Positions 1 to 64,000 of a stretch of DNA of 64,000 nucleotides are shown piece by piece. Source of the DNA: Methanocorpusculum parvum (GTDB taxonomy: Archaea; Halobacteriota; Methanomicrobia; Methanomicrobiales; Methanocorpusculaceae); NCBI GenBank assembly GCA_002287215.1, contig LMVO01000046.1, positions 1-64,000 of the forward strand, written 5' to 3'. Position numbers and translations under genes: made by a program. Each line of letters starts with the position of its first letter. Position 1 is the first letter of the stretch. The notes under the pieces are model-generated. The model worked only from the letters and a program-made list of their open reading frames with translations. It searched no databases and was not told where the DNA came from.

Positions 1-20
1 GTCTTTTCTACTTTTGCCAT
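1..20 (-). CDS. mcrA: Methyl-coenzyme M reductase alpha subunit, first codons only
   Basis: Read on the minus strand, the first 20 bases give ATG and then codons for MAKVEK, the usual beginning of McrA. It lies 5 bases behind the mcrG stop and has a GGAGG-like ribosome site inside the end of mcrG. McrA carries the F430 active site. Only six full codons are in the window, so the identity rests on position in the mcrBDCGA order plus this short start. Confidence 0.75.
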
Positions 21-25
21 ATTAC

Positions 26-790
26 TCAGGCCTCCTTGGGCATGAATCCGTATTTGGTACGGAGGGCGTGGATACGCTGAACGTATGCAACATATTCAGT
101 GTCAGAACGGAATGCCGTTCCGACAAGGGAGTGGAACATCGGGGTGTTCGCTTTGAGCCAGGCTGCGTCCATCGGTTTGCCGACAGCGACTTTGCGGTCG
201 AGTGGGACACCGACCTGGTCTTTGATGTATTTTACAACACCATCTTTGTCGAGGATGCAGCGCTGGAGCATATCGAACATCATACCGTTCTCTGCGAGAC
301 GGAGTGAGTGTCCATGCACGGTTGCACCGCGGATACCGGTGGTTGCCGGGTCGAAGATGGCGGTCTCGATAAGCTCGCGTGCGTATCCTTCAAGGTCACG
401 CTCACGGCACTCGACGATCTGACGGCCGGAGAGAGTTCCCGGGTCGATACCGCGGAAACGGTAGCATTCGAGATAGGTTCTCTGGTACGGCTGCGAGGGA
501 CCGTTCAGCATAGAGTCAGCGAACTGAATGTATCTGACACGGTCACCGGCTTTTGCGCCTTCGGTCGGTTTTACGATTTTACGGATCGGGCAGTCGGGTT
601 CACCCTGCTCTGCGAGCGGGGGGTGTGCGGACGGGTATGCCTGTCCTGGTGCACGGTGTCCCATAATAAGGACGATATCCTCATCAGTGACGCTGCGAAT
701 CTTTTCGAGCTTTACGTTCGGGTTCATCTGGTTGCGACGTACTTCCGCAACTTTGGAGGTTCCCGGACCATACTGTGGTTTGTATGCCAT
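26..790 (-). CDS. mcrG: Methyl-coenzyme M reductase gamma subunit
   Basis: This is the 254-residue gamma subunit of the nickel F430 enzyme that joins methyl-coenzyme M and coenzyme B into methane and the heterodisulfide, in the cytoplasm. The start MAKYKPQYGPG-like region (here MAYKPQYGPGTSKVAEVRRN), the GHRAPGQAYPSAHPPLAE stretch near residue 45 and the conserved C-terminal part with the FRGIDPGTLSGRQ block match the family over its full usual length. It sits 11 bases after mcrC and just before mcrA, so it is co-transcribed in mcrBDCGA. Nothing looks broken. Confidence 0.97.
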   Translation of the reverse strand: MAYKPQYGPGTSKVAEVRRNQMNPNVKLEKIRSVTDEDIVLIMGHRAPGQAYPSAHPPLAEQGEPDCPIRKIVKPTEGAKAGDRVRYIQFADSMLNGPSQPYQRTYLECYRFRGIDPGTLSGRQIVECRERDLEGYARELIETAIFDPATTGIRGATVHGHSLRLAENGMMFDMLQRCILDKDGVVKYIKDQVGVPLDRKVAVGKPMDAAWLKANTPMFHSLVGTAFRSDTEYVAYVQRIHALRTKYGFMPKEA

Positions 791-801
791 AGTTTGTTCA
801 C

Positions 802-1425
802 CTAGTTTGTAGATTTAATAATTCTGAGTACTTCATGAATGACATCTGACATAGCCACACGACTTGGCGTCTGTCCCCGGGTTATCCCGGTAACAAGTCC
901 CATTACCGTGCCTTTGGTCCGAATGTCATCTGGTTTTGGCATTACGTATGCGGTCTTAACACCGGCTTTTGCAAAATCCTCATAATCAACCGGAGCCTGG
1001 CAGACGACAACAGCATTTACGCTGCATTCCTGCAGGATCTTTCTTGATTTGTGGACCACATGAGACCGTATGTTTCCGTGGTGAAGAACGGCAACTTTGT
1101 GACGTTCTATCTGTTCTATCTCGCGATCGAGAATTCCGAAATTTGAGCCGAGTGCTACCCCGCCGATATCCGCATCAGGTGGAACTCCGCTGCCTGCGTT
1201 CAGCACCAAGGTACTTACGCTGTATTCGATCCCCTGCTGCCGCAGTGCTGACGTAATATCGCAGACAGGTTTTGTAATATGTCTCCGGCCTGGAGACATG
1301 CCCACGATGATAACATCAGGATTTTTACATTCAGAGATGGTTCCCCTCTGAGCAAGAGATCCCCCCTTGCCCATACCCATACTCTGTCTGCAGTCGACGA
1401 GTTGTGTTACACGACCAAGCGGCAT
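802..1425 (-). CDS. mcrC: Methyl-coenzyme M reductase operon protein C
   Basis: A 207-residue McrC protein encoded between mcrD and mcrG, the standard place. McrC is a component of the ATP-dependent activation complex that reduces the F430 nickel in Mcr. The N-terminal stretch with GRVTQLVDCRQSMGMGKGG and the IIVGMSPGRRHITKPVCDIT segment are family hallmarks. Cysteines at the DCRQ, PVCD and VVCQAPVD positions are present. It begins 2 bases after mcrD ends, so translation is probably coupled. The assignment is family-level; the activation role comes from work on other methanogens. Confidence 0.95.
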   Translation of the reverse strand: MPLGRVTQLVDCRQSMGMGKGGSLAQRGTISECKNPDVIIVGMSPGRRHITKPVCDITSALRQQGIEYSVSTLVLNAGSGVPPDADIGGVALGSNFGILDREIEQIERHKVAVLHHGNIRSHVVHKSRKILQECSVNAVVVCQAPVDYEDFAKAGVKTAYVMPKPDDIRTKGTVMGLVTGITRGQTPSRVAMSDVIHEVLRIIKSTN

Positions 1426-1427
1426 TT

Positions 1428-1901
1428 TTATTTTGTTCCCTGAAGGATGATAGGGCGCTGTTTGCTTTTTGGATCGCTCATTCCGAGAATTCTTTTGTCA
1501 TCGACAATACCGTATTTAGCATAGTCGGTGGTAGTCATGTTCGACCGCATATAGGTACCTTCGGTGATACCATACGGGAATTTGTCAGCGAAGACCTCAT
1601 CACATGCCGCCTTGACAAGCGGAATCACAGAAGCATCTTCCAATTCAAGAAGAATTGCACCGACCTGAACGTGGAGAAGATAATCTTCACCGCAGACTTT
1701 TATGATGCGCCGATGTGTGTTGTCATTGATCTCGCCTCTGGCCGGACCGTAAGGTACGGTAGCCGGAAGGTTTGGACCATTGAGGACCAGACGGCGTATC
1801 CCATCTATTGCGCAGATTTTATCGAGAAGAATCTCGGTAGTTTCCGGATTCAGAAATCTCGTGGGGACGATTCTTAGTTGTGGATGTATTGTTTCTGTCA
1901 T
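1428..1901 (-). CDS. mcrD: Methyl-coenzyme M reductase operon protein D
   Basis: McrD, 157 residues, is a small operon partner of methyl-coenzyme M reductase that is thought to bind the unassembled or inactive enzyme during maturation. The sequence shows the family segments RIVPTRFLNPETTE near the start and VPYGPARGEIND in the middle, the latter close to a glycine-rich loop. It follows mcrB by 38 bases and ends 2 bases before mcrC. Length and order are normal. Its exact function is not settled in the family. Confidence 0.95.
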   Translation of the reverse strand: MTETIHPQLRIVPTRFLNPETTEILLDKICAIDGIRRLVLNGPNLPATVPYGPARGEINDNTHRRIIKVCGEDYLLHVQVGAILLELEDASVIPLVKAACDEVFADKFPYGITEGTYMRSNMTTTDYAKYGIVDDKRILGMSDPKSKQRPIILQGTK

Positions 1902-1939
1902 TCTAGTTCCTTTCCGCCTAAGCGGAAATCAGTACAGGT

Positions 1940-3253
1940 TTAAACTGCTTTTGCAATTGCCTGGAGCGGGCGGGCGAACTCATCGATCTGACCGAAGGTA
2001 TCACCGTAAACTTTTGCGGTTCCTTCTGGAGAGAACATCTGAGTACCTGCATCAAGTGCACATGCTGCAACGATACAAGGCATACCAACACCTGCTGCGT
2101 GACGGGTAACGACGTGGTTTCCGTTGAAGATACCAGGTCCTCCACCACCGTAGATGGAGTGGCTGAAGAAGGAGAAACCGACTGCAACACCCATTGTTCT
2201 TCCGAAGTCAGATCCCGGGAGTCCGGTTTCGTGTTCGATAAGGTCGTTGAAGTACAGTAAGGTCGAGGATACTGCCTGGGCGAAACGTCCGGCACCACAG
2301 TTTACCATGGTTGCTGCAAGCGTTCCGGCAGAGGTGTATGCGTTCCAAAGCATTGGGTCTTTGGTCTCGTAGGGTTTGAAGTAGCCGCCTTTTGCTGCTG
2401 CACCCTGTTTGATGACTTTATCTTCGACTGCACGCTCGACTAAGGACTGGACAACAGTACCGACAGTTCCCGTCTGGCCGTTCTCTTTTACAAGATCGTA
2501 GACGATGTTGTTGGCGTTGAGACCCTGGTAGGCGAGCAGTAAGAGCTGTGCACGCTCGAATGGACCGATAGCGGCACCCATTTCGAACTCTCCTGCCTGT
2601 TCAAAGACAGAAGTAAGTGCTGCGCCCTGCATTGCATTACGGTGGGTGATCATCACAGACTGGTTTGCCGGGATGTTACGAAGTGCGTATCCGAGAGACT
2701 CGTTGTTCTGCGGGATAGACATGATCATAGAACATGCTCCGCCTGCCATATCCATAGTGACCGGGTAGGTACCGTATGCTGCTGCTTTGACGGTGTTTGC
2801 GTCGAACATGTCAACGTTGAACTGCTCGACAACTGCATAAGTGGTTGCTGCTGCGACAGAAGTAAGAGCTGCATCGTAGGTTGCTGCTGCTGCGATACGT
2901 GCAGAAGGCACCTTAACCAGCAGAAGTTTTCCGCCGTTGTAGCGTTTAATCATTGTGTCGTCGCCTGCTTCAACAGAGACGTACTCTTTGATTTTTGCTT
3001 CGATTGCGTCGATGTTGCCGACGATATCAAGGTTGAGTTCACGACCGAGGATCTGCTGGTGCTTACCGATCTTACCGGTCTTTAATGCATCCTGCATACC
3101 GCCAAGGTTGACCGCAACGGTCCTCTTGGTGTCGTCGATGATTTTCTTTACTGCCGGGTTAACCAGCGGGCTGATCCTTTCGAGTGCGACATTGCTCTTT
3201 AAGAGTTTGCCGTTGTCGTCGTAAAGGTCGATTACATCTTTGTATTTTGCCAT
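1940..3253 (-). CDS. mcrB: Methyl-coenzyme M reductase beta subunit
   Basis: The 437-residue beta subunit is first in the operon. It helps form the channel where coenzyme B enters and lines the F430 pocket. The start MAKYKDVIDLYDDNGKLLKS and the glycine-rich GGGGPGIFNGNHVVTRHA at residues 369-386 are diagnostic, and the protein ends in the usual FARPLQAIAKAV-type tail. The ribosome site AGAGGA lies about 8 bases before ATG on the minus strand. No second mcr/mrt operon is seen in this window, so whether the organism has isoenzymes cannot be told here. Confidence 0.97.
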   Translation of the reverse strand: MAKYKDVIDLYDDNGKLLKSNVALERISPLVNPAVKKIIDDTKRTVAVNLGGMQDALKTGKIGKHQQILGRELNLDIVGNIDAIEAKIKEYVSVEAGDDTMIKRYNGGKLLLVKVPSARIAAAATYDAALTSVAAATTYAVVEQFNVDMFDANTVKAAAYGTYPVTMDMAGGACSMIMSIPQNNESLGYALRNIPANQSVMITHRNAMQGAALTSVFEQAGEFEMGAAIGPFERAQLLLLAYQGLNANNIVYDLVKENGQTGTVGTVVQSLVERAVEDKVIKQGAAAKGGYFKPYETKDPMLWNAYTSAGTLAATMVNCGAGRFAQAVSSTLLYFNDLIEHETGLPGSDFGRTMGVAVGFSFFSHSIYGGGGPGIFNGNHVVTRHAAGVGMPCIVAACALDAGTQMFSPEGTAKVYGDTFGQIDEFARPLQAIAKAV

Positions 3254-3743
3254 AATTTTTCCTCTTTTGTAAGGTGATTGGATTGGCTGTTTTACCGTTA
3301 CTTATACTGAAAATACCTGCTTGTTACTGAATAGAAACGCTGATGGTCAGTGACGGTTGCTTTTTTCACGTCCACGGCCCGGTTTTTGCAAACCTACAGG
3401 CCAGGCAGATAGCCATTGTCTGGATATCCGCCCCCTCTCGGGACATTTACACTGTATCTTTGTGTCGGGATATAAGTATTATCTTTAGAAGAGAGATTAA
3501 GTGATTTAGTGTACATTCCTGATATTTTGACGAATTTTGCCAGTCAGAGCATATTTCAAGGGTGTTTTCATTCACAGGGATTTTTTACGTGCGTGAAAAA
3601 GTACATTTGTAATACTTTATTTGCCCAATTAGTTCTCTGCGTGATATTTCAGTATGCGCCCTAGAAATTTGCAGAAATCATCATCCTTTACAACGATCCC
3701 GGATGAACTTTTTTCACCCCTCACACCCAACCATAGTATCACA
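3254..3743. promoter_or_regulatory. Divergent promoter region between mcr operon and trmY
   Basis: About 490 bases without a gene. On the minus strand there are two TATA-like candidates for mcr: one near 3470-3478 (reads TACTTATAT), which would leave a leader of roughly 190 bases, and one near 3300-3306 (GTATAAG) with a short leader. The longer leader could fold locally, because GGCC and GGTTT near 3378-3404 have downstream complements. On the plus strand CTTTATTT near 3616-3623 is a possible box for trmY. Which box is used cannot be read from sequence alone. Confidence 0.45.
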
Positions 3744-4331
3744 ATGATAAGGTTTGCAGTAATAGGACACAAAGCAGTCACAACACCCGACTTCTCTCTA
3801 AATGATATGCCGGGAGGGGCCGGACGGATGGATGTTTTATGCAGATGCATCAACGCCTCGTTTTTTCTCAGCCATGACCTGCGGCGAAACACCGAATGTT
3901 ATCTTATCCTGAAAGGAGGAGAACAGGCCGACCCTGAGAACACAGTCACCCTCCGGTTTTCCGGTGAAAAGATCAAATCCCTCAACCCCGACGAACGAAG
4001 TGCCGGTGCACTGATCAAAAAAGCACTCGTAACTATTCCTGAGGAGGAATACCAGCGGGCAGCTCCCGGAATATCCATCAGAAAAAGCGGACTTTCCAAA
4101 CTTCTTCAAGAACACCCCTTCGCCGTCCTTGATGAAAACGGCGAAGACATCCGAACAGCAAAAATCCTTCCGGAAAATTTCATATTGAGTGATCATCAGA
4201 ACTTCACCGAAGAAGAAATGGACCTTATCAAAGACCTCCCGAAATACTCAGTCGGCCCCCGTGTCCTCCATGCAGATCACACGATCACCGTAATCTTAAA
4301 CGAGTTTGACCGCCGTGGAGAACAAGCCTAA
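3744..4331 (+). CDS. trmY: tRNA (pseudouridine(54)-N1)-methyltransferase
   Basis: TrmY is a SPOUT-fold enzyme that methylates N1 of pseudouridine 54 in archaeal tRNA using S-adenosylmethionine. The reading frame is open from 3654, but homologues begin with a strand like MIRFAVIGHKAVTTPDFSL, so the ATG at 3744 is chosen (195 residues). Family marks are the GGAGRMDVLCRCINASFFLSH segment near residue 22 and the C-terminal knot region with LSVGPRVLHAD-like residues (YSVGPRVLHADHTI). The next gene is pus10, which makes the pseudouridine that TrmY methylates, so the pairing is functionally sensible. No clear ribosome site precedes the chosen start. Confidence 0.9.
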   Translation: MIRFAVIGHKAVTTPDFSLNDMPGGAGRMDVLCRCINASFFLSHDLRRNTECYLILKGGEQADPENTVTLRFSGEKIKSLNPDERSAGALIKKALVTIPEEEYQRAAPGISIRKSGLSKLLQEHPFAVLDENGEDIRTAKILPENFILSDHQNFTEEEMDLIKDLPKYSVGPRVLHADHTITVILNEFDRRGEQA

Positions 4332-4361
4332 ATGGTTTCCCATCCAATATAACAGAATCAA

Positions 4362-5597
4362 ATGCTTGAACTCGTCAACACCATATTAGAGTACGGCGAT
4401 ATCTGCGATCACTGCCTTGGCCGGCTGTTCGCAAAAAAATCATTCGGACTCACCAACGAAGAGCGGGGCCGTTCCCTTCGGATAGCTCATGCCCTTGCGT
4501 ATAATATCCCCTACAAACCCTATGAAAAAGGAACCTGCTGGGTCTGCAACGACTTATTCGATACGATTCCCTACTGGGCTGAGAAAGCAGCAGCAGCCGT
4601 ACAAGGAATCGACCACGAGACATTCGTCATAGGCACCCGCGTTCCCCCGATGATGGCTGAATCAGAAGAGATGCTCTGGTCCGACCTTTCACTCGAAAAC
4701 CCCGAACCCCTCAAATCCGAGATGAACCGTGAAGTCGGAAAAGCAGTTTCCGCTCTCACCGGCAAACACGGCAATCCGAAAAATCCCGAGGTCACCATCG
4801 TTTTGAATATTGCCGACGACTGTGTCGAAGTCCAGATCGCCTCATTATACTTCTACGGCAGGTATCTGAAATATGAACGCGGGATCCCGCAGACCCACTG
4901 GGACTGCCGCGCATGCAAAGGGAGAGGATGTGAAATCTGCAGCTTTACCGGCAAACAATACCCCACATCAGTGGAAGAACTCATTGCAGAAGTCCCAAAA
5001 CAGATTTTCGAAAGTGACTGCGGGGTCCTGCACGGAGCGGGAAGAGAAGACATCGACGCAGTCATGATCGGGACCGGAAGACCCTTTGTTATGGAGATGC
5101 AGAACCCGAAAAAGCGGACATATGACATAAAAGAACTGGAAAAAGCGATAAACGAGTCTGCAAACCCCAGAGTAGGGGTCGTCCTTGAAAGCTGGTCCGA
5201 CAAAAAAACCGTGGAAATGCTTAAATCAAACAAAGGGCATAAAACATACAGGATTCTAGTCTCAATAGATGACAGTATCTCTCTGGAAACTGTTCAGAAT
5301 GCCGTATCCAAGCTCAAAGGAGCCTGGATTGATCAGCGCACGCCTGAACGGGTCTCGCACAGACGTGCAGACCTCGTTCGAAAGAGACAGGTCATTGACA
5401 TAGGAGTTCTTGGTGTGGAAAACGGCCTTTACCGGCTTGAAGTGCTCGGTGAAGGCGGCCTCTACATCAAAGAGCTCGTATCAGGAGACGGGGGTCGAAC
5501 GACCCCCAGTCTTGCTGAAATCCTCGCCGTTCCGGCTAAAGTCGTCGAATTAGACGTGGTGCAGGTCGACGGATTACCAAATATTGGAGATGAGTAA
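4362..5597 (+). CDS. pus10: tRNA pseudouridine synthase Pus10 (positions 54 and 55)
   Basis: Pus10 makes pseudouridine 54 and 55 in the T loop of archaeal tRNA. The 411-residue product has the N-terminal zinc/THUMP part with CDHCLGRLF at residues 15-23 and CWVC near residue 59, a second cysteine set CRACKGRGCEIC from residue 182, and the catalytic segment GREDIDAVMIGTGRPF near residues 226-241 with the aspartate used by pseudouridine synthases. The gene ends 2 bases before rpl21e and opens a compact translation operon with trmY upstream. Confidence 0.93.
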   Translation: MLELVNTILEYGDICDHCLGRLFAKKSFGLTNEERGRSLRIAHALAYNIPYKPYEKGTCWVCNDLFDTIPYWAEKAAAAVQGIDHETFVIGTRVPPMMAESEEMLWSDLSLENPEPLKSEMNREVGKAVSALTGKHGNPKNPEVTIVLNIADDCVEVQIASLYFYGRYLKYERGIPQTHWDCRACKGRGCEICSFTGKQYPTSVEELIAEVPKQIFESDCGVLHGAGREDIDAVMIGTGRPFVMEMQNPKKRTYDIKELEKAINESANPRVGVVLESWSDKKTVEMLKSNKGHKTYRILVSIDDSISLETVQNAVSKLKGAWIDQRTPERVSHRRADLVRKRQVIDIGVLGVENGLYRLEVLGEGGLYIKELVSGDGGRTTPSLAEILAVPAKVVELDVVQVDGLPNIGDE

Positions 5598-5599
5598 AC

Positions 5600-5896
5600 A
5601 TGGCAAAGCACAATGGAATTAAAAAACGAACAAGATATAAGTTACAGAAAACCCTGCGCACCCGCGGAATGCCCAACGTGACCAAGATCATTCAGAACTT
5701 CGACGAAGGACAGAAAGTTCACCTTGTCTTAGACTCAAGCGTTCAGAAAGGACAGCCCCACCCGAGATTCCACGGCAAGACCGGAACGATCATCGGCAAG
5801 AGAGGCAGAGCCTGGCTCCTTGAGATCAAAGACGGCAATGCAACCAAAACAGTCATTGCAAGACCGCAGCACCTCACGGCGCAGAAATATAATTAA
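5600..5896 (+). CDS. rpl21e: 50S ribosomal protein L21e
   Basis: A basic 98-residue protein of the archaeal/eukaryotic large ribosomal subunit. The motif HPRFHGKTGTIIGKRG in the second half and the start MAKHNGIKKRTRYKLQKTLR are typical, as is the length. It starts 2 bases after the pus10 stop, which suggests translational coupling, and is followed by rpoF, an order that recurs in archaea. Confidence 0.96.
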   Translation: MAKHNGIKKRTRYKLQKTLRTRGMPNVTKIIQNFDEGQKVHLVLDSSVQKGQPHPRFHGKTGTIIGKRGRAWLLEIKDGNATKTVIARPQHLTAQKYN

Positions 5897-5934
5897 CCCC
5901 CAAATACTTATTTTACATTTATCAGGAGTCTCGC

Positions 5935-6303
5935 ATGAAAGTAAAGAAAATTATCAGTGAAGATATGATGACCCTTCCGGAGCTTCGCGTAGAACTTATT
6001 GCTATCCGCGAAAAACGCTCGGTTGGAGAACTGGATGATGAACCATCCCGGAGCATACCATACGAACTGCGTAAGAGTATTGACCATGCAGACAGTCTCA
6101 GTAAATGCAGTGTTGAAACGGCAAAGTCACTCCTTGTTGACCTTGCCTCAATGGAAAAAACGAAACCGGAGATCGCCTGCAGGATCGTCAACATTATGCC
6201 GCAGAGCCGTGATGAGATCAGAGCGATCTATGCAAAAGAGCGGTTCACCCTTCTTCCAGAAGATTTAGATCAGATTCTTGACACTCTGCACAAATACGAG
6301 TGA
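5935..6303 (+). CDS. rpoF: DNA-directed RNA polymerase subunit F (Rpb4)
   Basis: RpoF (Rpo4) pairs with subunit E to form the stalk of archaeal RNA polymerase. The 122-residue frame has the expected acidic, helical character, and its position between rpl21e and a DUF655 gene is the conserved archaeal order. The C-terminal end carries the HRDC-like helices with a PQSRDEIRAIYAKERF-type stretch that is the best family signature. A ribosome site AGGAG lies about 10 bases before the ATG. The next frame begins directly at the stop. Confidence 0.92.
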   Translation: MKVKKIISEDMMTLPELRVELIAIREKRSVGELDDEPSRSIPYELRKSIDHADSLSKCSVETAKSLLVDLASMEKTKPEIACRIVNIMPQSRDEIRAIYAKERFTLLPEDLDQILDTLHKYE

Positions 6304-6312
6304 GTGGTAGCG

Positions 6313-6891
6313 ATGCCGCCAAAGACTGAGAGGACCGATAAAAAGGAAGTCGAAGCTGTAGTCCTTGACTATCTTCAGTGGGGATATGCAAGCGACAGAC
6401 GTCCGTTGAATCAGCGCGAGTCGATTATTATCGCAGTCGGCACTGACCAGTTCAAACTTCTCGAACTCATCGCAAAAAAAGACGTCGCGATCAATCTGCA
6501 CGACAAAGTCTACATCGGCGAAGAGGAGAGAAAACATGTCGAGCGGGTAAAACGCCGGTTGTCGTACGACGAACTGACGCCGACCGCGAAAGGCGAGCTT
6601 GAGCCGGTAGTTGAAAAGATCATTGCAGCGTCTGAAGGCAGGTTCGTGGAGTTCTACAACACCGCTGTTCCCATCAGCCTCAAGATGCATATGTTAAATC
6701 TCCTCCCCGGATTCGGAAAGAAAACCCTTACCGACACCCTGGAAGAACGCCAGAAAAAACCGTTTGAGAGCTTCGAGAACATCCGCACCCGGGTCAAGAC
6801 CCTCCAGAAACCGGAGAAGTTTATCCGTGAACGGATCATGCTCGAACTTGAGAATCCGGAAGAGAAGTATCATCTCTTTACCTCAAAATAA
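6313..6891 (+). CDS. DUF655 family nucleic-acid-binding protein
   Basis: An archaeal DUF655 protein of about 192 residues. The N-terminal half (DYLQWGYASDRRPLNQRE and VYIGEEERKHVERVKRR) looks like an OB-type strand domain. The C-terminal half (MLNLLPGFGKKTLTDTLEER) contains a helix-hairpin-helix pattern, LLPGFGKK, which usually binds DNA or RNA non-specifically. The frame could also begin at the GTG at 6304; the ATG at 6313 is chosen because homologues start near PPKTE-like residues. It is always near rpoF and ksgA, so a role in ribosomal RNA handling is plausible but unproven. Confidence 0.85.
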   Translation: MPPKTERTDKKEVEAVVLDYLQWGYASDRRPLNQRESIIIAVGTDQFKLLELIAKKDVAINLHDKVYIGEEERKHVERVKRRLSYDELTPTAKGELEPVVEKIIAASEGRFVEFYNTAVPISLKMHMLNLLPGFGKKTLTDTLEERQKKPFESFENIRTRVKTLQKPEKFIRERIMLELENPEEKYHLFTSK

Positions 6892-6899
6892 TCTTTTTT

Positions 6900-7676
6900 A
6901 TGAAAGCGCCAAAGGATCAGCATTTTCTGATTGATACAGACGCCGTAGATTTTATCGCCGGGTCGGTCCCGATCCAGGGACGAAAGGTGCTTGAAGTAGG
7001 GCCGGGCGGAGGAGTCCTGACAGCGGCTCTTCTCGAACGGGGAGCAAATGTCAGAGCGGTCGAACTGGACGGAACGCTTCTCCCAAACCTTGAACAGCGG
7101 TTCAAAGATGAACTCGCTTCAGGTCAGCTGACCATAACCCGGGGCGATGCTTCCAGAGTTGACCTCCCGGATTTTGATCTGGTGATCGCAAATCTGCCCT
7201 ACTCCATCTCATCGAAGATCACGTTCCGGCTCCTCGAAACCGGATTCGAGACAGCTGTTCTGATGTATCAGTGGGAGTTTGCAAAACGCATGGTGTCCCC
7301 GCCTGGCGACGGAGAGTACGGCAGACTTTCCGTAATGGTGCAGACCTATGCGGATGTGGAGCTCATCCTCAAACTTCCGCCCCGGGCGTTCAGCCCCCCG
7401 CCGGAAGTCGATTCAGCAGTAGTAAAGATCATCCCGCGTGAACCCCCGGTCAAAATACTGAACCGCGAGGTCCATGCAGTTCTCGTTCGCGAACTCTTCT
7501 CCCACCGGAGAAAAACCATCCAGAACGGACTCAAAGGAATGAAAAGCATCTACGGTGAAGAGATCATAACAAAACTCATCGGCAGTCTACCAAAAGATCT
7601 CACAGGCAAACGCCCCGAGAAGCTTTCTATTCTGGATTTCATTGAGCTTGCCAACCGGCTAAGTGATCTGATATAA
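6900..7676 (+). CDS. rsmA: 16S rRNA dimethyladenosine transferase KsgA
   Basis: KsgA/RsmA dimethylates two neighbouring adenines in the last helix of 16S rRNA during small-subunit assembly. The 258-residue protein has the SAM-binding loop EVGPGGGVLTAALLERG near residues 31-47 and the catalytic NLPYSIS motif near residue 98, followed by the basic C-terminal domain with FSHRRKTIQNGLKG. The stop codon of ksgA overlaps the ATG of the next methyltransferase (TAATGG), so the two are coupled. Confidence 0.96.
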   Translation: MKAPKDQHFLIDTDAVDFIAGSVPIQGRKVLEVGPGGGVLTAALLERGANVRAVELDGTLLPNLEQRFKDELASGQLTITRGDASRVDLPDFDLVIANLPYSISSKITFRLLETGFETAVLMYQWEFAKRMVSPPGDGEYGRLSVMVQTYADVELILKLPPRAFSPPPEVDSAVVKIIPREPPVKILNREVHAVLVRELFSHRRKTIQNGLKGMKSIYGEEIITKLIGSLPKDLTGKRPEKLSILDFIELANRLSDLI

Positions 7677-8257
7677 TGGATATCGACAGGACCCAGATCT
7701 ATTTTCCCTCTGACGATACGTATCTCCTGATAAAAGCAGCACTCGCCGAAGTAAAGCCGGCCGACCGGGTCCTTGAGATCGGAACCGGATCGGGGGCAGT
7801 GGCAAAATCCGTAAAAGAAGTAACGCCGGATGTCCTCGCAGTCGAAATAAATCCCCACGCGGCAAAATATGCACACGAAGTAAACGGTATCGAGGTCATC
7901 AGAGGGGATCTCTTTGATCCGATCTGCGGAGAGTTCGATCTGATCTTATTCAATGCACCCTATCTTCCGACGGATCCGGAAGAGCGGCTTGACGACTGGC
8001 TTGAGTATGCTCTTGACGGAGGGCCGACCGGCCGGGAGGTCGTTGAGCGGTTTATCCGCGAAGCACCCCCTCACCTTTCAACATTCGGACGGATCCTCCT
8101 TCTCATCTCCTCCCTTACCGGGATCGATGACGTCCTGAAGATCTGTCATACAGAAGCATTGATCGCTCTCGTGACGGCAGAAGAACGGCAGGAAGACGGG
8201 GAGATCCTGTATGTTCTCCGGATCTCGCGGGATCTGTGTTCTCTTTGCAAAACCTAA
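7676..8257 (+). CDS. HemK/PrmC-like class I methyltransferase
   Basis: A 193-residue SAM-dependent methylase without the N-terminal domain of bacterial PrmC, the form found in archaea and the Mtq2 branch. The SAM loop is EIGTGSGAVAKS at residues 35-46 and the substrate motif is NAPYLPT near residue 91, a variant of the NPPY motif used to methylate amide nitrogens such as the GGQ glutamine of release factor aRF1. The release-factor target is inferred from the family. It overlaps ksgA by one base. Confidence 0.85.
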   Translation: MDIDRTQIYFPSDDTYLLIKAALAEVKPADRVLEIGTGSGAVAKSVKEVTPDVLAVEINPHAAKYAHEVNGIEVIRGDLFDPICGEFDLILFNAPYLPTDPEERLDDWLEYALDGGPTGREVVERFIREAPPHLSTFGRILLLISSLTGIDDVLKICHTEALIALVTAEERQEDGEILYVLRISRDLCSLCKT

Positions 8258-8284
8258 TTAATCCATGAATCCCCAATGTAGAAT

Positions 8285-8629
8285 ATGTCTCGTATATTAT
8301 CAGAACACGATATAGCCCTTCTTTTAAAACTCGCACCCGAGTGTGATACACTTGTCTGCGGAAAATCAGAAACAGCGTTTCGCTCGATCCTCCCGCCGGT
8401 AGCCAACCATTATGCAAAGGATGCGGATGATTTCGCAGCACGGCTGAACAGGCTCACGGAGGAGGAGTTTATTTCGCTCATCGAACTCATCCGGATCGGA
8501 AAAGAAGGAGTGGCATGTCTGCCGGCCGAGTGTGCCGAAGTTCTGATCGAACAGGCGATGCGCCGTGCCGGAGCAGATGCTGCAAATGAATTATATGCAC
8601 TCTACGAACTTGGCAATCAGTGCCAATAA
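8285..8629 (+). CDS. Small helical protein, function unknown
   Basis: A 114-residue acidic protein that I do not assign to a named family. It looks mostly helical and soluble, with one conserved-looking stretch LTEEEFISLIELIRIGKEGVACL and three cysteines (CDTL, ACLP, AECA). It follows the HemK-like gene by 27 bases, so it may be the end of the same transcript. There are no membrane segments or recognisable catalytic motifs. Codon use looks like its neighbours, which argues for a real gene. Confidence 0.7.
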   Translation: MSRILSEHDIALLLKLAPECDTLVCGKSETAFRSILPPVANHYAKDADDFAARLNRLTEEEFISLIELIRIGKEGVACLPAECAEVLIEQAMRRAGADAANELYALYELGNQCQ

Positions 8630-8683
8630 TTTTTTTACCACAATGCAATACTTTTTATCCCCGGAAATGAGTAAGAAGATACT

Positions 8684-10189
8684 ATGGATAAAAAACAGGA
8701 TCTTACTCATGAAAACGGAGCGCCGGTAGCCGACAACCTGAACTCGCTCACTGCAGGACCCCGCGGACCATTGATGCTCCAGGATCTGTGGTTTCTGGAA
8801 AAACTTGCACATTTCGATCGGGAAGTCATCCCGGAAAGACGTATGCATGCAAAAGGTTCCGGAGCGTTCGGCACCTTTACCGTGACCGCTGACGTGGAAA
8901 AATACACCAAAGCAAAAGTTTTCGAGAAAGGAAAAAAGACCGAGGTCTTTGTCCGGTTTTCTACCGTGGCAGGCGAGAGGGGAGCTGCCGATGCAGAGCG
9001 CGATATCCGGGGATTTGCGATCAAATTCTATACCGAAGAAGGAAACTGGGATCTTGTCGGCAACAACACGCCGGTCTTTTTTATCAGAGACCCTCTGCAG
9101 TTTCCCGATCTGAACCATGCCGTAAAACGTGATCCTAAAACGAACATGCGTTCCGCGCAGAACAACTGGGACTTCTGGACCTCGCTTCCGGAAGCGCTCC
9201 ATCAGGTAACGATCGTCATGTCTGATCGGGGGATCCCGGCAAGTTACCGGCACATGCACGGGTTTGGCAGCCATACCTACAGTCTGATCAATGCCGAAGG
9301 GAAGCGGGTATGGGTCAAGTATCATTTCAAGACCCAGCAGGGGATCAAAAATATCACCGACCAGGAAGCGGAAATCCTCGTAGGCAAAGACCGGGAAAGT
9401 AATCAGAGGGATCTCTTTGAAGCGATCGAACGAAAAGAGTTCCCGAGATGGAAGATGTACTTCCAGATCATGACAGAAGAGGAGGCGAGAGTCAGAAAAG
9501 AAAATCCGTTCGACATCTCCAAAGTCTGGAGTCACAAAGAGTATCCGATGATAGAAGTCGGTGTGCTTGAACTGAACAGAAATCCGGAGAACTACTTTGC
9601 CGATGTGGAGCAGGCGGCGTTCAATCCGGCAAACATCGTTCCGGGAGTCGGCCTTTCGCCGGATAAACTCCTGCAGGGCAGACTGTTTTCCTACGGCGAT
9701 GCGCAGCGTTACCGGTTAGGCGTGAATCATTCGCTGATCCCGGTCAACCGTCCGAAAGTCGACGTCCATGCATTCCATCGGGACGGACTTATGCGGGTGG
9801 ATGGAAACTACGGAGCTGCCAAAGGGTATGTGCCAAACAGTTATGATGAGTGGAAACAGCAGGAGGCATACCGTGACCCGTCGCTGAAACTTTCCGGGGA
9901 TATGGACAGGTATGAACAAAAAGATGATGAGAATGACGACTGTTTCTACCAGCCGGGCGATCTGTACCGTCTGATGACGGAGGATAAAAAACAGGTCCTG
10001 ATCGAAAACACCGCACGAAACATGGAGGGCGTAACGGAGAACATCAAATACCGACACGCAGCCCACTGTTATCTTGCAGATCCGGATTACGGGACGAGGT
10101 TTGCAAAACTCTGCGGTCTTGATCTGAATAAAGTTGTCTCCCTCTCAAAAATGAGCCATGCGGAGAGGATGGAAAATACAAAAAGGTAG
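8684..10189 (+). CDS. katA: Monofunctional heme catalase
   Basis: Catalase splits hydrogen peroxide into water and oxygen. The 501-residue protein is of the small-subunit type and complete. His55 lies in [13 protein letters not shown], the distal asparagine in [12 protein letters not shown], and the heme-ligating tyrosine 337 in [14 protein letters not shown]. It ends in TAG at 10187-10189, so UAG is a true stop in this genome. In a strict anaerobe it serves oxygen defence. A TATA-like ACTTTTTAT precedes it near 8650, suggesting its own promoter. Confidence 0.97.
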
Positions 10190-10198
10190 AGGATCTCC

Positions 10199-12907
10199 TC
10201 ACTCTTTTTTCTTTTTTACGATAGCAGGTCCTTTTCCGGCGCCGGGGATGTCCGTGTCGATGTCAACAGTGATCCCGATCAAAAACGCGTTCATTCGGTC
10301 GATCGCTTCACGGTTTCTGGTATCGGCCGCAGCAGCTCTCTGATAACACAAATATGCTGTATCCCGCTCGTTTCGAAGATCATACACCTTGCCAAGTTCA
10401 ACAAGGGCACGGCTGTCTTTTGGATTGTCGGCAACGTAATTGCCAAGCATCGACAGTGCCTCGTCATATTTTCCGGCACGTCTGAGATCGACAGCGGTCT
10501 CGATGAGGGTGTGCGGATCACCGGATGACGACGTGCGTCTGGATCCGGATTCGCCGGCCCCTGAGGTATTCTGCTGTTTTCGCTTCGGCGGAGGGATATA
10601 CTGGGAAGCTTCGCGTTTTTTGCGCTCGACACGGTCCTCCATCTCTTTGTTAGCCCGGCGGGGAGGTTTGGGCAGCTCAGGCTCTGCTGATTCACGGCGG
10701 AGTTTTCTGGATCCTGCTTTTTTCCGCCGTTCATCCTCATGGACATGCTTGTCGGCTGCATGGATCTCCTTCTTTTTGGCAACCCAGGCCGGCTCGGAGG
10801 CGGGTTTAGCGGAAGCCTTTTTGTCGCCGATCCAGGCGGCTTCCTTTTTCTCCGTCGAACGGCGGTCGGTCCGGCGCTTTTCCTTTTCCCGTTCGTCGTC
10901 CATACAGGAAAGTTCAGCGATCATTTCCAGGGGATCATCCATCACGCGAACGAGTTTGTCGATCTCCAATAACCGCTCCATACCGATGAAGTGTTCGGCC
11001 ATGATCTTTCCAAGCTGGGAAAGTTCCAGGACCCCGCCGGATTTCCTGACGAGTTTGTGTTTGATAAGTTCCGCAAGGGGATCATCACCCACGCCTACCA
11101 TGGTGTTTCCAACGGCGATGATATCTGCTTCACGTCCGCGGCAGACGATCGCATTGGCGGCAAACTCTTCAGATGTCTCCTCGATGTCATACACCGGCGA
11201 GACCTCTTCCATATCTCCTTTGAGAAGCTGGATGGCCACCTCCTCCTCGGTGAGTTTGGTTTCACGCGAATACGAGGCCCCGGGCTCGGCGAGGACGACA
11301 ACTCTGCCAAGATCATGGAAGTCAGGCCGGCCGGCACGTCCCATCATCTGATGGAACTCCTGAACGGAGAGCCAGTCGATTCCCATCGCGAGAGCATCGA
11401 AGATCACCTGGCTTGCCGGGAAATCCACGCCGGCTGCGAGTGCCGCAGTAGTGACAACACAGGCAAGTTTTCCCTCTTCGAACTGCCGTTCAACTGCCCG
11501 GCGTTCCTGGGACGTAAGTCCGGCGTGATACGGAGCGGCGGTCCCTCCTATCGCCTCGGCTACGGTATGACACCTGCTCCGGGCATTCGTGAACACGATC
11601 GTCTGCCCTTTGAATCCTTTCGAAGAGGTTTTGTTGAACTCCTCAAAGACCAGTTTTTTGATGAACGGGATCTTTCCGTCTTTTTCTGTGAAGATCAGAT
11701 GGCGTTCCAGAGCCACCGGACGGTCTGCATACGATACAAGAGCAGCATTCAGTTTTTTTGCGAGAAGGTTGGGTGAACCGATCGTTGCCGAAAGATAGAG
11801 GAACTGGGCTTTTGGAGCGATATATTTCAGCCGTGCAATCAGTCCGTCGAGACGGTGACCCCGTTCGGGATCCTCGAGCATCTGGACCTCGTCGATAACG
11901 ACCGTGCCAATATTGCTGACCGGCATGCCCTTTCTCAGAAGATTGTCCATACCTTCGTAGGTTCCGACAACGATCCCTCCGCCTGCACCGCGGTTTCCAA
12001 TAGGACGGGTCTCCGGCAGATTCACCCGGGAGACACCGGTCATTATCGAGGTCTGGGTTATGGTCTTGTATTTTTCTGAGAATCGGTCATACTTCTGATT
12101 GGCAAGAGCGACGAGTGGAACGAGAAACAGCATTCTTCCGCGCTTCTCGAGATAATTTTTCAGCCCGGCCATCTCACCGATGAACGTCTTCCCGCTTGCC
12201 GTCGCGGCGACAACGAGGAGATCTTTTCCATACAAAAGTCCTGACTCGACCGCACGCTGCTGGGCAGGCATGAGTGTCTCAACACCGCACCGTTCAATAA
12301 ATTCCCGGGGAAGCGGCAGGTTTTCGATACGTTCGGTCGGCGTCTGATCATGCGCCTCGAGCCGGTCGAACATCGTCTTTTTGGTGTCGAGCGACTCAGG
12401 CTGAAGGATCGCAAGCACCATATCCAGATCACGATACTCTTCGAGAAGATTTTCGATATGGAGCTGGGTTCGTTTTCCAAGATGTTTGATGTGACCGAGT
12501 TCACGGCGGAGCTCACGCTTTGCGCAGTCAAGGCAGACAAACTCCTGCCCGCATCTGATCCTGGTCTCTTCGGTAAGGGGGGTGATCCGGTCGTCAAAAA
12601 GACAGGTCCGGCAAAGTGTCGTTGTTTCCCAGGATAACTGCATGCCTCTGAGAAAATCCTGGAATTCCGGCAGGGTCTGGGTGAGTTTGATCGGACCGTT
12701 CCCCCGAAGTACCGTGATGAACTCTTTTGTGGGCGTCTTCTCGACGTGGGAAGTCCCGGGTCTTCTGACAAAAAACTCAGACGGACGCATGCCTTTTGAG
12801 GTCTCTTCGAGTTCGACGGTACCTACATGTTTTATTCTGCCTGCCTTTGCGTCGTCACAAAAATAGACTTTATACCCTTTTTTCCAGGGCTGAACGATGG
12901 TCGTCAC
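10199..12907 (-). CDS. Ski2-like superfamily 2 helicase fused to a TPR tail
   Basis: A 902-residue archaeal DEAD/DEAH helicase of the DUF5814 group. In order: an N-terminal region with a four-cysteine zinc knuckle (CRTCLFDD near residue 98, CGQEFVCLDC near 118), Walker A AATASGKTFIGE near 235, DEVQ box VVIDEVQMLED near 337, motif III LSATIGSPN, motif VI QMMGRAGRPD near 522, then a long charged linker (about 690-780) and TPR-like repeats to the end. The helicase core would unwind RNA or DNA with ATP; the true substrate is unknown. The next gene downstream of its start, an HTH regulator, is in the same direction with one base between. Confidence 0.88.
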   Translation of the reverse strand: MTTIVQPWKKGYKVYFCDDAKAGRIKHVGTVELEETSKGMRPSEFFVRRPGTSHVEKTPTKEFITVLRGNGPIKLTQTLPEFQDFLRGMQLSWETTTLCRTCLFDDRITPLTEETRIRCGQEFVCLDCAKRELRRELGHIKHLGKRTQLHIENLLEEYRDLDMVLAILQPESLDTKKTMFDRLEAHDQTPTERIENLPLPREFIERCGVETLMPAQQRAVESGLLYGKDLLVVAATASGKTFIGEMAGLKNYLEKRGRMLFLVPLVALANQKYDRFSEKYKTITQTSIMTGVSRVNLPETRPIGNRGAGGGIVVGTYEGMDNLLRKGMPVSNIGTVVIDEVQMLEDPERGHRLDGLIARLKYIAPKAQFLYLSATIGSPNLLAKKLNAALVSYADRPVALERHLIFTEKDGKIPFIKKLVFEEFNKTSSKGFKGQTIVFTNARSRCHTVAEAIGGTAAPYHAGLTSQERRAVERQFEEGKLACVVTTAALAAGVDFPASQVIFDALAMGIDWLSVQEFHQMMGRAGRPDFHDLGRVVVLAEPGASYSRETKLTEEEVAIQLLKGDMEEVSPVYDIEETSEEFAANAIVCRGREADIIAVGNTMVGVGDDPLAELIKHKLVRKSGGVLELSQLGKIMAEHFIGMERLLEIDKLVRVMDDPLEMIAELSCMDDEREKEKRRTDRRSTEKKEAAWIGDKKASAKPASEPAWVAKKKEIHAADKHVHEDERRKKAGSRKLRRESAEPELPKPPRRANKEMEDRVERKKREASQYIPPPKRKQQNTSGAGESGSRRTSSSGDPHTLIETAVDLRRAGKYDEALSMLGNYVADNPKDSRALVELGKVYDLRNERDTAYLCYQRAAAADTRNREAIDRMNAFLIGITVDIDTDIPGAGKGPAIVKKKKE

Positions 12908-12908
12908 G

Positions 12909-13709
12909 TTATTCAGTCACCAGTTCGTGGATCGTATAGGAAAGACCCGCAGTTTCCAGACGTTTCAGGAAATCGGTGAACTCCTCGTCAACGATCAGGA
13001 TCAGGCAGCGCATCCCGTGGAATGCCGCCTCAACAGCCCCTTCCCGCGCCCCGAAGAACATATCCGGCGTTAGGCCTGAATTTTTACAGGCAAGATAGGC
13101 CTCAAGTCCGACGGCTGCGATGATATCCGCATTCTTTGCAAGAGAGAGGAATTTTTCCGTCGAAACCATCTTTGAGCCGCCGCGTTCGATGCGCGGAACT
13201 TTGGCAACGTCCACTTTTCCTTCCGTGTGTTCGATGATGCCGGCAAGTCGGGCTACGCCGACGTCCATTCCTTCCGATGCATCGGCCGTGACCATTCCCA
13301 TTGCCGTCTGAGGGCGTTTGCCCGCATACAGCCAGCCGGATTTCATGTACACGCCAACCGAGTCGCCTGCTTTCAGATCGGAATCGGCGATAGCGGCCCA
13401 GGTCACGACCTGATGGATGATGTCACGGCGAACATGCCGGGCGTAGGATTCCAGGATCTCCGCATTGTTCAGGACCCACTCGACCCCTTTGTGGGTGACA
13501 TAATACCGCCCTCTCCCTTCAGCGCTGATATACCCCTCTTCGGCGAGGTCACGAACGTATTCAGATATTGCCTGGGGGGTGACGCCGAGCTTTTCCGCGA
13601 TCTCCTGCTGGCGGATCGACGGCTGGTGCTCGGCAACCTCGACTAAGACCTGGAATCTGGTCGTTTCACGTTTACTGCGAAGGATGTTGGTTAATGGATC
13701 ATCAGGCAT
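12909..13709 (-). CDS. HTH transcriptional regulator with a ligand-like C-terminal domain
   Basis: About 266 residues. Residues 15-65 form a winged helix (RQQEIAEKLGVTPQAISEYV, then GRYYVTHKGVEWVLN as the wing). The remaining 190 residues form an archaeal domain of unknown ligand, with GDSVGVYMKSGWLYAG and FGAREGAVEAAFHGMR stretches. The open frame extends upstream to 13766, but the start MPDDPLTNIL with a GGAG-type site just before it fits better. It precedes the helicase on one transcript, so it may control it. Target and effector are unknown. Confidence 0.8.
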   Translation of the reverse strand: MPDDPLTNILRSKRETTRFQVLVEVAEHQPSIRQQEIAEKLGVTPQAISEYVRDLAEEGYISAEGRGRYYVTHKGVEWVLNNAEILESYARHVRRDIIHQVVTWAAIADSDLKAGDSVGVYMKSGWLYAGKRPQTAMGMVTADASEGMDVGVARLAGIIEHTEGKVDVAKVPRIERGGSKMVSTEKFLSLAKNADIIAAVGLEAYLACKNSGLTPDMFFGAREGAVEAAFHGMRCLILIVDEEFTDFLKRLETAGLSYTIHELVTE

Positions 13710-13818
13710 GGTATATCTCCTATTCTGTAGTATGGGCGCTCCACAAAGAAAATATGTGGGGCACAAAACCCTACACTTATATTGTCTGTGATTCTATAAT
13801 CCTTTTTGAGAGGGATTG

Positions 13819-16047
13819 ATGAAGTCAGGTAAAATAATCCTGCGCGGAATCGTGCAGGGAGTGGGGTTCCGCCCGTTTGTCTATGCGCTGGCACAACGCT
13901 ACGAAATGTGCGGAACGGTCATCAATCACGGAAGTGAAGTGGAGATCGATGCCGGCGGGGAAAATTTCGATGAGTTCTCCCGTGAAGTGGCAAAAGGGCC
14001 CAAGATGGCGGTCATCGATTCGGTATCGGTCCAACCTCTGCCTGACTGGATCCCGCCAAAAGGATTTTTTATTCTGAAAAGTCAGGACGGGGCGAGGACG
14101 GGATTTGTTCCGGCTGATATTGCGACCTGCGAAAACTGTCTGCACGATATTATGGATCCAAACAGCCGGTATTTTGGATACTGGGCAACGTCATGTACCG
14201 ACTGCGGACCAAGATACAGCATCATTAACTCCGTTCCCTACGACCGGGAACGAACAAGCATGGATGAATTTCCTGTATGCAAAGCATGTCTGAACGATTA
14301 CGAAGACCCGGGAAACAGAAGACATCATGCCCAGACGATCGCCTGCACAGAATGCGGACCGAAACTTTCTCTGCTGAAAGGATCCGGAGAGTTTGTGCAG
14401 ACGGCCGATCCGATAGCCGCCGCTGCAGAGCTGCTGGATGCGGGAAATATTGTTGCCGTCAGAGGGGTTGGGGGATTTCATATCTGCTGTGTTGAAAAAA
14501 CGGCAGAACGCCTGAAAACTCTTCTCGGACGGCCGAACCAGTCGCTCGCCGTGATGATGAAACCGGAAACGATTCGGGAGTTTGTGGTCGAACCGACAAA
14601 AGATGAGTGGGATCTCCTCAAAGGACCTGTCCATCCGATCATGGTCCTTGACAAGCTTGATCCGGAATCACATGGATCCCTGTCGAGCCTGCATAATCTC
14701 GGGATCATGCTGCCGTACACCGGACTTCACCATCTGCTTTTTGCAAAACTCAGGTCGCCTCTTCTGGTAATGACGAGTGCAAATGCTCCGGGAACGCCGA
14801 TGATCACCGAAACGAAAACCATCATCGAAAAGATGGGGAGGGTCGCGGACGTTATCCTCACTCACGACCGGGAGATCGTGAACCGGTGCGATGATTCTGT
14901 CGTTCGGGACGGGTATCTGATTCGAATGTCACGGGGATTTGCCCCGCTCAGAACCAGAATGGATCTCGGGGACAGGCAGATCCTCGGGGTAGGCCCGGAA
15001 CTGAACGCGAATGCAACGATCTATAAGGGCGGATTTCTGATAACTTCGCCGCATATCGGAAACATCAGAAACCCCCCGACCGTGGCATATTTAGAGGAGA
15101 CGATCGAAAAACTGACCAGTCTTACCGGATCGGTTCCCGAAATCATTGCTCACGACCTCCATCCGCAATTCCTGAGCACGCGGGTCGCTCAGGAACTCGC
15201 CGAACGATACGGGGCAACCCTATGCCCGGTCCAGCATCACTGCGCACATATCGCCTCGGTGACCACCGGAGAGGTCGTGGGTATCGCGATCGACGGTGTC
15301 GGCTATGGGGACGATGCGACCATCTGGGGAGGGGAGATCCTTGCAGGATCGCCGGCAAACGGATACATCCGAACCGGCCATCTCGAACCGGTCATGATGC
15401 CGGGCGGAGATATGGCAACAAAATTCCCGGAGAGAATGCTCTACGGCATTCTTCCAACAGAAGAGACCCTGGCACTTCTCCAAAGCAGAGGATGGAACGA
15501 CACGGCTCTCAGGATCCTTTCCCAGCAGACCGAGAAGCGGTTCAACACGCCGGTGACAACGTCAACGGGCCGGGTTCTGGACGCAGCGGCGGCATTACTC
15601 GGGATCTGCCGGGAACGGACCTACGACGGCGAACCGTCAATGATGCTGGAAGCATATGCAGCACGAGGCGTTGCCCAGCCGATGGAGATCACTATCGAAT
15701 CACGGGATGGGAGGGATGTTCTGTCGACCCCGGCCCTTTTACGCGAAGGAATGGAGATGATGAGCGAGGGGATCTGTGCAGAAGATATTGCAGCTTCGAT
15801 ACAAACCTCGCTCGCGAAAGGAATAGCAGAGCTGGCACTTGCAGGCGTGGAAAAAACCGGGATACGCAAAGCAGCGCTCTCCGGAGGGGTCGCGATCAAC
15901 CGCCAGATCAGGGAGACGATCATTTTGACCCTGCGTGAATCGGGCGTTTCATGCCTGACAAATCCCCGCTATCCGTTAGGTGACGGATGTATCTCCTGCG
16001 GACAGGTAATCACCGCCGGAATCCTCGCAAAAGAGGGACGCATATGA
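13819..16047 (+). CDS. hypF: Carbamoyltransferase HypF for NiFe hydrogenase maturation
   Basis: HypF takes carbamoyl phosphate and ATP to make the thiocarbamate on HypE that becomes the cyanide ligands of NiFe hydrogenases. About 742 residues: acylphosphatase domain with GIVQGVGFRPFVYALA at the start, two zinc fingers (CENCLHDI to CTDCGPRYS, CKACLNDY to CTECGPKLS), a YrdC domain, and a Kae1-like domain with QHHCAHIASV and ALSGGVAINRQI. ATG at 13819 is preferred over TTG at 13816. A TATA box CTTATATT near 13776 is a good promoter. The Ech hydrogenase later in the window is a likely client. Confidence 0.96.
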   Translation: MKSGKIILRGIVQGVGFRPFVYALAQRYEMCGTVINHGSEVEIDAGGENFDEFSREVAKGPKMAVIDSVSVQPLPDWIPPKGFFILKSQDGARTGFVPADIATCENCLHDIMDPNSRYFGYWATSCTDCGPRYSIINSVPYDRERTSMDEFPVCKACLNDYEDPGNRRHHAQTIACTECGPKLSLLKGSGEFVQTADPIAAAAELLDAGNIVAVRGVGGFHICCVEKTAERLKTLLGRPNQSLAVMMKPETIREFVVEPTKDEWDLLKGPVHPIMVLDKLDPESHGSLSSLHNLGIMLPYTGLHHLLFAKLRSPLLVMTSANAPGTPMITETKTIIEKMGRVADVILTHDREIVNRCDDSVVRDGYLIRMSRGFAPLRTRMDLGDRQILGVGPELNANATIYKGGFLITSPHIGNIRNPPTVAYLEETIEKLTSLTGSVPEIIAHDLHPQFLSTRVAQELAERYGATLCPVQHHCAHIASVTTGEVVGIAIDGVGYGDDATIWGGEILAGSPANGYIRTGHLEPVMMPGGDMATKFPERMLYGILPTEETLALLQSRGWNDTALRILSQQTEKRFNTPVTTSTGRVLDAAAALLGICRERTYDGEPSMMLEAYAARGVAQPMEITIESRDGRDVLSTPALLREGMEMMSEGICAEDIAASIQTSLAKGIAELALAGVEKTGIRKAALSGGVAINRQIRETIILTLRESGVSCLTNPRYPLGDGCISCGQVITAGILAKEGRI

Positions 16048-16640
16048 CGTCATGCAGATTACATGACTCATGGACAGCAATCGAACTGCGGATCACCCAT
16101 CAGATCCAGTTTTATAATTTTCTCGACCCGGCGCCGAATGATGAAAAGGAGATCAATCAGGCAACAGAAACATATATCATGGACTCCCTTGAGGACATGC
16201 CGAATGATAAACGCAGTTCTGCCAAGATCATTTTATATCTGGAACGGACACTTTACGATGATGAGGAGATCCGGGCCGATATGGAACAGGCGATCCATTC
16301 GCATTTTGCTCTGAGGCACTGCTCGGAAAACCAGAAATATAAGCTTTCGATGAGCAAAGGAAGACGATACCTCCTCCGCGGTCTGATATTTCTGGTGATA
16401 TGCCTTATCCTCAGCAGTATTATTACAAGCACCTACGACCAAAATGACATACTGTATGCTATCGGACAGAGTTTTGTGGTGATCGGCTGGGTCGCTCTCT
16501 GGAAACCGGTGGAGTTCTATCTCTATGACCGGCGCGATATTTTAGATGAGATTAACATACTCACGCAGCTGGAGACGATTCCTGTGGAGACACGCAGATG
16601 GAATAAAAATCTTGAGAATGAAACTCTCATACTGATGTAG
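16044..16640 (+). CDS. Membrane protein of unknown function downstream of hypF
   Basis: Starts in an ATGA overlap with the hypF stop, so the two are translated together. 198 residues: an acidic cytosolic-looking N-terminal half (about 1-110) and two membrane segments (around 118-140 LIFLVICLILSSIITS and 148-165 SFVVIGWVALWKPVEF) followed by a charged end with YLYDRRDILDEINILTQLE. I do not recognise the family and see no catalytic motif. Its link to hydrogenase maturation is only positional. It ends in TAG. Confidence 0.65.
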   Translation: MTSCRLHDSWTAIELRITHQIQFYNFLDPAPNDEKEINQATETYIMDSLEDMPNDKRSSAKIILYLERTLYDDEEIRADMEQAIHSHFALRHCSENQKYKLSMSKGRRYLLRGLIFLVICLILSSIITSTYDQNDILYAIGQSFVVIGWVALWKPVEFYLYDRRDILDEINILTQLETIPVETRRWNKNLENETLILM

Positions 16641-16729
16641 AACGTTTCTGACACCTTTTTTCATAAACCCATCGGTTGCTAAAAAACACCGGAACAAACG
16701 ATAAAGGATCGGCTCGATACTGCCGGATT

Positions 16730-16738
16730 AAAAAAAAA
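16730..16738 (-). terminator. Oligo-T terminator after rpl12
   Basis: On the minus strand the rpl12 stop is followed by TAAATC and then nine T bases, the simple T-tract at which archaeal RNA polymerase releases. It closes the ribosomal operon. No strong hairpin precedes it. Confidence 0.7.
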
Positions 16739-16741
16739 GAT

Positions 16742-17053
16742 TTAGCCGAAGAGGGCGCCAAGGCCTGCCATGGCGTTCTCTTCTTCTTCTTCCTTGCTCT
16801 CTTCGGGCTCTGCTGCCTCTTCTGCTGCTGCTGCTGCGCCTGCTGCTGCCGGTGCTGCTGCAACTGCTACGGGTGCTGCTGCTGCCTTGGAGATTGCTTC
16901 CTCAATGTCAACACCTTCAAGTGCTGCAATTAATGCTTTGACACGGGAGTCGTCGACTGCGATACCTGCGGCAGAGAGAACTGCCTTTACCGATTCTTCA
17001 TCCACAGTCTTAGCTGCGGAGTGAACTAACAGAGCTGCGTATATATACTCCAT
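16742..17053 (-). CDS. rpl12: 50S ribosomal protein L12 (P1)
   Basis: The archaeal stalk protein L12/P1, 103 residues. It has a helical N-terminal dimer domain ([20 protein letters not shown]), an alanine-rich hinge and a charged tail ending in [10 protein letters not shown] that recruits translation GTPases such as EF-2, also in this window. It is last in rpl11-rpl1-rpl10-rpl12 and 23 bases behind rpl10. Confidence 0.97.
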
Positions 17054-17076
17054 TTTGATTTCACCTTTGTATTTGT

Positions 17077-17925
17077 TTAAATTGCCTTCAGGGCGTTTGC
17101 TTGTCTGTATGCCTTGCTGATGATCAGCTCGATGACACCCTTCTCATAGATGGATGCTTCTACACCGAGGTTTCTTGCCTCACGGACGGCCTTCGCGATC
17201 TGAGCTTCAGTAACTCCGGCACATGCCGTTGGAACTGCTGCGTTGACTGCGAGGTTGAATGCCTGCTGTGCTGCGAGAGTGATCTTTGCCTTGTATGCCT
17301 CGTCGTCTACTGAGAGGACGTCCGGCAGATACATATCTCCCTCGTAACATACTGCGAGGAGGGAGAGACCGACCGGCATTGGTTTGATACCAAGCTTGGA
17401 AAGTACGTCGGCCTGTTTTTTGTTGATAGCCTGACCGGCCTTAACAACGGTCTTGGTCTCTTTGATCTTGACCTTACCGCCGTCGATGGCTGCCGGGATA
17501 CCAGCCTGCTGGAGTTCTCCTACGATCGGTCCGGGCTTAAAGGTAGTTGGTCCTGCCGGAACAACAATGTCTTCAGGAGTGATCTCGCCTGCTTTGGCGG
17601 AGCGTTTTGTCTTTGTCTGCTCAAGGGACTTGAACAGTTTGAACGGGTTGCCGTTCGCAAAGATCAGCGCTGAGTGCTCGGAAACCTTCTCGTTCAGATC
17701 AACGAAGTGACCGCCGAGTTCATTCAGGGAATGCTCGACAAGAGTGTTTCTTGCAACCTTCACAACTGCATTGCTGCGCAGATTTCTGCGGATCTGCTGG
17801 AACTGTCTTGCGGGAATACCGTAGACATCAACTAAGCCGACGAGTGTATACTTGCCGGCGAGATCTTTGATCTGCTCAACTTCTTCACGTTTCCATGCCG
17901 GAAGATGGTGGGTATAAATTGCCAT
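17077..17925 (-). CDS. rpl10: 50S ribosomal protein L10 (P0), short form
   Basis: L10/P0 anchors the L12 stalk to 23S rRNA. It has 282 residues; the N-terminal rRNA-binding part ([30 protein letters not shown]) and middle domain ([19 protein letters not shown]) are clear. Many archaeal P0 proteins have about 335-345 residues with a stalk-binding helical spine and an acidic tail; this one stops at [13 protein letters not shown] without the acidic tail. It still keeps at least part of the spine (residues about 215-280). The stop looks natural because rpl12 follows at once with the same spacing as others in the operon. Confidence 0.95.
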
Positions 17926-17927
17926 AC

Positions 17928-18569
17928 TTACATCACCTTCACTGCTGGACCCATCGTGGTTTTGACGTAGACGGAACGGATGTTTAACTCTCCGCTTTCA
18001 AGTCTTCCTACAACCCTCTTTACGACGGCGTCAATATTTTCTGAAACTTCCTCAACGGTCATGCCGGTGTTGCCGACTTTGACAGACATATTGAGTCTGT
18101 CTTTTGACCGGATCTTGACGGAGTTTCTCAGACGCTCGACGATCGGAGTGATGTCCTGGGTCGGCGGAATCGGCTGCGGCATTTTGCCGCGGGGACCGAG
18201 TCTCTGACCAAGCCAGCGACCAACAAGGGGCATGACCGCGGTCTCTGCAAGGAAGAAGTCATATTGTCCGGCCATTTTGCGTGCTTCACGCGGAACGCCG
18301 CCCAGACGCTCGATCTCGTCAGGGCCGATAATTAAATCGACACCGGCGTTACGTGCCTGGGACACAATATCTCCCTTACCAAGAACGGCGATCTTTTTGA
18401 CGCCTATTGCCTGTGGCAGAAGAATCGTCTCATCAATACGGTTTTTAGGCTGGGCCATGTCAACGTGTTTCAGGTTGATAGTGATATCAATACTTTCCTG
18501 GAACTTACGCTCGGGGGCCTGCTTGAGTGCTGCCGTAACAGCTGTTATAATTTGGGTTCTTTCAACCAT
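17928..18569 (-). CDS. rpl1: 50S ribosomal protein L1
   Basis: L1 of the ribosome exit-side stalk, 213 residues, also a translational repressor of its own operon in methanogens studied earlier. The start MVERTQIITAVTAALKQAPE and the conserved GPRGKMPQPIPP segment near 148 are clear. It ends 2 bases before rpl10, and a folded leader lies 13-53 bases before its ATG (see 18583-18622). Confidence 0.96.
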   Translation of the reverse strand: MVERTQIITAVTAALKQAPERKFQESIDITINLKHVDMAQPKNRIDETILLPQAIGVKKIAVLGKGDIVSQARNAGVDLIIGPDEIERLGGVPREARKMAGQYDFFLAETAVMPLVGRWLGQRLGPRGKMPQPIPPTQDITPIVERLRNSVKIRSKDRLNMSVKVGNTGMTVEEVSENIDAVVKRVVGRLESGELNIRSVYVKTTMGPAVKVM

Positions 18570-18582
18570 TTGATGAAGCCTC

Positions 18583-18622
18583 CCATAGTTCTTCGACTGG
18601 AGTGTTCCCCAATCTCCTATGG
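18583..18622 (-). promoter_or_regulatory. Candidate L1-binding autoregulatory hairpin before rpl1
   Basis: In the mRNA sense CCATAG pairs with CTATGG (outer stem, 6 bp), an asymmetric internal loop GAG / CGAAGAA follows, and then ATTGGGG pairs with CTCCAGT (with G-U pairs) around an AACA loop. A stem, an asymmetric purine loop and a second stem is the layout of known L1 sites in 23S rRNA and in methanogen rpl1 mRNAs. The role is inferred from this resemblance and from position. Confidence 0.55.
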
Positions 18623-18698
18623 TTTTGTTCTCTACTACTGTACATTTTTTTACGTGGGAAATCCACGTACCCGTTTGAAGCGGCGCGAACTAACTCAC

Positions 18699-19172
18699 TT
18701 ACGCGAGCAGTTCGTCCCACTCGCCTGCATTGACGGCGGCAATTGCCTGTTTGGCAGTTTTGCCTTCGACGGTTACACCAACGGAAACGCAGGTGCCCAT
18801 AACTTCCTTTACGGCCGTTTTCAGGTCGTAAGAGAGCATGGATTCCATCTTCATCTTTGCAATGCGAATGACAGCTTCAAGCGGCAGATTACCAACTGCC
18901 TGAGTGTTCGGAGTGCCGGAACCCTTTTCGACGCCCGCTTCTTTCATTACAAGAGCGGTTGTCGGAGGAATACCGACTGTTAACGTGACGTTCTTTTTGT
19001 CATCGACCATTACCGTTACCGGAACAGACATGCCATTGAACTCAGCGGTCTTTTTGTTGATATCATCAACGACTGCTTTTACGTTGATCCCAAGGGGACC
19101 CAGTGCCGGACCGAGTGGCGGTCCTGCAGTTGCTCTACCGCCGGGTACCAGTACCTCGACAGTTTCTGCCAT
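18699..19172 (-). CDS. rpl11: 50S ribosomal protein L11
   Basis: L11 of the GTPase-associated center, 157 residues from the start MAETVEVLVPGGRATAGPP, which contains the proline-rich family motif. The open frame runs further upstream, but homologues begin here and the sequence GGTGAT, a good ribosome site, sits 5 bases before this ATG. It is separated from rpl1 by 129 bases that contain the L1-like leader and a possible promoter. Confidence 0.96.
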   Translation of the reverse strand: MAETVEVLVPGGRATAGPPLGPALGPLGINVKAVVDDINKKTAEFNGMSVPVTVMVDDKKNVTLTVGIPPTTALVMKEAGVEKGSGTPNTQAVGNLPLEAVIRIAKMKMESMLSYDLKTAVKEVMGTCVSVGVTVEGKTAKQAIAAVNAGEWDELLA

Positions 19173-19183
19173 TGTATCACCGT

Positions 19184-19215
19184 ATGTTGGCACATACCCG
19201 AAGGTAGCCCAACAT
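19184..19215 (-). promoter_or_regulatory. Two-part hairpin with UUCG loop in the rpl11 leader
   Basis: In the mRNA sense ATGTTGG and CCAACAT form a 7-bp stem around a second stem TACC-TTCG-GGTA with a UUCG tetraloop and an internal loop GC / TGTG. It ends 4 bases before the GGTGAT ribosome site of rpl11, so folding or protein binding could alter initiation. The structure is read directly; regulation is a guess. Confidence 0.5.
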
Positions 19216-19268
19216 TGGTTCACTAAGGTCGACCTCTGAGAACATAAATCTACTGGATAGATAGGCCG

Positions 19269-19275
19269 AAAAAAA
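19269..19275 (-). terminator. T-tract between spt5 and rpl11
   Basis: Seven T bases on the minus strand after the spt5 stop, followed by a possible promoter AGATTTATG near 19240-19248 for the rpl11 unit. This suggests that spt5 and rpl11 can be separate transcripts, although read-through is also possible. Confidence 0.4.
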
Positions 19276-19331
19276 CAGATGGATTGGAGAATGGATCAGG
19301 ATTTTCTGCATCCTCGCAGAAAAATCCGGGT

Positions 19332-19808
19332 TCAATCCTGATTACGATCGATCACACGGACATTATCGCCGCGAATGGTGATCGGGATCGGGACGATCGA
19401 CTCGTAAAGTTCAACGGTGATCTCTTCTTTGGTGTGGTCAACGCGCTTGACCACTGCCTTCTCACCCTTGAACGGACCGGCGATCAGTTCCACGATAGTT
19501 CCCTCGTCGATGCCGGAAACTGCCGGCTTTGGAACGAGGAAATGTTTGATCTCTTCCAGAGATGTTTCATTCTTCAAAACAATTCTGGCATGAGCGATCG
19601 ATTCGACAAGCTCTTCGACCCTGGCATGCTCTTCAGGGCTTTCCACGAAGACATAGCCTTTGATATCTTCCGGTACGACTACTGCTGTGACGACGACGTC
19701 CGTCATATTGTTCTCGATAGCCTCACGGATGTTGTCTGCAACGGTCCGCTCGTGCTTGGAGGTCGTCTTTAAGATATAGTAGTGATTGCCAAACTTTGAT
19801 TCTGTCAT
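19332..19808 (-). CDS. spt5: Transcription elongation factor Spt5 (NusG)
   Basis: Archaeal Spt5, 158 residues, holds RNA polymerase closed on its template together with Spt4. It has an NGN domain (FGNHYYILKTTSKHERTVAD at the start, EDIKGYVFVESPEEHARV in the middle) and a C-terminal KOW domain (GTIVELIAGPFKGEKAVVKR). It follows secE by 2 bases, the common archaeal and bacterial secE-nusG order, and precedes the ribosomal genes. Confidence 0.96.
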   Translation of the reverse strand: MTESKFGNHYYILKTTSKHERTVADNIREAIENNMTDVVVTAVVVPEDIKGYVFVESPEEHARVEELVESIAHARIVLKNETSLEEIKHFLVPKPAVSGIDEGTIVELIAGPFKGEKAVVKRVDHTKEEITVELYESIVPIPITIRGDNVRVIDRNQD

Positions 19809-19810
19809 AG

Positions 19811-20056
19811 TTATGGAAGGAGATATTCAAATATCAGATATATCAGGAACCCAAGGACGCCGATAAGTGCGATACCCACGGCGGCGACGGCGGAGATCTT
19901 CCAGAACTCCTCTTTTGTGGGCCTGCGTGCAAGTTTCAGAACACGAAGGTATTTTCTGAAGAATTCTGAAACACTTGCTTTCGTGATCACCGGCTTCTTA
20001 ATATGAATGGTGGGAAGTGCCTTTTTTTCATCGGTATTTTTCTCGTTTTTAACCAT
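19811..20056 (-). CDS. secE: Preprotein translocase subunit SecE (Sec61 gamma)
   Basis: An 81-residue protein with a charged N-terminal part, an amphipathic helix ([24 protein letters not shown]) and one C-terminal membrane span ([20 protein letters not shown]). This is the archaeal SecE layout. The N-terminal extension of about 25 residues is somewhat longer than the minimal family form. It lies between ftsZ and spt5. Confidence 0.9.
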
Positions 20057-20060
20057 GTAT

Positions 20061-21383
20061 TCACCTCAGGAAGTCGATCTCAAACTTTGAGCGCTGGACC
20101 TGACTAGATTGTGATGCCCTAGATATTTGTTCCTGCTTACCATAAATCTGTGGTGACTGAACACCGGTAACGATGATCATGGTACGCATGCGGCCTTCCA
20201 TCTTCGGGTCGACCTGGACACCCCAGATGATGCGTGCTGCAGGATCGATCCTCTGATAGACTTCCTGGACAACACCTTCCGCTTCCACCATCGTCATATC
20301 GGGTCCGCCGATAACGTTGATGAGAGCAGCCGTCGCGCCGGTGATATCCACATCGAGGAGCGGGGAACGGAGAGCTTTTTTGATCGAATCGGTCGCTTTG
20401 TCCTCACTGTCGGAGTCGCCGACACCGATCATCGCGATGCCGCCCTGTTCCATAACGGTCCGGACATCGGCGAAGTCGAGGTTCACGAGACCAGGCAGCG
20501 TGATAAGTTCGGTGATACCTTTCACGGCACGCATCAGGACTTCATCGGAGACTTTGAATGCCTGGGCGAGCGGAAGGCGCGGCACAACTTCGAGGATACG
20601 GTCGTTCGGGATCACGATAACCGTGTCGGCAACTTCCCGGAGACGCTCGAGACCGATCTCGGCGTTTTCCATCCTGGTCGCACTTTCACTCGTAAAAGGC
20701 AGAGTAACGATCGCGATCGTCAAAGCGCCGATCTCTTTTGCGACTTTGGCAACGACGGGAGCGGAACCGGTACCGGTGCCGCCTCCAAGACCCGCGGTCA
20801 CGAAGACCATATTGCTGCCGGCAAGCGCCTGGCGGATAACATCCTCGCTTTCAACGGCAGCCTCTTCACCGCGCTGGGGGATCGCGCCGGCGCCGAGACC
20901 TTTGGTGGTCTGCCGGCCGATAAGGATACGGCGGCCGACTTTTCCGCGAAGCATAGAGAGATGCTGGGCATCGGTGTTGAGTGCATAGATCTCGGCACCC
21001 TCAACCCCTTCCTCATAAACGCGGGCAACGGTGTTGGACCCTCCGCCTCCGCAGCCGATCACCGTGATCTTTGTCCGGAGAGCAGCTAAGATGTCGTCGA
21101 ACTCTTCGTCATCGTCGGTCGGTGTTGTCTTGGCAGCGGTAAAACTGTACTGGCTGGAGTAGTCTACCTCGGGTTTTGGCTGCTCCTTCTTTACAGCCGG
21201 AGCCGGAGTCTGTACCGGAGCTGCCGCCTGGGCCGGTGCCGGCGTCTGCGGACGGGCAGAGTAGGTTTTTGCACCGAGCTCAGCCTCGGTTTCCGCATCA
21301 TAAATTGCGGAGACCGGTGTATCGTCGCGTGCAACGTCTTCGAACCGTTTGCGTGATAATGCTTCTTCTACAATTGATCTCAT
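20061..21383 (-). CDS. ftsZ: Cell division protein FtsZ with a long Pro/Ala-rich N-terminal tail
   Basis: FtsZ polymerises with GTP into the division ring. The core has [14 protein letters not shown] near residue 112, the tubulin signature [11 protein letters not shown] near residue 200 and the T7 region near 300. Total length 440: residues 1-108 come before the core and include a Pro/Ala-rich stretch (about 43-70) and an acidic patch DDDEEFDDI; many archaeal FtsZ proteins have a much shorter lead. The start [17 protein letters not shown] matches the family's usual N-terminal helix, so the extra part is an insertion after it. The ATG overlaps the dtdA stop in ATGA. Confidence 0.95.
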
Positions 21384-22711
21384 GAGTAATTCTCCAATCC
21401 CGGTATTTTGATGGATTTCCTGACCACTTTCGTGACCATATCCGGCGTGATCGTTCTGCCGTCGGGAAGATCCACAGATGATCCGGCGGCGAGCTGCCCG
21501 TACAGCGGACCTGACGGGACCCCAAGCGTGCGCGCGATACCGGGGTCAAACTGCCGGCGGGTTATCGTGATTTGATCACCTTCCACCAAACTATCCTGTG
21601 TACGTGTTATTTGTTGAACGGATAAGACTATTAAATCACCTGATACCTGACGCCTGTTTTTTGCAGATGTCAGCAGAGTCGGCATAATCCTGCCGCCTTT
21701 TCCTGTCGTGTGAAAAATATTCCCCATTTTCTCCAGCTCAGCCAGAAAGAGCTCTTCATACCCGAGAAATGCTGCAGAAAACAGATCCGGAGGCATCTCG
21801 ATCACCGAAGGTTCTTCGTCCAAAATCCTGCCGTGCGGAAAGATTTTCAGATCAGGGGCCGTAGCTGCGGCCAGATCGCGATACGCGAGCCAGGTCCCAA
21901 ACGACATCTCATTGATTTTTCGCAGGTCGCCTTCGGTGATCTCCTCAAGACCAAGATCGGCGAGGATCCCGTCAATATGCGCTAACTCCTGCTTTGAAAG
22001 AGCTTTACGGTCGATATGCGCGGCCGCGGCCCCGCCGGATTTTGCGATCATCTGGGATACCATCTCCTTTGACACGGAACCTGCATCCCGGGTGTGCATC
22101 ATATGGCCGAATGCCCCTTTCGTCTCGAGACAGATCGCCGTCTGCCTGGCTGCATAATGGGTCCCGCCAAACCCGATAAGCGCCAATGCGTCCGGCGAAG
22201 GCTGAGCATACAAAACACTTTTAGCCGCTGCCGTACATGCGGAAACATCGTTCCACTCCTTTTCGGTACTGCCCACCTCGACAAAGAAGAACGGAACCGG
22301 AAGATCCGTCGGTCCGTGATGAGTGATCTCATAAGAGACCCGGTAACCTTCCGGAGCGAACATTGCATGATTCTGCAGAACCGCCTTCATCCAGGCCGGA
22401 CTCGTCAGACCAAGCTCCATATCCCGGCCGCCAAGTCCGGCGACGCCGAAGTTTCCTGCCGGATGGACCGTCAGGACCGGAACCGGGTTCACACTTGAGT
22501 GACGGGAAACAACGATGATAAGATCAGCGTTGGGATTCACCGCGGATCTTTCCGCGTGAATGATCCGGCCGGGAACAGTGTGAAACGTCACCTCGTTTCC
22601 ATTGAAAAGAGGGAACCCTCCCTTTGGCGGATTTTTCAGAAGGTCATCGACAGCCGCCCGGATATTTCGTCCCGCCGGATCGGAATCAGAGTTCACTATG
22701 TCAATGATCAT
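21380..22711 (-). CDS. dtdA: D-aminoacyl-tRNA deacylase, archaeal type
   Basis: A 443-residue protein of the archaeal/plant DTD2 (GEK1) type that removes D-amino acids from mischarged tRNA. Supporting parts are the [20 protein letters not shown] segment near residue 154 (the metal-binding histidines) and [17 protein letters not shown] near 202, plus the N-terminal domain [12 protein letters not shown]. It overlaps ftsZ by 4 bases. The last 100 residues ([31 protein letters not shown]) may be an added C-terminal domain. Assignment by motif; length matches homologues with this tail. Confidence 0.88.
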
Positions 22712-22712
22712 A

Positions 22713-23546
22713 CTACAAATATCCGATCCCCGTCAGGGAAGAGAAGATCCACAAAATAACAAATATCACCGGAACATGGACGAGATAAATGAACAGCGTC
22801 ACCATCCCGTTTCCAAGCTTTGCAAGACCGGTCCCGACCGGCCCGGGTTCCCGAAGGGAAAAACCCCGGCGTCCGTGAGGATAGAAAACATTCCCCAGAC
22901 CCACTCCCAGAAGAAGTACGCCAAACCAGGGAAACAGCGGGAAGTAATCCTGCGTATACTGCATAAAATCCTCTGCATGGATGCCCAGAGGATAGAGCCA
23001 GGACGGATCATTGATATACGGAAAAATGAACGCGCCGACCGCGATGATGATCATGCCGATGATGATGTTCCATTTTCCGTATCTCAAGAGAGGGATCGCA
23101 AGAAGCATGGACACCCCGAGCATATGAAGAAAACCGAACTTGATAAATGCCTCGCTCCCAAGAAAGACAGAGGCGCCGATCCAGCTCGCGATCGTGATGC
23201 AAAAACCGAGAGCCAAAAGAAACAGGGCTTTGACGACCAGAGCGCCGTAATACTCTTTTGTGGTTTTCCCCCTCATTCGTTCATGCCGAAGGATCATCGC
23301 CATGCCTGCAATGAGAACGAAAATGCCGGACCCGAACATATACGTGTTATAATAGGCAAGGAACCGGGGATCCTCGGTGATGATGTGAAACATCACAAGA
23401 CACGCAAGTAAGTGGTAAAAGAGCATCCCCAAAATGGCAATACCGCGAACGGCGTCCACCTCCCAGTACCGCTCGCTCTGCGGAGCGCCTGACCCGCCGG
23501 GCATTACCCGGACAGAGTCGTCGTTTTCCAGTATTTCACCACCCAT
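22713..23546 (-). CDS. DUF1624/HGSNAT-like membrane protein, paralogue 1
   Basis: First of three neighbouring paralogues of the heparan-alpha-glucosaminide N-acetyltransferase-like family. The signature SERYWEVDAVRGIAILGMLFY-like start, with the Arg-Gly of the first helix, is shared by all three. About 277 residues with at least six membrane spans, ending in a short loop and a last span (TLFIYLVHVPVIFVILWIF). The start at 23546 has AGGA 8 bases upstream; ATG at 23573 is also possible. It probably acetylates or otherwise modifies a cell-surface or lipid group, but the substrate is unknown. Confidence 0.85.
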   Translation of the reverse strand: MGGEILENDDSVRVMPGGSGAPQSERYWEVDAVRGIAILGMLFYHLLACLVMFHIITEDPRFLAYYNTYMFGSGIFVLIAGMAMILRHERMRGKTTKEYYGALVVKALFLLALGFCITIASWIGASVFLGSEAFIKFGFLHMLGVSMLLAIPLLRYGKWNIIIGMIIIAVGAFIFPYINDPSWLYPLGIHAEDFMQYTQDYFPLFPWFGVLLLGVGLGNVFYPHGRRGFSLREPGPVGTGLAKLGNGMVTLFIYLVHVPVIFVILWIFSSLTGIGYL

Positions 23547-23592
23547 TGTTCCATTCCTATTGGTTGTGTGCATCTAAGTACTTTATGAACAG

Positions 23593-24420
23593 CTAAACAT
23601 ACCCGATCCCGGTCGTGATGCTGAGCAGCCACAGGATAACAAAAAAGACCGGCATGTGAACGAGATAAATGATCAGCGTGATCTTGCCGTATCCCATCTT
23701 CGCGAAAAATCTGCCGAGGATCCCGGGCTGTCTGACGGAAAACGATCTGACGCCTTTTGGATAGAAGATGTTTCCAAGACCCACCCCTAAGAGAATGAAC
23801 CCGCTCCACGGAAAGATCGGGAAGTAGTCAGGCGTGTGATCCATAAAATCGGCGCCATGGATCCCGAGAGGATAAAGCCACCCGGGATCCTGGATCCCTG
23901 GAATGATGAACACCCCGATAAGGATGATCAGGATGCCGAATAAGATGTTCCATTTCCCAAACCTCAGGAGAGGGATCGCGATCAGCATCGAAATACTCAG
24001 CATATGGAGGAACCCGAACTTGATGAAGACATCGTTGTTATAGATAACGACCGAAGCAAGCCATGTCAGCGCCGTGATACACATCGCGATAAAAAACAGG
24101 ACCAAAGCCTTTTTCGCGATCTCGCGGTAATAAGACCCCATCGGCTTTCCAAGCATGCGGTTATACCGGAGAACGATCGCCACGCCGGCGATCAGAATAA
24201 AGGCCGCCGAGACGATCACGATCGGGCTGTAATAAAAGAGAAACTCGTTGGTCTCCTCCAGGATGTGAAACATCACGAGGATCGCGAGAAAATGAAAGTA
24301 GAGCATCCCGAAAAGGGCAAGACCGCGGATGGCGTCGATCTCCCAGTATCGTTCACTTTTCACCCGCGGAGGAGAACCCGGAGTGCCGCACTGCTCTTCA
24401 TTTCTCATTGTTTCAGGCAT
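23593..24420 (-). CDS. DUF1624/HGSNAT-like membrane protein, paralogue 2
   Basis: A 275-residue neighbour with the same plan: SERYWEIDAIRGLALFGM at residues 23-40, a long series of hydrophobic spans and conserved loop segments FLHMLSISMLIAIPLLRFGKW and SGFILLGVGLGNIFYPKG. It is closest to paralogue 1 by eye (shared KFGFLHML and WLYPLGIHGADFM-type segments). The 46-base gap to paralogue 1 suggests one transcript. Function not known; family-level only. Confidence 0.85.
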   Translation of the reverse strand: MPETMRNEEQCGTPGSPPRVKSERYWEIDAIRGLALFGMLYFHFLAILVMFHILEETNEFLFYYSPIVIVSAAFILIAGVAIVLRYNRMLGKPMGSYYREIAKKALVLFFIAMCITALTWLASVVIYNNDVFIKFGFLHMLSISMLIAIPLLRFGKWNILFGILIILIGVFIIPGIQDPGWLYPLGIHGADFMDHTPDYFPIFPWSGFILLGVGLGNIFYPKGVRSFSVRQPGILGRFFAKMGYGKITLIIYLVHMPVFFVILWLLSITTGIGYV

Positions 24421-24458
24421 GTATGCGCTTTTTGGATAAGTAGTTTGTCAGCAGGGAT

Positions 24459-25253
24459 TCAGAGATGACCGATCGGAAAACCGAGCAGACCGGAAACTAC
24501 GACGATCACGAGGAGCACAGCGCCGATCAAAGGTATGTGGGCGAGGTAGATCTCCAGAGGATACCGGCCGATGAAGGCAAGCGCCTGACTGATCTTTCCC
24601 GCTTCGGGGAAAGCATATCTGCGGATCCCTTTTGGATACAGAAGAGCTCCGATGCATACGCCAAGCAGCATAACGCCGACCCAGGGAAAGATAGGGAAAT
24701 AATCACGCGGAACAAAATCCGGCGGCAGGATCCCGAAAACCATCAGCCATGCCGGTCCTTTGATCTTTTCAAGACCGATCCCAAGCAGGATGAAAAATAC
24801 CGCAGGAATCAGATTCCATTTTCCGAGCCGCAAAAAAGGGATACATATGATCATCGAAAGACCCATCATCTGCAGAAAATTGAAGTACATGTACCTTGCG
24901 TCGTTGATGAACAGCAGGATCAAAAGAGAGGCAACGACAGAGACGCCTACGCCGATCAGAAATATCTCGACACCGCGTTTCAGGATGGCGAAATGATAAG
25001 CACGTCGCGGCCGGCCGGCCATTCGTCCGTGACGAAGGACAAGGGCCGCTCCGGATATGATGACAAACACGCTTGTCCCGAGAGGCAGATAGACATAGAG
25101 TCCTAACCACACCTCCGTATCAATGATGTGAAAGACACCCAGAAGAAAAACGGTGTGGAGAATGATCATCGCCAGAAGCGCAAAACCGCGTATCGCATCG
25201 ATCTCCCAGTACCGTTCCTTCACCGGGGCGGGACAGACGTCATCCATGTGCAT
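24459..25253 (-). CDS. DUF1624/HGSNAT-like membrane protein, paralogue 3
   Basis: First in transcription order and the most divergent of the three (about 264 residues). It keeps KERYWEIDAIRGFALLAM at the start, the loop PAWLMVFGILPPDFVPRDYF and the VGVMLLGVCIGALLYPKG segment. Several membrane spans are evident. The frame opens with GTG at 25256; ATG at 25253 or 25247 are better starts. A TATA-like CTATAGTG lies just upstream. Substrate unknown. Confidence 0.82.
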   Translation of the reverse strand: MHMDDVCPAPVKERYWEIDAIRGFALLAMIILHTVFLLGVFHIIDTEVWLGLYVYLPLGTSVFVIISGAALVLRHGRMAGRPRRAYHFAILKRGVEIFLIGVGVSVVASLLILLFINDARYMYFNFLQMMGLSMIICIPFLRLGKWNLIPAVFFILLGIGLEKIKGPAWLMVFGILPPDFVPRDYFPIFPWVGVMLLGVCIGALLYPKGIRRYAFPEAGKISQALAFIGRYPLEIYLAHIPLIGAVLLVIVVVSGLLGFPIGHL

Positions 25254-25308
25254 CACTATAGGTCGGGGGAGATAAAGAAGGTCGGCATGGAAATGATCCG
25301 GGGAGGGA

Positions 25309-26274
25309 TCAGTACACCTTCTTTGCCAGTTCGCTCACGAGCCCGAAAAGTTCCGGCGCCACCCACGCGGGATCACAGTATTTCTCATAAATGCAGAGCC
25401 GTTCTCTGAGTTCATATCCGCGGGAGGTCTCTTTGAGCGCATCCAGAGCCGGCCAGAGATGCTCCGGATTGATGTAATCGATCGTAACGGGCGAGACACC
25501 GCCAAGATCCGTCACCCCGAGATCGAGGAGAAGAGAAGCGTCGGCAAGATTCGGCGGGATCTGGATCGAGACGTCTGATGGCAGGATCTCTTTTGCAAGC
25601 CGGATGGTATCCGCGATCACCTCGGTCGAAGCGCCGGGGCAGGACGCCATCTCGGTTCCCGGTTTTGGACAGAAGTTCTGGACGATCACTTCCTGGATGT
25701 GCCCGTATCTTTTATGCAGATCACGGATGACTTCGAGAGACTCGATCCGGTCCTCCCGGGTCTCGCCGATCCCAAGGAGCAGTCCGGTCGTGAACGGGAT
25801 CTTCAGTCTGCCGGCATTTTCCATCATCTCGATCCTGACGGCCGGATCTTTGCCCGGACTGTGGGCATGGGCAGGGATCGCGGCGGTGGTTTCAAGCATC
25901 AGACCCATGCTCGCGTTCACGGGCCGGAGATCCTCCAGCTCTTCATAGGTAAGGATGCCGGCATTCGTGTGAGGCAAAATCCCAAGCGATATGGCATAGC
26001 GGCTCATGTCCTTACAGTAGGAAAGAATATCCGGGTATCCCATCCTGTTGATGTATGCGGTGAACCCGGCTTCCCGTTCGGGGCGTTCGCCGAACGTAAA
26101 GAGGGCTTCGGTGCAGGAAAACGCGGCTCCCCGTTCCAGCGTGGAGATGACCTCCTCTTTTGGCATAACACATCCGTCCGCCACACAGGATTTGAACGAA
26201 CAGTATCCGCAGGCATTTGCGCAGACAGTGGTCAGCGGGAGAAACACATTGCGGGAAAACGTAATGACCGGCAT
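25309..26274 (-). CDS. cofG: 7,8-didemethyl-8-hydroxy-5-deazariboflavin synthase subunit CofG
   Basis: CofG is the radical SAM half of FO synthase; with CofH it makes the F420 chromophore from tyrosine and the ribityl-uracil. The iron-sulfur motif CANACGYC lies at residues 18-25. The start MPVITFSRNVFLPLTT is chosen over 26295 because the family begins there and the ATG lies 1 base after the stop of the upstream gene (TGATATG). About 321 residues, normal length. The C-terminal part with GGVSPVTIDYINPEH is typical. CofH is not in this window. Confidence 0.95.
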   Translation of the reverse strand: MPVITFSRNVFLPLTTVCANACGYCSFKSCVADGCVMPKEEVISTLERGAAFSCTEALFTFGERPEREAGFTAYINRMGYPDILSYCKDMSRYAISLGILPHTNAGILTYEELEDLRPVNASMGLMLETTAAIPAHAHSPGKDPAVRIEMMENAGRLKIPFTTGLLLGIGETREDRIESLEVIRDLHKRYGHIQEVIVQNFCPKPGTEMASCPGASTEVIADTIRLAKEILPSDVSIQIPPNLADASLLLDLGVTDLGGVSPVTIDYINPEHLWPALDALKETSRGYELRERLCIYEKYCDPAWVAPELFGLVSELAKKVY

Positions 26275-26275
26275 A

Positions 26276-26461
26276 TCACACAACCTCATTTTCAAAACGG
26301 CGTCCGATGAAGATGCAAGCGAGTGAAAGGGTCAGGCATACGCCGGCGACTAAATAAAAAACACCGGCATTGCCGATCAAAAGTCCGGCAACTGCCGAGA
26401 CGACCGAAGCAACCAGGAGCCCTTTTCCCCAGTACTCGAAGAGCATTCTGTAAGACACCAC
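26276..26461 (-). CDS. Small two-span membrane protein before cofG
   Basis: A 61-residue protein with two hydrophobic segments (VASVVSAVAGLLIGNAGVFY and LVAGVCLTLSLACIFIG) and a charged end. Its stop is one base before the cofG ATG, so it is probably co-translated with cofG. I do not recognise a family. Codon use and coupled spacing suggest a real gene; function unknown. Confidence 0.55.
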   Translation of the reverse strand: MVSYRMLFEYWGKGLLVASVVSAVAGLLIGNAGVFYLVAGVCLTLSLACIFIGRRFENEVV

Positions 26462-26521
26462 AATATAGTATCATTCGAGGTGTAGATACATCAACTTTTA
26501 TCATCCGCAAAGCGCATATTC

Positions 26522-28021
26522 ATGTATCTTATGCTTGATCTGGTATCCGTAATCATCGAAGAGTTTCTCTGGTTTCTGCAGCTGATCGTTGTGCTGCTGG
26601 ACATCGGCGCATGTATCACGGTGATATTTCTGGAAAGACGGAGCCCCCAGACGGCACTGACCTGGGTCCTGGTCATGATCTTTCTCCCGTTTCTGGGATT
26701 ATTTCTGTACCTGTTCTTCGGCAGACACCTCTACGGATCGCGTATCTTCAGCAAAAAGACCAAAGCCGATCTGATGCTGGCGGCTCAGGCTGAGGAACAG
26801 TTTCAAAAGATCACGGAGAACGCACTGGAACTTGCCCCAAGCATCTCACGGTTCGACAGCACGATCGCACTCCTTCTCAGTCTGGACAAGGCGGTCCTGA
26901 CAAGAAATAATGAACTCACCCTCTACACCGACGGAGAGATGAAGTTCGCCGCCTTCAAAGAAGCAGTGGCGGGAGCAAAACATCACATCCACCTGGAGTA
27001 TTTCATCATCCGGGATGATGAGCTTGGAGATGAGATCATACAGCTTCTCGCAGAAAAAGCAGCAGAAGGGGTCGAAGTCAGAGCGATCTTCGATGCCGCC
27101 GGGACGTTTTCCGTGAAGGATGAGTTCTTTGCTCCGCTGAAAAAGGCAGGCGGGGATGTGCGGATCTTTTTCCCGCTCAAGGTTTCATTTCTGAATACCC
27201 GGCTGCATTTCAGGAACCACCGAAAGATCCTGGTGGTCGACGGGGTGACCGGATTTATCGGCGGGTTCAATATCGGGGATGAGTATCTGGGGAAAGGACC
27301 GATGGGATACTGGCGGGACACTCATCTGCGTCTTCACGGAAAAGCCGTCGTTGCATTGCAGACCAGGTTCATTATGGACTGGAACTATGCGGCAAAGGAT
27401 GCCCAGATATCAGTGGAAGACAGGGACTGTCCGTACTATCCCGAGGACGGGTTTTTAGATGTTACGGGGCATTCCTATGTCCAGATCGCCTCTTCCGGAC
27501 CGGATTCTGCGGAAAAAGCCATCTATTCCGGGTACATGAGTCTGATCGGCCATGCGAAGGAGTCGATCTATATCCACACGCCGTATTTCATTCCGGATGA
27601 ACCGATGCTTACCGGTCTTGTGCTTGCTGCACGCTCAGGGATCGATGTGCGGATCGTTATCCCCTGCAAACCCGATCATCCGTTTGTGTACTGGGCGAAT
27701 CATTCGTATCTGGGGGATCTGCTCGCGGCAGGCGTGCGGGGTTATATCTACAATGACGGATTCATCCACAGTAAAGCCGGGATCTTCGACGGGATAAGTA
27801 CAACCATAGGTACAGCCAACTGGGATATCCGCAGTTTCAAACTGAACTTTGAAACGAACGCGTTCGTCTATGATATCGAGTTTGGAAAACGAATGAACCG
27901 GATCTTTCTTGAGGAGCTGGAGACGAACTGTACGGAGATCACGCTGGAAGAGTACAATCTGCGATCAACATCCGTGAGGATAAAAGAGGGAATTTCGCGG
28001 CTGTTTTCTGCTCTGCTGTGA
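26522..28021 (+). CDS. Cardiolipin synthase-like phospholipase D protein
   Basis: A 499-residue membrane enzyme with two HKD motifs: HFRNHRKILVVDG near residue 233 and FIHSKAGIFDG near residue 415, both complete, and two N-terminal membrane spans (LVSVIIEEFLWFLQLIVVLL and TWVLVMIFLPFLGLFLYL). This is the bacterial cardiolipin synthase layout. In archaea such enzymes join two phospholipids to give archaeal cardiolipin analogues. The exact substrate is inferred. A TATA-like box precedes it near 26494 (ACTTTTATC). Confidence 0.9.
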   Translation: MYLMLDLVSVIIEEFLWFLQLIVVLLDIGACITVIFLERRSPQTALTWVLVMIFLPFLGLFLYLFFGRHLYGSRIFSKKTKADLMLAAQAEEQFQKITENALELAPSISRFDSTIALLLSLDKAVLTRNNELTLYTDGEMKFAAFKEAVAGAKHHIHLEYFIIRDDELGDEIIQLLAEKAAEGVEVRAIFDAAGTFSVKDEFFAPLKKAGGDVRIFFPLKVSFLNTRLHFRNHRKILVVDGVTGFIGGFNIGDEYLGKGPMGYWRDTHLRLHGKAVVALQTRFIMDWNYAAKDAQISVEDRDCPYYPEDGFLDVTGHSYVQIASSGPDSAEKAIYSGYMSLIGHAKESIYIHTPYFIPDEPMLTGLVLAARSGIDVRIVIPCKPDHPFVYWANHSYLGDLLAAGVRGYIYNDGFIHSKAGIFDGISTTIGTANWDIRSFKLNFETNAFVYDIEFGKRMNRIFLEELETNCTEITLEEYNLRSTSVRIKEGISRLFSALL

Positions 28022-28068
28022 GGAGTTTCAATAATCTATTTATAGCGAAGAGAACCAGTAGAAAACAT

Positions 28069-28635
28069 ATGAAAAAAATCTGGTATGTTTTTGGTATGCT
28101 CATCGTCCTGACAGGGATGATCCTGTCGGCCGGGTGCATCTCAACACCCTCTGATACACCCACACCCGTCACTTCGGTACCGACCACGACGCCTACGCCT
28201 GTTCCGACACCGGCCGAAGTCATGCAGGGTCAGGAACTGACTGTCACCGATACCGGCAAAACGATCTCGATACGTATCATACAGAAAAAATTCGGCAGTG
28301 AAGTTGAAGAGATCCTGAAAAAAGGCTCAGCCGCAAATCCAAAACCGGCTCCGGGACAGTATGCAGTGATGCTGAAGATCTCCGAGACTTATGAAAGCGG
28401 AGACGAAGCCGCAAAAGTCGTTGCTCCGTATCATTATGAGATTTATGTAAACGGGATCGGCTATCCTGCCGTATCCGCCGCCCTTCCAAACGGTTATACG
28501 CCGCTTTCGACGACCAACATTCTGAAATATGCAAAGATCGAGGGATGGCTCACATATATCATCCCTCAGGGCGACGCAAAACTTGCCTACGAAGTAAAAG
28601 ATGAACCGCTCGGATTTATCAGAATAAATTACTGA
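28069..28635 (+). CDS. Secreted lipoprotein with DUF4352-like domain
   Basis: The start MKKIWYVFGMLIVLTGMILS runs into a lipobox SAGC with Cys near residue 23, then a threonine/proline-rich tether (STPSDTPTPVTSVPTT) and a globular domain of about 135 residues that looks like the DUF4352-type immunoglobulin-like fold (YAVMLKISETYESGDEA, YEIYVNGIGYPA). The frame is open from 28018, but the signal peptide fixes the start at 28069. It would sit outside the cell on the membrane. The role is unknown. Confidence 0.75.
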   Translation: MKKIWYVFGMLIVLTGMILSAGCISTPSDTPTPVTSVPTTTPTPVPTPAEVMQGQELTVTDTGKTISIRIIQKKFGSEVEEILKKGSAANPKPAPGQYAVMLKISETYESGDEAAKVVAPYHYEIYVNGIGYPAVSAALPNGYTPLSTTNILKYAKIEGWLTYIIPQGDAKLAYEVKDEPLGFIRINY

Positions 28636-28663
28636 CCTTCCACATTTCTTTTTTTATCAGGAA

Positions 28664-29485
28664 TTAAGATCTCATCCGCATCCAGCTCTGCCGTGCATGG
28701 ATCCTCATCGCCGGCGCCACATACGGGATATATCCCGGCGTCATGCATGCTCCCATCAGCAGATTCTGCCCGGATGAACGGTTTACCCCGCACACACCAG
28801 TTTTTCTCTTTCTGACGTCCTCCAGAAACTCGACCGGCGTCTGATTTTCACAGCCGACCGAAACCGCCCGTCCCACCTCCCAGAGAACATGGGCATCCGA
28901 TCCGCCCGTCATGCACGCACCGTTCTTTTCCGCATACTGCTCGGCCCGCATATTCAGCCGCATCGACATCCCGCTGCATATCACTTCAAGTCCGTCAAGC
29001 TCTCCCGCGACCGCGGGATCGATGACTCCCACATCTACTCCTTTCATCACGCCTCTCACGCTTACTCCATACCCGTAAGGATGAGCGGACACGACAAATC
29101 CTCCTGCATTTTTTGCGCCGGAGATGACATCCTCGGTTAAAATGTCCACTGCCATGTGCGGACATTTGCCCCGGTGATACTGGATCGAGGAGGAGTAATA
29201 CGAGGCAAGATCACGGTAGGTATCGAAATACACCAGAATGTGCGGACCTTCGAGAGCGGAGACCTCGATTCCCGGAATGATGTTTTCAGAATGATCAAGC
29301 GCCTCCTTTACCCCGGAAATCACATTATGATCCGTTATTGCGGCGGACAGGCCGTGTTTATTGAGATATTTTGCCAGTGTTTTCGGGGTTGTACGTCCGT
29401 CCGACGCGGTCGAATGGACATGCATATCGAATCCTTTATTTTCATCGTCCTTTACAAAAGGGACATACTGAACACTGTTTTGCAT
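28664..29485 (-). CDS. PHP-domain metal-dependent phosphoesterase
   Basis: A 273-residue PHP phosphoesterase with all motifs in order: DMHVHSTASDGRTTP near residue 20, ITDHN near residue 52, IPGIEVS near residue 73, SAHPYGYG near 142 and GGSDAH near 217. These residues bind two or three metal ions. It probably hydrolyses a nucleotide or sugar phosphate. A 13-bp palindrome lies 58-70 bases before the start, a possible operator. The substrate cannot be told from sequence. Confidence 0.88.
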   Translation of the reverse strand: MQNSVQYVPFVKDDENKGFDMHVHSTASDGRTTPKTLAKYLNKHGLSAAITDHNVISGVKEALDHSENIIPGIEVSALEGPHILVYFDTYRDLASYYSSSIQYHRGKCPHMAVDILTEDVISGAKNAGGFVVSAHPYGYGVSVRGVMKGVDVGVIDPAVAGELDGLEVICSGMSMRLNMRAEQYAEKNGACMTGGSDAHVLWEVGRAVSVGCENQTPVEFLEDVRKRKTGVCGVNRSSGQNLLMGACMTPGYIPYVAPAMRIHARQSWMRMRS

Positions 29486-29542
29486 CTGTCTTTAGTATAT
29501 TGGAGCGCGGAGGTCAAAAAGTAATTGGCCGCGGCAATGGTT

Positions 29543-29555
29543 TTACATAATGTAA
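29543..29555. promoter_or_regulatory. Palindrome TTACATAATGTAA, copy 1
   Basis: A perfect 13-bp inverted repeat just upstream of the PHP gene. The surrounding 17 bases TTTTACATAATGTAATA recur exactly at 46336-46352. This is a likely binding site for a dimeric regulator; no regulator is identified. Confidence 0.4.
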
Positions 29556-29710
29556 TATGAACAAACCAATATGGCAATTATAGTTTACATGCGGCCGATC
29601 TGGAGGAGGGGACTGGAGGGAGGGCTGCAATTAAAACAGAAAAAATATTCAGGTTTCACACAGGCATATCGCCCATGTGAAACGGCCAGATGACCCTTGA
29701 ACGTGAAAAA

Positions 29711-31909
29711 TTAATCGAGGTAATCCTTCGGAGTCGGGATCTGTTCTTTGAGACCCTTTCTCTTTCTGATACCCATAACGATCTCGGAAAGCATTCCCTG
29801 GGGAACCGGGGAGAAGCCTGCGAACTCGGTAGACCACATAGCACGGCCTTCGGTTGCTGAACGGATATCGCCCGCGAAACCAAAGAGCTCTGCGACCGGT
29901 GCCTCACCGTTAACCACGATCTGGTCACCTTCGGACTCAGTCGTGGACAGCTGACCACGGCGACCCTGGATCTGGGAGATTGCTGCACCCATCTGATCCT
30001 GCGGAACAGTGATCTGGATCTTCTGAATCGGTTCAAGGAGTGTGTCGCCGGCCATAAGAAGAGCTGCCTTCATACCACCGCGAACTGCAGGAATGACCTG
30101 TCCCGGACCACGGTGGATAGCATCCTCGTGAAGCTTTACATCGTGGAGTTTGATCAGAACATTCTGGACCTGCTCATCAGCAAGCGGTCCGCCGTCGAGT
30201 GCCTCGTGAACACCGTCAAGGATCAGTTCCATCGTTTCATTCAGGTACTGGATACCTTTCGTGCAGTCAATGAACATGTTCGAGCCGTAGATATCCTTCA
30301 CGGACTTGGCCTCATCCTTGTCCATACCAAGTGCTACAAGAGCGTCACGGCGGGCAATGTTTTCCATGTTCATCGAGATCTCGCCCGACTGGATCGCTTT
30401 CAGGATGTCTTCCGGCATCGGCTCAACAGACATAAAGAATCTGTTGTGTCTGTTCGGAGACTTACCCTCAACGGTTCCGTCAAGCGGCTTTGCGACCGTC
30501 TCACGGTACACAACGATCGGCGGGGAGGTAACGATATCCACACCCTTGTCTCTCTTGATACGGCCGGTAACGACCTCAAGGTGGAGTTCGCCCATACCGG
30601 CGATCAGGTGTTCGCCCGTCTCTTCATTGATGTTGATACGGACAGTCGGGTCTTCCTTTCCGACCTGGTGAAGAACTTCGATAAGCTTTGGAAGATCCTT
30701 CATGTTCTTTGCTTCGACCGCGACGGTCATGACAGGCTCGGAGTAGTGCTTAAGGGACTCGAACGGCGTCATATCCTTCAAGGACGTAACGGTCGAACCG
30801 ACGATCGCATCACTCAGACCGGTCACTGCCGCAATGTTTCCGGCAACGATCTTATCTACCTCAACACGGGTCGGACCCATAAAGATACCAACACCCTGAA
30901 GTCTGTTCGGCTTACCAGCTGTCCCGGAGATGAAGACCTCCTGACCGCGGGTAAGGGTTCCGGAGAACAGTCTACCCGTAGCAATCTCTCCTGCGTGCTT
31001 GTCAAAGGAGATATCGGTGATCATCATTGCGATCGGACCTTTGGCATCGCATGCATACATTGCCTTTCCGACCGGGGACTCAACATCGCCGTGCCAGATG
31101 ATGTGGCATCTCTTACCCTGTGCCTGAAGCGGGTTCGGGAGGAAAGTCACGACCATATCGAGAAGTACTGAGTGAAGCGGAGAAGCCTTTGCAAGGTACT
31201 TCATATCGCCTTCGTTACACTTGTCGATAACGGTCTGCAGGGAAACACCGGTCGTCTTGATGTAAGGGATCGAAACGGCCCAGTTGTACAGAGCAGAACC
31301 AAAAGCGACGTTTCCTTTCATCGGATCGAGTTTCCATCCACCTTTGGTGTAGAGCTCCTCGTTCATGCCTTTGATGAGCTTGTTGACCTTGTCAATGACT
31401 TTTCCAAGACGGATCATCATTTCCTGGGGGTTAACTTTCAGCTCGTTGATAAGTCTGTCGACCTTGTTGATGAACAGGACCGGGTGAACACCCTCTTTGA
31501 GTGCCTGACGAAGAACGGTCTCCGTCTGGGGCATCGGACCTTCGACTGCGTCGACAACGACGACTGCGCCGTCGACTGCACGCATTGCACGGGTAACATC
31601 CCCGCCGAAGTCGACGTGGCCTGGAGTATCGATCATGTTGATAAGATACTCGTGACCGCCGACCATGTGGACCATGGATACGTTTGATGCATCAATGGTG
31701 ATTCCGCGTGCCTGTTCCTCTTCATCAGAGTCCATCCAGCAGGCTTTTCCGGAGAGTTCCTCGCTGATCATTCCTGCTCCTGAGAGAAGGTTGTCCGAGA
31801 GGGTGGTCTTTCCGTGATCGATGTGCGCTACGATACCGATATTACGGATGTGCTCGGGATCATTCATGAGCTCCGTAATTCGTTCTACCATCTTTTTTCC
31901 GCGTGACAT
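29711..31909 (-). CDS. fusA: Translation elongation factor EF-2
   Basis: EF-2 moves tRNAs and mRNA through the ribosome with GTP. 732 residues: G1 motif AHIDHGKTT at 28-36, switch RGITIDAS near 69, NKVD near 130, and the C-terminal domain with the diphthamide region [15 protein letters not shown] near residue 600. The start [15 protein letters not shown] matches archaeal EF-2. It follows rps7 by 35 bases, the common rps12-rps7-EF2 order. Complete and normal. Confidence 0.97.
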
Positions 31910-31944
31910 AAAACACCTTTTTTAAAAAAGAATATATGGGGAAA

Positions 31945-32529
31945 TCACCGTGCGGATTTTGCAATCCGTTCGACTTCTTCCTTCTTTCCAACAGAGAAGC
32001 ATTTTGCGTCTCCCTTTGCCGCCATGATGAGTTCATCGGCGAGCACAAGGTATGCCGGCTTCTTTGTTTTGTGTGAGCCTCTCCAGGTTGCAAGAGCAAT
32101 GTATCGAAGAGCAGTGTTGACACGGCGGATCGGGGCTGAGTCAACGGACTTTGGAACGTTGATACCACCGTACTTCAGACGGACGGTCTCCTCACGGGGA
32201 CCTGCATTTGCTACGGCGTCAACAAGAACCTGAAGCGGGTTCTGCTTGGTCTTCTTGTTGATGACGTCGAATGCGTCCATGACCATCTTCGTACACATCA
32301 TCTTCTTACCGGTGTTGTATTCCTGCTGCATGAGACGGTTGATCAGTCTTTCGACGATCGCCATTTCACTCTTGGTGAACTGCTGCTGGGTAAGTCTGCC
32401 GCAGCTGCTTGGAACTTCGGTAGAGGTGACAGTGACGTAGCGGACCATTCCTGGGTCCTTTACGACAACTTCGCTCATATCCCACTTGTTAAAGAGAAGG
32501 ATCTTGCTGGTGGCTGCTTCTTCTGTCAT
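31945..32529 (-). CDS. rps7: 30S ribosomal protein S7
   Basis: S7 nucleates the small-subunit head. 194 residues, archaeal length with an N-terminal extension; VYRYVTVTSTEVPSS-like start region (MVRYVTVTSTEVPSSCG), then VERLINRLMQQEYNTGKKM and the C-terminal PVRRVNTALRYI-type segment (here PIRRVNTALRYIALATWRG). It lies 5 bases after rps12. Confidence 0.97.
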   Translation of the reverse strand: MTEEAATSKILLFNKWDMSEVVVKDPGMVRYVTVTSTEVPSSCGRLTQQQFTKSEMAIVERLINRLMQQEYNTGKKMMCTKMVMDAFDVINKKTKQNPLQVLVDAVANAGPREETVRLKYGGINVPKSVDSAPIRRVNTALRYIALATWRGSHKTKKPAYLVLADELIMAAKGDAKCFSVGKKEEVERIAKSAR

Positions 32530-32534
32530 ACTAT

Positions 32535-32963
32535 TTACCTCCGTGCTTTCTCGGCACGTCCGATGACAAGTTCATTGAGCGAAACGCCGTTGACGCCGCT
32601 TACAACGAAACGAACTCCGGGAATATCTCCCATTGAACGACCTGCACGACCGCCGATACCACAAATGGTGACTTCGTCGTGTTCATCAATGAAGTTGATA
32701 GCACCGTCGCCGACCGCGAAGGCGGTGACCTGACGGCCGTTTTTGATCAGCTGAACACGGACACATTTTCTGATTGCCGAGTTCGGCTGTTTTGCTTCCA
32801 CACCGACCTTTTCAAGAACGATTGCGCGTCCGATTGGTGCTCCCTCAAGGGGATCTGCTTTCAGTTTCAGTTTAAGCGCTCTGCGCGAGTAAACCGAGTC
32901 GCTCCACCGGAATTTCTTTGCGGTGCGAACGAGTTGTCTTGCTGCGAATTTTCCCTGTCCCAT
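32535..32963 (-). CDS. rps12: 30S ribosomal protein S12
   Basis: S12 is at the decoding center. 142 residues; the family core [21 protein letters not shown] is in the middle and the [18 protein letters not shown] segment near the end. The ribosome site GAGG lies about 8 bases before ATG. This is the first gene of rps12-rps7-EF2. A TATA-like AATATAATC lies near 32987, close to the start. Confidence 0.97.
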
Positions 32964-33214
32964 GAAGTTTCCTCATTGGTTTGGATTATATTGTGAATGA
33001 ACCCGCCCGAATAACGGGGGGGAGGGTTCGACATCCTGCATGCAGGATCCCGAACACCTGCTGACCGACCGTGCCTGACATAGATACGGTCTTCTCAGCG
33101 TGTTCCTATACTTATGAGCGGGGAGTGATAATAATAGTAATGGGCGCTCTCTCAGAGATGAAAAAATGCTGGTTTTGAGATAAATTCAGGAAAGACCGCC
33201 TTTCAATCAGCACA

Positions 33215-33222
33215 TTTATATA
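33215..33222 (+). promoter_or_regulatory. TATA box for queDEC
   Basis: TTTATATA is a near-ideal archaeal TATA box. Transcription would begin about 25 bases downstream, near 33245, leaving a leader of roughly 130 bases before the queD ATG. The minus strand upstream of rps12 lies in the same 415-base gap (32964-33378). Confidence 0.6.
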
Positions 33223-33277
33223 CCACATTTCAGGAACTCCTTTTCGAGAGTGTGATTTTGAGAACCTTGGCGTGGAC

Positions 33278-33310
33278 TTGGTCCAAGCTGGATCAGGACC
33301 AAAAAACAGC
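33278..33310 (+). promoter_or_regulatory. Candidate H-type pseudoknot in the queDEC leader
   Basis: TTGGTCC (33278-33284) pairs with GGACCAA (33296-33302). The loop contains GCTG (33287-33290), which is complementary to CAGC (33307-33310) after an A-rich tract, so an H-type pseudoknot can form. GGAC at 33274-33277 can also pair with GTCC at 33281-33284, giving a mutually exclusive hairpin. Next to it CCTC (33313-33316) can pair with GAGG (33321-33324), covering a ribosome site. The layout resembles a preQ1-I riboswitch, but no archaeal example was checked. Pairing is seen; ligand binding is inference. Confidence 0.35.
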
Positions 33311-33328
33311 ATCCTCGCGGGAGGGTGA

Positions 33329-33430
33329 ATGAACTCCGAAGAAGAGTATTATGGTCTTGAAGGCAAAACAGTACATCAATGGTTACCCGGATCTATAAAG
33401 AAACCCACTTCGATGCATCCCACCGTCTGA
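33329..33430 (+). CDS. Possible 33-codon leader ORF overlapping queD
   Basis: An ATG with GAGGG 4 bases upstream starts a 33-residue frame (begins MNSEEEYYGLEGKTVHQW) that ends inside queD in a different frame. queD itself has no strong ribosome site, so translation of this leader could deliver ribosomes to queD. It may also be chance. No homologue is recognised. Confidence 0.3.
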   Translation: MNSEEEYYGLEGKTVHQWLPGSIKKPTSMHPTV

Positions 33431-33786
33431 TGCATTACGAGGGAAAATGTTCCAGACTTCATGGTCACCGCTGGAGCGTTGAGGTCTGGATGGACGGAAC
33501 ACCGGATGAAAAATCACGGATCCTGCTCGATTACAATATCATCAAAAACATCATCAATGTCTACGACCATCAGGTCGTGTTGAATAAAGACGACCCGATG
33601 GTCGAGGCGCTTTCCCGATTCCAGACACCCGTTCTGACGAACGGCGACCCGACAAGCGAACTTCTGGCGGAAGACATCCGCGAGCGGCTGAACACGTTCT
33701 GCAAAGAACATGAGCTGAGCGCCAGGGTCGCAAAACTGCGGGTATGGGAGTCGGAAGGCTGCTATGCCGAGGTCTTTGCAGAATGA
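33379..33786 (+). CDS. queD: 6-carboxy-tetrahydropterin synthase QueD
   Basis: QueD turns dihydroneopterin triphosphate into 6-carboxytetrahydropterin, the first dedicated step to preQ0, which archaea insert in tRNA as archaeosine. 135 residues, with zinc ligands His15, His28 and His30 in ASHRL and RLHGHRW, and Cys24 as the catalytic cysteine. It overlaps queE by 4 bases. Start ATG at 33379 gives the family N-terminus MVTRIYKETHFDASH. Confidence 0.95.
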   Translation: MVTRIYKETHFDASHRLMHYEGKCSRLHGHRWSVEVWMDGTPDEKSRILLDYNIIKNIINVYDHQVVLNKDDPMVEALSRFQTPVLTNGDPTSELLAEDIRERLNTFCKEHELSARVAKLRVWESEGCYAEVFAE

Positions 33787-34391
33787 GAGTTGCGGAAACA
33801 TTCGTGAGTCTGCAGGGCGAAGGGGAACGGCAGGGCATGCCCTGTTTTTTCCTCAGGCTTTCGGGCTGTAATCTCCGATGCGCCTGGTGCGACACGGAAT
33901 ACTCGTTTGAGAAAGGGACGGACAGAAGCGTGGACGAGGTCGTGAAAGAGATCGCGGATTCCGGTCTTTCCTATGTCTGCGTGACGGGAGGCGAACCTCT
34001 TCTCCAGAAGGAGGAGCTGATCCCTCTTCTGGAGATCCTTGCGGCCGCAGATATCCATGTAGATATCGAAACGAACGGCACGATCCCGTTCGACGATGTT
34101 TCGGCGTATGCGTCCATTTGTATGGATGTGAAGTGCCCATCATCCGGGGAGATGAGCGATCTGTCGCTTTTATCGAGCCTCACCGAAAAGGATTGTCTGA
34201 AATTCGTTATCGGCGACGAGGCGGATTATCTGTATATGGTGGAGGTTCTCGCCGCCCATAAACCGAAATCCCCGGTCTGTATCACGCCTGTGTTTGGTAC
34301 AGACACGAAGTGGCTCATTGAAACGATCATTGCTGAACGTCTGCCGGTCAGATTCCAGCTTCAGCTGCATAAAGTGGTGCATGTACAATGA
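33783..34391 (+). CDS. queE: 7-carboxy-7-deazaguanine synthase QueE
   Basis: QueE is a radical SAM enzyme that closes the ring to 7-carboxy-7-deazaguanine. Cys29, Cys33 and Cys36 lie in [11 protein letters not shown] (residues 29-39), a CX3CX2C motif for the iron-sulfur cluster. The start [19 protein letters not shown] overlaps the queD end in ATGA; the open frame extends upstream to 33744. About 202 residues. It overlaps queC by 4 bases. Confidence 0.95.
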
Positions 34392-35056
34392 AAAAAGCAG
34401 TATGCCTCCTGTCAGGAGGAATGGACTCCACGACTCTTGCCTTTGTTGCAAAGAAGATGGGGTATGATATTCTGGCCCTTCATGTGAATTACGGTCAGAG
34501 AACAGAAAAGAAGGAACTTGAATGTGCGAAAAAGATCGCAGAACGCCTGCGTGCAGTCGATTTTGTAGAAATCACACTCGATTACTTCACGAAGTTTGGA
34601 GCGAGCAGTCTGACGGATCCAAACATTCCGGTCGAGTCAGGGGTATTGGGAAAAGCCAACCGCCCAAATACGTATGTGCCGTTCAGAAATGGAAATCTAA
34701 TCTCGATCGCCACGTCGTACTGTGAGTCCCGGGGCGGGGAGGCGATTTTCATCGGTGTTCAGTCGGGCGACCACACGGGGTATCCGGACTGCACGCCGAA
34801 GTTCATCGAAGCTATGCAGAGAGTGATCTACATCGGAACACAGACGCCTACACCGATCCAGCTCCTGACCCCGTTCGTATCGATGAATAAGACCAGCATC
34901 CTCCGGGAGGGAATACGTCTGTGTGTTCCCTACGAAGACACATGGTCCTGTTATTCGGAGAATGACGAGGCATGCGGGGTATGTTCATCCTGCCTTGCAC
35001 GGATGAAGGCTTTTGCAGACCTCGGGATGGAAGATCCGATCCCCTACAAAAAATAA
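34388..35056 (+). CDS. queC: 7-cyano-7-deazaguanine (preQ0) synthase QueC
   Basis: QueC uses ATP and ammonia to make preQ0 from the carboxyl compound. 222 residues; PP-loop [13 protein letters not shown] at 7-19, and a zinc site with cysteines [15 protein letters not shown] near residues 195-209. It ends the queDEC operon and is followed by a T-tract and the large palindromic repeat. Confidence 0.96.
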
Positions 35057-35084
35057 TTTTTGAAATCCGCTCTTTTTTCTAATA

Positions 35085-35809
35085 GGACTTACGCGGTGTG
35101 CTCCCAATCAAAAAGCTGACGTACTTATGAGATGTACTTCAATTTCGTGTATGAAATACGTGTGGATACATGAGAAATCCCACCGCGAATAAGCCCAAAT
35201 GGGCAAAGCCCATTTGAGGCGGCACGCAAGCCTTCGGCTTGCACGCAATCGCGAATAAACGCGAATCGCATTTTTCCTGTTCCGCCCTCTTGACCTTCGG
35301 TCGCGTCCCTACGCTACGCCTGATCGGCTTCGCGTGACCGGGACGGCGGAACGAAAAATGCTGGAAAACCCGCGTCGCGGGTTTTCTATAAAACATCTCT
35401 AACCCATTTATAATATAAGAGATCAGTATTTTCTCATGAGAAAACCCGCGACGCGGGTTTTCCAGCATTTGTCCAAGAGCCAAAGGCTCTTGAGACGTCT
35501 CACGAGCTTACAGCTCGTGGACTTTCCACGCTGGCGTTCCGGCCACGCGGAGCCGATCAGGCGTAGCGTAGGAACGCGGCCGAGGAGTGAAACGACGAGG
35601 ACAAGAAGACAGCGTAAGGAAAATGCGATTCGCGTTTATTCGCGATTGCGTGCAAGCCGAAGGCTTGCGTGCCGCCTCAAATGGGCTTTGCCCATTTGGG
35701 CTTATTCGCGGTGGGATTTCTCATGTATCCACACGTATTTCATACACGAAATTGAAGTACATCTCATAAGTACGTCAGCTTTTTGATTGGGGGGCCCCCT
35801 CGTAACTCC
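35085..35809. repeat. 725-bp near-palindromic element with outward GGASTTACG ends
   Basis: The left end GGACTTACGCGG (from 35085) and the reverse complement of the right end GGAGTTACGAGG (to 35809) are similar. Bases about 35103-35275 are repeated in reverse complement at about 35616-35788 with no difference seen by eye. A second shared part, ACCCGCGTCGCGGGTTTTC, sits near 35368 and again reversed near 35443. The centre contains small hairpins such as GAGCCAAAGGCTC. There is no ORF with a transposase motif. It lies between convergent queC and echF, each end behind a gene-end T-tract. Confidence 0.75.
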
Positions 35810-35870
35810 CATTAAAAAAACGCTCTTTTTTCTGCAGAAAATTCATTCCAAAAATAAAAGAAAAAAAGGA

Positions 35871-36245
35871 TTACTCTGCGGTTTCCTTTTTCGGCCGCTC
35901 GGGTTTCACATACGTGATCTCGTAGGTCTCGACGCTGCGCTGCGCTGGAGTCGCCGACTTCGCGTACTCCCGCTCCATCAAAAGAGCGTCGAACTTACAC
36001 ACATCAACACAGTTCCCGCACATAACGCAGCGGAACCGGTCGAGTGTCCAGATCTTCTCAGCCCGCTGAACGGTGATCGCCTGTGAAGGACACCTTTTCA
36101 TACACATCATGCATGACGTGCACTTCGCCGGATCGAAAACCAGATGACCCCGGGTCCCCTCGAAGTTCTCCAGAGGCACATACGGGAACATCGTCGTCGC
36201 CGGCTTGTTGAGGAACTGTTTCAGGATCGTTTTAAGCATCTTCAT
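35871..36245 (-). CDS. echF: Ech hydrogenase ferredoxin subunit EchF
   Basis: EchF is the two-[4Fe-4S] electron carrier of the membrane-bound Ech hydrogenase. 124 residues with CTSCMMCMKRCPSQAI near residues 42-57 and CVMCGNCVDVCKFDAL near 73-88, both full motifs. The stop is at 35871-35873; a T-run follows on the minus strand. It is last in echABCDEF, 6 bases after echE. Confidence 0.92.
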   Translation of the reverse strand: MKMLKTILKQFLNKPATTMFPYVPLENFEGTRGHLVFDPAKCTSCMMCMKRCPSQAITVQRAEKIWTLDRFRCVMCGNCVDVCKFDALLMEREYAKSATPAQRSVETYEITYVKPERPKKETAE

Positions 36246-36251
36246 GACAGT

Positions 36252-37334
36252 TCACCTCTCCATACAGCCGATACACGGATCGATCGTCAACACGATCTGT
36301 GGAACATCGGCAAGCTCGCAGCCTGCAAGGATCGACACCAGAGGCGGGATATTCGTCAGGGTCGGCGTTCTCACCCGGAACTGTGCAAGATGCTTGGTTC
36401 CATTCCCTTTCAGATAATGGATGACCTCGCCCCTCGGCTGCTCGGAGCGGCTGAAGTATTCGCCGTCGGGATTACCCTTCACAGGAGTGAAAACATCTCC
36501 TTCCGGCATATCGGTGATCACCCGGCGGATGATCTCCACCGACTGGAACAACTCCTTACACCTCACCGCACAGCGGGCATATCCGTCGCCGCCTTTCTCA
36601 ACGACCGGTTTGAACCCGATATCGCCGTACGCGAGATAGCCGGTAGAACGGGCATCCAGATCAAGACCGCTGCCCCGCGCCGTCGGGCCGGCAGCTCCGA
36701 GATAATAGGCATCCTCTTTTGAGAGAACGCCTTTGCCGACCAGACGTTTGGTCAGCGTGTAATCATTCAGGAACACGTTCGTAAGATCCTTCATCTCATC
36801 CTCGATCTCGTCGAGCCGGTCATCCATATCCGAAAGGAAGGAGTTTGCGACATCACGCCGGACACCGCCTACTTTGCAGACCCCCTGGATCACCCGGCCG
36901 CCCGTCGTTGCCTCCATCTCATCAAGGATCGATTCGCGGATCTTCCATGCCTGATAGAACAGGCTCTCGAACCCGAGCGAGTCGGCAAACAAGCCGAGCC
37001 ACAGAAGATGACTGTGGAGACGCGAGTACTCGCCCCACATCGTCCGAAGATACGTCGCCCGCTACGGGACCTGGATACCCATCAGCCCTTCTATCCCCTG
37101 GCAAAAGGTCGAGGAGTGCGTGAAACTGCAGATACCGCAGATACGCTCCGCGAGAAACACAAAATCCTGATAATCGCGGCGGTCCACCAGGCTCTCGAGA
37201 CCGCGGTGAACATACCCGATCGACGGGATCGCCGAAACGACACGCTCGTCTTCCACGACCAGATCCAGATGGATCGGCTCGGGAAGCACGGGGTGCTGGG
37301 GTCCGAACGGAATGATCGTCTGTCTGCCGGTCAT
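36252..37334 (-). pseudogene. echE: Ech hydrogenase large subunit EchE with an in-frame TAG
   Basis: The NiFe large subunit in one continuous frame of 360 codons plus stop, except for TAG at 37062-37064 (codon 91). The first 90 residues hold the N-terminal CXXC (AERICGICSF near residue 67); after the stop codon the frame goes on with RATYLRTMWGEYSRLHSH, as expected for EchE, and ends in DPCIGCMER with the second CXXC. Neither half alone can bind the NiFe site. GAG or CAG to TAG is one base. It could be a natural mutation, a sequence error, read-through, or two polypeptides with restart at ATG 37040. katA and others end in TAG, so UAG also stops normally. Confidence 0.85.
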
Positions 37335-37714
37335 TCTTTCGCCTCCTTAACGACGGTCACCGTAGGAGCAGGCTGCTCCTTCTTTTTGAACGGATACGGA
37401 ACGGATGTTTTGATGAACGTTCCGCCGAAATCGAGAGACATCCCTTCAAACGTAAATCCATACAAATCATGGATCTCGTTTTCATACACGAATGCCCCGC
37501 CGTAGGATGACCCGATCGACGGGATCGTCGTCCCTTCAGAAACGGCGATGCGGTAATGCCGGAGATCCGTCTCCTTTTCGAACGAGTAGGTGATATAGTA
37601 GCCTTCGTCGGCCGGCGTGCAGGTCATCACAACCAGCCGGTATCCGCCGTTTCTCATCGTGCCGGCGGTTTTCTGCACATCAGCAACTTCAATGGAATCG
37701 ATCTTCATATTCAT
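37331..37714 (-). CDS. echD: Ech hydrogenase subunit EchD
   Basis: A 127-residue subunit related to the complex I 30-kDa protein (NuoC-like). The segment GGAFVYENEIHDLYGFTFEGM is the family signature. It overlaps echE and echC by 4 bases each, so it is translated in coupled fashion. Start MNMKIDSIEVADVQKTAG. Confidence 0.88.
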   Translation of the reverse strand: MNMKIDSIEVADVQKTAGTMRNGGYRLVVMTCTPADEGYYITYSFEKETDLRHYRIAVSEGTTIPSIGSSYGGAFVYENEIHDLYGFTFEGMSLDFGGTFIKTSVPYPFKKKEQPAPTVTVVKEAKE

Positions 37715-38145
37715 TTTTTTGCCTCCATAGCTGCCCGTTTTTCTTCCAGAACGCCAAGCGCCTTCACGATTCCCTCAATGAGCGCCTCGGGACGAACGGA
37801 ACATCCGGGCACATACACGTCCACCGGGATGATCGTATCGACGCCGCCTGAGATATTGTAACACTCACGGAAAACACCGCCGCTCGATGCGCAGATTCCG
37901 ACCGCGACCACGACCTTCGGTTCAGGGATCTGGTCGTAGATGTTTTTCAGAACCGCTTTGTTCTGTTCATTCACCCCGCCGGTCACCACAAAGATGTCGG
38001 CGTGAGCCGGGTTTCCGGTATTGATGATACCAAACCGCTCGACGTCGTAGACTGGAGTCAGGGCGGCGAGTATCTCGATATCGCATCCATTACAGCTGGA
38101 TGCATTGTAATGGAGAAGCCAGGGGGATTTTGATGCCGAACTCAT
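37711..38145 (-). CDS. echC: Ech hydrogenase small subunit EchC
   Basis: The NiFe small subunit (NuoB-like), 144 residues, holding the proximal [4Fe-4S] cluster. CNGCDIEIL near residue 19 and the later cysteines in VGICASSGGVF and VPGCSVRPEAL supply the four ligands. The frame is open to 38214, but the start MSSASKSPWLLHYNASSC is preferred; it shares a base with the echB stop. Confidence 0.93.
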   Translation of the reverse strand: MSSASKSPWLLHYNASSCNGCDIEILAALTPVYDVERFGIINTGNPAHADIFVVTGGVNEQNKAVLKNIYDQIPEPKVVVAVGICASSGGVFRECYNISGGVDTIIPVDVYVPGCSVRPEALIEGIVKALGVLEEKRAAMEAKK

Positions 38146-39011
38146 TATACTATACCTCCAAGGATGCCAAGAACGACAATGTTTCCTACTCCAAAGACGA
38201 GAGTGACGATCCACAGACTCTTGACCGTCATCTTCCAGGTCACACGCGGGAAGATATTGTCGATGACGATTTCCAGAAGGAACACGAGAATGATCGCTAC
38301 TGCGGAAAGTACTGGATACCCGGCAAAGAAGAGGAGGATCATGGAAAGGAAGATCATCATCTCATACCAGTGGGCGATCTCCACCTTGGCAAGACTTCTG
38401 CCCGAAAGGGAGGAGGTCACACCTTTGACCAGTTCCTGATGGGCGTGATGGGATGTCGAGATATCAAACGGCGATTTTCTGAGTTTGAGGGTCAAAACAG
38501 CGATGAATACTATGAACACACCAGGCAGGTAGATGATTCCCGGCACATCCAGAATGAGCATATGATAGGTATCGAAACTGCCGGTTACCAAGAAGCATCC
38601 TGCAGCGAACAGGATCAGGATCGGTTCGAGGATCATGACGCTGAGAAGTTCACGTTCCGCACCGATATGAGCATAGGGAGCGTTAGCCGAATATGCTGCA
38701 AGGATCAGGAAGGTGTGGGCGAGCGCGAGCGAGAAGAACACAAACAGCAGATTGCCTCCGGTAGCAAGCATCGCTCCGGAGAATGCGATCAGGATCAGAT
38801 ATGCCGTGGTGAAGATGATCTCCACAGGATTGGAGAACGCTTTTTCCTTATGCCAGAGTTTGGCCACATCGTAAAACGGCTGAAGAAGCGGCGGACCGAC
38901 TCTTGACTGGAAACGGGCAGTTAACACGCGGTCGCATCCGGTAAGGAGTCCGCCGAGGATCGGAGCGAGGATCAAAAATAATACTGCCCCTACAATAAAC
39001 ATTATATCCAT
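38145..39011 (-). CDS. echB: Ech hydrogenase membrane subunit EchB
   Basis: The NuoH-like membrane protein of Ech, 288 residues, start MDIMFIVGAVLFLILAPILG at 39011. It has eight or so spans; the quinone-site-like GCDRVLTARFQSRVGPPLLQP loop near residue 25 and the KLRKSPFDISTSHHAHQELV segment near 190 are family marks. It overlaps echA by 10 bases. Confidence 0.92.
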   Translation of the reverse strand: MDIMFIVGAVLFLILAPILGGLLTGCDRVLTARFQSRVGPPLLQPFYDVAKLWHKEKAFSNPVEIIFTTAYLILIAFSGAMLATGGNLLFVFFSLALAHTFLILAAYSANAPYAHIGAERELLSVMILEPILILFAAGCFLVTGSFDTYHMLILDVPGIIYLPGVFIVFIAVLTLKLRKSPFDISTSHHAHQELVKGVTSSLSGRSLAKVEIAHWYEMMIFLSMILLFFAGYPVLSAVAIILVFLLEIVIDNIFPRVTWKMTVKSLWIVTLVFGVGNIVVLGILGGIV

Positions 39012-40948
39012 ATCATCACCCCCATAAATCCGAGAACAAGCATCACGATGATCAGAACTCCCGAGATGACCCATGAGGGTTTGAGAAGGGCCTTTTCACC
39101 GCAGTACTCTTCAAGATAGTAGTTCGAGGTCTTTGCCTCTTTATAGACGCCGAGAGAACCAAGGAACCTGCCTTCGCTGTCAACAGCGCGGCCTCCAAGA
39201 TACGGAGCGATCGTCCGTCCTTCCCGGGAACCAAGGAAAGCACCGATCACGAGGAACAGCAGGATGAAAGCCATAAGACCGAGCATGACCAGGGTATCGA
39301 AGTAGAAGAATCCCTTATTGCCCAGATAGAAGTACGGACGGATCCCGTTAAGGTAGGGGATGATCACTCCCGTTATGATCGCCGGGAACCCGAGACAGCA
39401 TACGATCACCAAAACACCCATAACGATCACCGAGAGCTTCTCGGATATATGGAGGGCGATCTTTTCTGCAGGCGGTCTGTTCATTCTCATGAACAGTTTG
39501 CCGAGCCATTTTGTCCAGAAGAAGATGGTAAAGGCACTGCCGAATGCAAGGATCGCGATGAACACGCATCCGAGCGGAGCGGTCAGGAAAGCTTCCAGGG
39601 CCGCCCATTTGGAAATGAGCATACCAAAGGGTGCAAGGTACATCCCGGAGATACCGATGACCATCATTGTGGCAAGAAGCGGGAGACGGACCAGAAGTCC
39701 GTCCATATCTTCAATGTCCCGGCTCCCGATCTTGTGTTCGACTGCACCGACACAGAGGAAGAGAAGCGCCTTGGCGACCGCATGGAAGATGATCAGGAGG
39801 ATAGCCGCTTCAATAGCCTCGGCCGTTCCTATTCCGGCACACGCAGTGATAAGACCAAGGTTCGCGATCGTTGAATAGGCGAGAACTTTCTTCGCATTGC
39901 TCTGCGAGATCGCGAGGGCCGAGGTCGCAAGGAAGGTGAATGCCCCTATCAGAGCAAGGAAGATCCCCACCCATGTCTGCGAAAACAGCGGGGCGAAGAG
40001 CACCAGAAGATACACGCCGGCCTTGACCATCGTGCTGGAATGCAGCAGAGCGGATACCGGGGTCGGGGCGACCATTGCTCCTGTGAGCCAGGTCGAAAAC
40101 GGCATCTGGGCAGCCTTCGTCAATCCGGCCACCGCGATGAATGCCAGCGGGATCGTCAGAGCGGAGACGTTCGGGAAGGCGAGCAGATCGGTTACCGAGA
40201 GCAGATTCACCGGCGTATTGATGCGAAGCAAAAAGAATATCGCAAGGGTGAAACAGATCCCGCCGATCAGATTCATCCACACAGCACGAAACGCATTTTT
40301 CACTGCTTCAGGGGTCCGTGAGTATCCTATCAGAAGGAAGGAACACAGCGTTGTGACTTCCCACGCACAAAGTATCCACATAAGATTATTGAACAGAACC
40401 AGTCCGAACATCGCCGAGAGGAAGAGGAACATCAAAGCGAAGAAGTAGCGTTTGCGTACCGGAACGCCGATCTGATGATCATGATAATCCTTCATATAGC
40501 CCAGAGCATAGACACAGATCAGTGTGCCGATGATGCCGATGATGAGGACCATCACAGCTGAGAGGCCGGTGACCGTGAACGTGGTCATCGCATGAGGGCC
40601 GGCAATGCCGAAGAGCTCGAGGATCAGAATAAGGATCAGCTGGACAACCGAAAGAAGAAGCGGAAGTATTTTCCGGTATTTGATCGAAAGGCCCAGAATA
40701 ACGAGAGCTACACCGATTTCAGCGATGAATAACAGCATCCCGATCCATTCAGTATGTTCGAGGGTCAAAGATACGGGAGCAAGCAATGCTTTCCATGCCA
40801 GAAAGACGGATGCGCCGATAATAATGACCGAGGTTATGCCTGCGAGGATATTGCGGACAAGATCCGGTTTGAAGACCGCTAAAAGAACAGCGGCAGAAAC
40901 AGGGACAAGCAGCAATATCAGTATGGCAATGAGTTCCGGCGGGTACAT
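39002..40948 (-). CDS. echA: Ech hydrogenase proton-pumping subunit EchA
   Basis: The NuoL-like antiporter subunit that moves ions across the membrane. About 648 residues from MYPPELIAILILLL. Many membrane spans; the channel lysines lie in LTKAAQMPFSTWLTGAM and KVLAYSTIANLGLI, and a long amphipathic C-terminal helix follows. The open frame starts at 40993, but the membrane-type start at 40948 is more like the family. It is first in the ech operon. Confidence 0.92.
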   Translation of the reverse strand: MYPPELIAILILLLVPVSAAVLLAVFKPDLVRNILAGITSVIIIGASVFLAWKALLAPVSLTLEHTEWIGMLLFIAEIGVALVILGLSIKYRKILPLLLSVVQLILILILELFGIAGPHAMTTFTVTGLSAVMVLIIGIIGTLICVYALGYMKDYHDHQIGVPVRKRYFFALMFLFLSAMFGLVLFNNLMWILCAWEVTTLCSFLLIGYSRTPEAVKNAFRAVWMNLIGGICFTLAIFFLLRINTPVNLLSVTDLLAFPNVSALTIPLAFIAVAGLTKAAQMPFSTWLTGAMVAPTPVSALLHSSTMVKAGVYLLVLFAPLFSQTWVGIFLALIGAFTFLATSALAISQSNAKKVLAYSTIANLGLITACAGIGTAEAIEAAILLIIFHAVAKALLFLCVGAVEHKIGSRDIEDMDGLLVRLPLLATMMVIGISGMYLAPFGMLISKWAALEAFLTAPLGCVFIAILAFGSAFTIFFWTKWLGKLFMRMNRPPAEKIALHISEKLSVIVMGVLVIVCCLGFPAIITGVIIPYLNGIRPYFYLGNKGFFYFDTLVMLGLMAFILLFLVIGAFLGSREGRTIAPYLGGRAVDSEGRFLGSLGVYKEAKTSNYYLEEYCGEKALLKPSWVISGVLIIVMLVLGFMGVMIWI

Positions 40949-41275
40949 AGATATCACTTGTTGAAAGTATTGACATTCATCATTATTAATCATTCTAATG
41001 AACCCCGGGAGAATACGAGTATTTTTGGCCGGGATGAAAAATGCGGCCGGAAATGATCCGATACATATCAGGGATCCAGGCAGGATCCAAAAGAAAATCC
41101 ATTTGTCTCTCTATGATAAGAACAAAAAAATACCTGGCTATTCTCCAGATTACTAGAGATTATTGCCGGATAAATTACCGGAAGGGGATAGGAATCTCTG
41201 AAATCCTGCAGGAAGACATCGCCGGCCGGCAGATACAGCGCGCCCGCAGTAAAAAGCTGAAAAAAAAGAAAAAAA
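40949..41275. other. Intergenic region between DUF35 gene and ech operon
   Basis: No gene is seen in 327 bases. The left edge holds the T-tract end of the DUF35 transcript and the right edge the ech promoter region with GATTAATAATGATG near 40981-40994. No repeat or clear RNA is recognised between. Confidence 0.4.
41260..41275 (-). terminator. T-rich terminator after the DUF35 gene
   Basis: On the minus strand the stop codon is followed by T7-C-T8 within 20 bases, a strong archaeal T-tract terminator for the mevalonate-start operon. Confidence 0.7.
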
Positions 41276-41668
41276 TTAGAGATCGGGAACGAACTTCGTT
41301 CCGTAATGGATGATCCCGTCCGAACCTTCGCGGTCAAGAACACGGAAGACGGATTTTACCGGCATGCCGATATGGACGTCTTCGGGCTCACAGATGAGGT
41401 GCGAGGTGACCCGTGTTCCTTCTTCGAGTTCGATGATCGCAAGAACATAGGGTTTCAGCGCTGAGAACTGATCGCTTGCTGCGGAGAGGACCGAGTAGGT
41501 CATGACCTTTCCTTTGCCTGAACACTGACAGGGGACGATTTTTCCATCCCTGCGGCAGTGAGGACAGATCGCTCTCGGCGGGAAAAAGACATCCCCGCAT
41601 ACCTCGCATTTCGTTCCGACCAGATTATACCTCTGGGGGATCTCCCTCCAGAATCGTGCTACGGTCAT
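41276..41668 (-). CDS. DUF35 OB-fold/zinc-ribbon protein paired with thiolase
   Basis: A 130-residue DUF35 protein. The rubredoxin-like zinc ribbon CEVCGDVFFPPRAICPHC is near residue 19; a C-terminal OB fold follows. In archaea this protein forms a complex with acetoacetyl-CoA thiolase and HMG-CoA synthase and passes acetoacetyl-CoA between them. The start MTVARFWREIPQRY at 41668 lies 2 bases after the thiolase stop. Confidence 0.92.
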   Translation of the reverse strand: MTVARFWREIPQRYNLVGTKCEVCGDVFFPPRAICPHCRRDGKIVPCQCSGKGKVMTYSVLSAASDQFSALKPYVLAIIELEEGTRVTSHLICEPEDVHIGMPVKSVFRVLDREGSDGIIHYGTKFVPDL

Positions 41669-41669
41669 C

Positions 41670-42833
41670 TCAGGCCCTCCTAAAGATGTGTGATACAACG
41701 GTAGCGCCGGTTCCGCCGACATTCTGTGTCATACCAATTTCAGCTCCTTCGACCTGACGTTTGCCGCCTTCGCCGCGAAGCTGCTGGACGACTTCCCAGA
41801 TCTGTTTGATACCTGTGGCACCGACCGGGTGGCCGCATGCCTTGAGACCTCCGGACGTGTTTACCGGAAGCTTGCCGCCAAGCTGGGTCTCGCCCTGCTC
41901 GGTGAACTTGCCGGCTGTTCCCTTCGGAACAAAGCCGAGATCCTCGATCGCACAAAGTTCTGCGATCGTGAAACAGTCATGGACCTCGACAAAGTCGATG
42001 TCCTTTCGTTCGAGTTTTGCCTGCCGGAACGCAGAGTTTCCTGCGGCAACGGTTGCGCCCATCGTGGAAAAGTCAGGGCGGTCGTGTAAAGCGATCGTGT
42101 CGCCGGCCTGGGCTGAGGCAAGGACCTTGATCGGCGTGTCGGTGAACTCCCGTGCTTTTTCAAGCGGGCAGACAACAACGACCGCGGCACCGTCGGAAAC
42201 GGGTGAGCAGTCGAAGAGTCTAAGCGGGGAGGCGACAAGGGTCGAGTTCATCACGGTCGACTGGGTGATCTCGTTCTGGAAATGGGCGAACGGGTTTCTT
42301 GCTCCGTGGAAATGGTTTTTCACCGCAACCTGGGCGAGCTGCTCACGGGTCAGTCCGTACTTGTGCATGTAGTCACATGCGATCATAGCGTAGAGACCGG
42401 GGAAGGTCGCTCCTGCAAAACTCTCCCATTCTCTGTCGGCTGCTCCGGCGAGGACATCCGTCGAATCACCGACATCGGTCATCTTCTCGACACCTGCCGC
42501 GATGACGACATCAGACATGCCGGAAGAAACCGCCGCTACGGCCTGACGGAAGGCAAGGCCTCCGGACGCACAGGCCGCCTCGACACGGGTAGCCGGGACG
42601 TGGAGATCTCCGCCGAGTCCCACGTAATCGGCAACGAGTGCCCCGACGTGTTCCTGACCGACGAATCTGCCGGCTGACATCGACCCGACGAACAATGCGT
42701 CGATCTGTTCTCCCGCCACATTTGCATCTTCAAGTGCGGCGATTCCTGCTTCTGTACACAGATCACGGAAAGATGTGTCCCATCTTTCTCCGAACTTCGT
42801 CATTCCTGCACCAATTACTGCTACTTCTCTCAT
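41670..42833 (-). CDS. Acetyl-CoA C-acetyltransferase (archaeal thiolase)
   Basis: Joins two acetyl-CoA to acetoacetyl-CoA for the mevalonate route to archaeal lipids. 387 residues; the nucleophile Cys88 lies in [15 protein letters not shown], and the C-terminal [14 protein letters not shown] holds the second Cys/His pair. Start [18 protein letters not shown]. It is encoded between HMG-CoA synthase and DUF35. Confidence 0.94.
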
Positions 42834-42841
42834 GATACACC

Positions 42842-43885
42842 TCACATCCGGATCTTGCCCTTGTGCCGGGCATAGACGGCATAATCAAGATACTTCTTTG
42901 TGGCAAGCATCTGCTCAACGGTCGGACCCTTGGAACGGTCGATCTTATGCAAAATCGCGTCGGTCACGGTGATATCAAAGGCATCGGATCCGGCGCCGCT
43001 TCCGTAACTTGTAACAAAGATCCGGTCACCGGGTTTTGCCACATCCAATACGGCCGCTAAACCGAGAGGAACAGCGCCGCTGTAGGTGTTTCCGAGTCTT
43101 GGAGCCAGAAGACCGGCCTTGATCTGTTCCTTCGTGAACCCAAGCATCTGTGCTGCTTTCTGCGGGAATTTGGCATTCGGCTGGTGGAAGACTGCATGCG
43201 TATAATCGGAAGGTTTCGTTCCGCGAAGCTCCATCATCAGCTTTGCAGCCCCGAGCGTGTGTTTGAAGTATCCGGGATCCCCGGAGAACCGGCCGCCATG
43301 CCGCGGATAATCCTCTCCTTCACGACGCCAGAAGTCCGGCGTGTCGGAGGTAAAGGAGCAGGTCTCATTGATGACTGCTATCGGATCATCATTACCGATA
43401 ACGTATGCCGCTCCTCCGGCAGCCGCCGTATATTCCAGTGCGTCGCCGGGGGCTCCCTGAGCAGTGTCCGCTCCGATCGCGACGGCATACTTCATCATTC
43501 CTGACGAAACCAGGCCCATCGCGGTCTGGATGGCGGCCGTTCCTGCTTTACAGGCGAACTCGTAGTCTGCAGCTGTCATAACCGGTGTTGCGCCGATCGC
43601 CTCTCCGACCGTGACTGCGGTCGGTTTGACCGCATAGGGGTGTGACTCGGATCCCACATAGACCGCCTTTATGTCGGCAACGTCTACCGGACGCCGGCAC
43701 AGAGCCGAGCGGGCAGCCTCAACGGAAAATGTGGCTGTGTTCTCATCGTAATCGGGTACGGCTTTTTCTAAAACGCCAAGTCCGCCGGTAATCTCCGCGG
43801 CGTTCGCTCCCCATACACGAGCAATCTCTTCGATTTTAATTCTGAAACGGGGGATGTATGCCCCGTAGGTGATTATGCCTACCAT
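42842..43885 (-). CDS. mvaS: Hydroxymethylglutaryl-CoA synthase
   Basis: Condenses acetoacetyl-CoA with acetyl-CoA to HMG-CoA. 347 residues; Cys112 in [14 protein letters not shown] is the acyl nucleophile, and the [12 protein letters not shown] segment near 235 holds the conserved His. Its ATG overlaps the end of the HTH regulator by 7 bases. The next enzyme, HMG-CoA reductase, is not in the window. Confidence 0.95.
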
Positions 43886-44589
43886 TGTGTTTTCCTCAAA
43901 CGTGTAACGAGATCCTGAACTCCCAGGGGCGTACAGAGAACGGTAATGTGATCTTTTTCTGCGAGCTTTTTGACGAGCGGGCTGACATGTTCCTCATCTA
44001 TCCCCTGAAGGATTACATACGGGGGTTTGAACGGGGTGACGCGGATCGCGATCATCGGGGATTTTCCGGTCGAAATATCCGTGAAAATCAGAGCGCGTTC
44101 CGTACTCCAGCCGTAAATGCGGTTGAACTCATTGGGCGAGAGATTCAGAATGGCATTCGTACTGTTGATAACAGTGTAGCCAAAGATCTGGGAATCAAGC
44201 TCCCCGCAGATGAGGGAACATTCGATCAGTTCCGATAACTCCCTGATAGGAATAGAAGTCGCGAAGTCATGAATATCATAAATGACCTCGTCGTCATAAT
44301 CCGAGAACAGGAGTTTGCCATACTTTTTGATGTATGTCCCGCCATTTTCTTCGTCAACATTCAGAAGCGAGTCTACGATTTTCCCAACGACACCGGTTCC
44401 CGGACTTTTTCTCCTGCCGCTCTCATAATCGCTGATAACGGACGGAGAAACTCCAAGATGGTCTGCGAGTACGCCCGGAGCGATCTGAAAACTTGTACGC
44501 CATTTTTTCAGGGCTTTTCCGGGTGAATCGGAGAGGGTGATCTCGCCTGCCATCTTTTCGGCAAGCTGCTGGCGAAGTACCGGCTTCAT
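43879..44589 (-). CDS. HTH regulator of the mevalonate-start operon
   Basis: A 236-residue XRE-type repressor. The HTH at about residues 37-60 reads [21 protein letters not shown]; the rest is a domain that may sense a CoA or isoprenoid precursor ([17 protein letters not shown] at the end). It is translated with mvaS and faces ribK across a 107-base region with the CGAATTCG palindrome near 44633. Autoregulation is likely but not shown. Confidence 0.85.
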
Positions 44590-44696
44590 ACTTACCTATA
44601 TTTCGTTACTTACATAAGAAGTTGGTTGTCGAATTCGTCAATGCGCGAACAACGCCCATACCAACCCATAAATAGTAAGCAATTCAACGATGGGTT

Positions 44697-45365
44697 ATGC
44701 ATACAATAGATGCAGAAGATGCGGCCTGTCTGAGACGGATCGCCCTGCTTGGCGGATGTAAAGGACCGGTTCGTCTCTCCACGCAGACTCTGGGAGATCA
44801 GCTCGGGATCAGCCAGCAGACCGCATCACGCAGACTTCAGTCGCTTGAAAAGGCACAGATGATCTCACGGACCGCCGAGCCGACCGGCCAGTTCGTTCTC
44901 GTGACCCGGTCCGGCGAAGAGCATCTCCGGCGGGAATTCTCCGAGTATTCCAAGATATTCGATGTAAAAGATGAACAGTATATCCTCACGGGAACCGTCA
45001 TCTCCGGAGTGGGCGAGGGAAGATATTACATGTCGATCCCGCATTATCAGGAACAGTTTCAAAAACTCTGCGGATTCACGCCGTATCCGGGGACACTCAA
45101 TATAAAACTCAATCCCCAGAGCGTGCAGATCAGAAAACGGATGGACTCTCTGGAATGGACGACCGTTCCCGGATTCAAAGATGAACACCGGATGTTCGGC
45201 GAGGCACGCTGCATCAGATGCACGATATCTGACATCCCGTGTGCGATCGTTGTGCCCGGACGGACCCATCACCCGGAAGATGTGATCGAGATAATCTCCG
45301 GGACCCAGCTCCGTGACACCCTGGGTCTGCAGGAAAACAGCGACGTCAGCGTGGTCATCGGATAA
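44697..45365 (+). CDS. ribK: CTP-dependent riboflavin kinase with N-terminal winged helix
   Basis: RibK phosphorylates riboflavin with CTP in archaea. 222 residues: a winged helix (about 1-80, LGISQQTASRRLQSLEKAQM) and the DUF120 kinase barrel (VISGVGEGRYYMSIPHYQEQF, GYTPYPGTLNIKL-like FTPYPGTLNIKLNP). The fusion with a DNA-binding domain suggests control by its own product. CATAAATAG near 44665 may be its TATA box. Confidence 0.92.
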   Translation: MHTIDAEDAACLRRIALLGGCKGPVRLSTQTLGDQLGISQQTASRRLQSLEKAQMISRTAEPTGQFVLVTRSGEEHLRREFSEYSKIFDVKDEQYILTGTVISGVGEGRYYMSIPHYQEQFQKLCGFTPYPGTLNIKLNPQSVQIRKRMDSLEWTTVPGFKDEHRMFGEARCIRCTISDIPCAIVVPGRTHHPEDVIEIISGTQLRDTLGLQENSDVSVVIG

Positions 45366-45445
45366 ACCACACCCTTTTTTAGCAAATCTTCGTGTTCACA
45401 CACGGGAAAAGAGGATCGGCTCATCCACCTGACTCTGATCAGGTA

Positions 45446-45637
45446 TCAGTCAAATTGGAATACCTCTTCGACCGTTGTATGAAAATATCTGGCGATCCGA
45501 AACGCCAGGTCAAGCGACGGATCATACTTGCCCTTTTCTATCGCAAGGATCGTCTGGCGGGTCACCCCCAGTTCCTTTGCCAGAGCATCCTGCGTCAGAT
45601 CATGCATCGCCCGGTAGACCTTGATCTTATTCCTCAT
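45446..45637 (-). CDS. Small XRE-family HTH regulator
   Basis: A 63-residue HTH protein; the helix-turn-helix is TQDALAKELGVTRQTILAIEKG. It starts inside the end of the membrane protein gene upstream (11 bases overlap), a common archaeal and bacterial pair. The open frame extends to 45688, but MRNKIKVYRAMHDLTQ is the usual start. Confidence 0.88.
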   Translation of the reverse strand: MRNKIKVYRAMHDLTQDALAKELGVTRQTILAIEKGKYDPSLDLAFRIARYFHTTVEEVFQFD

Positions 45638-46139
45638 CTTCACCCCAGACACTGAACTTTTGGGCGTAATAGAATCTGAATCCGACATAAATGAACAGCG
45701 CCGAGACGATCAGACCCAACTGCAGTACAGCAAACAGCCCGAGTTCCCAGATCGGGATCATGTCGGGAGGAATGGGAAAATACGGAATGGATTCATACCC
45801 GCCTGCAGGGATCATCGGATCTTTCAGACGGCTGTAGGTAAATATATGAAAACCCAGAGGGCCGCTGAACACATAAACGGTCGTCGCAAGATTCACCGTC
45901 AGAAAAAGAACGACCGATGCCTTGATCGTTGCCGACGCGGTTTTCATTTCGATGAGAACACTCCGCTCATCCTCATCAAGATCGGTAACGCGTTTTTTGA
46001 GAACGAAGAAAATTACCGCGGAAAGGAGTACGGATATTGCGATGATCCACGGACTGGTAAGTTTTACCGAAAGCCAGAATAAAAGAAGCAGCGAGACGGC
46101 AATCAAACCGAATATAATATAGAAGGTATTTTTCTTCAT
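45627..46139 (-). CDS. DUF2178-like membrane protein paired with the HTH gene
   Basis: A 170-residue protein with four membrane segments: 5-27, 30-47, about 72-92, and about 130-155. The cytosolic loop after the second has TDLDEDERSVLIEMKTASAT, typical of DUF2178. Such proteins are usually next to a small XRE gene and may modulate it. A TATA-like CTTATAGTG precedes the gene near 46170. Confidence 0.75.
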   Translation of the reverse strand: MKKNTFYIIFGLIAVSLLLLFWLSVKLTSPWIIAISVLLSAVIFFVLKKRVTDLDEDERSVLIEMKTASATIKASVVLFLTVNLATTVYVFSGPLGFHIFTYSRLKDPMIPAGGYESIPYFPIPPDMIPIWELGLFAVLQLGLIVSALFIYVGFRFYYAQKFSVWGEDEE

Positions 46140-46183
46140 CAGATAATCCTACTTTATGGTAATTGAACACTATAAGGATTTGC

Positions 46184-46290
46184 AAAATAGAAATACCCGC
46201 CCGCGTGTGTGTGGGAAGGGGGCGGGCATCCTGGTATGGTTGTATGAGAAAAAATCTGATTCTGCTTTTTTCTGTTGTGGTACTGAAGAA
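46184..46290 (-). ncRNA. Possible small RNA 2 in the intergenic region
   Basis: On the minus strand a segment resembling small RNA 1 (AGAATCAGATTTTTTCTCATAC then AACCATAC) runs into a GC stem GGGCGGG-type (46196-46202 with 46220-46226) and a U-rich stretch. The start is uncertain. Read as a tandem relative of RNA 1; low confidence. Confidence 0.25.
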
Positions 46291-46337
46291 CAGGAAAGCG
46301 GCATTCACCGGATCCATCCTTCAGCGTACAATCTATT

Positions 46338-46350
46338 TTACATAATGTAA
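46338..46350. promoter_or_regulatory. Palindrome TTACATAATGTAA, copy 2
   Basis: Exact second copy of the 17-base block found near 29541, here within a wider dyad CTATTT ... AAATAG. It lies 50-60 bases upstream of the small RNA 2 candidate and 199 bases from the DUF2178 start. Confidence 0.4.
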
Positions 46351-46402
46351 TAAATAGCTTCCGTTTTTTTTTCAAATAGCGGGAAGCCCGTCAAAATAAA
46401 CT

Positions 46403-46515
46403 AAAAAAACTCCCCGGATCTCTTTTGATGGTGTGGATCGGATCCGGGGTCTGCTGGTGTGTGTGTATGGTTCTATATAGGGAAAATCTGTGTTTTCTGC
46501 GTCATGAAGTATCGG
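46403..46515 (-). ncRNA. Possible small RNA 1 with own TATA and terminator
   Basis: On the minus strand a TATA box TTATATACC (46537-46545) should start a transcript near 46515. The segment ends in a hairpin CCCCGGATC / GATCCGGGG (46441-46449 with 46412-46420) followed by seven T bases (46409-46403), a textbook terminator. There is no ORF. A 24-base dyad with ATCGGT and ACCGAT (46506-46529) overlaps the start. About 110 bases long. Function unknown. Confidence 0.4.
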
Positions 46516-46554
46516 TATAACCGATCTTCATTAATTGGTATATAATTCATTTTA

Positions 46555-46563
46555 CTATATATA
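46555..46563 (+). promoter_or_regulatory. TATA box for the YgiQ gene
   Basis: CTATATATA on the plus strand would start transcription near 46585, about 45 bases before the ATG at 46629. It is back to back with the TATA box of the minus-strand RNA candidate. Confidence 0.5.
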
Positions 46564-46628
46564 GATTCTGAACGTGGACATCCCGCGTAAATCTTAATCT
46601 CCGTAGAGAGCCCATCATACGGATAAGC

Positions 46629-48467
46629 ATGCCTTCAATCACCACCGGAAACATCGCCGGGCAGCCGCACTATATTCCAATAACAGCTGAGGAGTTAAAA
46701 ATGACCGGGAAAAACACCCCGGACATCATCCTCGTATCAGCTGACGCCTATGTCGATCATCCGTCATTTGCCGCCGCACTCCTCGGACGAACACTGATCA
46801 ACGCAGGATTCTCCGTTGCGATAATCAGCCAGCCCGACTGGAAAGACCGGGAAGGGACCGACTTCGCACAATTCGGCAGACCAAACCTCTTCTTCGCCAT
46901 CCTTCCCGGAGCCGTTGACCCCATGGTCAGCGCCTATACTCCGGCACTCCGCCGCCGGCACGACGATGCGTATTCGCCCGGAGGAAAACCCACCCGCCCG
47001 GAAAAAACGACCCTCGTTTACACGAATATCCTGCACCGTCTGTTCAAAGACACCCCGATAATCATCGGCGGGATCGAAGCAAGTCTCAGACGCTTCGCTC
47101 ATTACGATTACTGGAGCGACACCGTCAAACAGGGGATGCTTGCCGACGCTCCGGCCTCGCTTCTCGTCTACGGCATGGGCGAACTCCAGCTGATCGAGAT
47201 CGCCTCCCGCCTGAAAAACGGCGAAAGTATCAGAGACATAACAGACATCAGAGGCACCTGCTACACGATGAGCATAGCCGCGTTCCGGGAACATCCGCCG
47301 GCCGGGACCGTACTTCCGGGATATCCTGACGTAGTGAGAAAGGAGATCTATGCTGAAGCATTCAGGACCCAGTACCTCTCGAAAGACACCCTGATCCAGC
47401 CCCACCCAAAGACCGTCATCGTCCAGAACCCGCCTGCAAGGCCGCTTACGACGGAGGAACTCGACATCATTTACGAACTCCCGTACACAAGAAAACAGCA
47501 CCCGGCGTATAAGGAACCGATCCCGGCACTTACCCCGATCCAGTTCTCCGTCACCACCCATCGGGGATGTTTCGGCGCCTGCTCGTTTTGCGCCATCACC
47601 CATCACCAGGGAAAAGAGATCGTCTCGCGAAGCGAGGCTTCGATCCTCAGGGAAGTAGAAAGGATCGCCAAAATGCCCGAGTTTCGGGGAACCGTCTCGG
47701 ACCTTGGAGGACCTTCAGCAAACATGTATGCATCCCATTGTGCAAACTGGGAGAAGAACGGCCCATGCCCCGACAAAAACTGCACGACCTGCCCTTCGCT
47801 CAAAATGGGCACGGAAGAACAGTTATCCCTGCTTAGAAACGTATCGCGGATCCGGAAAGTCAAACATGTTTTCATCAGCTCAGGGGTAAGATACGACCTC
47901 GTTCCAACTACGGAAGACGGGGACAAATACCTGAAAGAGCTGACCGAACGCCACATCTCCGGCCACCTCAAAGTCGCCCCCGAACATATCAGCGACCGGG
48001 TCACCCGGCTGATGAACAAACCGGGAAAAGCGGCCTTCGATGCCTTCTGCAAACGGTTCGATGCTCTGCAGAAGGACAAACCGAAACGTCAGTACCTCGT
48101 TCCGTATCTCATGTCGTCCCACCCCGGGTGCCGGATAGACGACATGGTCACCCTTGCTCTCTATCTCAGAGAAAAAGGTATGTACACCGAACAGGTCCAG
48201 GACTTCACTCCGGTCCCGATGACCCTTTCGACGGCGATGTACTACACCGGACTCGATCCCCTGACCGGCAAAAAAGTCCATGTCCCTCTCGGCGATGAGA
48301 AAAGGATCCAGAGAGCCCTTCTTCAGTGGAAGGATCCAAAACAGTATGATTATGTCGTCTCCGGCCTTTTGAAGGCCGGAAGAAGTGACCTGATCGGGGA
48401 TCTCGTGCCGAACAAAGGTCTGCCCCCGGTGAAAAAATCCGGCAGTTCGAAAAAAAGAAGAGTCTAA
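46629..48467 (+). CDS. YgiQ-family radical SAM protein
   Basis: A 612-residue protein of the YgiQ family. An N-terminal cobalamin-like region (DIILVSADAYVDHPSFAAALLG), then the radical SAM cluster motif CFGACSFCAIT near residue 316, and a C-terminal domain with YTEQVQDFTPVPMTLSTAMY. A cysteine set CPDKNCTTC is near 377. It may modify rRNA, tRNA or protein; the substrate is unknown. It overlaps the convergent antiporter end by 4 bases. Confidence 0.9.
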   Translation: MPSITTGNIAGQPHYIPITAEELKMTGKNTPDIILVSADAYVDHPSFAAALLGRTLINAGFSVAIISQPDWKDREGTDFAQFGRPNLFFAILPGAVDPMVSAYTPALRRRHDDAYSPGGKPTRPEKTTLVYTNILHRLFKDTPIIIGGIEASLRRFAHYDYWSDTVKQGMLADAPASLLVYGMGELQLIEIASRLKNGESIRDITDIRGTCYTMSIAAFREHPPAGTVLPGYPDVVRKEIYAEAFRTQYLSKDTLIQPHPKTVIVQNPPARPLTTEELDIIYELPYTRKQHPAYKEPIPALTPIQFSVTTHRGCFGACSFCAITHHQGKEIVSRSEASILREVERIAKMPEFRGTVSDLGGPSANMYASHCANWEKNGPCPDKNCTTCPSLKMGTEEQLSLLRNVSRIRKVKHVFISSGVRYDLVPTTEDGDKYLKELTERHISGHLKVAPEHISDRVTRLMNKPGKAAFDAFCKRFDALQKDKPKRQYLVPYLMSSHPGCRIDDMVTLALYLREKGMYTEQVQDFTPVPMTLSTAMYYTGLDPLTGKKVHVPLGDEKRIQRALLQWKDPKQYDYVVSGLLKAGRSDLIGDLVPNKGLPPVKKSGSSKKRRV

Positions 48468-49729
48468 CTCTCTGCTTCCTGCTCACATACAACGGACTTC
48501 GGCTTCTCGCCTCGGAAAAAGAAGCCTTTGTAAACCAGCGGAACGATCACGGTCGTTACAAGAGCTATCACCACGATCGCGATAAACAGCTCGTTTCCTA
48601 ACTGAAGGAGATGTTCGGCTTCGGCCGGATCTACGGCTTTTGCCGCCATCTTCTCAAAATGATTCAGAGCAATAAGACCGACGATCATCGCGACTTCTCC
48701 CCGGGGATTCATCCCAAATCCGATAACAGCCGAGTCCTTCCAGCTCATCCCCATGAGTTTTGCAGGGATACCGCAGCCGATAACTTTCGTGATAACGGCG
48801 ACGATCGTCAGGATCACGATGAACAGGACCATATCCTGGGTTAGATACCGCAGATCGGCGATGATACCAAGGGACACGAAGAAGATCGCCGCGAAGATGA
48901 TATACAGATACTCGGCGCCGAGTTTGATGTCCATACTATGTTTCAGACTCACTTTGTTTACGCAGATGCCGGCAAGAAATGCGCCGACGATAGCGGATAT
49001 CCCCACCATTTCAGCCATCATTGCATAGAAAAAGGCGATCATCATAGCAAAGATGAACACAAACTCCGGGAACTGCCGGGCGATCTTGGTCCCGTCCATT
49101 TTGGTAATGAGTTTGGGGATGAACTTGACACCAAGGACTGCAGCGATTATGACGAAGGCAAACGCTTTGATGACCGTCAGGCCGACCGAGACCGGGATCA
49201 GTTCTCCGGTCGCCGCAAGATCGACACAGATCGAGAGCACGATCAAACTTAAGATATCGTCGATGACCGCAGCGCCGATGATCGCTTTGGCAAACGGCTG
49301 ATGGAGTTTGCCCATCTCCCGCAGAACATTGGCGGTGATCGCGATACTGGTCGCAGTCAGAGCGGTTCCGATAAAGATGGCGCTGTAAAAGTCCATGCCG
49401 AAGAAGACTGCGGTGATGTACCCCCCGATCCAGGGGACGATGACACCCAAAAGAGCGATAACGATATATTTCCAGTTGGTGATGTCGCGCAGTTCAAACT
49501 CAAATCCGATAACAAACAGCAGGATAATAGCGCCAAGACCGGCGAGACTCTGGACGAAATCCGTGTAAGTAATCAGTCCGAGAACACTCGGCCCGACGAT
49601 CAGACCCACCAGGATCTCGCCGATGACCGCGGACTGGTGTATCCGTGTCGCGAGAAGATATCCTCCCAATGCCACGAATAACAGCAGGCTCATCTGAAAT
49701 TCGATGGTGGATACGAGTTCTTCCAACAT
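48464..49729 (-). CDS. Cation:proton antiporter (CPA2 family)
   Basis: A 421-residue membrane protein with about twelve spans. The pair of aspartates in AAVIDDILSLIVLS near residue 158 is the ion-binding site of the NapA/KefB type, and GMNPRGEVAMIVGLIAL near 337 is the crossed unwound helix. It exchanges Na+ or K+ for H+ in ion balance. No regulatory TrkA domain follows. Which cation is not shown. Confidence 0.9.
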   Translation of the reverse strand: MLEELVSTIEFQMSLLLFVALGGYLLATRIHQSAVIGEILVGLIVGPSVLGLITYTDFVQSLAGLGAIILLFVIGFEFELRDITNWKYIVIALLGVIVPWIGGYITAVFFGMDFYSAIFIGTALTATSIAITANVLREMGKLHQPFAKAIIGAAVIDDILSLIVLSICVDLAATGELIPVSVGLTVIKAFAFVIIAAVLGVKFIPKLITKMDGTKIARQFPEFVFIFAMMIAFFYAMMAEMVGISAIVGAFLAGICVNKVSLKHSMDIKLGAEYLYIIFAAIFFVSLGIIADLRYLTQDMVLFIVILTIVAVITKVIGCGIPAKLMGMSWKDSAVIGFGMNPRGEVAMIVGLIALNHFEKMAAKAVDPAEAEHLLQLGNELFIAIVVIALVTTVIVPLVYKGFFFRGEKPKSVVCEQEAES

Positions 49730-49786
49730 AAGTATCTTGATTTAGGTTGTGCTACTAAAAAGAATTTCTCTTGTATGTCCGCAGTC

Positions 49787-50404
49787 TCAGTACTCGGGAT
49801 CCTGTTTTGCCGGACAGTAGTTACACAGCGCCAGGGGAAGGTCCTTTTCCCGGTCGCGGATCGGGCAGTACACAATGTCTCCCTCCTGACGGATCCGGAG
49901 GCCCCCCGGAAACGGCATGCCGATCGGATGACCGCAGCCTCCTTTTACGAACATGACGTAGGCAAATACCAGACGGTAGAAGAATTTTGCGAGAGGGTGA
50001 TCCTGGGGAGGCAGGATATTTTCCGAGCGGGCCGCGTCCTGAAAGCAGTGTTCGGGAACAGGCTCCCAGTATTTTTTCCAGAGACCGAGATCCGGAAGCG
50101 GACCTGAGCAGACGATCCCGGGTCTGTACTCCTGCATGAATGCATGGTACTGATCGAAGAGGTCCATACAGTACGGTTTGTACAGCCGGCGGTACGGATC
50201 CGGGAGTCGATCGACCTCACGTTTCAGATAGCCGCCGATGTACTGCAGATCAAAAACCGTGTAGGCCGATAATGCCCTGCCGATTATTTCTGCGGCCGCC
50301 TGATTTGTCTCTGCAGAAAGAAGAGCCGTGACCGTATCTTCAATAAAGGTCCGGGAGGAGGAGGCGGAACGTGAAAAGATGTCCATTGAAAGATTATCAT
50401 ACAT
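49787..50404 (-). CDS. DUF2115 protein with C-terminal cysteines
   Basis: About 205 residues of the DUF2115 (UPF0305) family found in methanogens. The C-terminal end CPIRDREKDLPLALCNYCP holds three cysteines, and GGCGHPIGMPFPGGL adds one, so it may bind a metal or iron-sulfur cluster. The frame begins with TTG at 50413; ATG at 50404 with AGGA upstream is preferred. Function unknown. Confidence 0.85.
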   Translation of the reverse strand: MYDNLSMDIFSRSASSSRTFIEDTVTALLSAETNQAAAEIIGRALSAYTVFDLQYIGGYLKREVDRLPDPYRRLYKPYCMDLFDQYHAFMQEYRPGIVCSGPLPDLGLWKKYWEPVPEHCFQDAARSENILPPQDHPLAKFFYRLVFAYVMFVKGGCGHPIGMPFPGGLRIRQEGDIVYCPIRDREKDLPLALCNYCPAKQDPEY

Positions 50405-50485
50405 TGGCTTCAAATCCTATTAATTTTCTGGGCTGGAAAACAGCACATGTTTATATTCCGGGGAGACGAATACAGTGTACTTTTC

Positions 50486-51457
50486 ATGGACATATTCTAC
50501 GCCGTAGTGGTGATCATCGGCCTTGTTGCCTTCGAAACCGTTGCCAGCATAGATAATGCCATCATTAATGCGGATATTTTATCGACGATGAAGGCCTGGG
50601 CGCGGCGCTGGTTCCTTACCTGGGGTCTTATCATCGCGGTCTTTGGTGTCCGCGGTATTCTGCCCTGGGCAATTATATGGGCATCGGCTCCCTCGCTTGG
50701 TCCGATCGGAGCTCTTACCGCGACTTTTTCCGGCGATGAGGCGGCGGCGCTCGCGATGGAACATAGTGCCCCGTTCCTTCTTCTCGCAGGCGGAGTGTTC
50801 ATGGTGTTTTTGTTTCTGCACTGGTTTATGGCAGAGCAGAAGAACTGTATCGTGCCCGGAGAACTGGCTTTTTCCAGAACCGGTCCCTGGTTCTATGCGG
50901 TGGCCGCACTTATTCTTCTGGGGCTTGTCTACTTCGCCGTACAGATCAATCCGTTCCTCGCCGTCGCGGCGGTCGCGGGTTCGGCAATCTTTTTCGTGAT
51001 GCAGGGATTCCGTCTGTTTGCGGATGCGAAAACGCTGGAGCTTGAGAAAGGAACGGGCGATCCGGAATCGGCGAGCCATAAATCCCAGATCAGTAAACTG
51101 ATGCTTCTGGAAGTGATCGATGCGACGTTTTCGATAGACGGGGTCGTCGGCGCATTCGCGTTCACGATGTCGGTTCCTCTGATCCTGATCGGTAACGGTA
51201 TCGGGGCATTGGTGGTCCGTGAACTGACGATCAGAAATATCGACAGTATCCGAAAATATGCGTATCTGAAAAACGGGGCGATGTACTCGATCCTTTGTCT
51301 GGGTCTGATCATGTGCTCGGAAGGATTCGGTCTGGAACTGCCGATCTGGATCGCGCCGATCATTACCGTGACGATCGTTACGACCTTCTTTATTCTTTCT
51401 CTGCGCAGGATCCGGAGACATGACTACGGAACCTGCCCGGCGCCGAGAAAAGAGTAA
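50486..51457 (+). CDS. DUF475/TerC-like membrane protein
   Basis: A membrane protein of the DUF475 family, related to TerC (metal or tellurium resistance). Nine or so spans; the acidic motif FETVASIDNAIINADIL lies near the start and EVIDATFSIDGVVGAF near residue 205, both typical. The frame opens at 50447, but a TATA box GTTTATATT overlaps that ATG (50449-50457); the ATG at 50486 gives a leader of a few bases and the family start MDIFYAVVVIIGL. Confidence 0.85.
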   Translation: MDIFYAVVVIIGLVAFETVASIDNAIINADILSTMKAWARRWFLTWGLIIAVFGVRGILPWAIIWASAPSLGPIGALTATFSGDEAAALAMEHSAPFLLLAGGVFMVFLFLHWFMAEQKNCIVPGELAFSRTGPWFYAVAALILLGLVYFAVQINPFLAVAAVAGSAIFFVMQGFRLFADAKTLELEKGTGDPESASHKSQISKLMLLEVIDATFSIDGVVGAFAFTMSVPLILIGNGIGALVVRELTIRNIDSIRKYAYLKNGAMYSILCLGLIMCSEGFGLELPIWIAPIITVTIVTTFFILSLRRIRRHDYGTCPAPRKE

Positions 51458-51471
51458 CTATTTTTTAGAGA

Positions 51472-51510
51472 GGATTTCCGTGGTGTTATCCTCAATCCAA
51501 TTCGGAAGGG
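51472..51510 (+). repeat. Degenerate copy of the GGASTTACG repeat end
   Basis: GGATTTCCGTGGTGTTATCC followed by TCAATCCAATTCGG matches the start of the elements at 57318 and 63014. Only one end is evident, directly behind the T-tract after the DUF475 stop. The rest of the gap to 51677 holds no gene; ACGTCACATACGTTACGT near 51544-51561 is a further dyad. Confidence 0.55.
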
Positions 51511-51677
51511 AGAGTGCCCGGTTTGAATAGTATATACTCATACGTCACATACGTTACGTGAAGTTCACGCAGACCGCGTAAACATCAAAAATCCAGTCTC
51601 ATATCTCCCTCAAAATCAAAAAAGAAGACCGGGAATTGTTTACGCACGATCCGTAATCACCATCCACTCACGGCAGC

Positions 51678-52280
51678 TCAGCGTTTTCTGCAGACGATCG
51701 CCGCGTGATCCTTGTGATACGGATCGAGCCAGACGCTTTTTTCCACGAGATACCCGCCTGCCGTCAGTTCCTCACACGTATCGGCAAACACCTCATCCGC
51801 GGACTTTCTGATATCCACGCTCCGGGTCTTCAGCATCAGAATGAGACGGCCGCCGGACTTTACAAACGGCAGATGCTTCACCGCGATCCCCGCCTGATCG
51901 GGCTGGGCGACATCCTGATACAGCAGATCCGCCGGCTCAAGGAGAGCGGCGTACCGGACAGGCCTGGTCGCATCCGCGTAGATCGGAACGATGTTCTTAC
52001 GTTTCTTCGCGACCGCGAGAAGATCCTCCATCGGGCGGGGGGCAAACTCTACTGCGTATACAGACTCAACATAGTCGGCAACATGGGAAACGGTCGTGCC
52101 GTTCGCGGCCCCGAGATACAAAACGACCTCGTCCTTTCCAAGGGCGGTCATTTTATCCAGATACCAGAGGGCGGCAAGTTTGCTCCGGTAGGGATCCCAG
52201 ACACGGAAGTTTCCAAGCATCCGCTCATTATACACCCCTCCTTGGCCTTCCGAGACGAGCGTTCCTTTTATGTCGATCAT
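51678..52280 (-). CDS. flpA: Fibrillarin-like rRNA/tRNA 2'-O-methyltransferase
   Basis: The methyltransferase of archaeal box C/D ribonucleoprotein. 200 residues; the SAM region VVLYLGAANGTTVSHVADYV near 73 and ADLLYQDVAQPDQAGI near 131 are clear. The ATG overlaps the stop of nop5 in ATGA, the usual archaeal pair. Start MIDIKGTLVSEGQGG. Confidence 0.95.
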   Translation of the reverse strand: MIDIKGTLVSEGQGGVYNERMLGNFRVWDPYRSKLAALWYLDKMTALGKDEVVLYLGAANGTTVSHVADYVESVYAVEFAPRPMEDLLAVAKKRKNIVPIYADATRPVRYAALLEPADLLYQDVAQPDQAGIAVKHLPFVKSGGRLILMLKTRSVDIRKSADEVFADTCEELTAGGYLVEKSVWLDPYHKDHAAIVCRKR

Positions 52281-53110
52281 AACTCCCCTCCAAAAATTTT
52301 ATCGATCTTTGCATTCGCCTGCTCGACAAATGCAGCATCCAGTTCGCCGCGGTAAAGATCCAGGCGGGCGGCGATCGCAAGTTTCGCCGCAAGCTGACGG
52401 GCAACTTTTCCGCGAACCTCCTTGTTCGCATTATGGACCCGGCGGTGCTGAAAAATGATCCCGTGTTTCGGCGAAGACGAGCCCGTTCTGATATGGGAAA
52501 AAAGGGCCGACTCGGCGCCGATCACCTGGATGGAGGAACCCGGCAGTTTTGCCGCCGCGTCAAGACCGCCGACACGGGAGATCAGACGGGCGGCAACAAG
52601 GCCGCCGACAAGGGCGCTCATGTTCGGGATCACGCTCACCGCCTCACGAGAAACTTCCTTCATCAGATCGGTCCTGACCCCGGAAAGGGAGAGTATCTCC
52701 CGTGCCACCCGTTTTAACGAGGGACTGCCGGACTTCGCGATCTTCTGCACGAGACGGGGACCGTTTGCCCGGGTATATTTATGGGAAGTCCCGGGCGTTA
52801 TTGCCGCATGCCAGTCGGTCACCCGTTCCGTTAAGAGGTTGATGACCTCATCCATCTCGTCAAGCGTTCTGACCATCTGAAGAAGAGCCGCATCCTTTGT
52901 ATCAAGATCCGCGGCGATCCCTTTCACCGCAAGGAAAACGGCGACCTCTCTGACCGCCCGCAGGTATTCTTCTCTGGTGGTGATCAGGCCGGCCTCCCGG
53001 AGATCCTCCCAGTTGCAGAGAACGGACGGTATCGCGGCAGTATTCAGTATCCGTTCTTCACATTGCGCCGGATCTGTCGATAGATTTCCGGCCTCCCCAT
53101 ACCAGTGCAT
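52277..53110 (-). CDS. nop5: Nop5/Nop56-type C/D RNP protein, short form
   Basis: Nop5 bridges fibrillarin and the L7Ae-bound guide RNA. 277 residues, short compared with the 370-400 of many archaea; the coiled-coil (LQMVRTLDEMDEVINLLTER) and the Nop domain (LPGSSIQVIGAESALFSHIR, SSPKHGIIFQH) are full, while the fibrillarin-binding N-terminal domain is small. A short form is known in some Euryarchaeota. Overlaps flpA by 4 bases. Confidence 0.93.
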   Translation of the reverse strand: MHWYGEAGNLSTDPAQCEERILNTAAIPSVLCNWEDLREAGLITTREEYLRAVREVAVFLAVKGIAADLDTKDAALLQMVRTLDEMDEVINLLTERVTDWHAAITPGTSHKYTRANGPRLVQKIAKSGSPSLKRVAREILSLSGVRTDLMKEVSREAVSVIPNMSALVGGLVAARLISRVGGLDAAAKLPGSSIQVIGAESALFSHIRTGSSSPKHGIIFQHRRVHNANKEVRGKVARQLAAKLAIAARLDLYRGELDAAFVEQANAKIDKIFGGEL

Positions 53111-53129
53111 ATACTAATGTGGGCGGTTT

Positions 53130-53262
53130 TGGGGGATATAGATAGCGTGAAAGCGACGCGGTCGCAAGTTTCCTTCGAAAACCTGGTCGCAAGGCAAAGC
53201 CTTGCTCAGCTAAGGGCGTCGACTTCGTCGCCACCCCGCCGAAAAACCAACCATAACAATTA
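53130..53262. repeat. Small hairpin modules of the dispersed repeat family
   Basis: AAGGCAAAGCCTT, CAGCTAAG, and GGCGTCGACTTCGTCGCC occur in a row, the same kind of short hairpins as in 63-64 kb. The block ends in GAAAAACCAACCA, as do parts of the larger elements. No gene. Confidence 0.5.
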
Positions 53263-53288
53263 ACACAAACCCCTCTCAATAGTACATC

Positions 53289-54218
53289 ATGCTCAATAGA
53301 TACAAAGGATGTCTCATCGGAGCTATCCTTGGTGACGCTCTCGGCATGCCGCACGAGACGACCACCGCACATTTTTCAACAGAGCCGGCCTTTGGAAAGG
53401 CGCACAAAGGTCACCCGAATCATGATCTCCTCCCGGGTCAGTACACAGACGACGGTCAGCTGATCCTGATCGCGTCCCGGATCCTCGCACAAGGCGCATG
53501 GAACAATACCGAATATGCAAAAGAGCTTCTCCGAACCTATACGATGCAGAAGTTCAGATACCCTGACGGGACCACGTTTGCCGCATGCAAAAAGATGGAA
53601 AAAACCGGGGAACTCACCGGATCAGGGATCTACTCGGACAGCACAGGATGCATGGGACTCGCGATCCCCTTTGCCCTCGCGTTCAGGGACCGAAAGGAGA
53701 TGGCAAAGGAACTTTTGTCCGCCTGCATGGTGACCCACACCCACCCGGGAGTCCACGCGGCCGTGATCGGATACGCCCTTCTTTTGAACACCCTTCTTGA
53801 AACGAGCGATGTTGAAGCGGCATTTTCAGCACTCCGGACCGCGGCGGAAAATATGGATCCGATGCTTGCTGGAAAGATCGCGAATGGAGCCAGGATCGAA
53901 CAGACCGGCATGCCCGCAAAGGATGCAGTCAGCATAATCGGAAACTCCTCGTCGGTTTATCAGACGCTTCCCCTCGCGGTTTTCTTCTGCAGACGCTATT
54001 TTGTTCCGCGTGAGCTGCTTGGGATATCCTCCGCCTGCGGCGGGAACGCCGACACGGTCTCACTCTTATGCGGAGCGTTTTCCGGGGCCAGATTCGGGAT
54101 ATCGTCCCTTCCTGAGGAGCTGATCCCGGCATTGGAACGGGCAGGGATCTTTGCGGATCTGGCAGAAAAACTCATGGACCGTGAAGTCAAAATCCCGGAG
54201 GAAGAGTCCGGGGAATAA
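53289..54218 (+). CDS. ADP-ribosylglycohydrolase family protein
   Basis: A 309-residue DraG-like hydrolase that removes ADP-ribose from proteins. Mg-binding motifs: GAILGDALGMPHE near residue 10, YTDDGQLILIASRIL near 54, HTHPGVHAA near 151, and ACGGNADTVSLLCGAFSGA near 251. All acidic residues are in place. Whether it acts on nitrogenase reductase or another target is unknown. No partner transferase lies next to it. Confidence 0.9.
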   Translation: MLNRYKGCLIGAILGDALGMPHETTTAHFSTEPAFGKAHKGHPNHDLLPGQYTDDGQLILIASRILAQGAWNNTEYAKELLRTYTMQKFRYPDGTTFAACKKMEKTGELTGSGIYSDSTGCMGLAIPFALAFRDRKEMAKELLSACMVTHTHPGVHAAVIGYALLLNTLLETSDVEAAFSALRTAAENMDPMLAGKIANGARIEQTGMPAKDAVSIIGNSSSVYQTLPLAVFFCRRYFVPRELLGISSACGGNADTVSLLCGAFSGARFGISSLPEELIPALERAGIFADLAEKLMDREVKIPEEESGE

Positions 54219-54253
54219 CATCTTTAAACTAGTTGTAAACCAATAATTTACGT

Positions 54254-55246
54254 ATGGATATAGCGATTATCGGAGCATCCGGTTATGCCGGGGGCGACCT
54301 CATCAGACTGCTGCTGACGCACAAGGAAGCAGACATAGTCTGTGCCACGTCACGCAAGCTGGCAGGCACCCCGGTAACCAAAGATCACATCCACCTGAAA
54401 AATCTCATCGACCTCGAGTACTCAAATCCTGATATCGAAAAGATCGATGCGGATTTTGCGTTCCTCGCGGTCCCTCATACGGCTGCCATGCAGTATGCCG
54501 GCAAACTGAAAGAGTGCGGCATCAAAACCGTCGATTTCTCCGCGGATTACCGTCTGCCAAGAGAGATCTATGAAAAAACCTACGGAGTGAAACACTCGGA
54601 TTACTTCAAAGCACCCTACGGTATCCCTGAACTTCACCGAAAAGATGTGAAAAATGCAGACTTTGTCGCAAACCCGGGCTGTTTCCCGACCGGAGCGACC
54701 CTTGCGGCAGCTCCGGTAGCAAAACTCGCCCACACGATAATTTACGATTCAAAGAGCGGGGTTTCCGGAGCGGGCGACTCGATCTCGGAGACCACCCACT
54801 TCCCAAACGTTGCAGAAAACATCCTTCCCTATAAAATAACGGCCCACAGACATCTGCCGGAGATGCGTCAGGAAGCGGCGTTCCTGGAATCGAAAGCAAA
54901 CGTCTACTTCACCCCCCACCTCCTCCCGGCGATCAGGGGGATCATAACGACCGCACATATTCTCTTCAACGAGCCAATGGAGCTGGAAATGATACAGAAA
55001 CTCTATCAGGACTTCTACAAAAACGAACATTTCGTCAGGCTGCAGCCGGCAAAACTCGGCGGGGTCAGAGGGTCGAACTTCTGCGACATCAACTTCGAGC
55101 TGGAAAATGACGGAACAAGACTCGTGGCCGTTTCGGCGATCGACAACCTTGTGAAGGGAGCCGCAGGTCAGGCGGTCCAGAACATGAACATCATGTGCGG
55201 ATTCGATGAAGCCGAAGGTCTCAGAATGCCGGGGATGTTCCCATGA
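54254..55246 (+). CDS. argC: N-acetyl-gamma-glutamyl-phosphate reductase
   Basis: Arginine pathway step 3, NADPH-dependent. 330 residues; [17 protein letters not shown] at the start, the catalytic Cys in [13 protein letters not shown] near residue 142 and the [10 protein letters not shown] segment near 198. It overlaps argJ by 4 bases in argCJB. Confidence 0.96.
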
Positions 55247-56406
55247 CGCAGGATTTTCGAAGCATCTGCGCTGTTGAGGGAGTTACCGCGGGCGGTATGA
55301 AAGAAGGGAAGTTCGGACTTGCCCTCATCCAGGCTTCCGGAACCGGGGCCGCGGTCTTCACGAAAAACAAGGTCCGCGCTCCGGTCGTCAATCTGATGGC
55401 CGAGCGGACCAAACGCGGAAAACTCGCTGGGGTCATCGTGAACTCCGGATGCGCCAATGCATATACCGGAAAGCAGGGCTTTTCCGATGCGGAAAAAATG
55501 GCCGCGATCGGAGCTGAGGTCCTTGGGATCAGCGAACTCGAGTGCGGGGTCGCAAGTACCGGAGTTATCGGACGATATCTCGATCTTGACCTGATCAGAC
55601 GGCAGGCCGGACAGGTCGCAGGCCAACTCGCTCACTCCCCCGAAGCGGAAACGGCGGCGGCAAAGGCGATCATGACGACCGATACGAAAGAAAAGCACGC
55701 GATCGTGCGCCGCGAAGGGTTCACGGTCGCCGGTATCTGCAAAGGCTCCGGTATGATCGCGCCGAACATGGGAACGATGCTTTCGTTCGTCTACACCGAT
55801 GCGGAGATCCCGGCAAAACAGCTTCAGGACGCTTTGAAATCCGCAGTGAAACGGAGTCTGAACAGAGTCGTCGTGGACGGGGATGAAAGCACAAACGACT
55901 CGCTCTTCTGTACAGCGACCGGCGAAGCGGGACATGTGCCGGCCGCAGAGTTTTCCAGAGCTCTCGAGACGGTCTGCATCAGTCTTGCAAAGCAGATCGC
56001 GGCGGACGGCGAGGGCGCGACGAAGATGCTGGAGGTCAAGGTGTTTGGCTGCAAACGCGAACGCGACGCGGAGAGAATAGCAAAAACGGTCATCACTTCA
56101 CCTCTCGTGAAAAGCGCGGTCTACGGGGAAGATCCGAACTGGGGCAGAGTTGTCTGCGCAGCAGGATATTCCGGCGTAGAGTTCACGGTCGAAGAGCTTT
56201 CTCTTTCGATCGGCGAAGGGGAGAGCGAGACCCAGTTAGTGAAAAACGGCGTCATCGTGGCAGACCTTGTACGGGCAAAAGCCGCGATGGCAGGCGACCA
56301 TGTGGTGTTCACTCTGATGCTGGAGTCGGGAAACAAACAGGCAACCGCGTGGGGCTGCGACCTCACGGAAAAATACGTAGAGATCAACGGGAAGTATACA
56401 ACATGA
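55243..56406 (+). CDS. argJ: Glutamate N-acetyltransferase/ornithine acetyltransferase
   Basis: ArgJ moves acetyl from N-acetylornithine to glutamate. 387 residues; the self-cleavage site [20 protein letters not shown] near residue 164 has the Thr nucleophile, and [15 protein letters not shown] is near 295. A complete cyclic route needs argB and argC (here) and argD (not here). It overlaps argB by 4 bases. Confidence 0.96.
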
Positions 56407-57290
56407 ACAATAGACAAAGTGTGCTAATGGAGGCACTTCCGTACATCCGGAAGTTCCACAAAAAAACGATCGTGATCAAACTCGGCGGACATGCCATGGT
56501 CGATTCGGCCATCATGAACTCGGTCGTTCAGGACGCGGTCCTTCTCCACTATGTGGGGATGCGTGTGGTCCTTGTCCACGGCGGCGGACCGGAGATCACG
56601 CTGAAGATGAAGGCTCTTGGGAAAGAAGCGAGATTTGTCGGCGGCCTTCGCGTGACGGATGAAGAAACGCTCGAGATCGCCCAGATGGTTCTTGCCGGAA
56701 AGATCAGCAATATGATCGTTTCGATGATCGCAAAGAACGGCGCAAAAGGTGTCGGCATCTCCGGAAACGACGGAGGTCTTGTCATTGCAGAAAAGATGCC
56801 TCTCAGAAAGATGATGGTCGGTGATGAGGAGGTCGAGGTGGATCTCGGCTTTGTCGGAGATGTAAAGGAGATCAATTCGAACCTTCTTGAGACGCTGCTG
56901 GATGCGGGATATATCCCGGTGATCTCGCCGCTCGCTCTCGACCGGAAAGGAAACGACTTAAACATCAATGCCGATACGATGGCAGGCGAGATCGCGGTCG
57001 CATTAAAGGCGTTCAAACTGATTTCCCTGACGGATGTGGACGGTGTGATGAACAAGGACCGGACCGAGATCTTCCACAGACTCACCCTGAAAAATGTGGA
57101 TGCCCTGATGTCGGACGGGACGATCTCCGGCGGGATGATCCCGAAACTTGAGGCAAGCGTGAACGCGGTCCGCCATGGAGTGGAAGGGGCGCATATCCTG
57201 AACGGGAACTCCGAGCACAATCTGCTTCTGGAACTGTTCACCAATGACGGCGTCGGAACGATGATCACGGCCTCGATGATCTCATTATAA
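56403..57290 (+). CDS. argB: Acetylglutamate kinase
   Basis: Phosphorylates N-acetylglutamate. About 295 residues from [18 protein letters not shown]; the glycine-rich [13 protein letters not shown] and [15 protein letters not shown] stretches, [12 protein letters not shown] and the [14 protein letters not shown] segment are all present. The open frame starts earlier at 56349. A T-tract and the 107-bp repeat follow. Confidence 0.96.
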
Positions 57291-57317
57291 CCTGTCATCA
57301 ATCTTTTTTTTTAGATA

Positions 57318-57424
57318 GGACTTACGCGGGGTTATTCTCAATCCAATTCGGGAAGGGTATGGCTGGTGCGGAAGCATGAGAAAAACCAACCGCGAATTGA
57401 ATTGAGAGCACACCGCCTAACTCC
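57318..57424. repeat. 107-bp MITE-like element with 32-33 bp inverted ends
   Basis: Left end GGACTTACGCGGGGTTATTC and right end (reverse complement) GGAGTTAGGCGGTGTGCTC each run into TCAATYCAATTCG. The middle has GGTGCGGAAGCATGAGAAA, a core shared with the longer copies. No coding capacity. Directly behind the T-tract after argB. Confidence 0.7.
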
Positions 57425-57472
57425 TTTTTAAAAATAAATATCCGCCGCATCAATGAAATGGAATTTCGATGC

Positions 57473-57480
57473 ATATTTAT
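57473..57480 (+). promoter_or_regulatory. TATA box and dyad before the small Cys gene
   Basis: ATATTTAT follows an imperfect dyad GCATC..GAAAT / AATTTC..GATGC (57447-57472). Transcription should begin near 57503, which gives a nearly leaderless message if the ATG at 57505 is used. Confidence 0.45.
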
Positions 57481-57504
57481 TACCTGCGGTCCTAGTTCTC
57501 AGTA

Positions 57505-57666
57505 ATGGGTTTTATTTGTCCGATGACACAGGAGAGATGCATGGGCAAACAGTGCAAGTTCTGGCGTGCCGATGCAAAAATCGATAAAAAAGCCGATACC
57601 TTCTATGAGCTGAGCACAGGTGAATGTCTGTTCATCAAACTGGCAAACCATCTGCTCATGAAGTAG
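57505..57666 (+). CDS. Small cysteine-rich protein
   Basis: 53 residues from the ATG at 57505: Cys at positions 5, 12, 17 and 29, with CPMTQERCMGKQCKFW then GECLFIKLANHLL. This C-X6-C-X4-C-X2-W pattern followed by a later Cys occurs in many small archaeal proteins that may bind metal or an iron-sulfur cluster. The ATG at 57541 has a GGAG site and would give 41 residues without the first two cysteines. It ends in TAG. Function unknown. Confidence 0.6.
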   Translation: MGFICPMTQERCMGKQCKFWRADAKIDKKADTFYELSTGECLFIKLANHLLMK

Positions 57667-57769
57667 AAAAGGCCGGATCCTCTTTTTTTATTCCCGGCAC
57701 ACCGACCGCAGGGTCTGCGGATCCGGTGAGATCGAAGATCATCAAAATAAAGGGTTGCCGGCTGACCGA

Positions 57770-59458
57770 TCAGCCGAGAACCAGCATACTGCCAAAGTAA
57801 GTTGCATCGTCCGCAGGCTCCACACATAACAGGACATAGACCTCCTGACCTGTCTTCGGATCTTTGACCAGGGAATACATCAGTCCGCCTCCGTTCTGTG
57901 ACAAAGAGATCACGTCACGCATGACCGACATCCCGTAAGAGTTGCTCATACTCAGCTGGTTCGTGCCCACGAGAGAGGGATCCATCGAATATGCGAGCAG
58001 CGTGCCGTCTTCCGTGACCGCAAACGGATACAGGTTCCCGGCATGCAGAGCGCTTGACGGATCATTGATCATATCCGTAACGGCAGGGATGCCCTCAACG
58101 ATCGTGAGATAATCCATCCCCCGAACCTGACGGACGAGCTCCTCACGCTGATGCCAGTCGACATAGGATCCGTCTGAAAACGGTTCATCGTGCAGGTATA
58201 TGCCCGACGCCAGGAACCATGTATCGTCGACGGCCATCACATAGGAAAGCTTCAGCTCGCTCACGAAATTATTTACCGGGTTTTCGTACAGCGACATCAC
58301 AAATCCTCCTCCGAGATTTGCACGGGCGATCCCTCTCTGGATATACTTGATCCCTGTCGTATCCTGCAGATACCAGCGGTTTTCCCCGATCAGATCAGGC
58401 TGATGGGGCAGAGCCAGGACCGTACCATTCATATCATAGGCGAAAATATACAGTTCGCCGTCGATGAACTCCCCCTTTGGATCATTGAATGCGGCAACAG
58501 CCTCGTTCTTTCCAACTTTATTTGCATACACATAGGCTTTTTCGACAAAATCCTTCAGCTCCTCTACCGAGACATCGGATACGGGGGTCCCCGTGCTTTC
58601 CGGCACATTGTCGGTAAGAACGACCCGCCACTCCTTTTCGGGTCCGATATATGCCGTCCTCCAAACTGCATTGATCTGGGTTTCTTCACCTCTGGATGTA
58701 TCGTAGAAGTGGTACGAGATGTTTCCTGACGCGTTCGTCAGAATGGTGTTCACCATATTCTGGAGTTCGGGTGTCTGATACGAGGGATCATCTGTCAGGT
58801 ATTTGCCGATCTCGACGGTGTTTTCATCATAGAACTTCAGGCCTGACGTATGCGTGACCCATAAGGTATAGCCGTACTCGTTCTTGAGATATTCAGTCAG
58901 TCCGGAGAATAAACTGTCAATATCATAGGAGAGCCGAAGAACGCCGTCATACTCGCCGTTTTTATCATAGACGGGCGTGATGATCATAAGTCCGCGGTCC
59001 CCGTCCTGATACTGGTAGAAATCCGAGACCACGCATGACGGGCCTGCGGCTTCGAGCACCTCCACCGGATAATTGAGCCGGGACTTGGTAACGCCTGGGA
59101 CCCACCAGGGATCGAGATATCTGGTCGTAGAGATCAGCGTATTGTTTCTGTCGAACCTGCCTATCTCGAACGAGAGCGGAAGCTCACTCCGGAGTTTATA
59201 CAGCGCGAGTTCGACCTTTGGATCATCGGCAGGAACACCGTCGAGGAGACGGGCCGTTTCCCACAATGAAGAGGTGACATGCATCATGTCATCCTCAACG
59301 ATTCCGATGACCGGGCGAAGGGCATCGTTCATATCATCGATCTGTTCCTCAGATACGGGCTTCAGATCGCCGGTGCCGGGTAATATGCAGCCGGCAGCAG
59401 ATATGCAAAGCACTGAAAGAAAGAGGAGTGTTATTACTGAAAATGCATGTCGGGCCAA
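57770..59458 (-). CDS. Lipoprotein with Cache-type sensor domains
   Basis: About 562 residues: signal peptide with lipobox AAGC near residue 24, then a double-Cache-like half (GEYDGVLRLSYDIDSLFSGL, YGYTLWVTHTSGLKFYDEN) and two further Cache-like units (LYIFAYDMNGTVLALPHQPD, LYPFAVTEDGTLLAYSMDP with GTNQL). No HAMP, kinase or methyl-accepting part follows, so it is a surface ligand binder without a transducer. The frame opens at GTG 59470; TTG 59458 has GGTGAT 4 bases upstream and begins the signal peptide well. Confidence 0.75.
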   Translation of the reverse strand: MARHAFSVITLLFLSVLCISAAGCILPGTGDLKPVSEEQIDDMNDALRPVIGIVEDDMMHVTSSLWETARLLDGVPADDPKVELALYKLRSELPLSFEIGRFDRNNTLISTTRYLDPWWVPGVTKSRLNYPVEVLEAAGPSCVVSDFYQYQDGDRGLMIITPVYDKNGEYDGVLRLSYDIDSLFSGLTEYLKNEYGYTLWVTHTSGLKFYDENTVEIGKYLTDDPSYQTPELQNMVNTILTNASGNISYHFYDTSRGEETQINAVWRTAYIGPEKEWRVVLTDNVPESTGTPVSDVSVEELKDFVEKAYVYANKVGKNEAVAAFNDPKGEFIDGELYIFAYDMNGTVLALPHQPDLIGENRWYLQDTTGIKYIQRGIARANLGGGFVMSLYENPVNNFVSELKLSYVMAVDDTWFLASGIYLHDEPFSDGSYVDWHQREELVRQVRGMDYLTIVEGIPAVTDMINDPSSALHAGNLYPFAVTEDGTLLAYSMDPSLVGTNQLSMSNSYGMSVMRDVISLSQNGGGLMYSLVKDPKTGQEVYVLLCVEPADDATYFGSMLVLG

Positions 59459-59620
59459 TTCTATCACCACTATTCATATACACATATGGATGTGCAGTAA
59501 TTATAGTTAATCATTAAGGGAGTTACAGACAGCGGGCATTTCAGCATGAATAATCATGATAATTGATGTATACCATTGAAAAAACTGAAAAATAGATAAT
59601 AATGCATTGTCAGAAGACTG

Positions 59621-60337
59621 TTAAGACAGGCTCTTTTTCAGCCAGACCCTCAGAGAATCCAGCTGTTCTTTCGTGTGGAAATAATGCTCGGCGTTTTCCG
59701 CGATCTCAAGGACGGCTGAGTTTTTTTCTGCAAAAGCGGACACTTCAGCCAGCTGGACCAGATCATCGTTCCTGCCGTAAAGAATGCCGGTTGACACATT
59801 CCAGGCGCCGATCGGGTGCGTTTTTACATACCGGCAATAATCCCAGTAGAGGGTTATGCCGACCGGGAGAACGATCTCCTGTTTTTCTTTCAGCATCTGT
59901 TCACTTACCTGAAAACCGGCCATGAGACCGTCGATGATCCGCTCCATACTGATCACGGGAGAGAGAAACAGGCTCTGTTCGAGCGGCAGATCCTGATAGG
60001 CGAGAAGACCGAAATACACACCCATGCTGCAGCCGAAAAAGCTGATATGATCAGAAATTGACCGGGCATACTGATAGACCGCCGTCAGATCGCTCACGCA
60101 CGTATCCGGTTTGCAGGGGTATGTTTCTTTTGACCGTTCCCCGTGTTCGGGAAGATCGAAACTCAGGACCTGGTATCCTTTTTTGACCGCTTGCTCTGCA
60201 AAGATCGCGATCGGCTCATCAGCTTTGTTCGACATGTTTCCATGCGCAGCGATATAGAGGTTTCCGGTAGGTTCTCCCCAGAGGATCGCCGGGATGCTGA
60301 TGGTTGTATTCTGAATGGTGATGGATTTTTGTAACAT
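59621..60337 (-). CDS. Alpha/beta hydrolase
   Basis: A 238-residue serine hydrolase-like protein. The nucleophile elbow is FFGCSMGVYFGL near residue 102 (G-C-S-M-G), with DLPEHGERS as an oxyanion/loop part near 60 and a C-terminal His in AEHYFHTKEQL. It may be an esterase or peptidase. It has no signal peptide. Substrate unknown. Confidence 0.82.
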   Translation of the reverse strand: MLQKSITIQNTTISIPAILWGEPTGNLYIAAHGNMSNKADEPIAIFAEQAVKKGYQVLSFDLPEHGERSKETYPCKPDTCVSDLTAVYQYARSISDHISFFGCSMGVYFGLLAYQDLPLEQSLFLSPVISMERIIDGLMAGFQVSEQMLKEKQEIVLPVGITLYWDYCRYVKTHPIGAWNVSTGILYGRNDDLVQLAEVSAFAEKNSAVLEIAENAEHYFHTKEQLDSLRVWLKKSLS

Positions 60338-60387
60338 TTATCTGCCTGAACAAAAAAAGAAGATCAGGGATATGATCTGAAAAAAGC

Positions 60388-60969
60388 TTATGCCGCCTCT
60401 TTTCCGAGATCGAATGCCTTTTCGTTGATCTGGACGGTCTTTGGCGGAACATTGCGGCGAACCGCTTCGGAAAGGGATTCAGCGGCAAGCGGAAGTTTAT
60501 CCGACGCGGCGCCGAGAAGAACGATGTTTGCCGCAAGGGGATTTCCTGCCTTGGCAGCAATACCCGTAGCATCTACGAGGATCACCTTTGCTTTTCCGGC
60601 TTTCAGTTCCGCCTCGATATCTTCTATTCTTGGGACAGGCTGTTTTCCGGAAAACACCGAGGTCGGGACAACTATCTCGCGGTTCACGACCATCACGCCG
60701 TCGGGTTTGAGGAAGTGCCGGTAGCGAACTGCCTCAAGGACATCGAATGCGATCAGCAGATCTGCGGTTCCCGGAGCGATCAGAGAGCCGAACTTGCCGT
60801 CGATCCGGATGTGTGTTTCCACCGATCCTCCGCGCTGGGACATTCCATGCGTCTCGGCTCCCCGGACATGACGACCCTCGATCACGCAGGCGTCGCCCAG
60901 AACATTCGAGGCAAGGATCGTTCCCTGTCCCCCGATACCGACGATCAGAACATCAAAACTCTTCTTCAT
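60388..60969 (-). CDS. iorB: Indolepyruvate ferredoxin oxidoreductase subunit beta
   Basis: IorB with IorA oxidises aryl pyruvates to aryl-acetyl-CoA, passing electrons to ferredoxin; in methanogens it also runs backward for aromatic amino acids. 193 residues from MKKSFDVLIVGIGGQGTILA; the GGQG motif and GAETHGMSQRGGSVETHIRI are the family marks. It overlaps iorA by 4 bases. Confidence 0.95.
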   Translation of the reverse strand: MKKSFDVLIVGIGGQGTILASNVLGDACVIEGRHVRGAETHGMSQRGGSVETHIRIDGKFGSLIAPGTADLLIAFDVLEAVRYRHFLKPDGVMVVNREIVVPTSVFSGKQPVPRIEDIEAELKAGKAKVILVDATGIAAKAGNPLAANIVLLGAASDKLPLAAESLSEAVRRNVPPKTVQINEKAFDLGKEAA

Positions 60970-62750
60970 TGTCTTGCACCTCCGCGGTGGATCGCGCCCG
61001 CCGGACAGATGTCCGCACAGACGCCGCATCCCGTACAAAGAGCGGTGATCTTTGAAGCGCCGGTCTCATCGGTCTCGATCGCCGGACAGCCGTACTTCAG
61101 GCAGGCTCCGCATTTTGTACATGCTTCCGTATCCACGACATACCGGTTCCGTTTGATCCCGAGCCGCTTGTTCATGATAACGCAGGGCTGTTTGGCGATG
61201 ATGACCTTGACGCCGGGTTTTTCCTTGGCTTCCTTAAGGGTGGCAAGAAGATAGGTCAGATCATACGGATCGACCGACTCAACATAGGAGACCCCGCAGG
61301 CTCTCGCAAGCTCTTCGAGCGAGATCTTCGGCGACTCCTCGCCGGTCGCGGTCAGACCGGTGTTCGGATTCGGCTGGTGACCGGTCATAGCGGTGATCCG
61401 GTTATCCAGAATGATCACGATCTGATTTGTATTATTGTACACCGCGTTGATGAGCCCGTTCACTCCGGTGTGGAGGAAGGTTGAGTCGCCGATCGTGGAG
61501 ACCACATCGGTTCCCGGGCAGGAGTGGGCAATGCCCGACCCGACCGTGATCGAAGCTCCCATGCAGATCGTCGTGTCGACCGCGCCGAGCTGGAGACCGA
61601 GCGTATAACAGCCGATGTCGGACGGGAACACGCCGTCTTTGAAGACCTTCTTCATCGCGTAAAAGACCGAGCGGTGGAGACATCCCGCACAAAGGATCGG
61701 CGGACGGACCGCGACCTGGGTCATTTCCGGCAGGGCAGGGTAGGTGTTTTTGGCAAAACCGGCCTTTTCAAATGCTCCGGCGATAAGGGCAGGAGAGTAT
61801 TCTCCCTCGTGAGGCAGATAGCCGTCGAGTTTTCCGTGAACGACCGTCGAGGATGCGGCCTGGAGTGCCGCTTCTTCGATGACCGGCATAAGCTCTTCCA
61901 CAACGAGGACCTCGGTGTGCTGGGCAAGGATGCCCGAAAGCCAGTTCCGGTCGATGGGATATGCACTGATTTTGATGAACGAGACATCGTCCGGGATGAT
62001 CTCCTCGACATAGGAGATGGAGATCCCTCCGGCGATGACGGCTTTTTTCCCGCGGATCTCTGCAGAGTTGAGACCGGCTTCCACTAAGTATTTTGCGACC
62101 TCAGGCTGTTTTTTCGTGAGGATCGCGTGCAGCGGGCGGGTGTTTGCCGGGATCACGACGTACTGTTTCGGGTTTTTGACAAACTCGCCTTTCCGTGTCG
62201 AAGGCGCGGGCTCACCGAGGCGGACATCCCCTTTCGAGTGGCAGATCCTTGTGGTCGGGCGAAGAAGAACGGGAAGCGCGAACTTTTCGGAGAGTTCGAA
62301 TGCGGTTTTGGTAAAGTCATGCGCTTCCTGGGCGGAAGAGGGATCCAGACACGGGATCTGGGCAAACTTCGCATACATCCTCGAGTCCTGTTCGTTCTGC
62401 GAACTGTGCGCGAACGGGTCGTCGGCTGAAAGAACAACGAAGCCGCCTTTCGTTCCGGTGTAGGACGAGGTCATAAGGGGGTCTGCCGCGACGTTCAGGC
62501 CGACATGCTTCATCGTGACGATCGACCGAAGACCGCACCAGCTTGCAGCCAGAGCATTTTCGAACGCAACTTTTTCGTTAACTGACCATTCTACGTAGTA
62601 CCAGGGGTCTTTTCCGGCACGCAGCCGGTCAACTACCTCGGATGACGGGGTCCCGGGATACCCGGAAACAAAGTCAACGCCCGCTTCGAGACAAGCATGG
62701 GCTATAGCGTCATTTCCAAGGAGGTATTTCTTGGGTGTCTCTTCTGCCAT
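60966..62750 (-). CDS. iorA: Indolepyruvate ferredoxin oxidoreductase subunit alpha
   Basis: A 594-residue thiamine-diphosphate enzyme with its own ferredoxin domain. TPP binding is in GDSTFLHTGVNGLINAVYNN near 412, and two cluster motifs, CTKCGACLKYGCP near 545 and CTGCGVCADICP near 575, close the protein. The start MAEETPKKYLLGNDAIAHA is normal. First gene of the iorAB operon. Confidence 0.96.
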   Translation of the reverse strand: MAEETPKKYLLGNDAIAHACLEAGVDFVSGYPGTPSSEVVDRLRAGKDPWYYVEWSVNEKVAFENALAASWCGLRSIVTMKHVGLNVAADPLMTSSYTGTKGGFVVLSADDPFAHSSQNEQDSRMYAKFAQIPCLDPSSAQEAHDFTKTAFELSEKFALPVLLRPTTRICHSKGDVRLGEPAPSTRKGEFVKNPKQYVVIPANTRPLHAILTKKQPEVAKYLVEAGLNSAEIRGKKAVIAGGISISYVEEIIPDDVSFIKISAYPIDRNWLSGILAQHTEVLVVEELMPVIEEAALQAASSTVVHGKLDGYLPHEGEYSPALIAGAFEKAGFAKNTYPALPEMTQVAVRPPILCAGCLHRSVFYAMKKVFKDGVFPSDIGCYTLGLQLGAVDTTICMGASITVGSGIAHSCPGTDVVSTIGDSTFLHTGVNGLINAVYNNTNQIVIILDNRITAMTGHQPNPNTGLTATGEESPKISLEELARACGVSYVESVDPYDLTYLLATLKEAKEKPGVKVIIAKQPCVIMNKRLGIKRNRYVVDTEACTKCGACLKYGCPAIETDETGASKITALCTGCGVCADICPAGAIHRGGARQ

Positions 62751-62818
62751 ATCTCCATAATGTTTGGCATGATAAGAGAATAAGGCTACGTCAGAGGCAG
62801 GAAATGAATTTCAGAACA

Positions 62819-62826
62819 TATTTATA
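62819..62826 (+). promoter_or_regulatory. TATA box for tRNA-Ile
   Basis: TATTTATA lies 31 bases before the tRNA, the right distance for transcription to begin a few bases upstream of its first nucleotide. Confidence 0.5.
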
Positions 62827-62856
62827 CGGCAACATCCTATGTAGTAAGGTAAAAGG

Positions 62857-62930
62857 GGGCCCGTAGCATAGCTAGGTGGTGCGCCCGGCTGATAACCGGG
62901 AGGTCATGAGTTCGAATCTCATCGGGCCCA
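62857..62930 (+). tRNA. tRNA-Ile, anticodon GAT
   Basis: A 74-base cloverleaf. Acceptor GGGCCCG pairs with CGGGCCC, discriminator A, and no encoded CCA. The anticodon loop is CTGATAA between CCCGG and CCGGG arms (anticodon GAT). D arm starts AGCATAGCTAGGTGG and the T loop TTCGAAT is standard. No intron is seen. Confidence 0.96.
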
Positions 62931-63013
62931 CTGTTTTTCTGATTTTTGTTGTGTTTCTGTGATTTCATTTTTGTTTCTGCAACGCGTGCGCTTCCATGAA
63001 CGTATCGAAAATA

Positions 63014-64000
63014 GGAGTTACGCGGTGGTATCCTCAATCCAATTCGGGAAGGAGTTTGCTGGGCGGGGAGAAGAGAGATTATTTGACCGCGAACTGCAAA
63101 TCAACGATTTGCGAACAAGCGAGGGTCGTAGACCCGAGTCGGAGAGCAAACCGAAGGTTTGCGATCCGGCAAGGGAAGGCCCGCGGCGGGGATCCTATTT
63201 TTGCATTTAGGAGAGGGGATGCTCTTTTTTGCGGGAAAGGGGGACAGGGGCGGAAGGATTTGTCGGCTGAGAGTGTGATTCGGGAAGGAGTTTGTTGGGT
63301 GTGGAAACATGAGATAGAACCAACCGCGTTCGCAAACTTTCAGTTTGCTCTCCGACTCGCTTCGCTCGCTTGAATCGGCGCGAATCCAATTCGGGAAGGG
63401 TAAGGTCGGGTGTGGATACATGAGAAAGAACAAACCGCGAATCGGCGCGAACCGCAAATCAAAGATTTGCTCTCCGCTTCGGGCTTACAGCCCTCGCTTG
63501 AATCCGCCCTACGGGCGAGATAATCGGATTTGCTTATCCTCACTCTCGCAATCCAGCTTCGCTGTCTTGCTCGTCCCTTCATCGGGAGCGGGTTGGACGC
63601 GGAACGCGGACGACCTTAGCGTAGCAAATCTTTAGATTTGCGGGATCGTTCGGGCAAATCCTGTCGCCGCCCCAGCGGCTCCTGTGAGAGAAAAAGGTTT
63701 TTTTTTGATTATATTTCGGGGTGCGGGGAAGTGACTGCGGGGTGAGCCGTTAGGCTCGCCCTCAGCTGAGCAAACCGACGGTTTGCGATCCGGCAAGGGA
63801 AGGCCCGCGGTGGGGCATCCTATTTTCTGAGGCCTATATTTGTTTCAAAGTAGTTTGTTAGGTGTGGACACATGAGAAGTCCCACGGCGTTCACAAATCA
63901 AAGATTTGCTCAGCTAATGGACCTAAAGGTCCCCGCCTCAGCTGAGGTCGTCCGCGTCCAACCCGCCCACTCGCAAAGCTTCACTTTGCTCAGCTAAGGT
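63014..64000. repeat. Repeat mosaic at the window end, no gene
   Basis: Begins with GGAGTTACGCGGTGGTATCC, the family end motif. The core GTGTGGANACATGAGA occurs near 63300, 63410 and 63858. A direct repeat of about 55 bp (with GCGATCCGGCAAGGGAAGGC) occurs near 63150 and 63775. Many short hairpins such as CAAACCGAAGGTTTG and CAAATCAAAGATTTG are scattered. The element probably continues beyond the window. The frames here are shadows of repeats. Confidence 0.7.

Follow-up and report, generated by a model that had tools for sequence, protein, structure and literature searches.

The window, a 64,000-nucleotide stretch of one Methanocorpusculum parvum contig, carries six adjacent genes, echA-F, on the minus strand, whose products fall into complex-I-like Pfam families as expected. 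All but echE are open. In echE, the predicted [NiFe] hydrogenase large subunit gene, the minus-strand triplet 37064-37062, read directly from the sequence, is an in-frame TAG at codon 91. The features are:

39002..40993, minus strand: echA, open gene for an antiporter-like membrane subunit, its precise start being uncertain (Pfam)
38145..39074, minus strand: echB, open gene for an NADHdh (NuoH-like) membrane subunit, probably starting near 39008 (Pfam)
37711..38145, minus strand: echC, NuoB-like small subunit, open, start taken at the ATG at 38145, the mechanical ORF extending to 38214 (Pfam, NCBIfam)
37331..37714, minus strand: echD, NuoC-like subunit, open (Pfam)
36252..37334, minus strand: echE, the interrupted gene for the [NiFe] hydrogenase large subunit (96% identical in amino acids to its open counterpart in G009, a relative in the genus)
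37062..37334, minus strand: EchE N-terminal piece, 90 residues, with the first CxxC (66/69)
37062..37064, minus strand: in-frame TAG, echE codon 91, ancestral codon most likely CAG (CAG in G009 and G023)
36252..37040, minus strand: open frame for the C-terminal part of EchE, beginning at Met99 and 262 residues long, with the second CxxC
35871..36245, minus strand: echF, [4Fe-4S] ferredoxin-like subunit, open (Pfam)

With the TAG read through, echE is a single frame of 360 residues followed by its normal stop, in agreement with the initial annotation, which had described an otherwise complete EchE split in one frame with both cysteine ligand pairs intact. The pairs were found at 66/69 and 354/357, but they lie on two separate open frames, and because of the TAG the roughly 360 residues are not encoded as a single chain. 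An AAGGAGG motif precedes the ATG of the N-terminal piece, which is echE's own start; unlike this start, Met99 of the C-terminal frame showed no clear ribosome-binding site upstream on inspection.

Because NCBIfam returned no curated Ech-specific match, the name Ech rests on the make-up of the cluster and on usage in the literature. The NCBIfam models matched by the ech genes are complex-I, F420 or other hydrogenase models, none of them an Ech-specific model that fits, and among the matches listed only the NuoB subfamily match of echC exceeds its cut-off. Six genes, both CxxC pairs and complex-I-like subunits are likewise features of EchABCDEF, the Ech hydrogenase of Methanosarcina barkeri, and of the Ech-like operons in Methanomicrobiales, a likeness drawn from organisation rather than from the M. 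barkeri sequence itself; in M. parvum, in contrast, the large-subunit gene is interrupted by TAG. By sequence, the best solved relative of the EchE profile of the genus is 6cfw chain L (E 1.9e-82), which we take to be Mbh of Pyrococcus furiosus. The P. furiosus enzyme is a different group 4 hydrogenase, and M. parvum has its own Mbh-type large subunit, which is open. Ech A-F are listed for M. parvum in Table 3 of PMC5563889, and PMC2686161 gives Mlab_1619-1624 as an Ech-like operon encoding six subunits.

Within the genus, 25 genomes including that of M. parvum (G000) were searched, and all 25 have echE. Codon 91 is covered in 24, since in G021 a contig end cuts off everything before residue 121. 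A sense codon occupies this position in 23 of the 24 genomes (Glu in 6, Asp in 5, Gln in 4, Ala in 4, Pro in 3 and Gly in 1), and TAG occurs in M. parvum only. The initial annotation had expected Glu, Asp or a similar residue, which fits the first two groups but is too narrow, as Gln, Ala, Pro and Gly also occur. Comparison with relatives, which it had proposed as a check, showed that the stop is not shared: codon 91 is CAG (Gln) in the nearest echE, that of G009 (96% identical in amino acids, 93.4% in bases), and also in G023 (94%), and it is CCC (Pro) in G020, which is as close as G009 (96%). Given the CAG of G009, TAG is a single C-to-T step away, and the C at the first position of the codon in G009, G020, G023, G005 and G010 places this step on the M. 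parvum branch (Q91*). The three nearest genes, those of G009, G020 and G023, align without gaps, so an insertion or rearrangement in echE was rejected.

Between M. parvum and G009, dN/dS of echE is 0.070, indicating purifying selection until lately. On the M. parvum branch 17 changes are synonymous and 5, among them the stop, are non-synonymous; these are too few for dN/dS to show decay after the break. Three replacements lie beyond the stop, all conservative (I228V, R260K and N315H); such few, conservative changes in an open C-terminal frame would also fit continued translation.

The TAG could stem from a mixed culture, or from a faulty base call or assembly, in which case codon 91 would in truth be CAG and Ech intact. 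A single base separates it from the codon of the nearest relative, and the genome is a 47-contig draft. Against this, the published coverage of the matching M. parvum XII assembly is 213x, so that an error at this base is unlikely, and no further break was found among the conserved genes of the window, 49 of 50 being full length with echE as the sole exception. By a second method, 57 of 59 window ORFs were open relative to G009, one was absent and echE was stopped. Relative to G023, 54 of 64 ORFs were open and three absent, with echE and six others flagged; relative to G005, two of 50 were absent, four were flagged and the other 44 were open. These ten other ORFs are flagged in G009 too, which points to differences in start sites, to paralogues or to shadow frames. 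The ABC-transporter genes of M. parvum were also without stops among the matches listed. The coverage figure is tied to this genome by a table in PMC10035134, where M. parvum XII has 47 contigs, 1.71 Mb, 213x coverage and completeness 98.21; the assembly analysed here has 47 contigs, 1,709,133 bases and completeness 95.07, with contig C1 at 237,469 bases. In the part of PMC5563889 available, the M. parvum genome is given 17 scaffolds over 1000 bp, an N50 of 116 kb, a largest scaffold of 255 kb and 213x, figures that, apart from the coverage, misfit the 47-contig assembly. PMC10035134 also assigns M. bavaricum SZSXXZ to the GTDB species of M. parvum. We regard a base error as improbable.

Several methanogen proteins, MtmB, MtbB and MttB, contain pyrrolysine encoded by UAG and thus likewise have an in-frame UAG in their genes. 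M. parvum differs in using TAG as an ordinary stop, and UAG at codon 91 is not conserved in relatives. The initial annotation had suggested a search for the pyl genes, and none of those tested exceeded its cut-off: in the M. parvum genome, PylS reached 36.3 bits (cut-off 178.15) and PylC 28.3 bits (cut-off 248.3), and PylD gave no match whatever. Across the genus, PylD was above its cut-off in none of the 25 genomes, with weak matches in 16 of them (best 31.6 bits, cut-off 150.05). The M. parvum genome also gave no match to MtmB. None of its 45 tRNA matches has the anticodon CUA; 44 were named by ARAGORN, and the 45th bears an intron and has G at position 34. Since tRNA-Trp was not seen and the assembly is about 95% complete, this tRNA list is incomplete and could have missed a tRNA. 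TAG terminates 8 of the 61 conserved ORFs in the window when the short echE piece is counted, and 7 of 60 without it; one of these ORFs is the 501-residue catalase gene katA (8684-10189), whose TAG stop had already been cited as a reason to doubt a general recoding of UAG. That doubt was borne out, and pyrrolysine or general UAG recoding was rejected from the PylS, PylC, PylD and MtmB searches, the tRNAs and stop-codon usage.

Leaky readthrough of UAG, for instance by a near-cognate tRNA-Gln, would be another way to obtain enough full-length EchE. Codon 91 is variable and tolerates many residues, Gln would restore the ancestral protein, and a tRNA-Gln with anticodon CTG is present (L075). The frame downstream of the stop is open, but a recent break would leave it open anyway. 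A structure model of a relative's EchE (L105, UBA425; mean pLDDT 81.8, about 94 at residues 91-100 and under 50 at 61-65) places residue 91 at the start of a long predicted helix, 91-119, after a loop. Neither a CUA tRNA nor Pyl genes were found, however, and a readthrough-promoting RNA fold was rejected, the RNA around and after the stop being not unusually stable (z -1.60, with 15 of 200 shuffles equally good). Readthrough sufficient to sustain the enzyme therefore appears very unlikely. Assembly of two separately made pieces into a split large subunit, for which an ATG at codon 99 closely after the stop and a cut at a predicted helix boundary could speak, is hardly credible, as a ribosome-binding site is not evident before Met99, residues 91-98 would be missing although Arg92 and Arg97 are invariant in 28 aligned sequences, the Met99 piece would begin inside the modelled helix, and no split EchE occurs among the 114 scorable genomes outside the genus. 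That one or other of these routes gives a working Ech without pyrrolysine machinery, the cell putting up with a newly arisen stop in a catalytic subunit, seems a slim prospect.

The reading that we consider very probable, on the evidence of the sequences compared, is a real and recent C-to-T nonsense mutation that ends EchE after 90 residues and leaves Ech off. In this strain CAG (Gln91) would have become TAG, and the 90-residue product, which lacks the second Ni-Fe cysteine pair and most of the protein, would provide no active large subunit beyond trace readthrough, so that the Ech hydrogenase would be off. The Mbh- and Eha-type clusters may then carry the ferredoxin and ion-gradient work. 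Their long ORFs, including the large subunits, match at full length in both G000 and G005, and the short or overlapping ORFs flagged in these stretches look like shadow frames; the names Mbh and Eha follow large-subunit similarity and published usage rather than family scans. Among the four options in the initial annotation (a very recent change, assembly of the two parts, readthrough and a base error), the first is the best supported, with CAG in G009, dN/dS of 0.070 and an operon otherwise free of lesions; the annotation had not foreseen that relatives have further breaks in this operon.

Such breaks were found in other genomes of the genus. In G005, which we take to be M. labreanum Z, echE has lost four bases near codon 151, and with them the codon for Cys153 (L042, G005:C1:1641000-1657000, near 6951), a residue invariant in 8 EchE sequences of the genus. 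The same gene is thus broken as in M. parvum, by deletion rather than by nonsense, and since this is a separate event, Ech seems dispensable in M. parvum. The other five ech genes of G005 are open, and the deletion is the only frameshift called in its 66 kb. Apart from echE, 43 of 59 ORFs were open in the comparison of G005 with G009, with 13 absent, 1 cut by the stretch end and 1 with stops, the last at about 70% identity; with G023, 44 of 60 were open, 14 absent and 1 cut; and with the window, where the additional case is an echE piece, 45 of 65 were open, 16 absent, 1 cut and 2 with stops. G002, a 70%-complete draft, has one-base deletions in echA and echE (L044, G002:C155:1-9000, near 4902 and 1337). 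A one-base deletion in echF of G023 (L041, near 9767) was not placed among the firm lesions, since frameshifts also affect three further conserved genes in its 66 kb, and is perhaps a sequence error. All six ech genes are covered in 21 genomes of the genus, with a lesion in four (G000, G002, G005 and G023) and open genes in 17; in G015, G016, G018 and G021, which fall outside the 21, the ech genes are incomplete within contigs. M. petauri MG (G007, L106) is one species whose echE is open. A plasmid search with echE gave no match.

The order-wide survey covered 159 genomes at least 85% complete, taking the best match at E <= 1e-130 as EchE, with rows counted by hand from a listing complete for all EchE rows. 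EchE was found in 128 genomes and was absent from 31, among them all 8 of the family's other genus, g2. The 128 genes comprise 125 open ones, the TAG-interrupted gene of G000, the frameshifted gene of G005 and that of G156, which is cut by a contig end and was rejected as a break; in G018 the open frame of EchE extends as far as residue 352, where a contig end is close. Outside the genus, echE was open in all 114 scorable genomes that have it. Breaks were thus seen in 2 of 13 Methanocorpusculum genomes against 0 of 114 others (p = 0.0097, counts by eye), and the same test gave p = 0.095 when the M. parvum genome, chosen for its break, was left out. Within the genus, 3 of 24 echE genes were broken compared with 1 of 39 Mbh-type and Eha-type large subunits (p = 0.15), a count that excludes the contig-cut echE of G021, the fragments G014:C15 and G003:C3 and FrhA-like matches. 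The excess of echE breaks in Methanocorpusculum is therefore suggestive only. The one broken Mbh-type gene in this count is that of G016 (G016:C167:5718-6827, L046), which was matched in three pieces.

The echE event is ordinary in kind; it affects a gene credited as present, and a close relative carries a different break. PMC3035222, in the part available, credits M. labreanum with Ech, labels broken genes as pseudogenes (26 in all) and proposes Mbh or Ech for coupling to heterodisulfide reduction. The words Ech, Mbh and pseudogene are absent from PMC10035134 in its available part, and echE lesions are not named in titles or abstract beginnings among the literature matches listed. Judged from the genes, the Ech credited to M. 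parvum and to G005 is probably not working in either. If both strains indeed lack an active EchE, Ech would be removed from the schemes of PMC5563889 and PMC3035222, and the candidates for ferredoxin reduction in Methanomicrobiales without MvhAG would narrow to Mbh, Eha and Frh-type enzymes. Both strains would then be natural Ech mutants, usable for testing the question of ferredoxin reduction.

Across window positions 36252-39074, adjacent ech genes have very unequal dS relative to G009, 0.009 in echB against 0.254 in echE, as if recombination had swapped patches of the operon.
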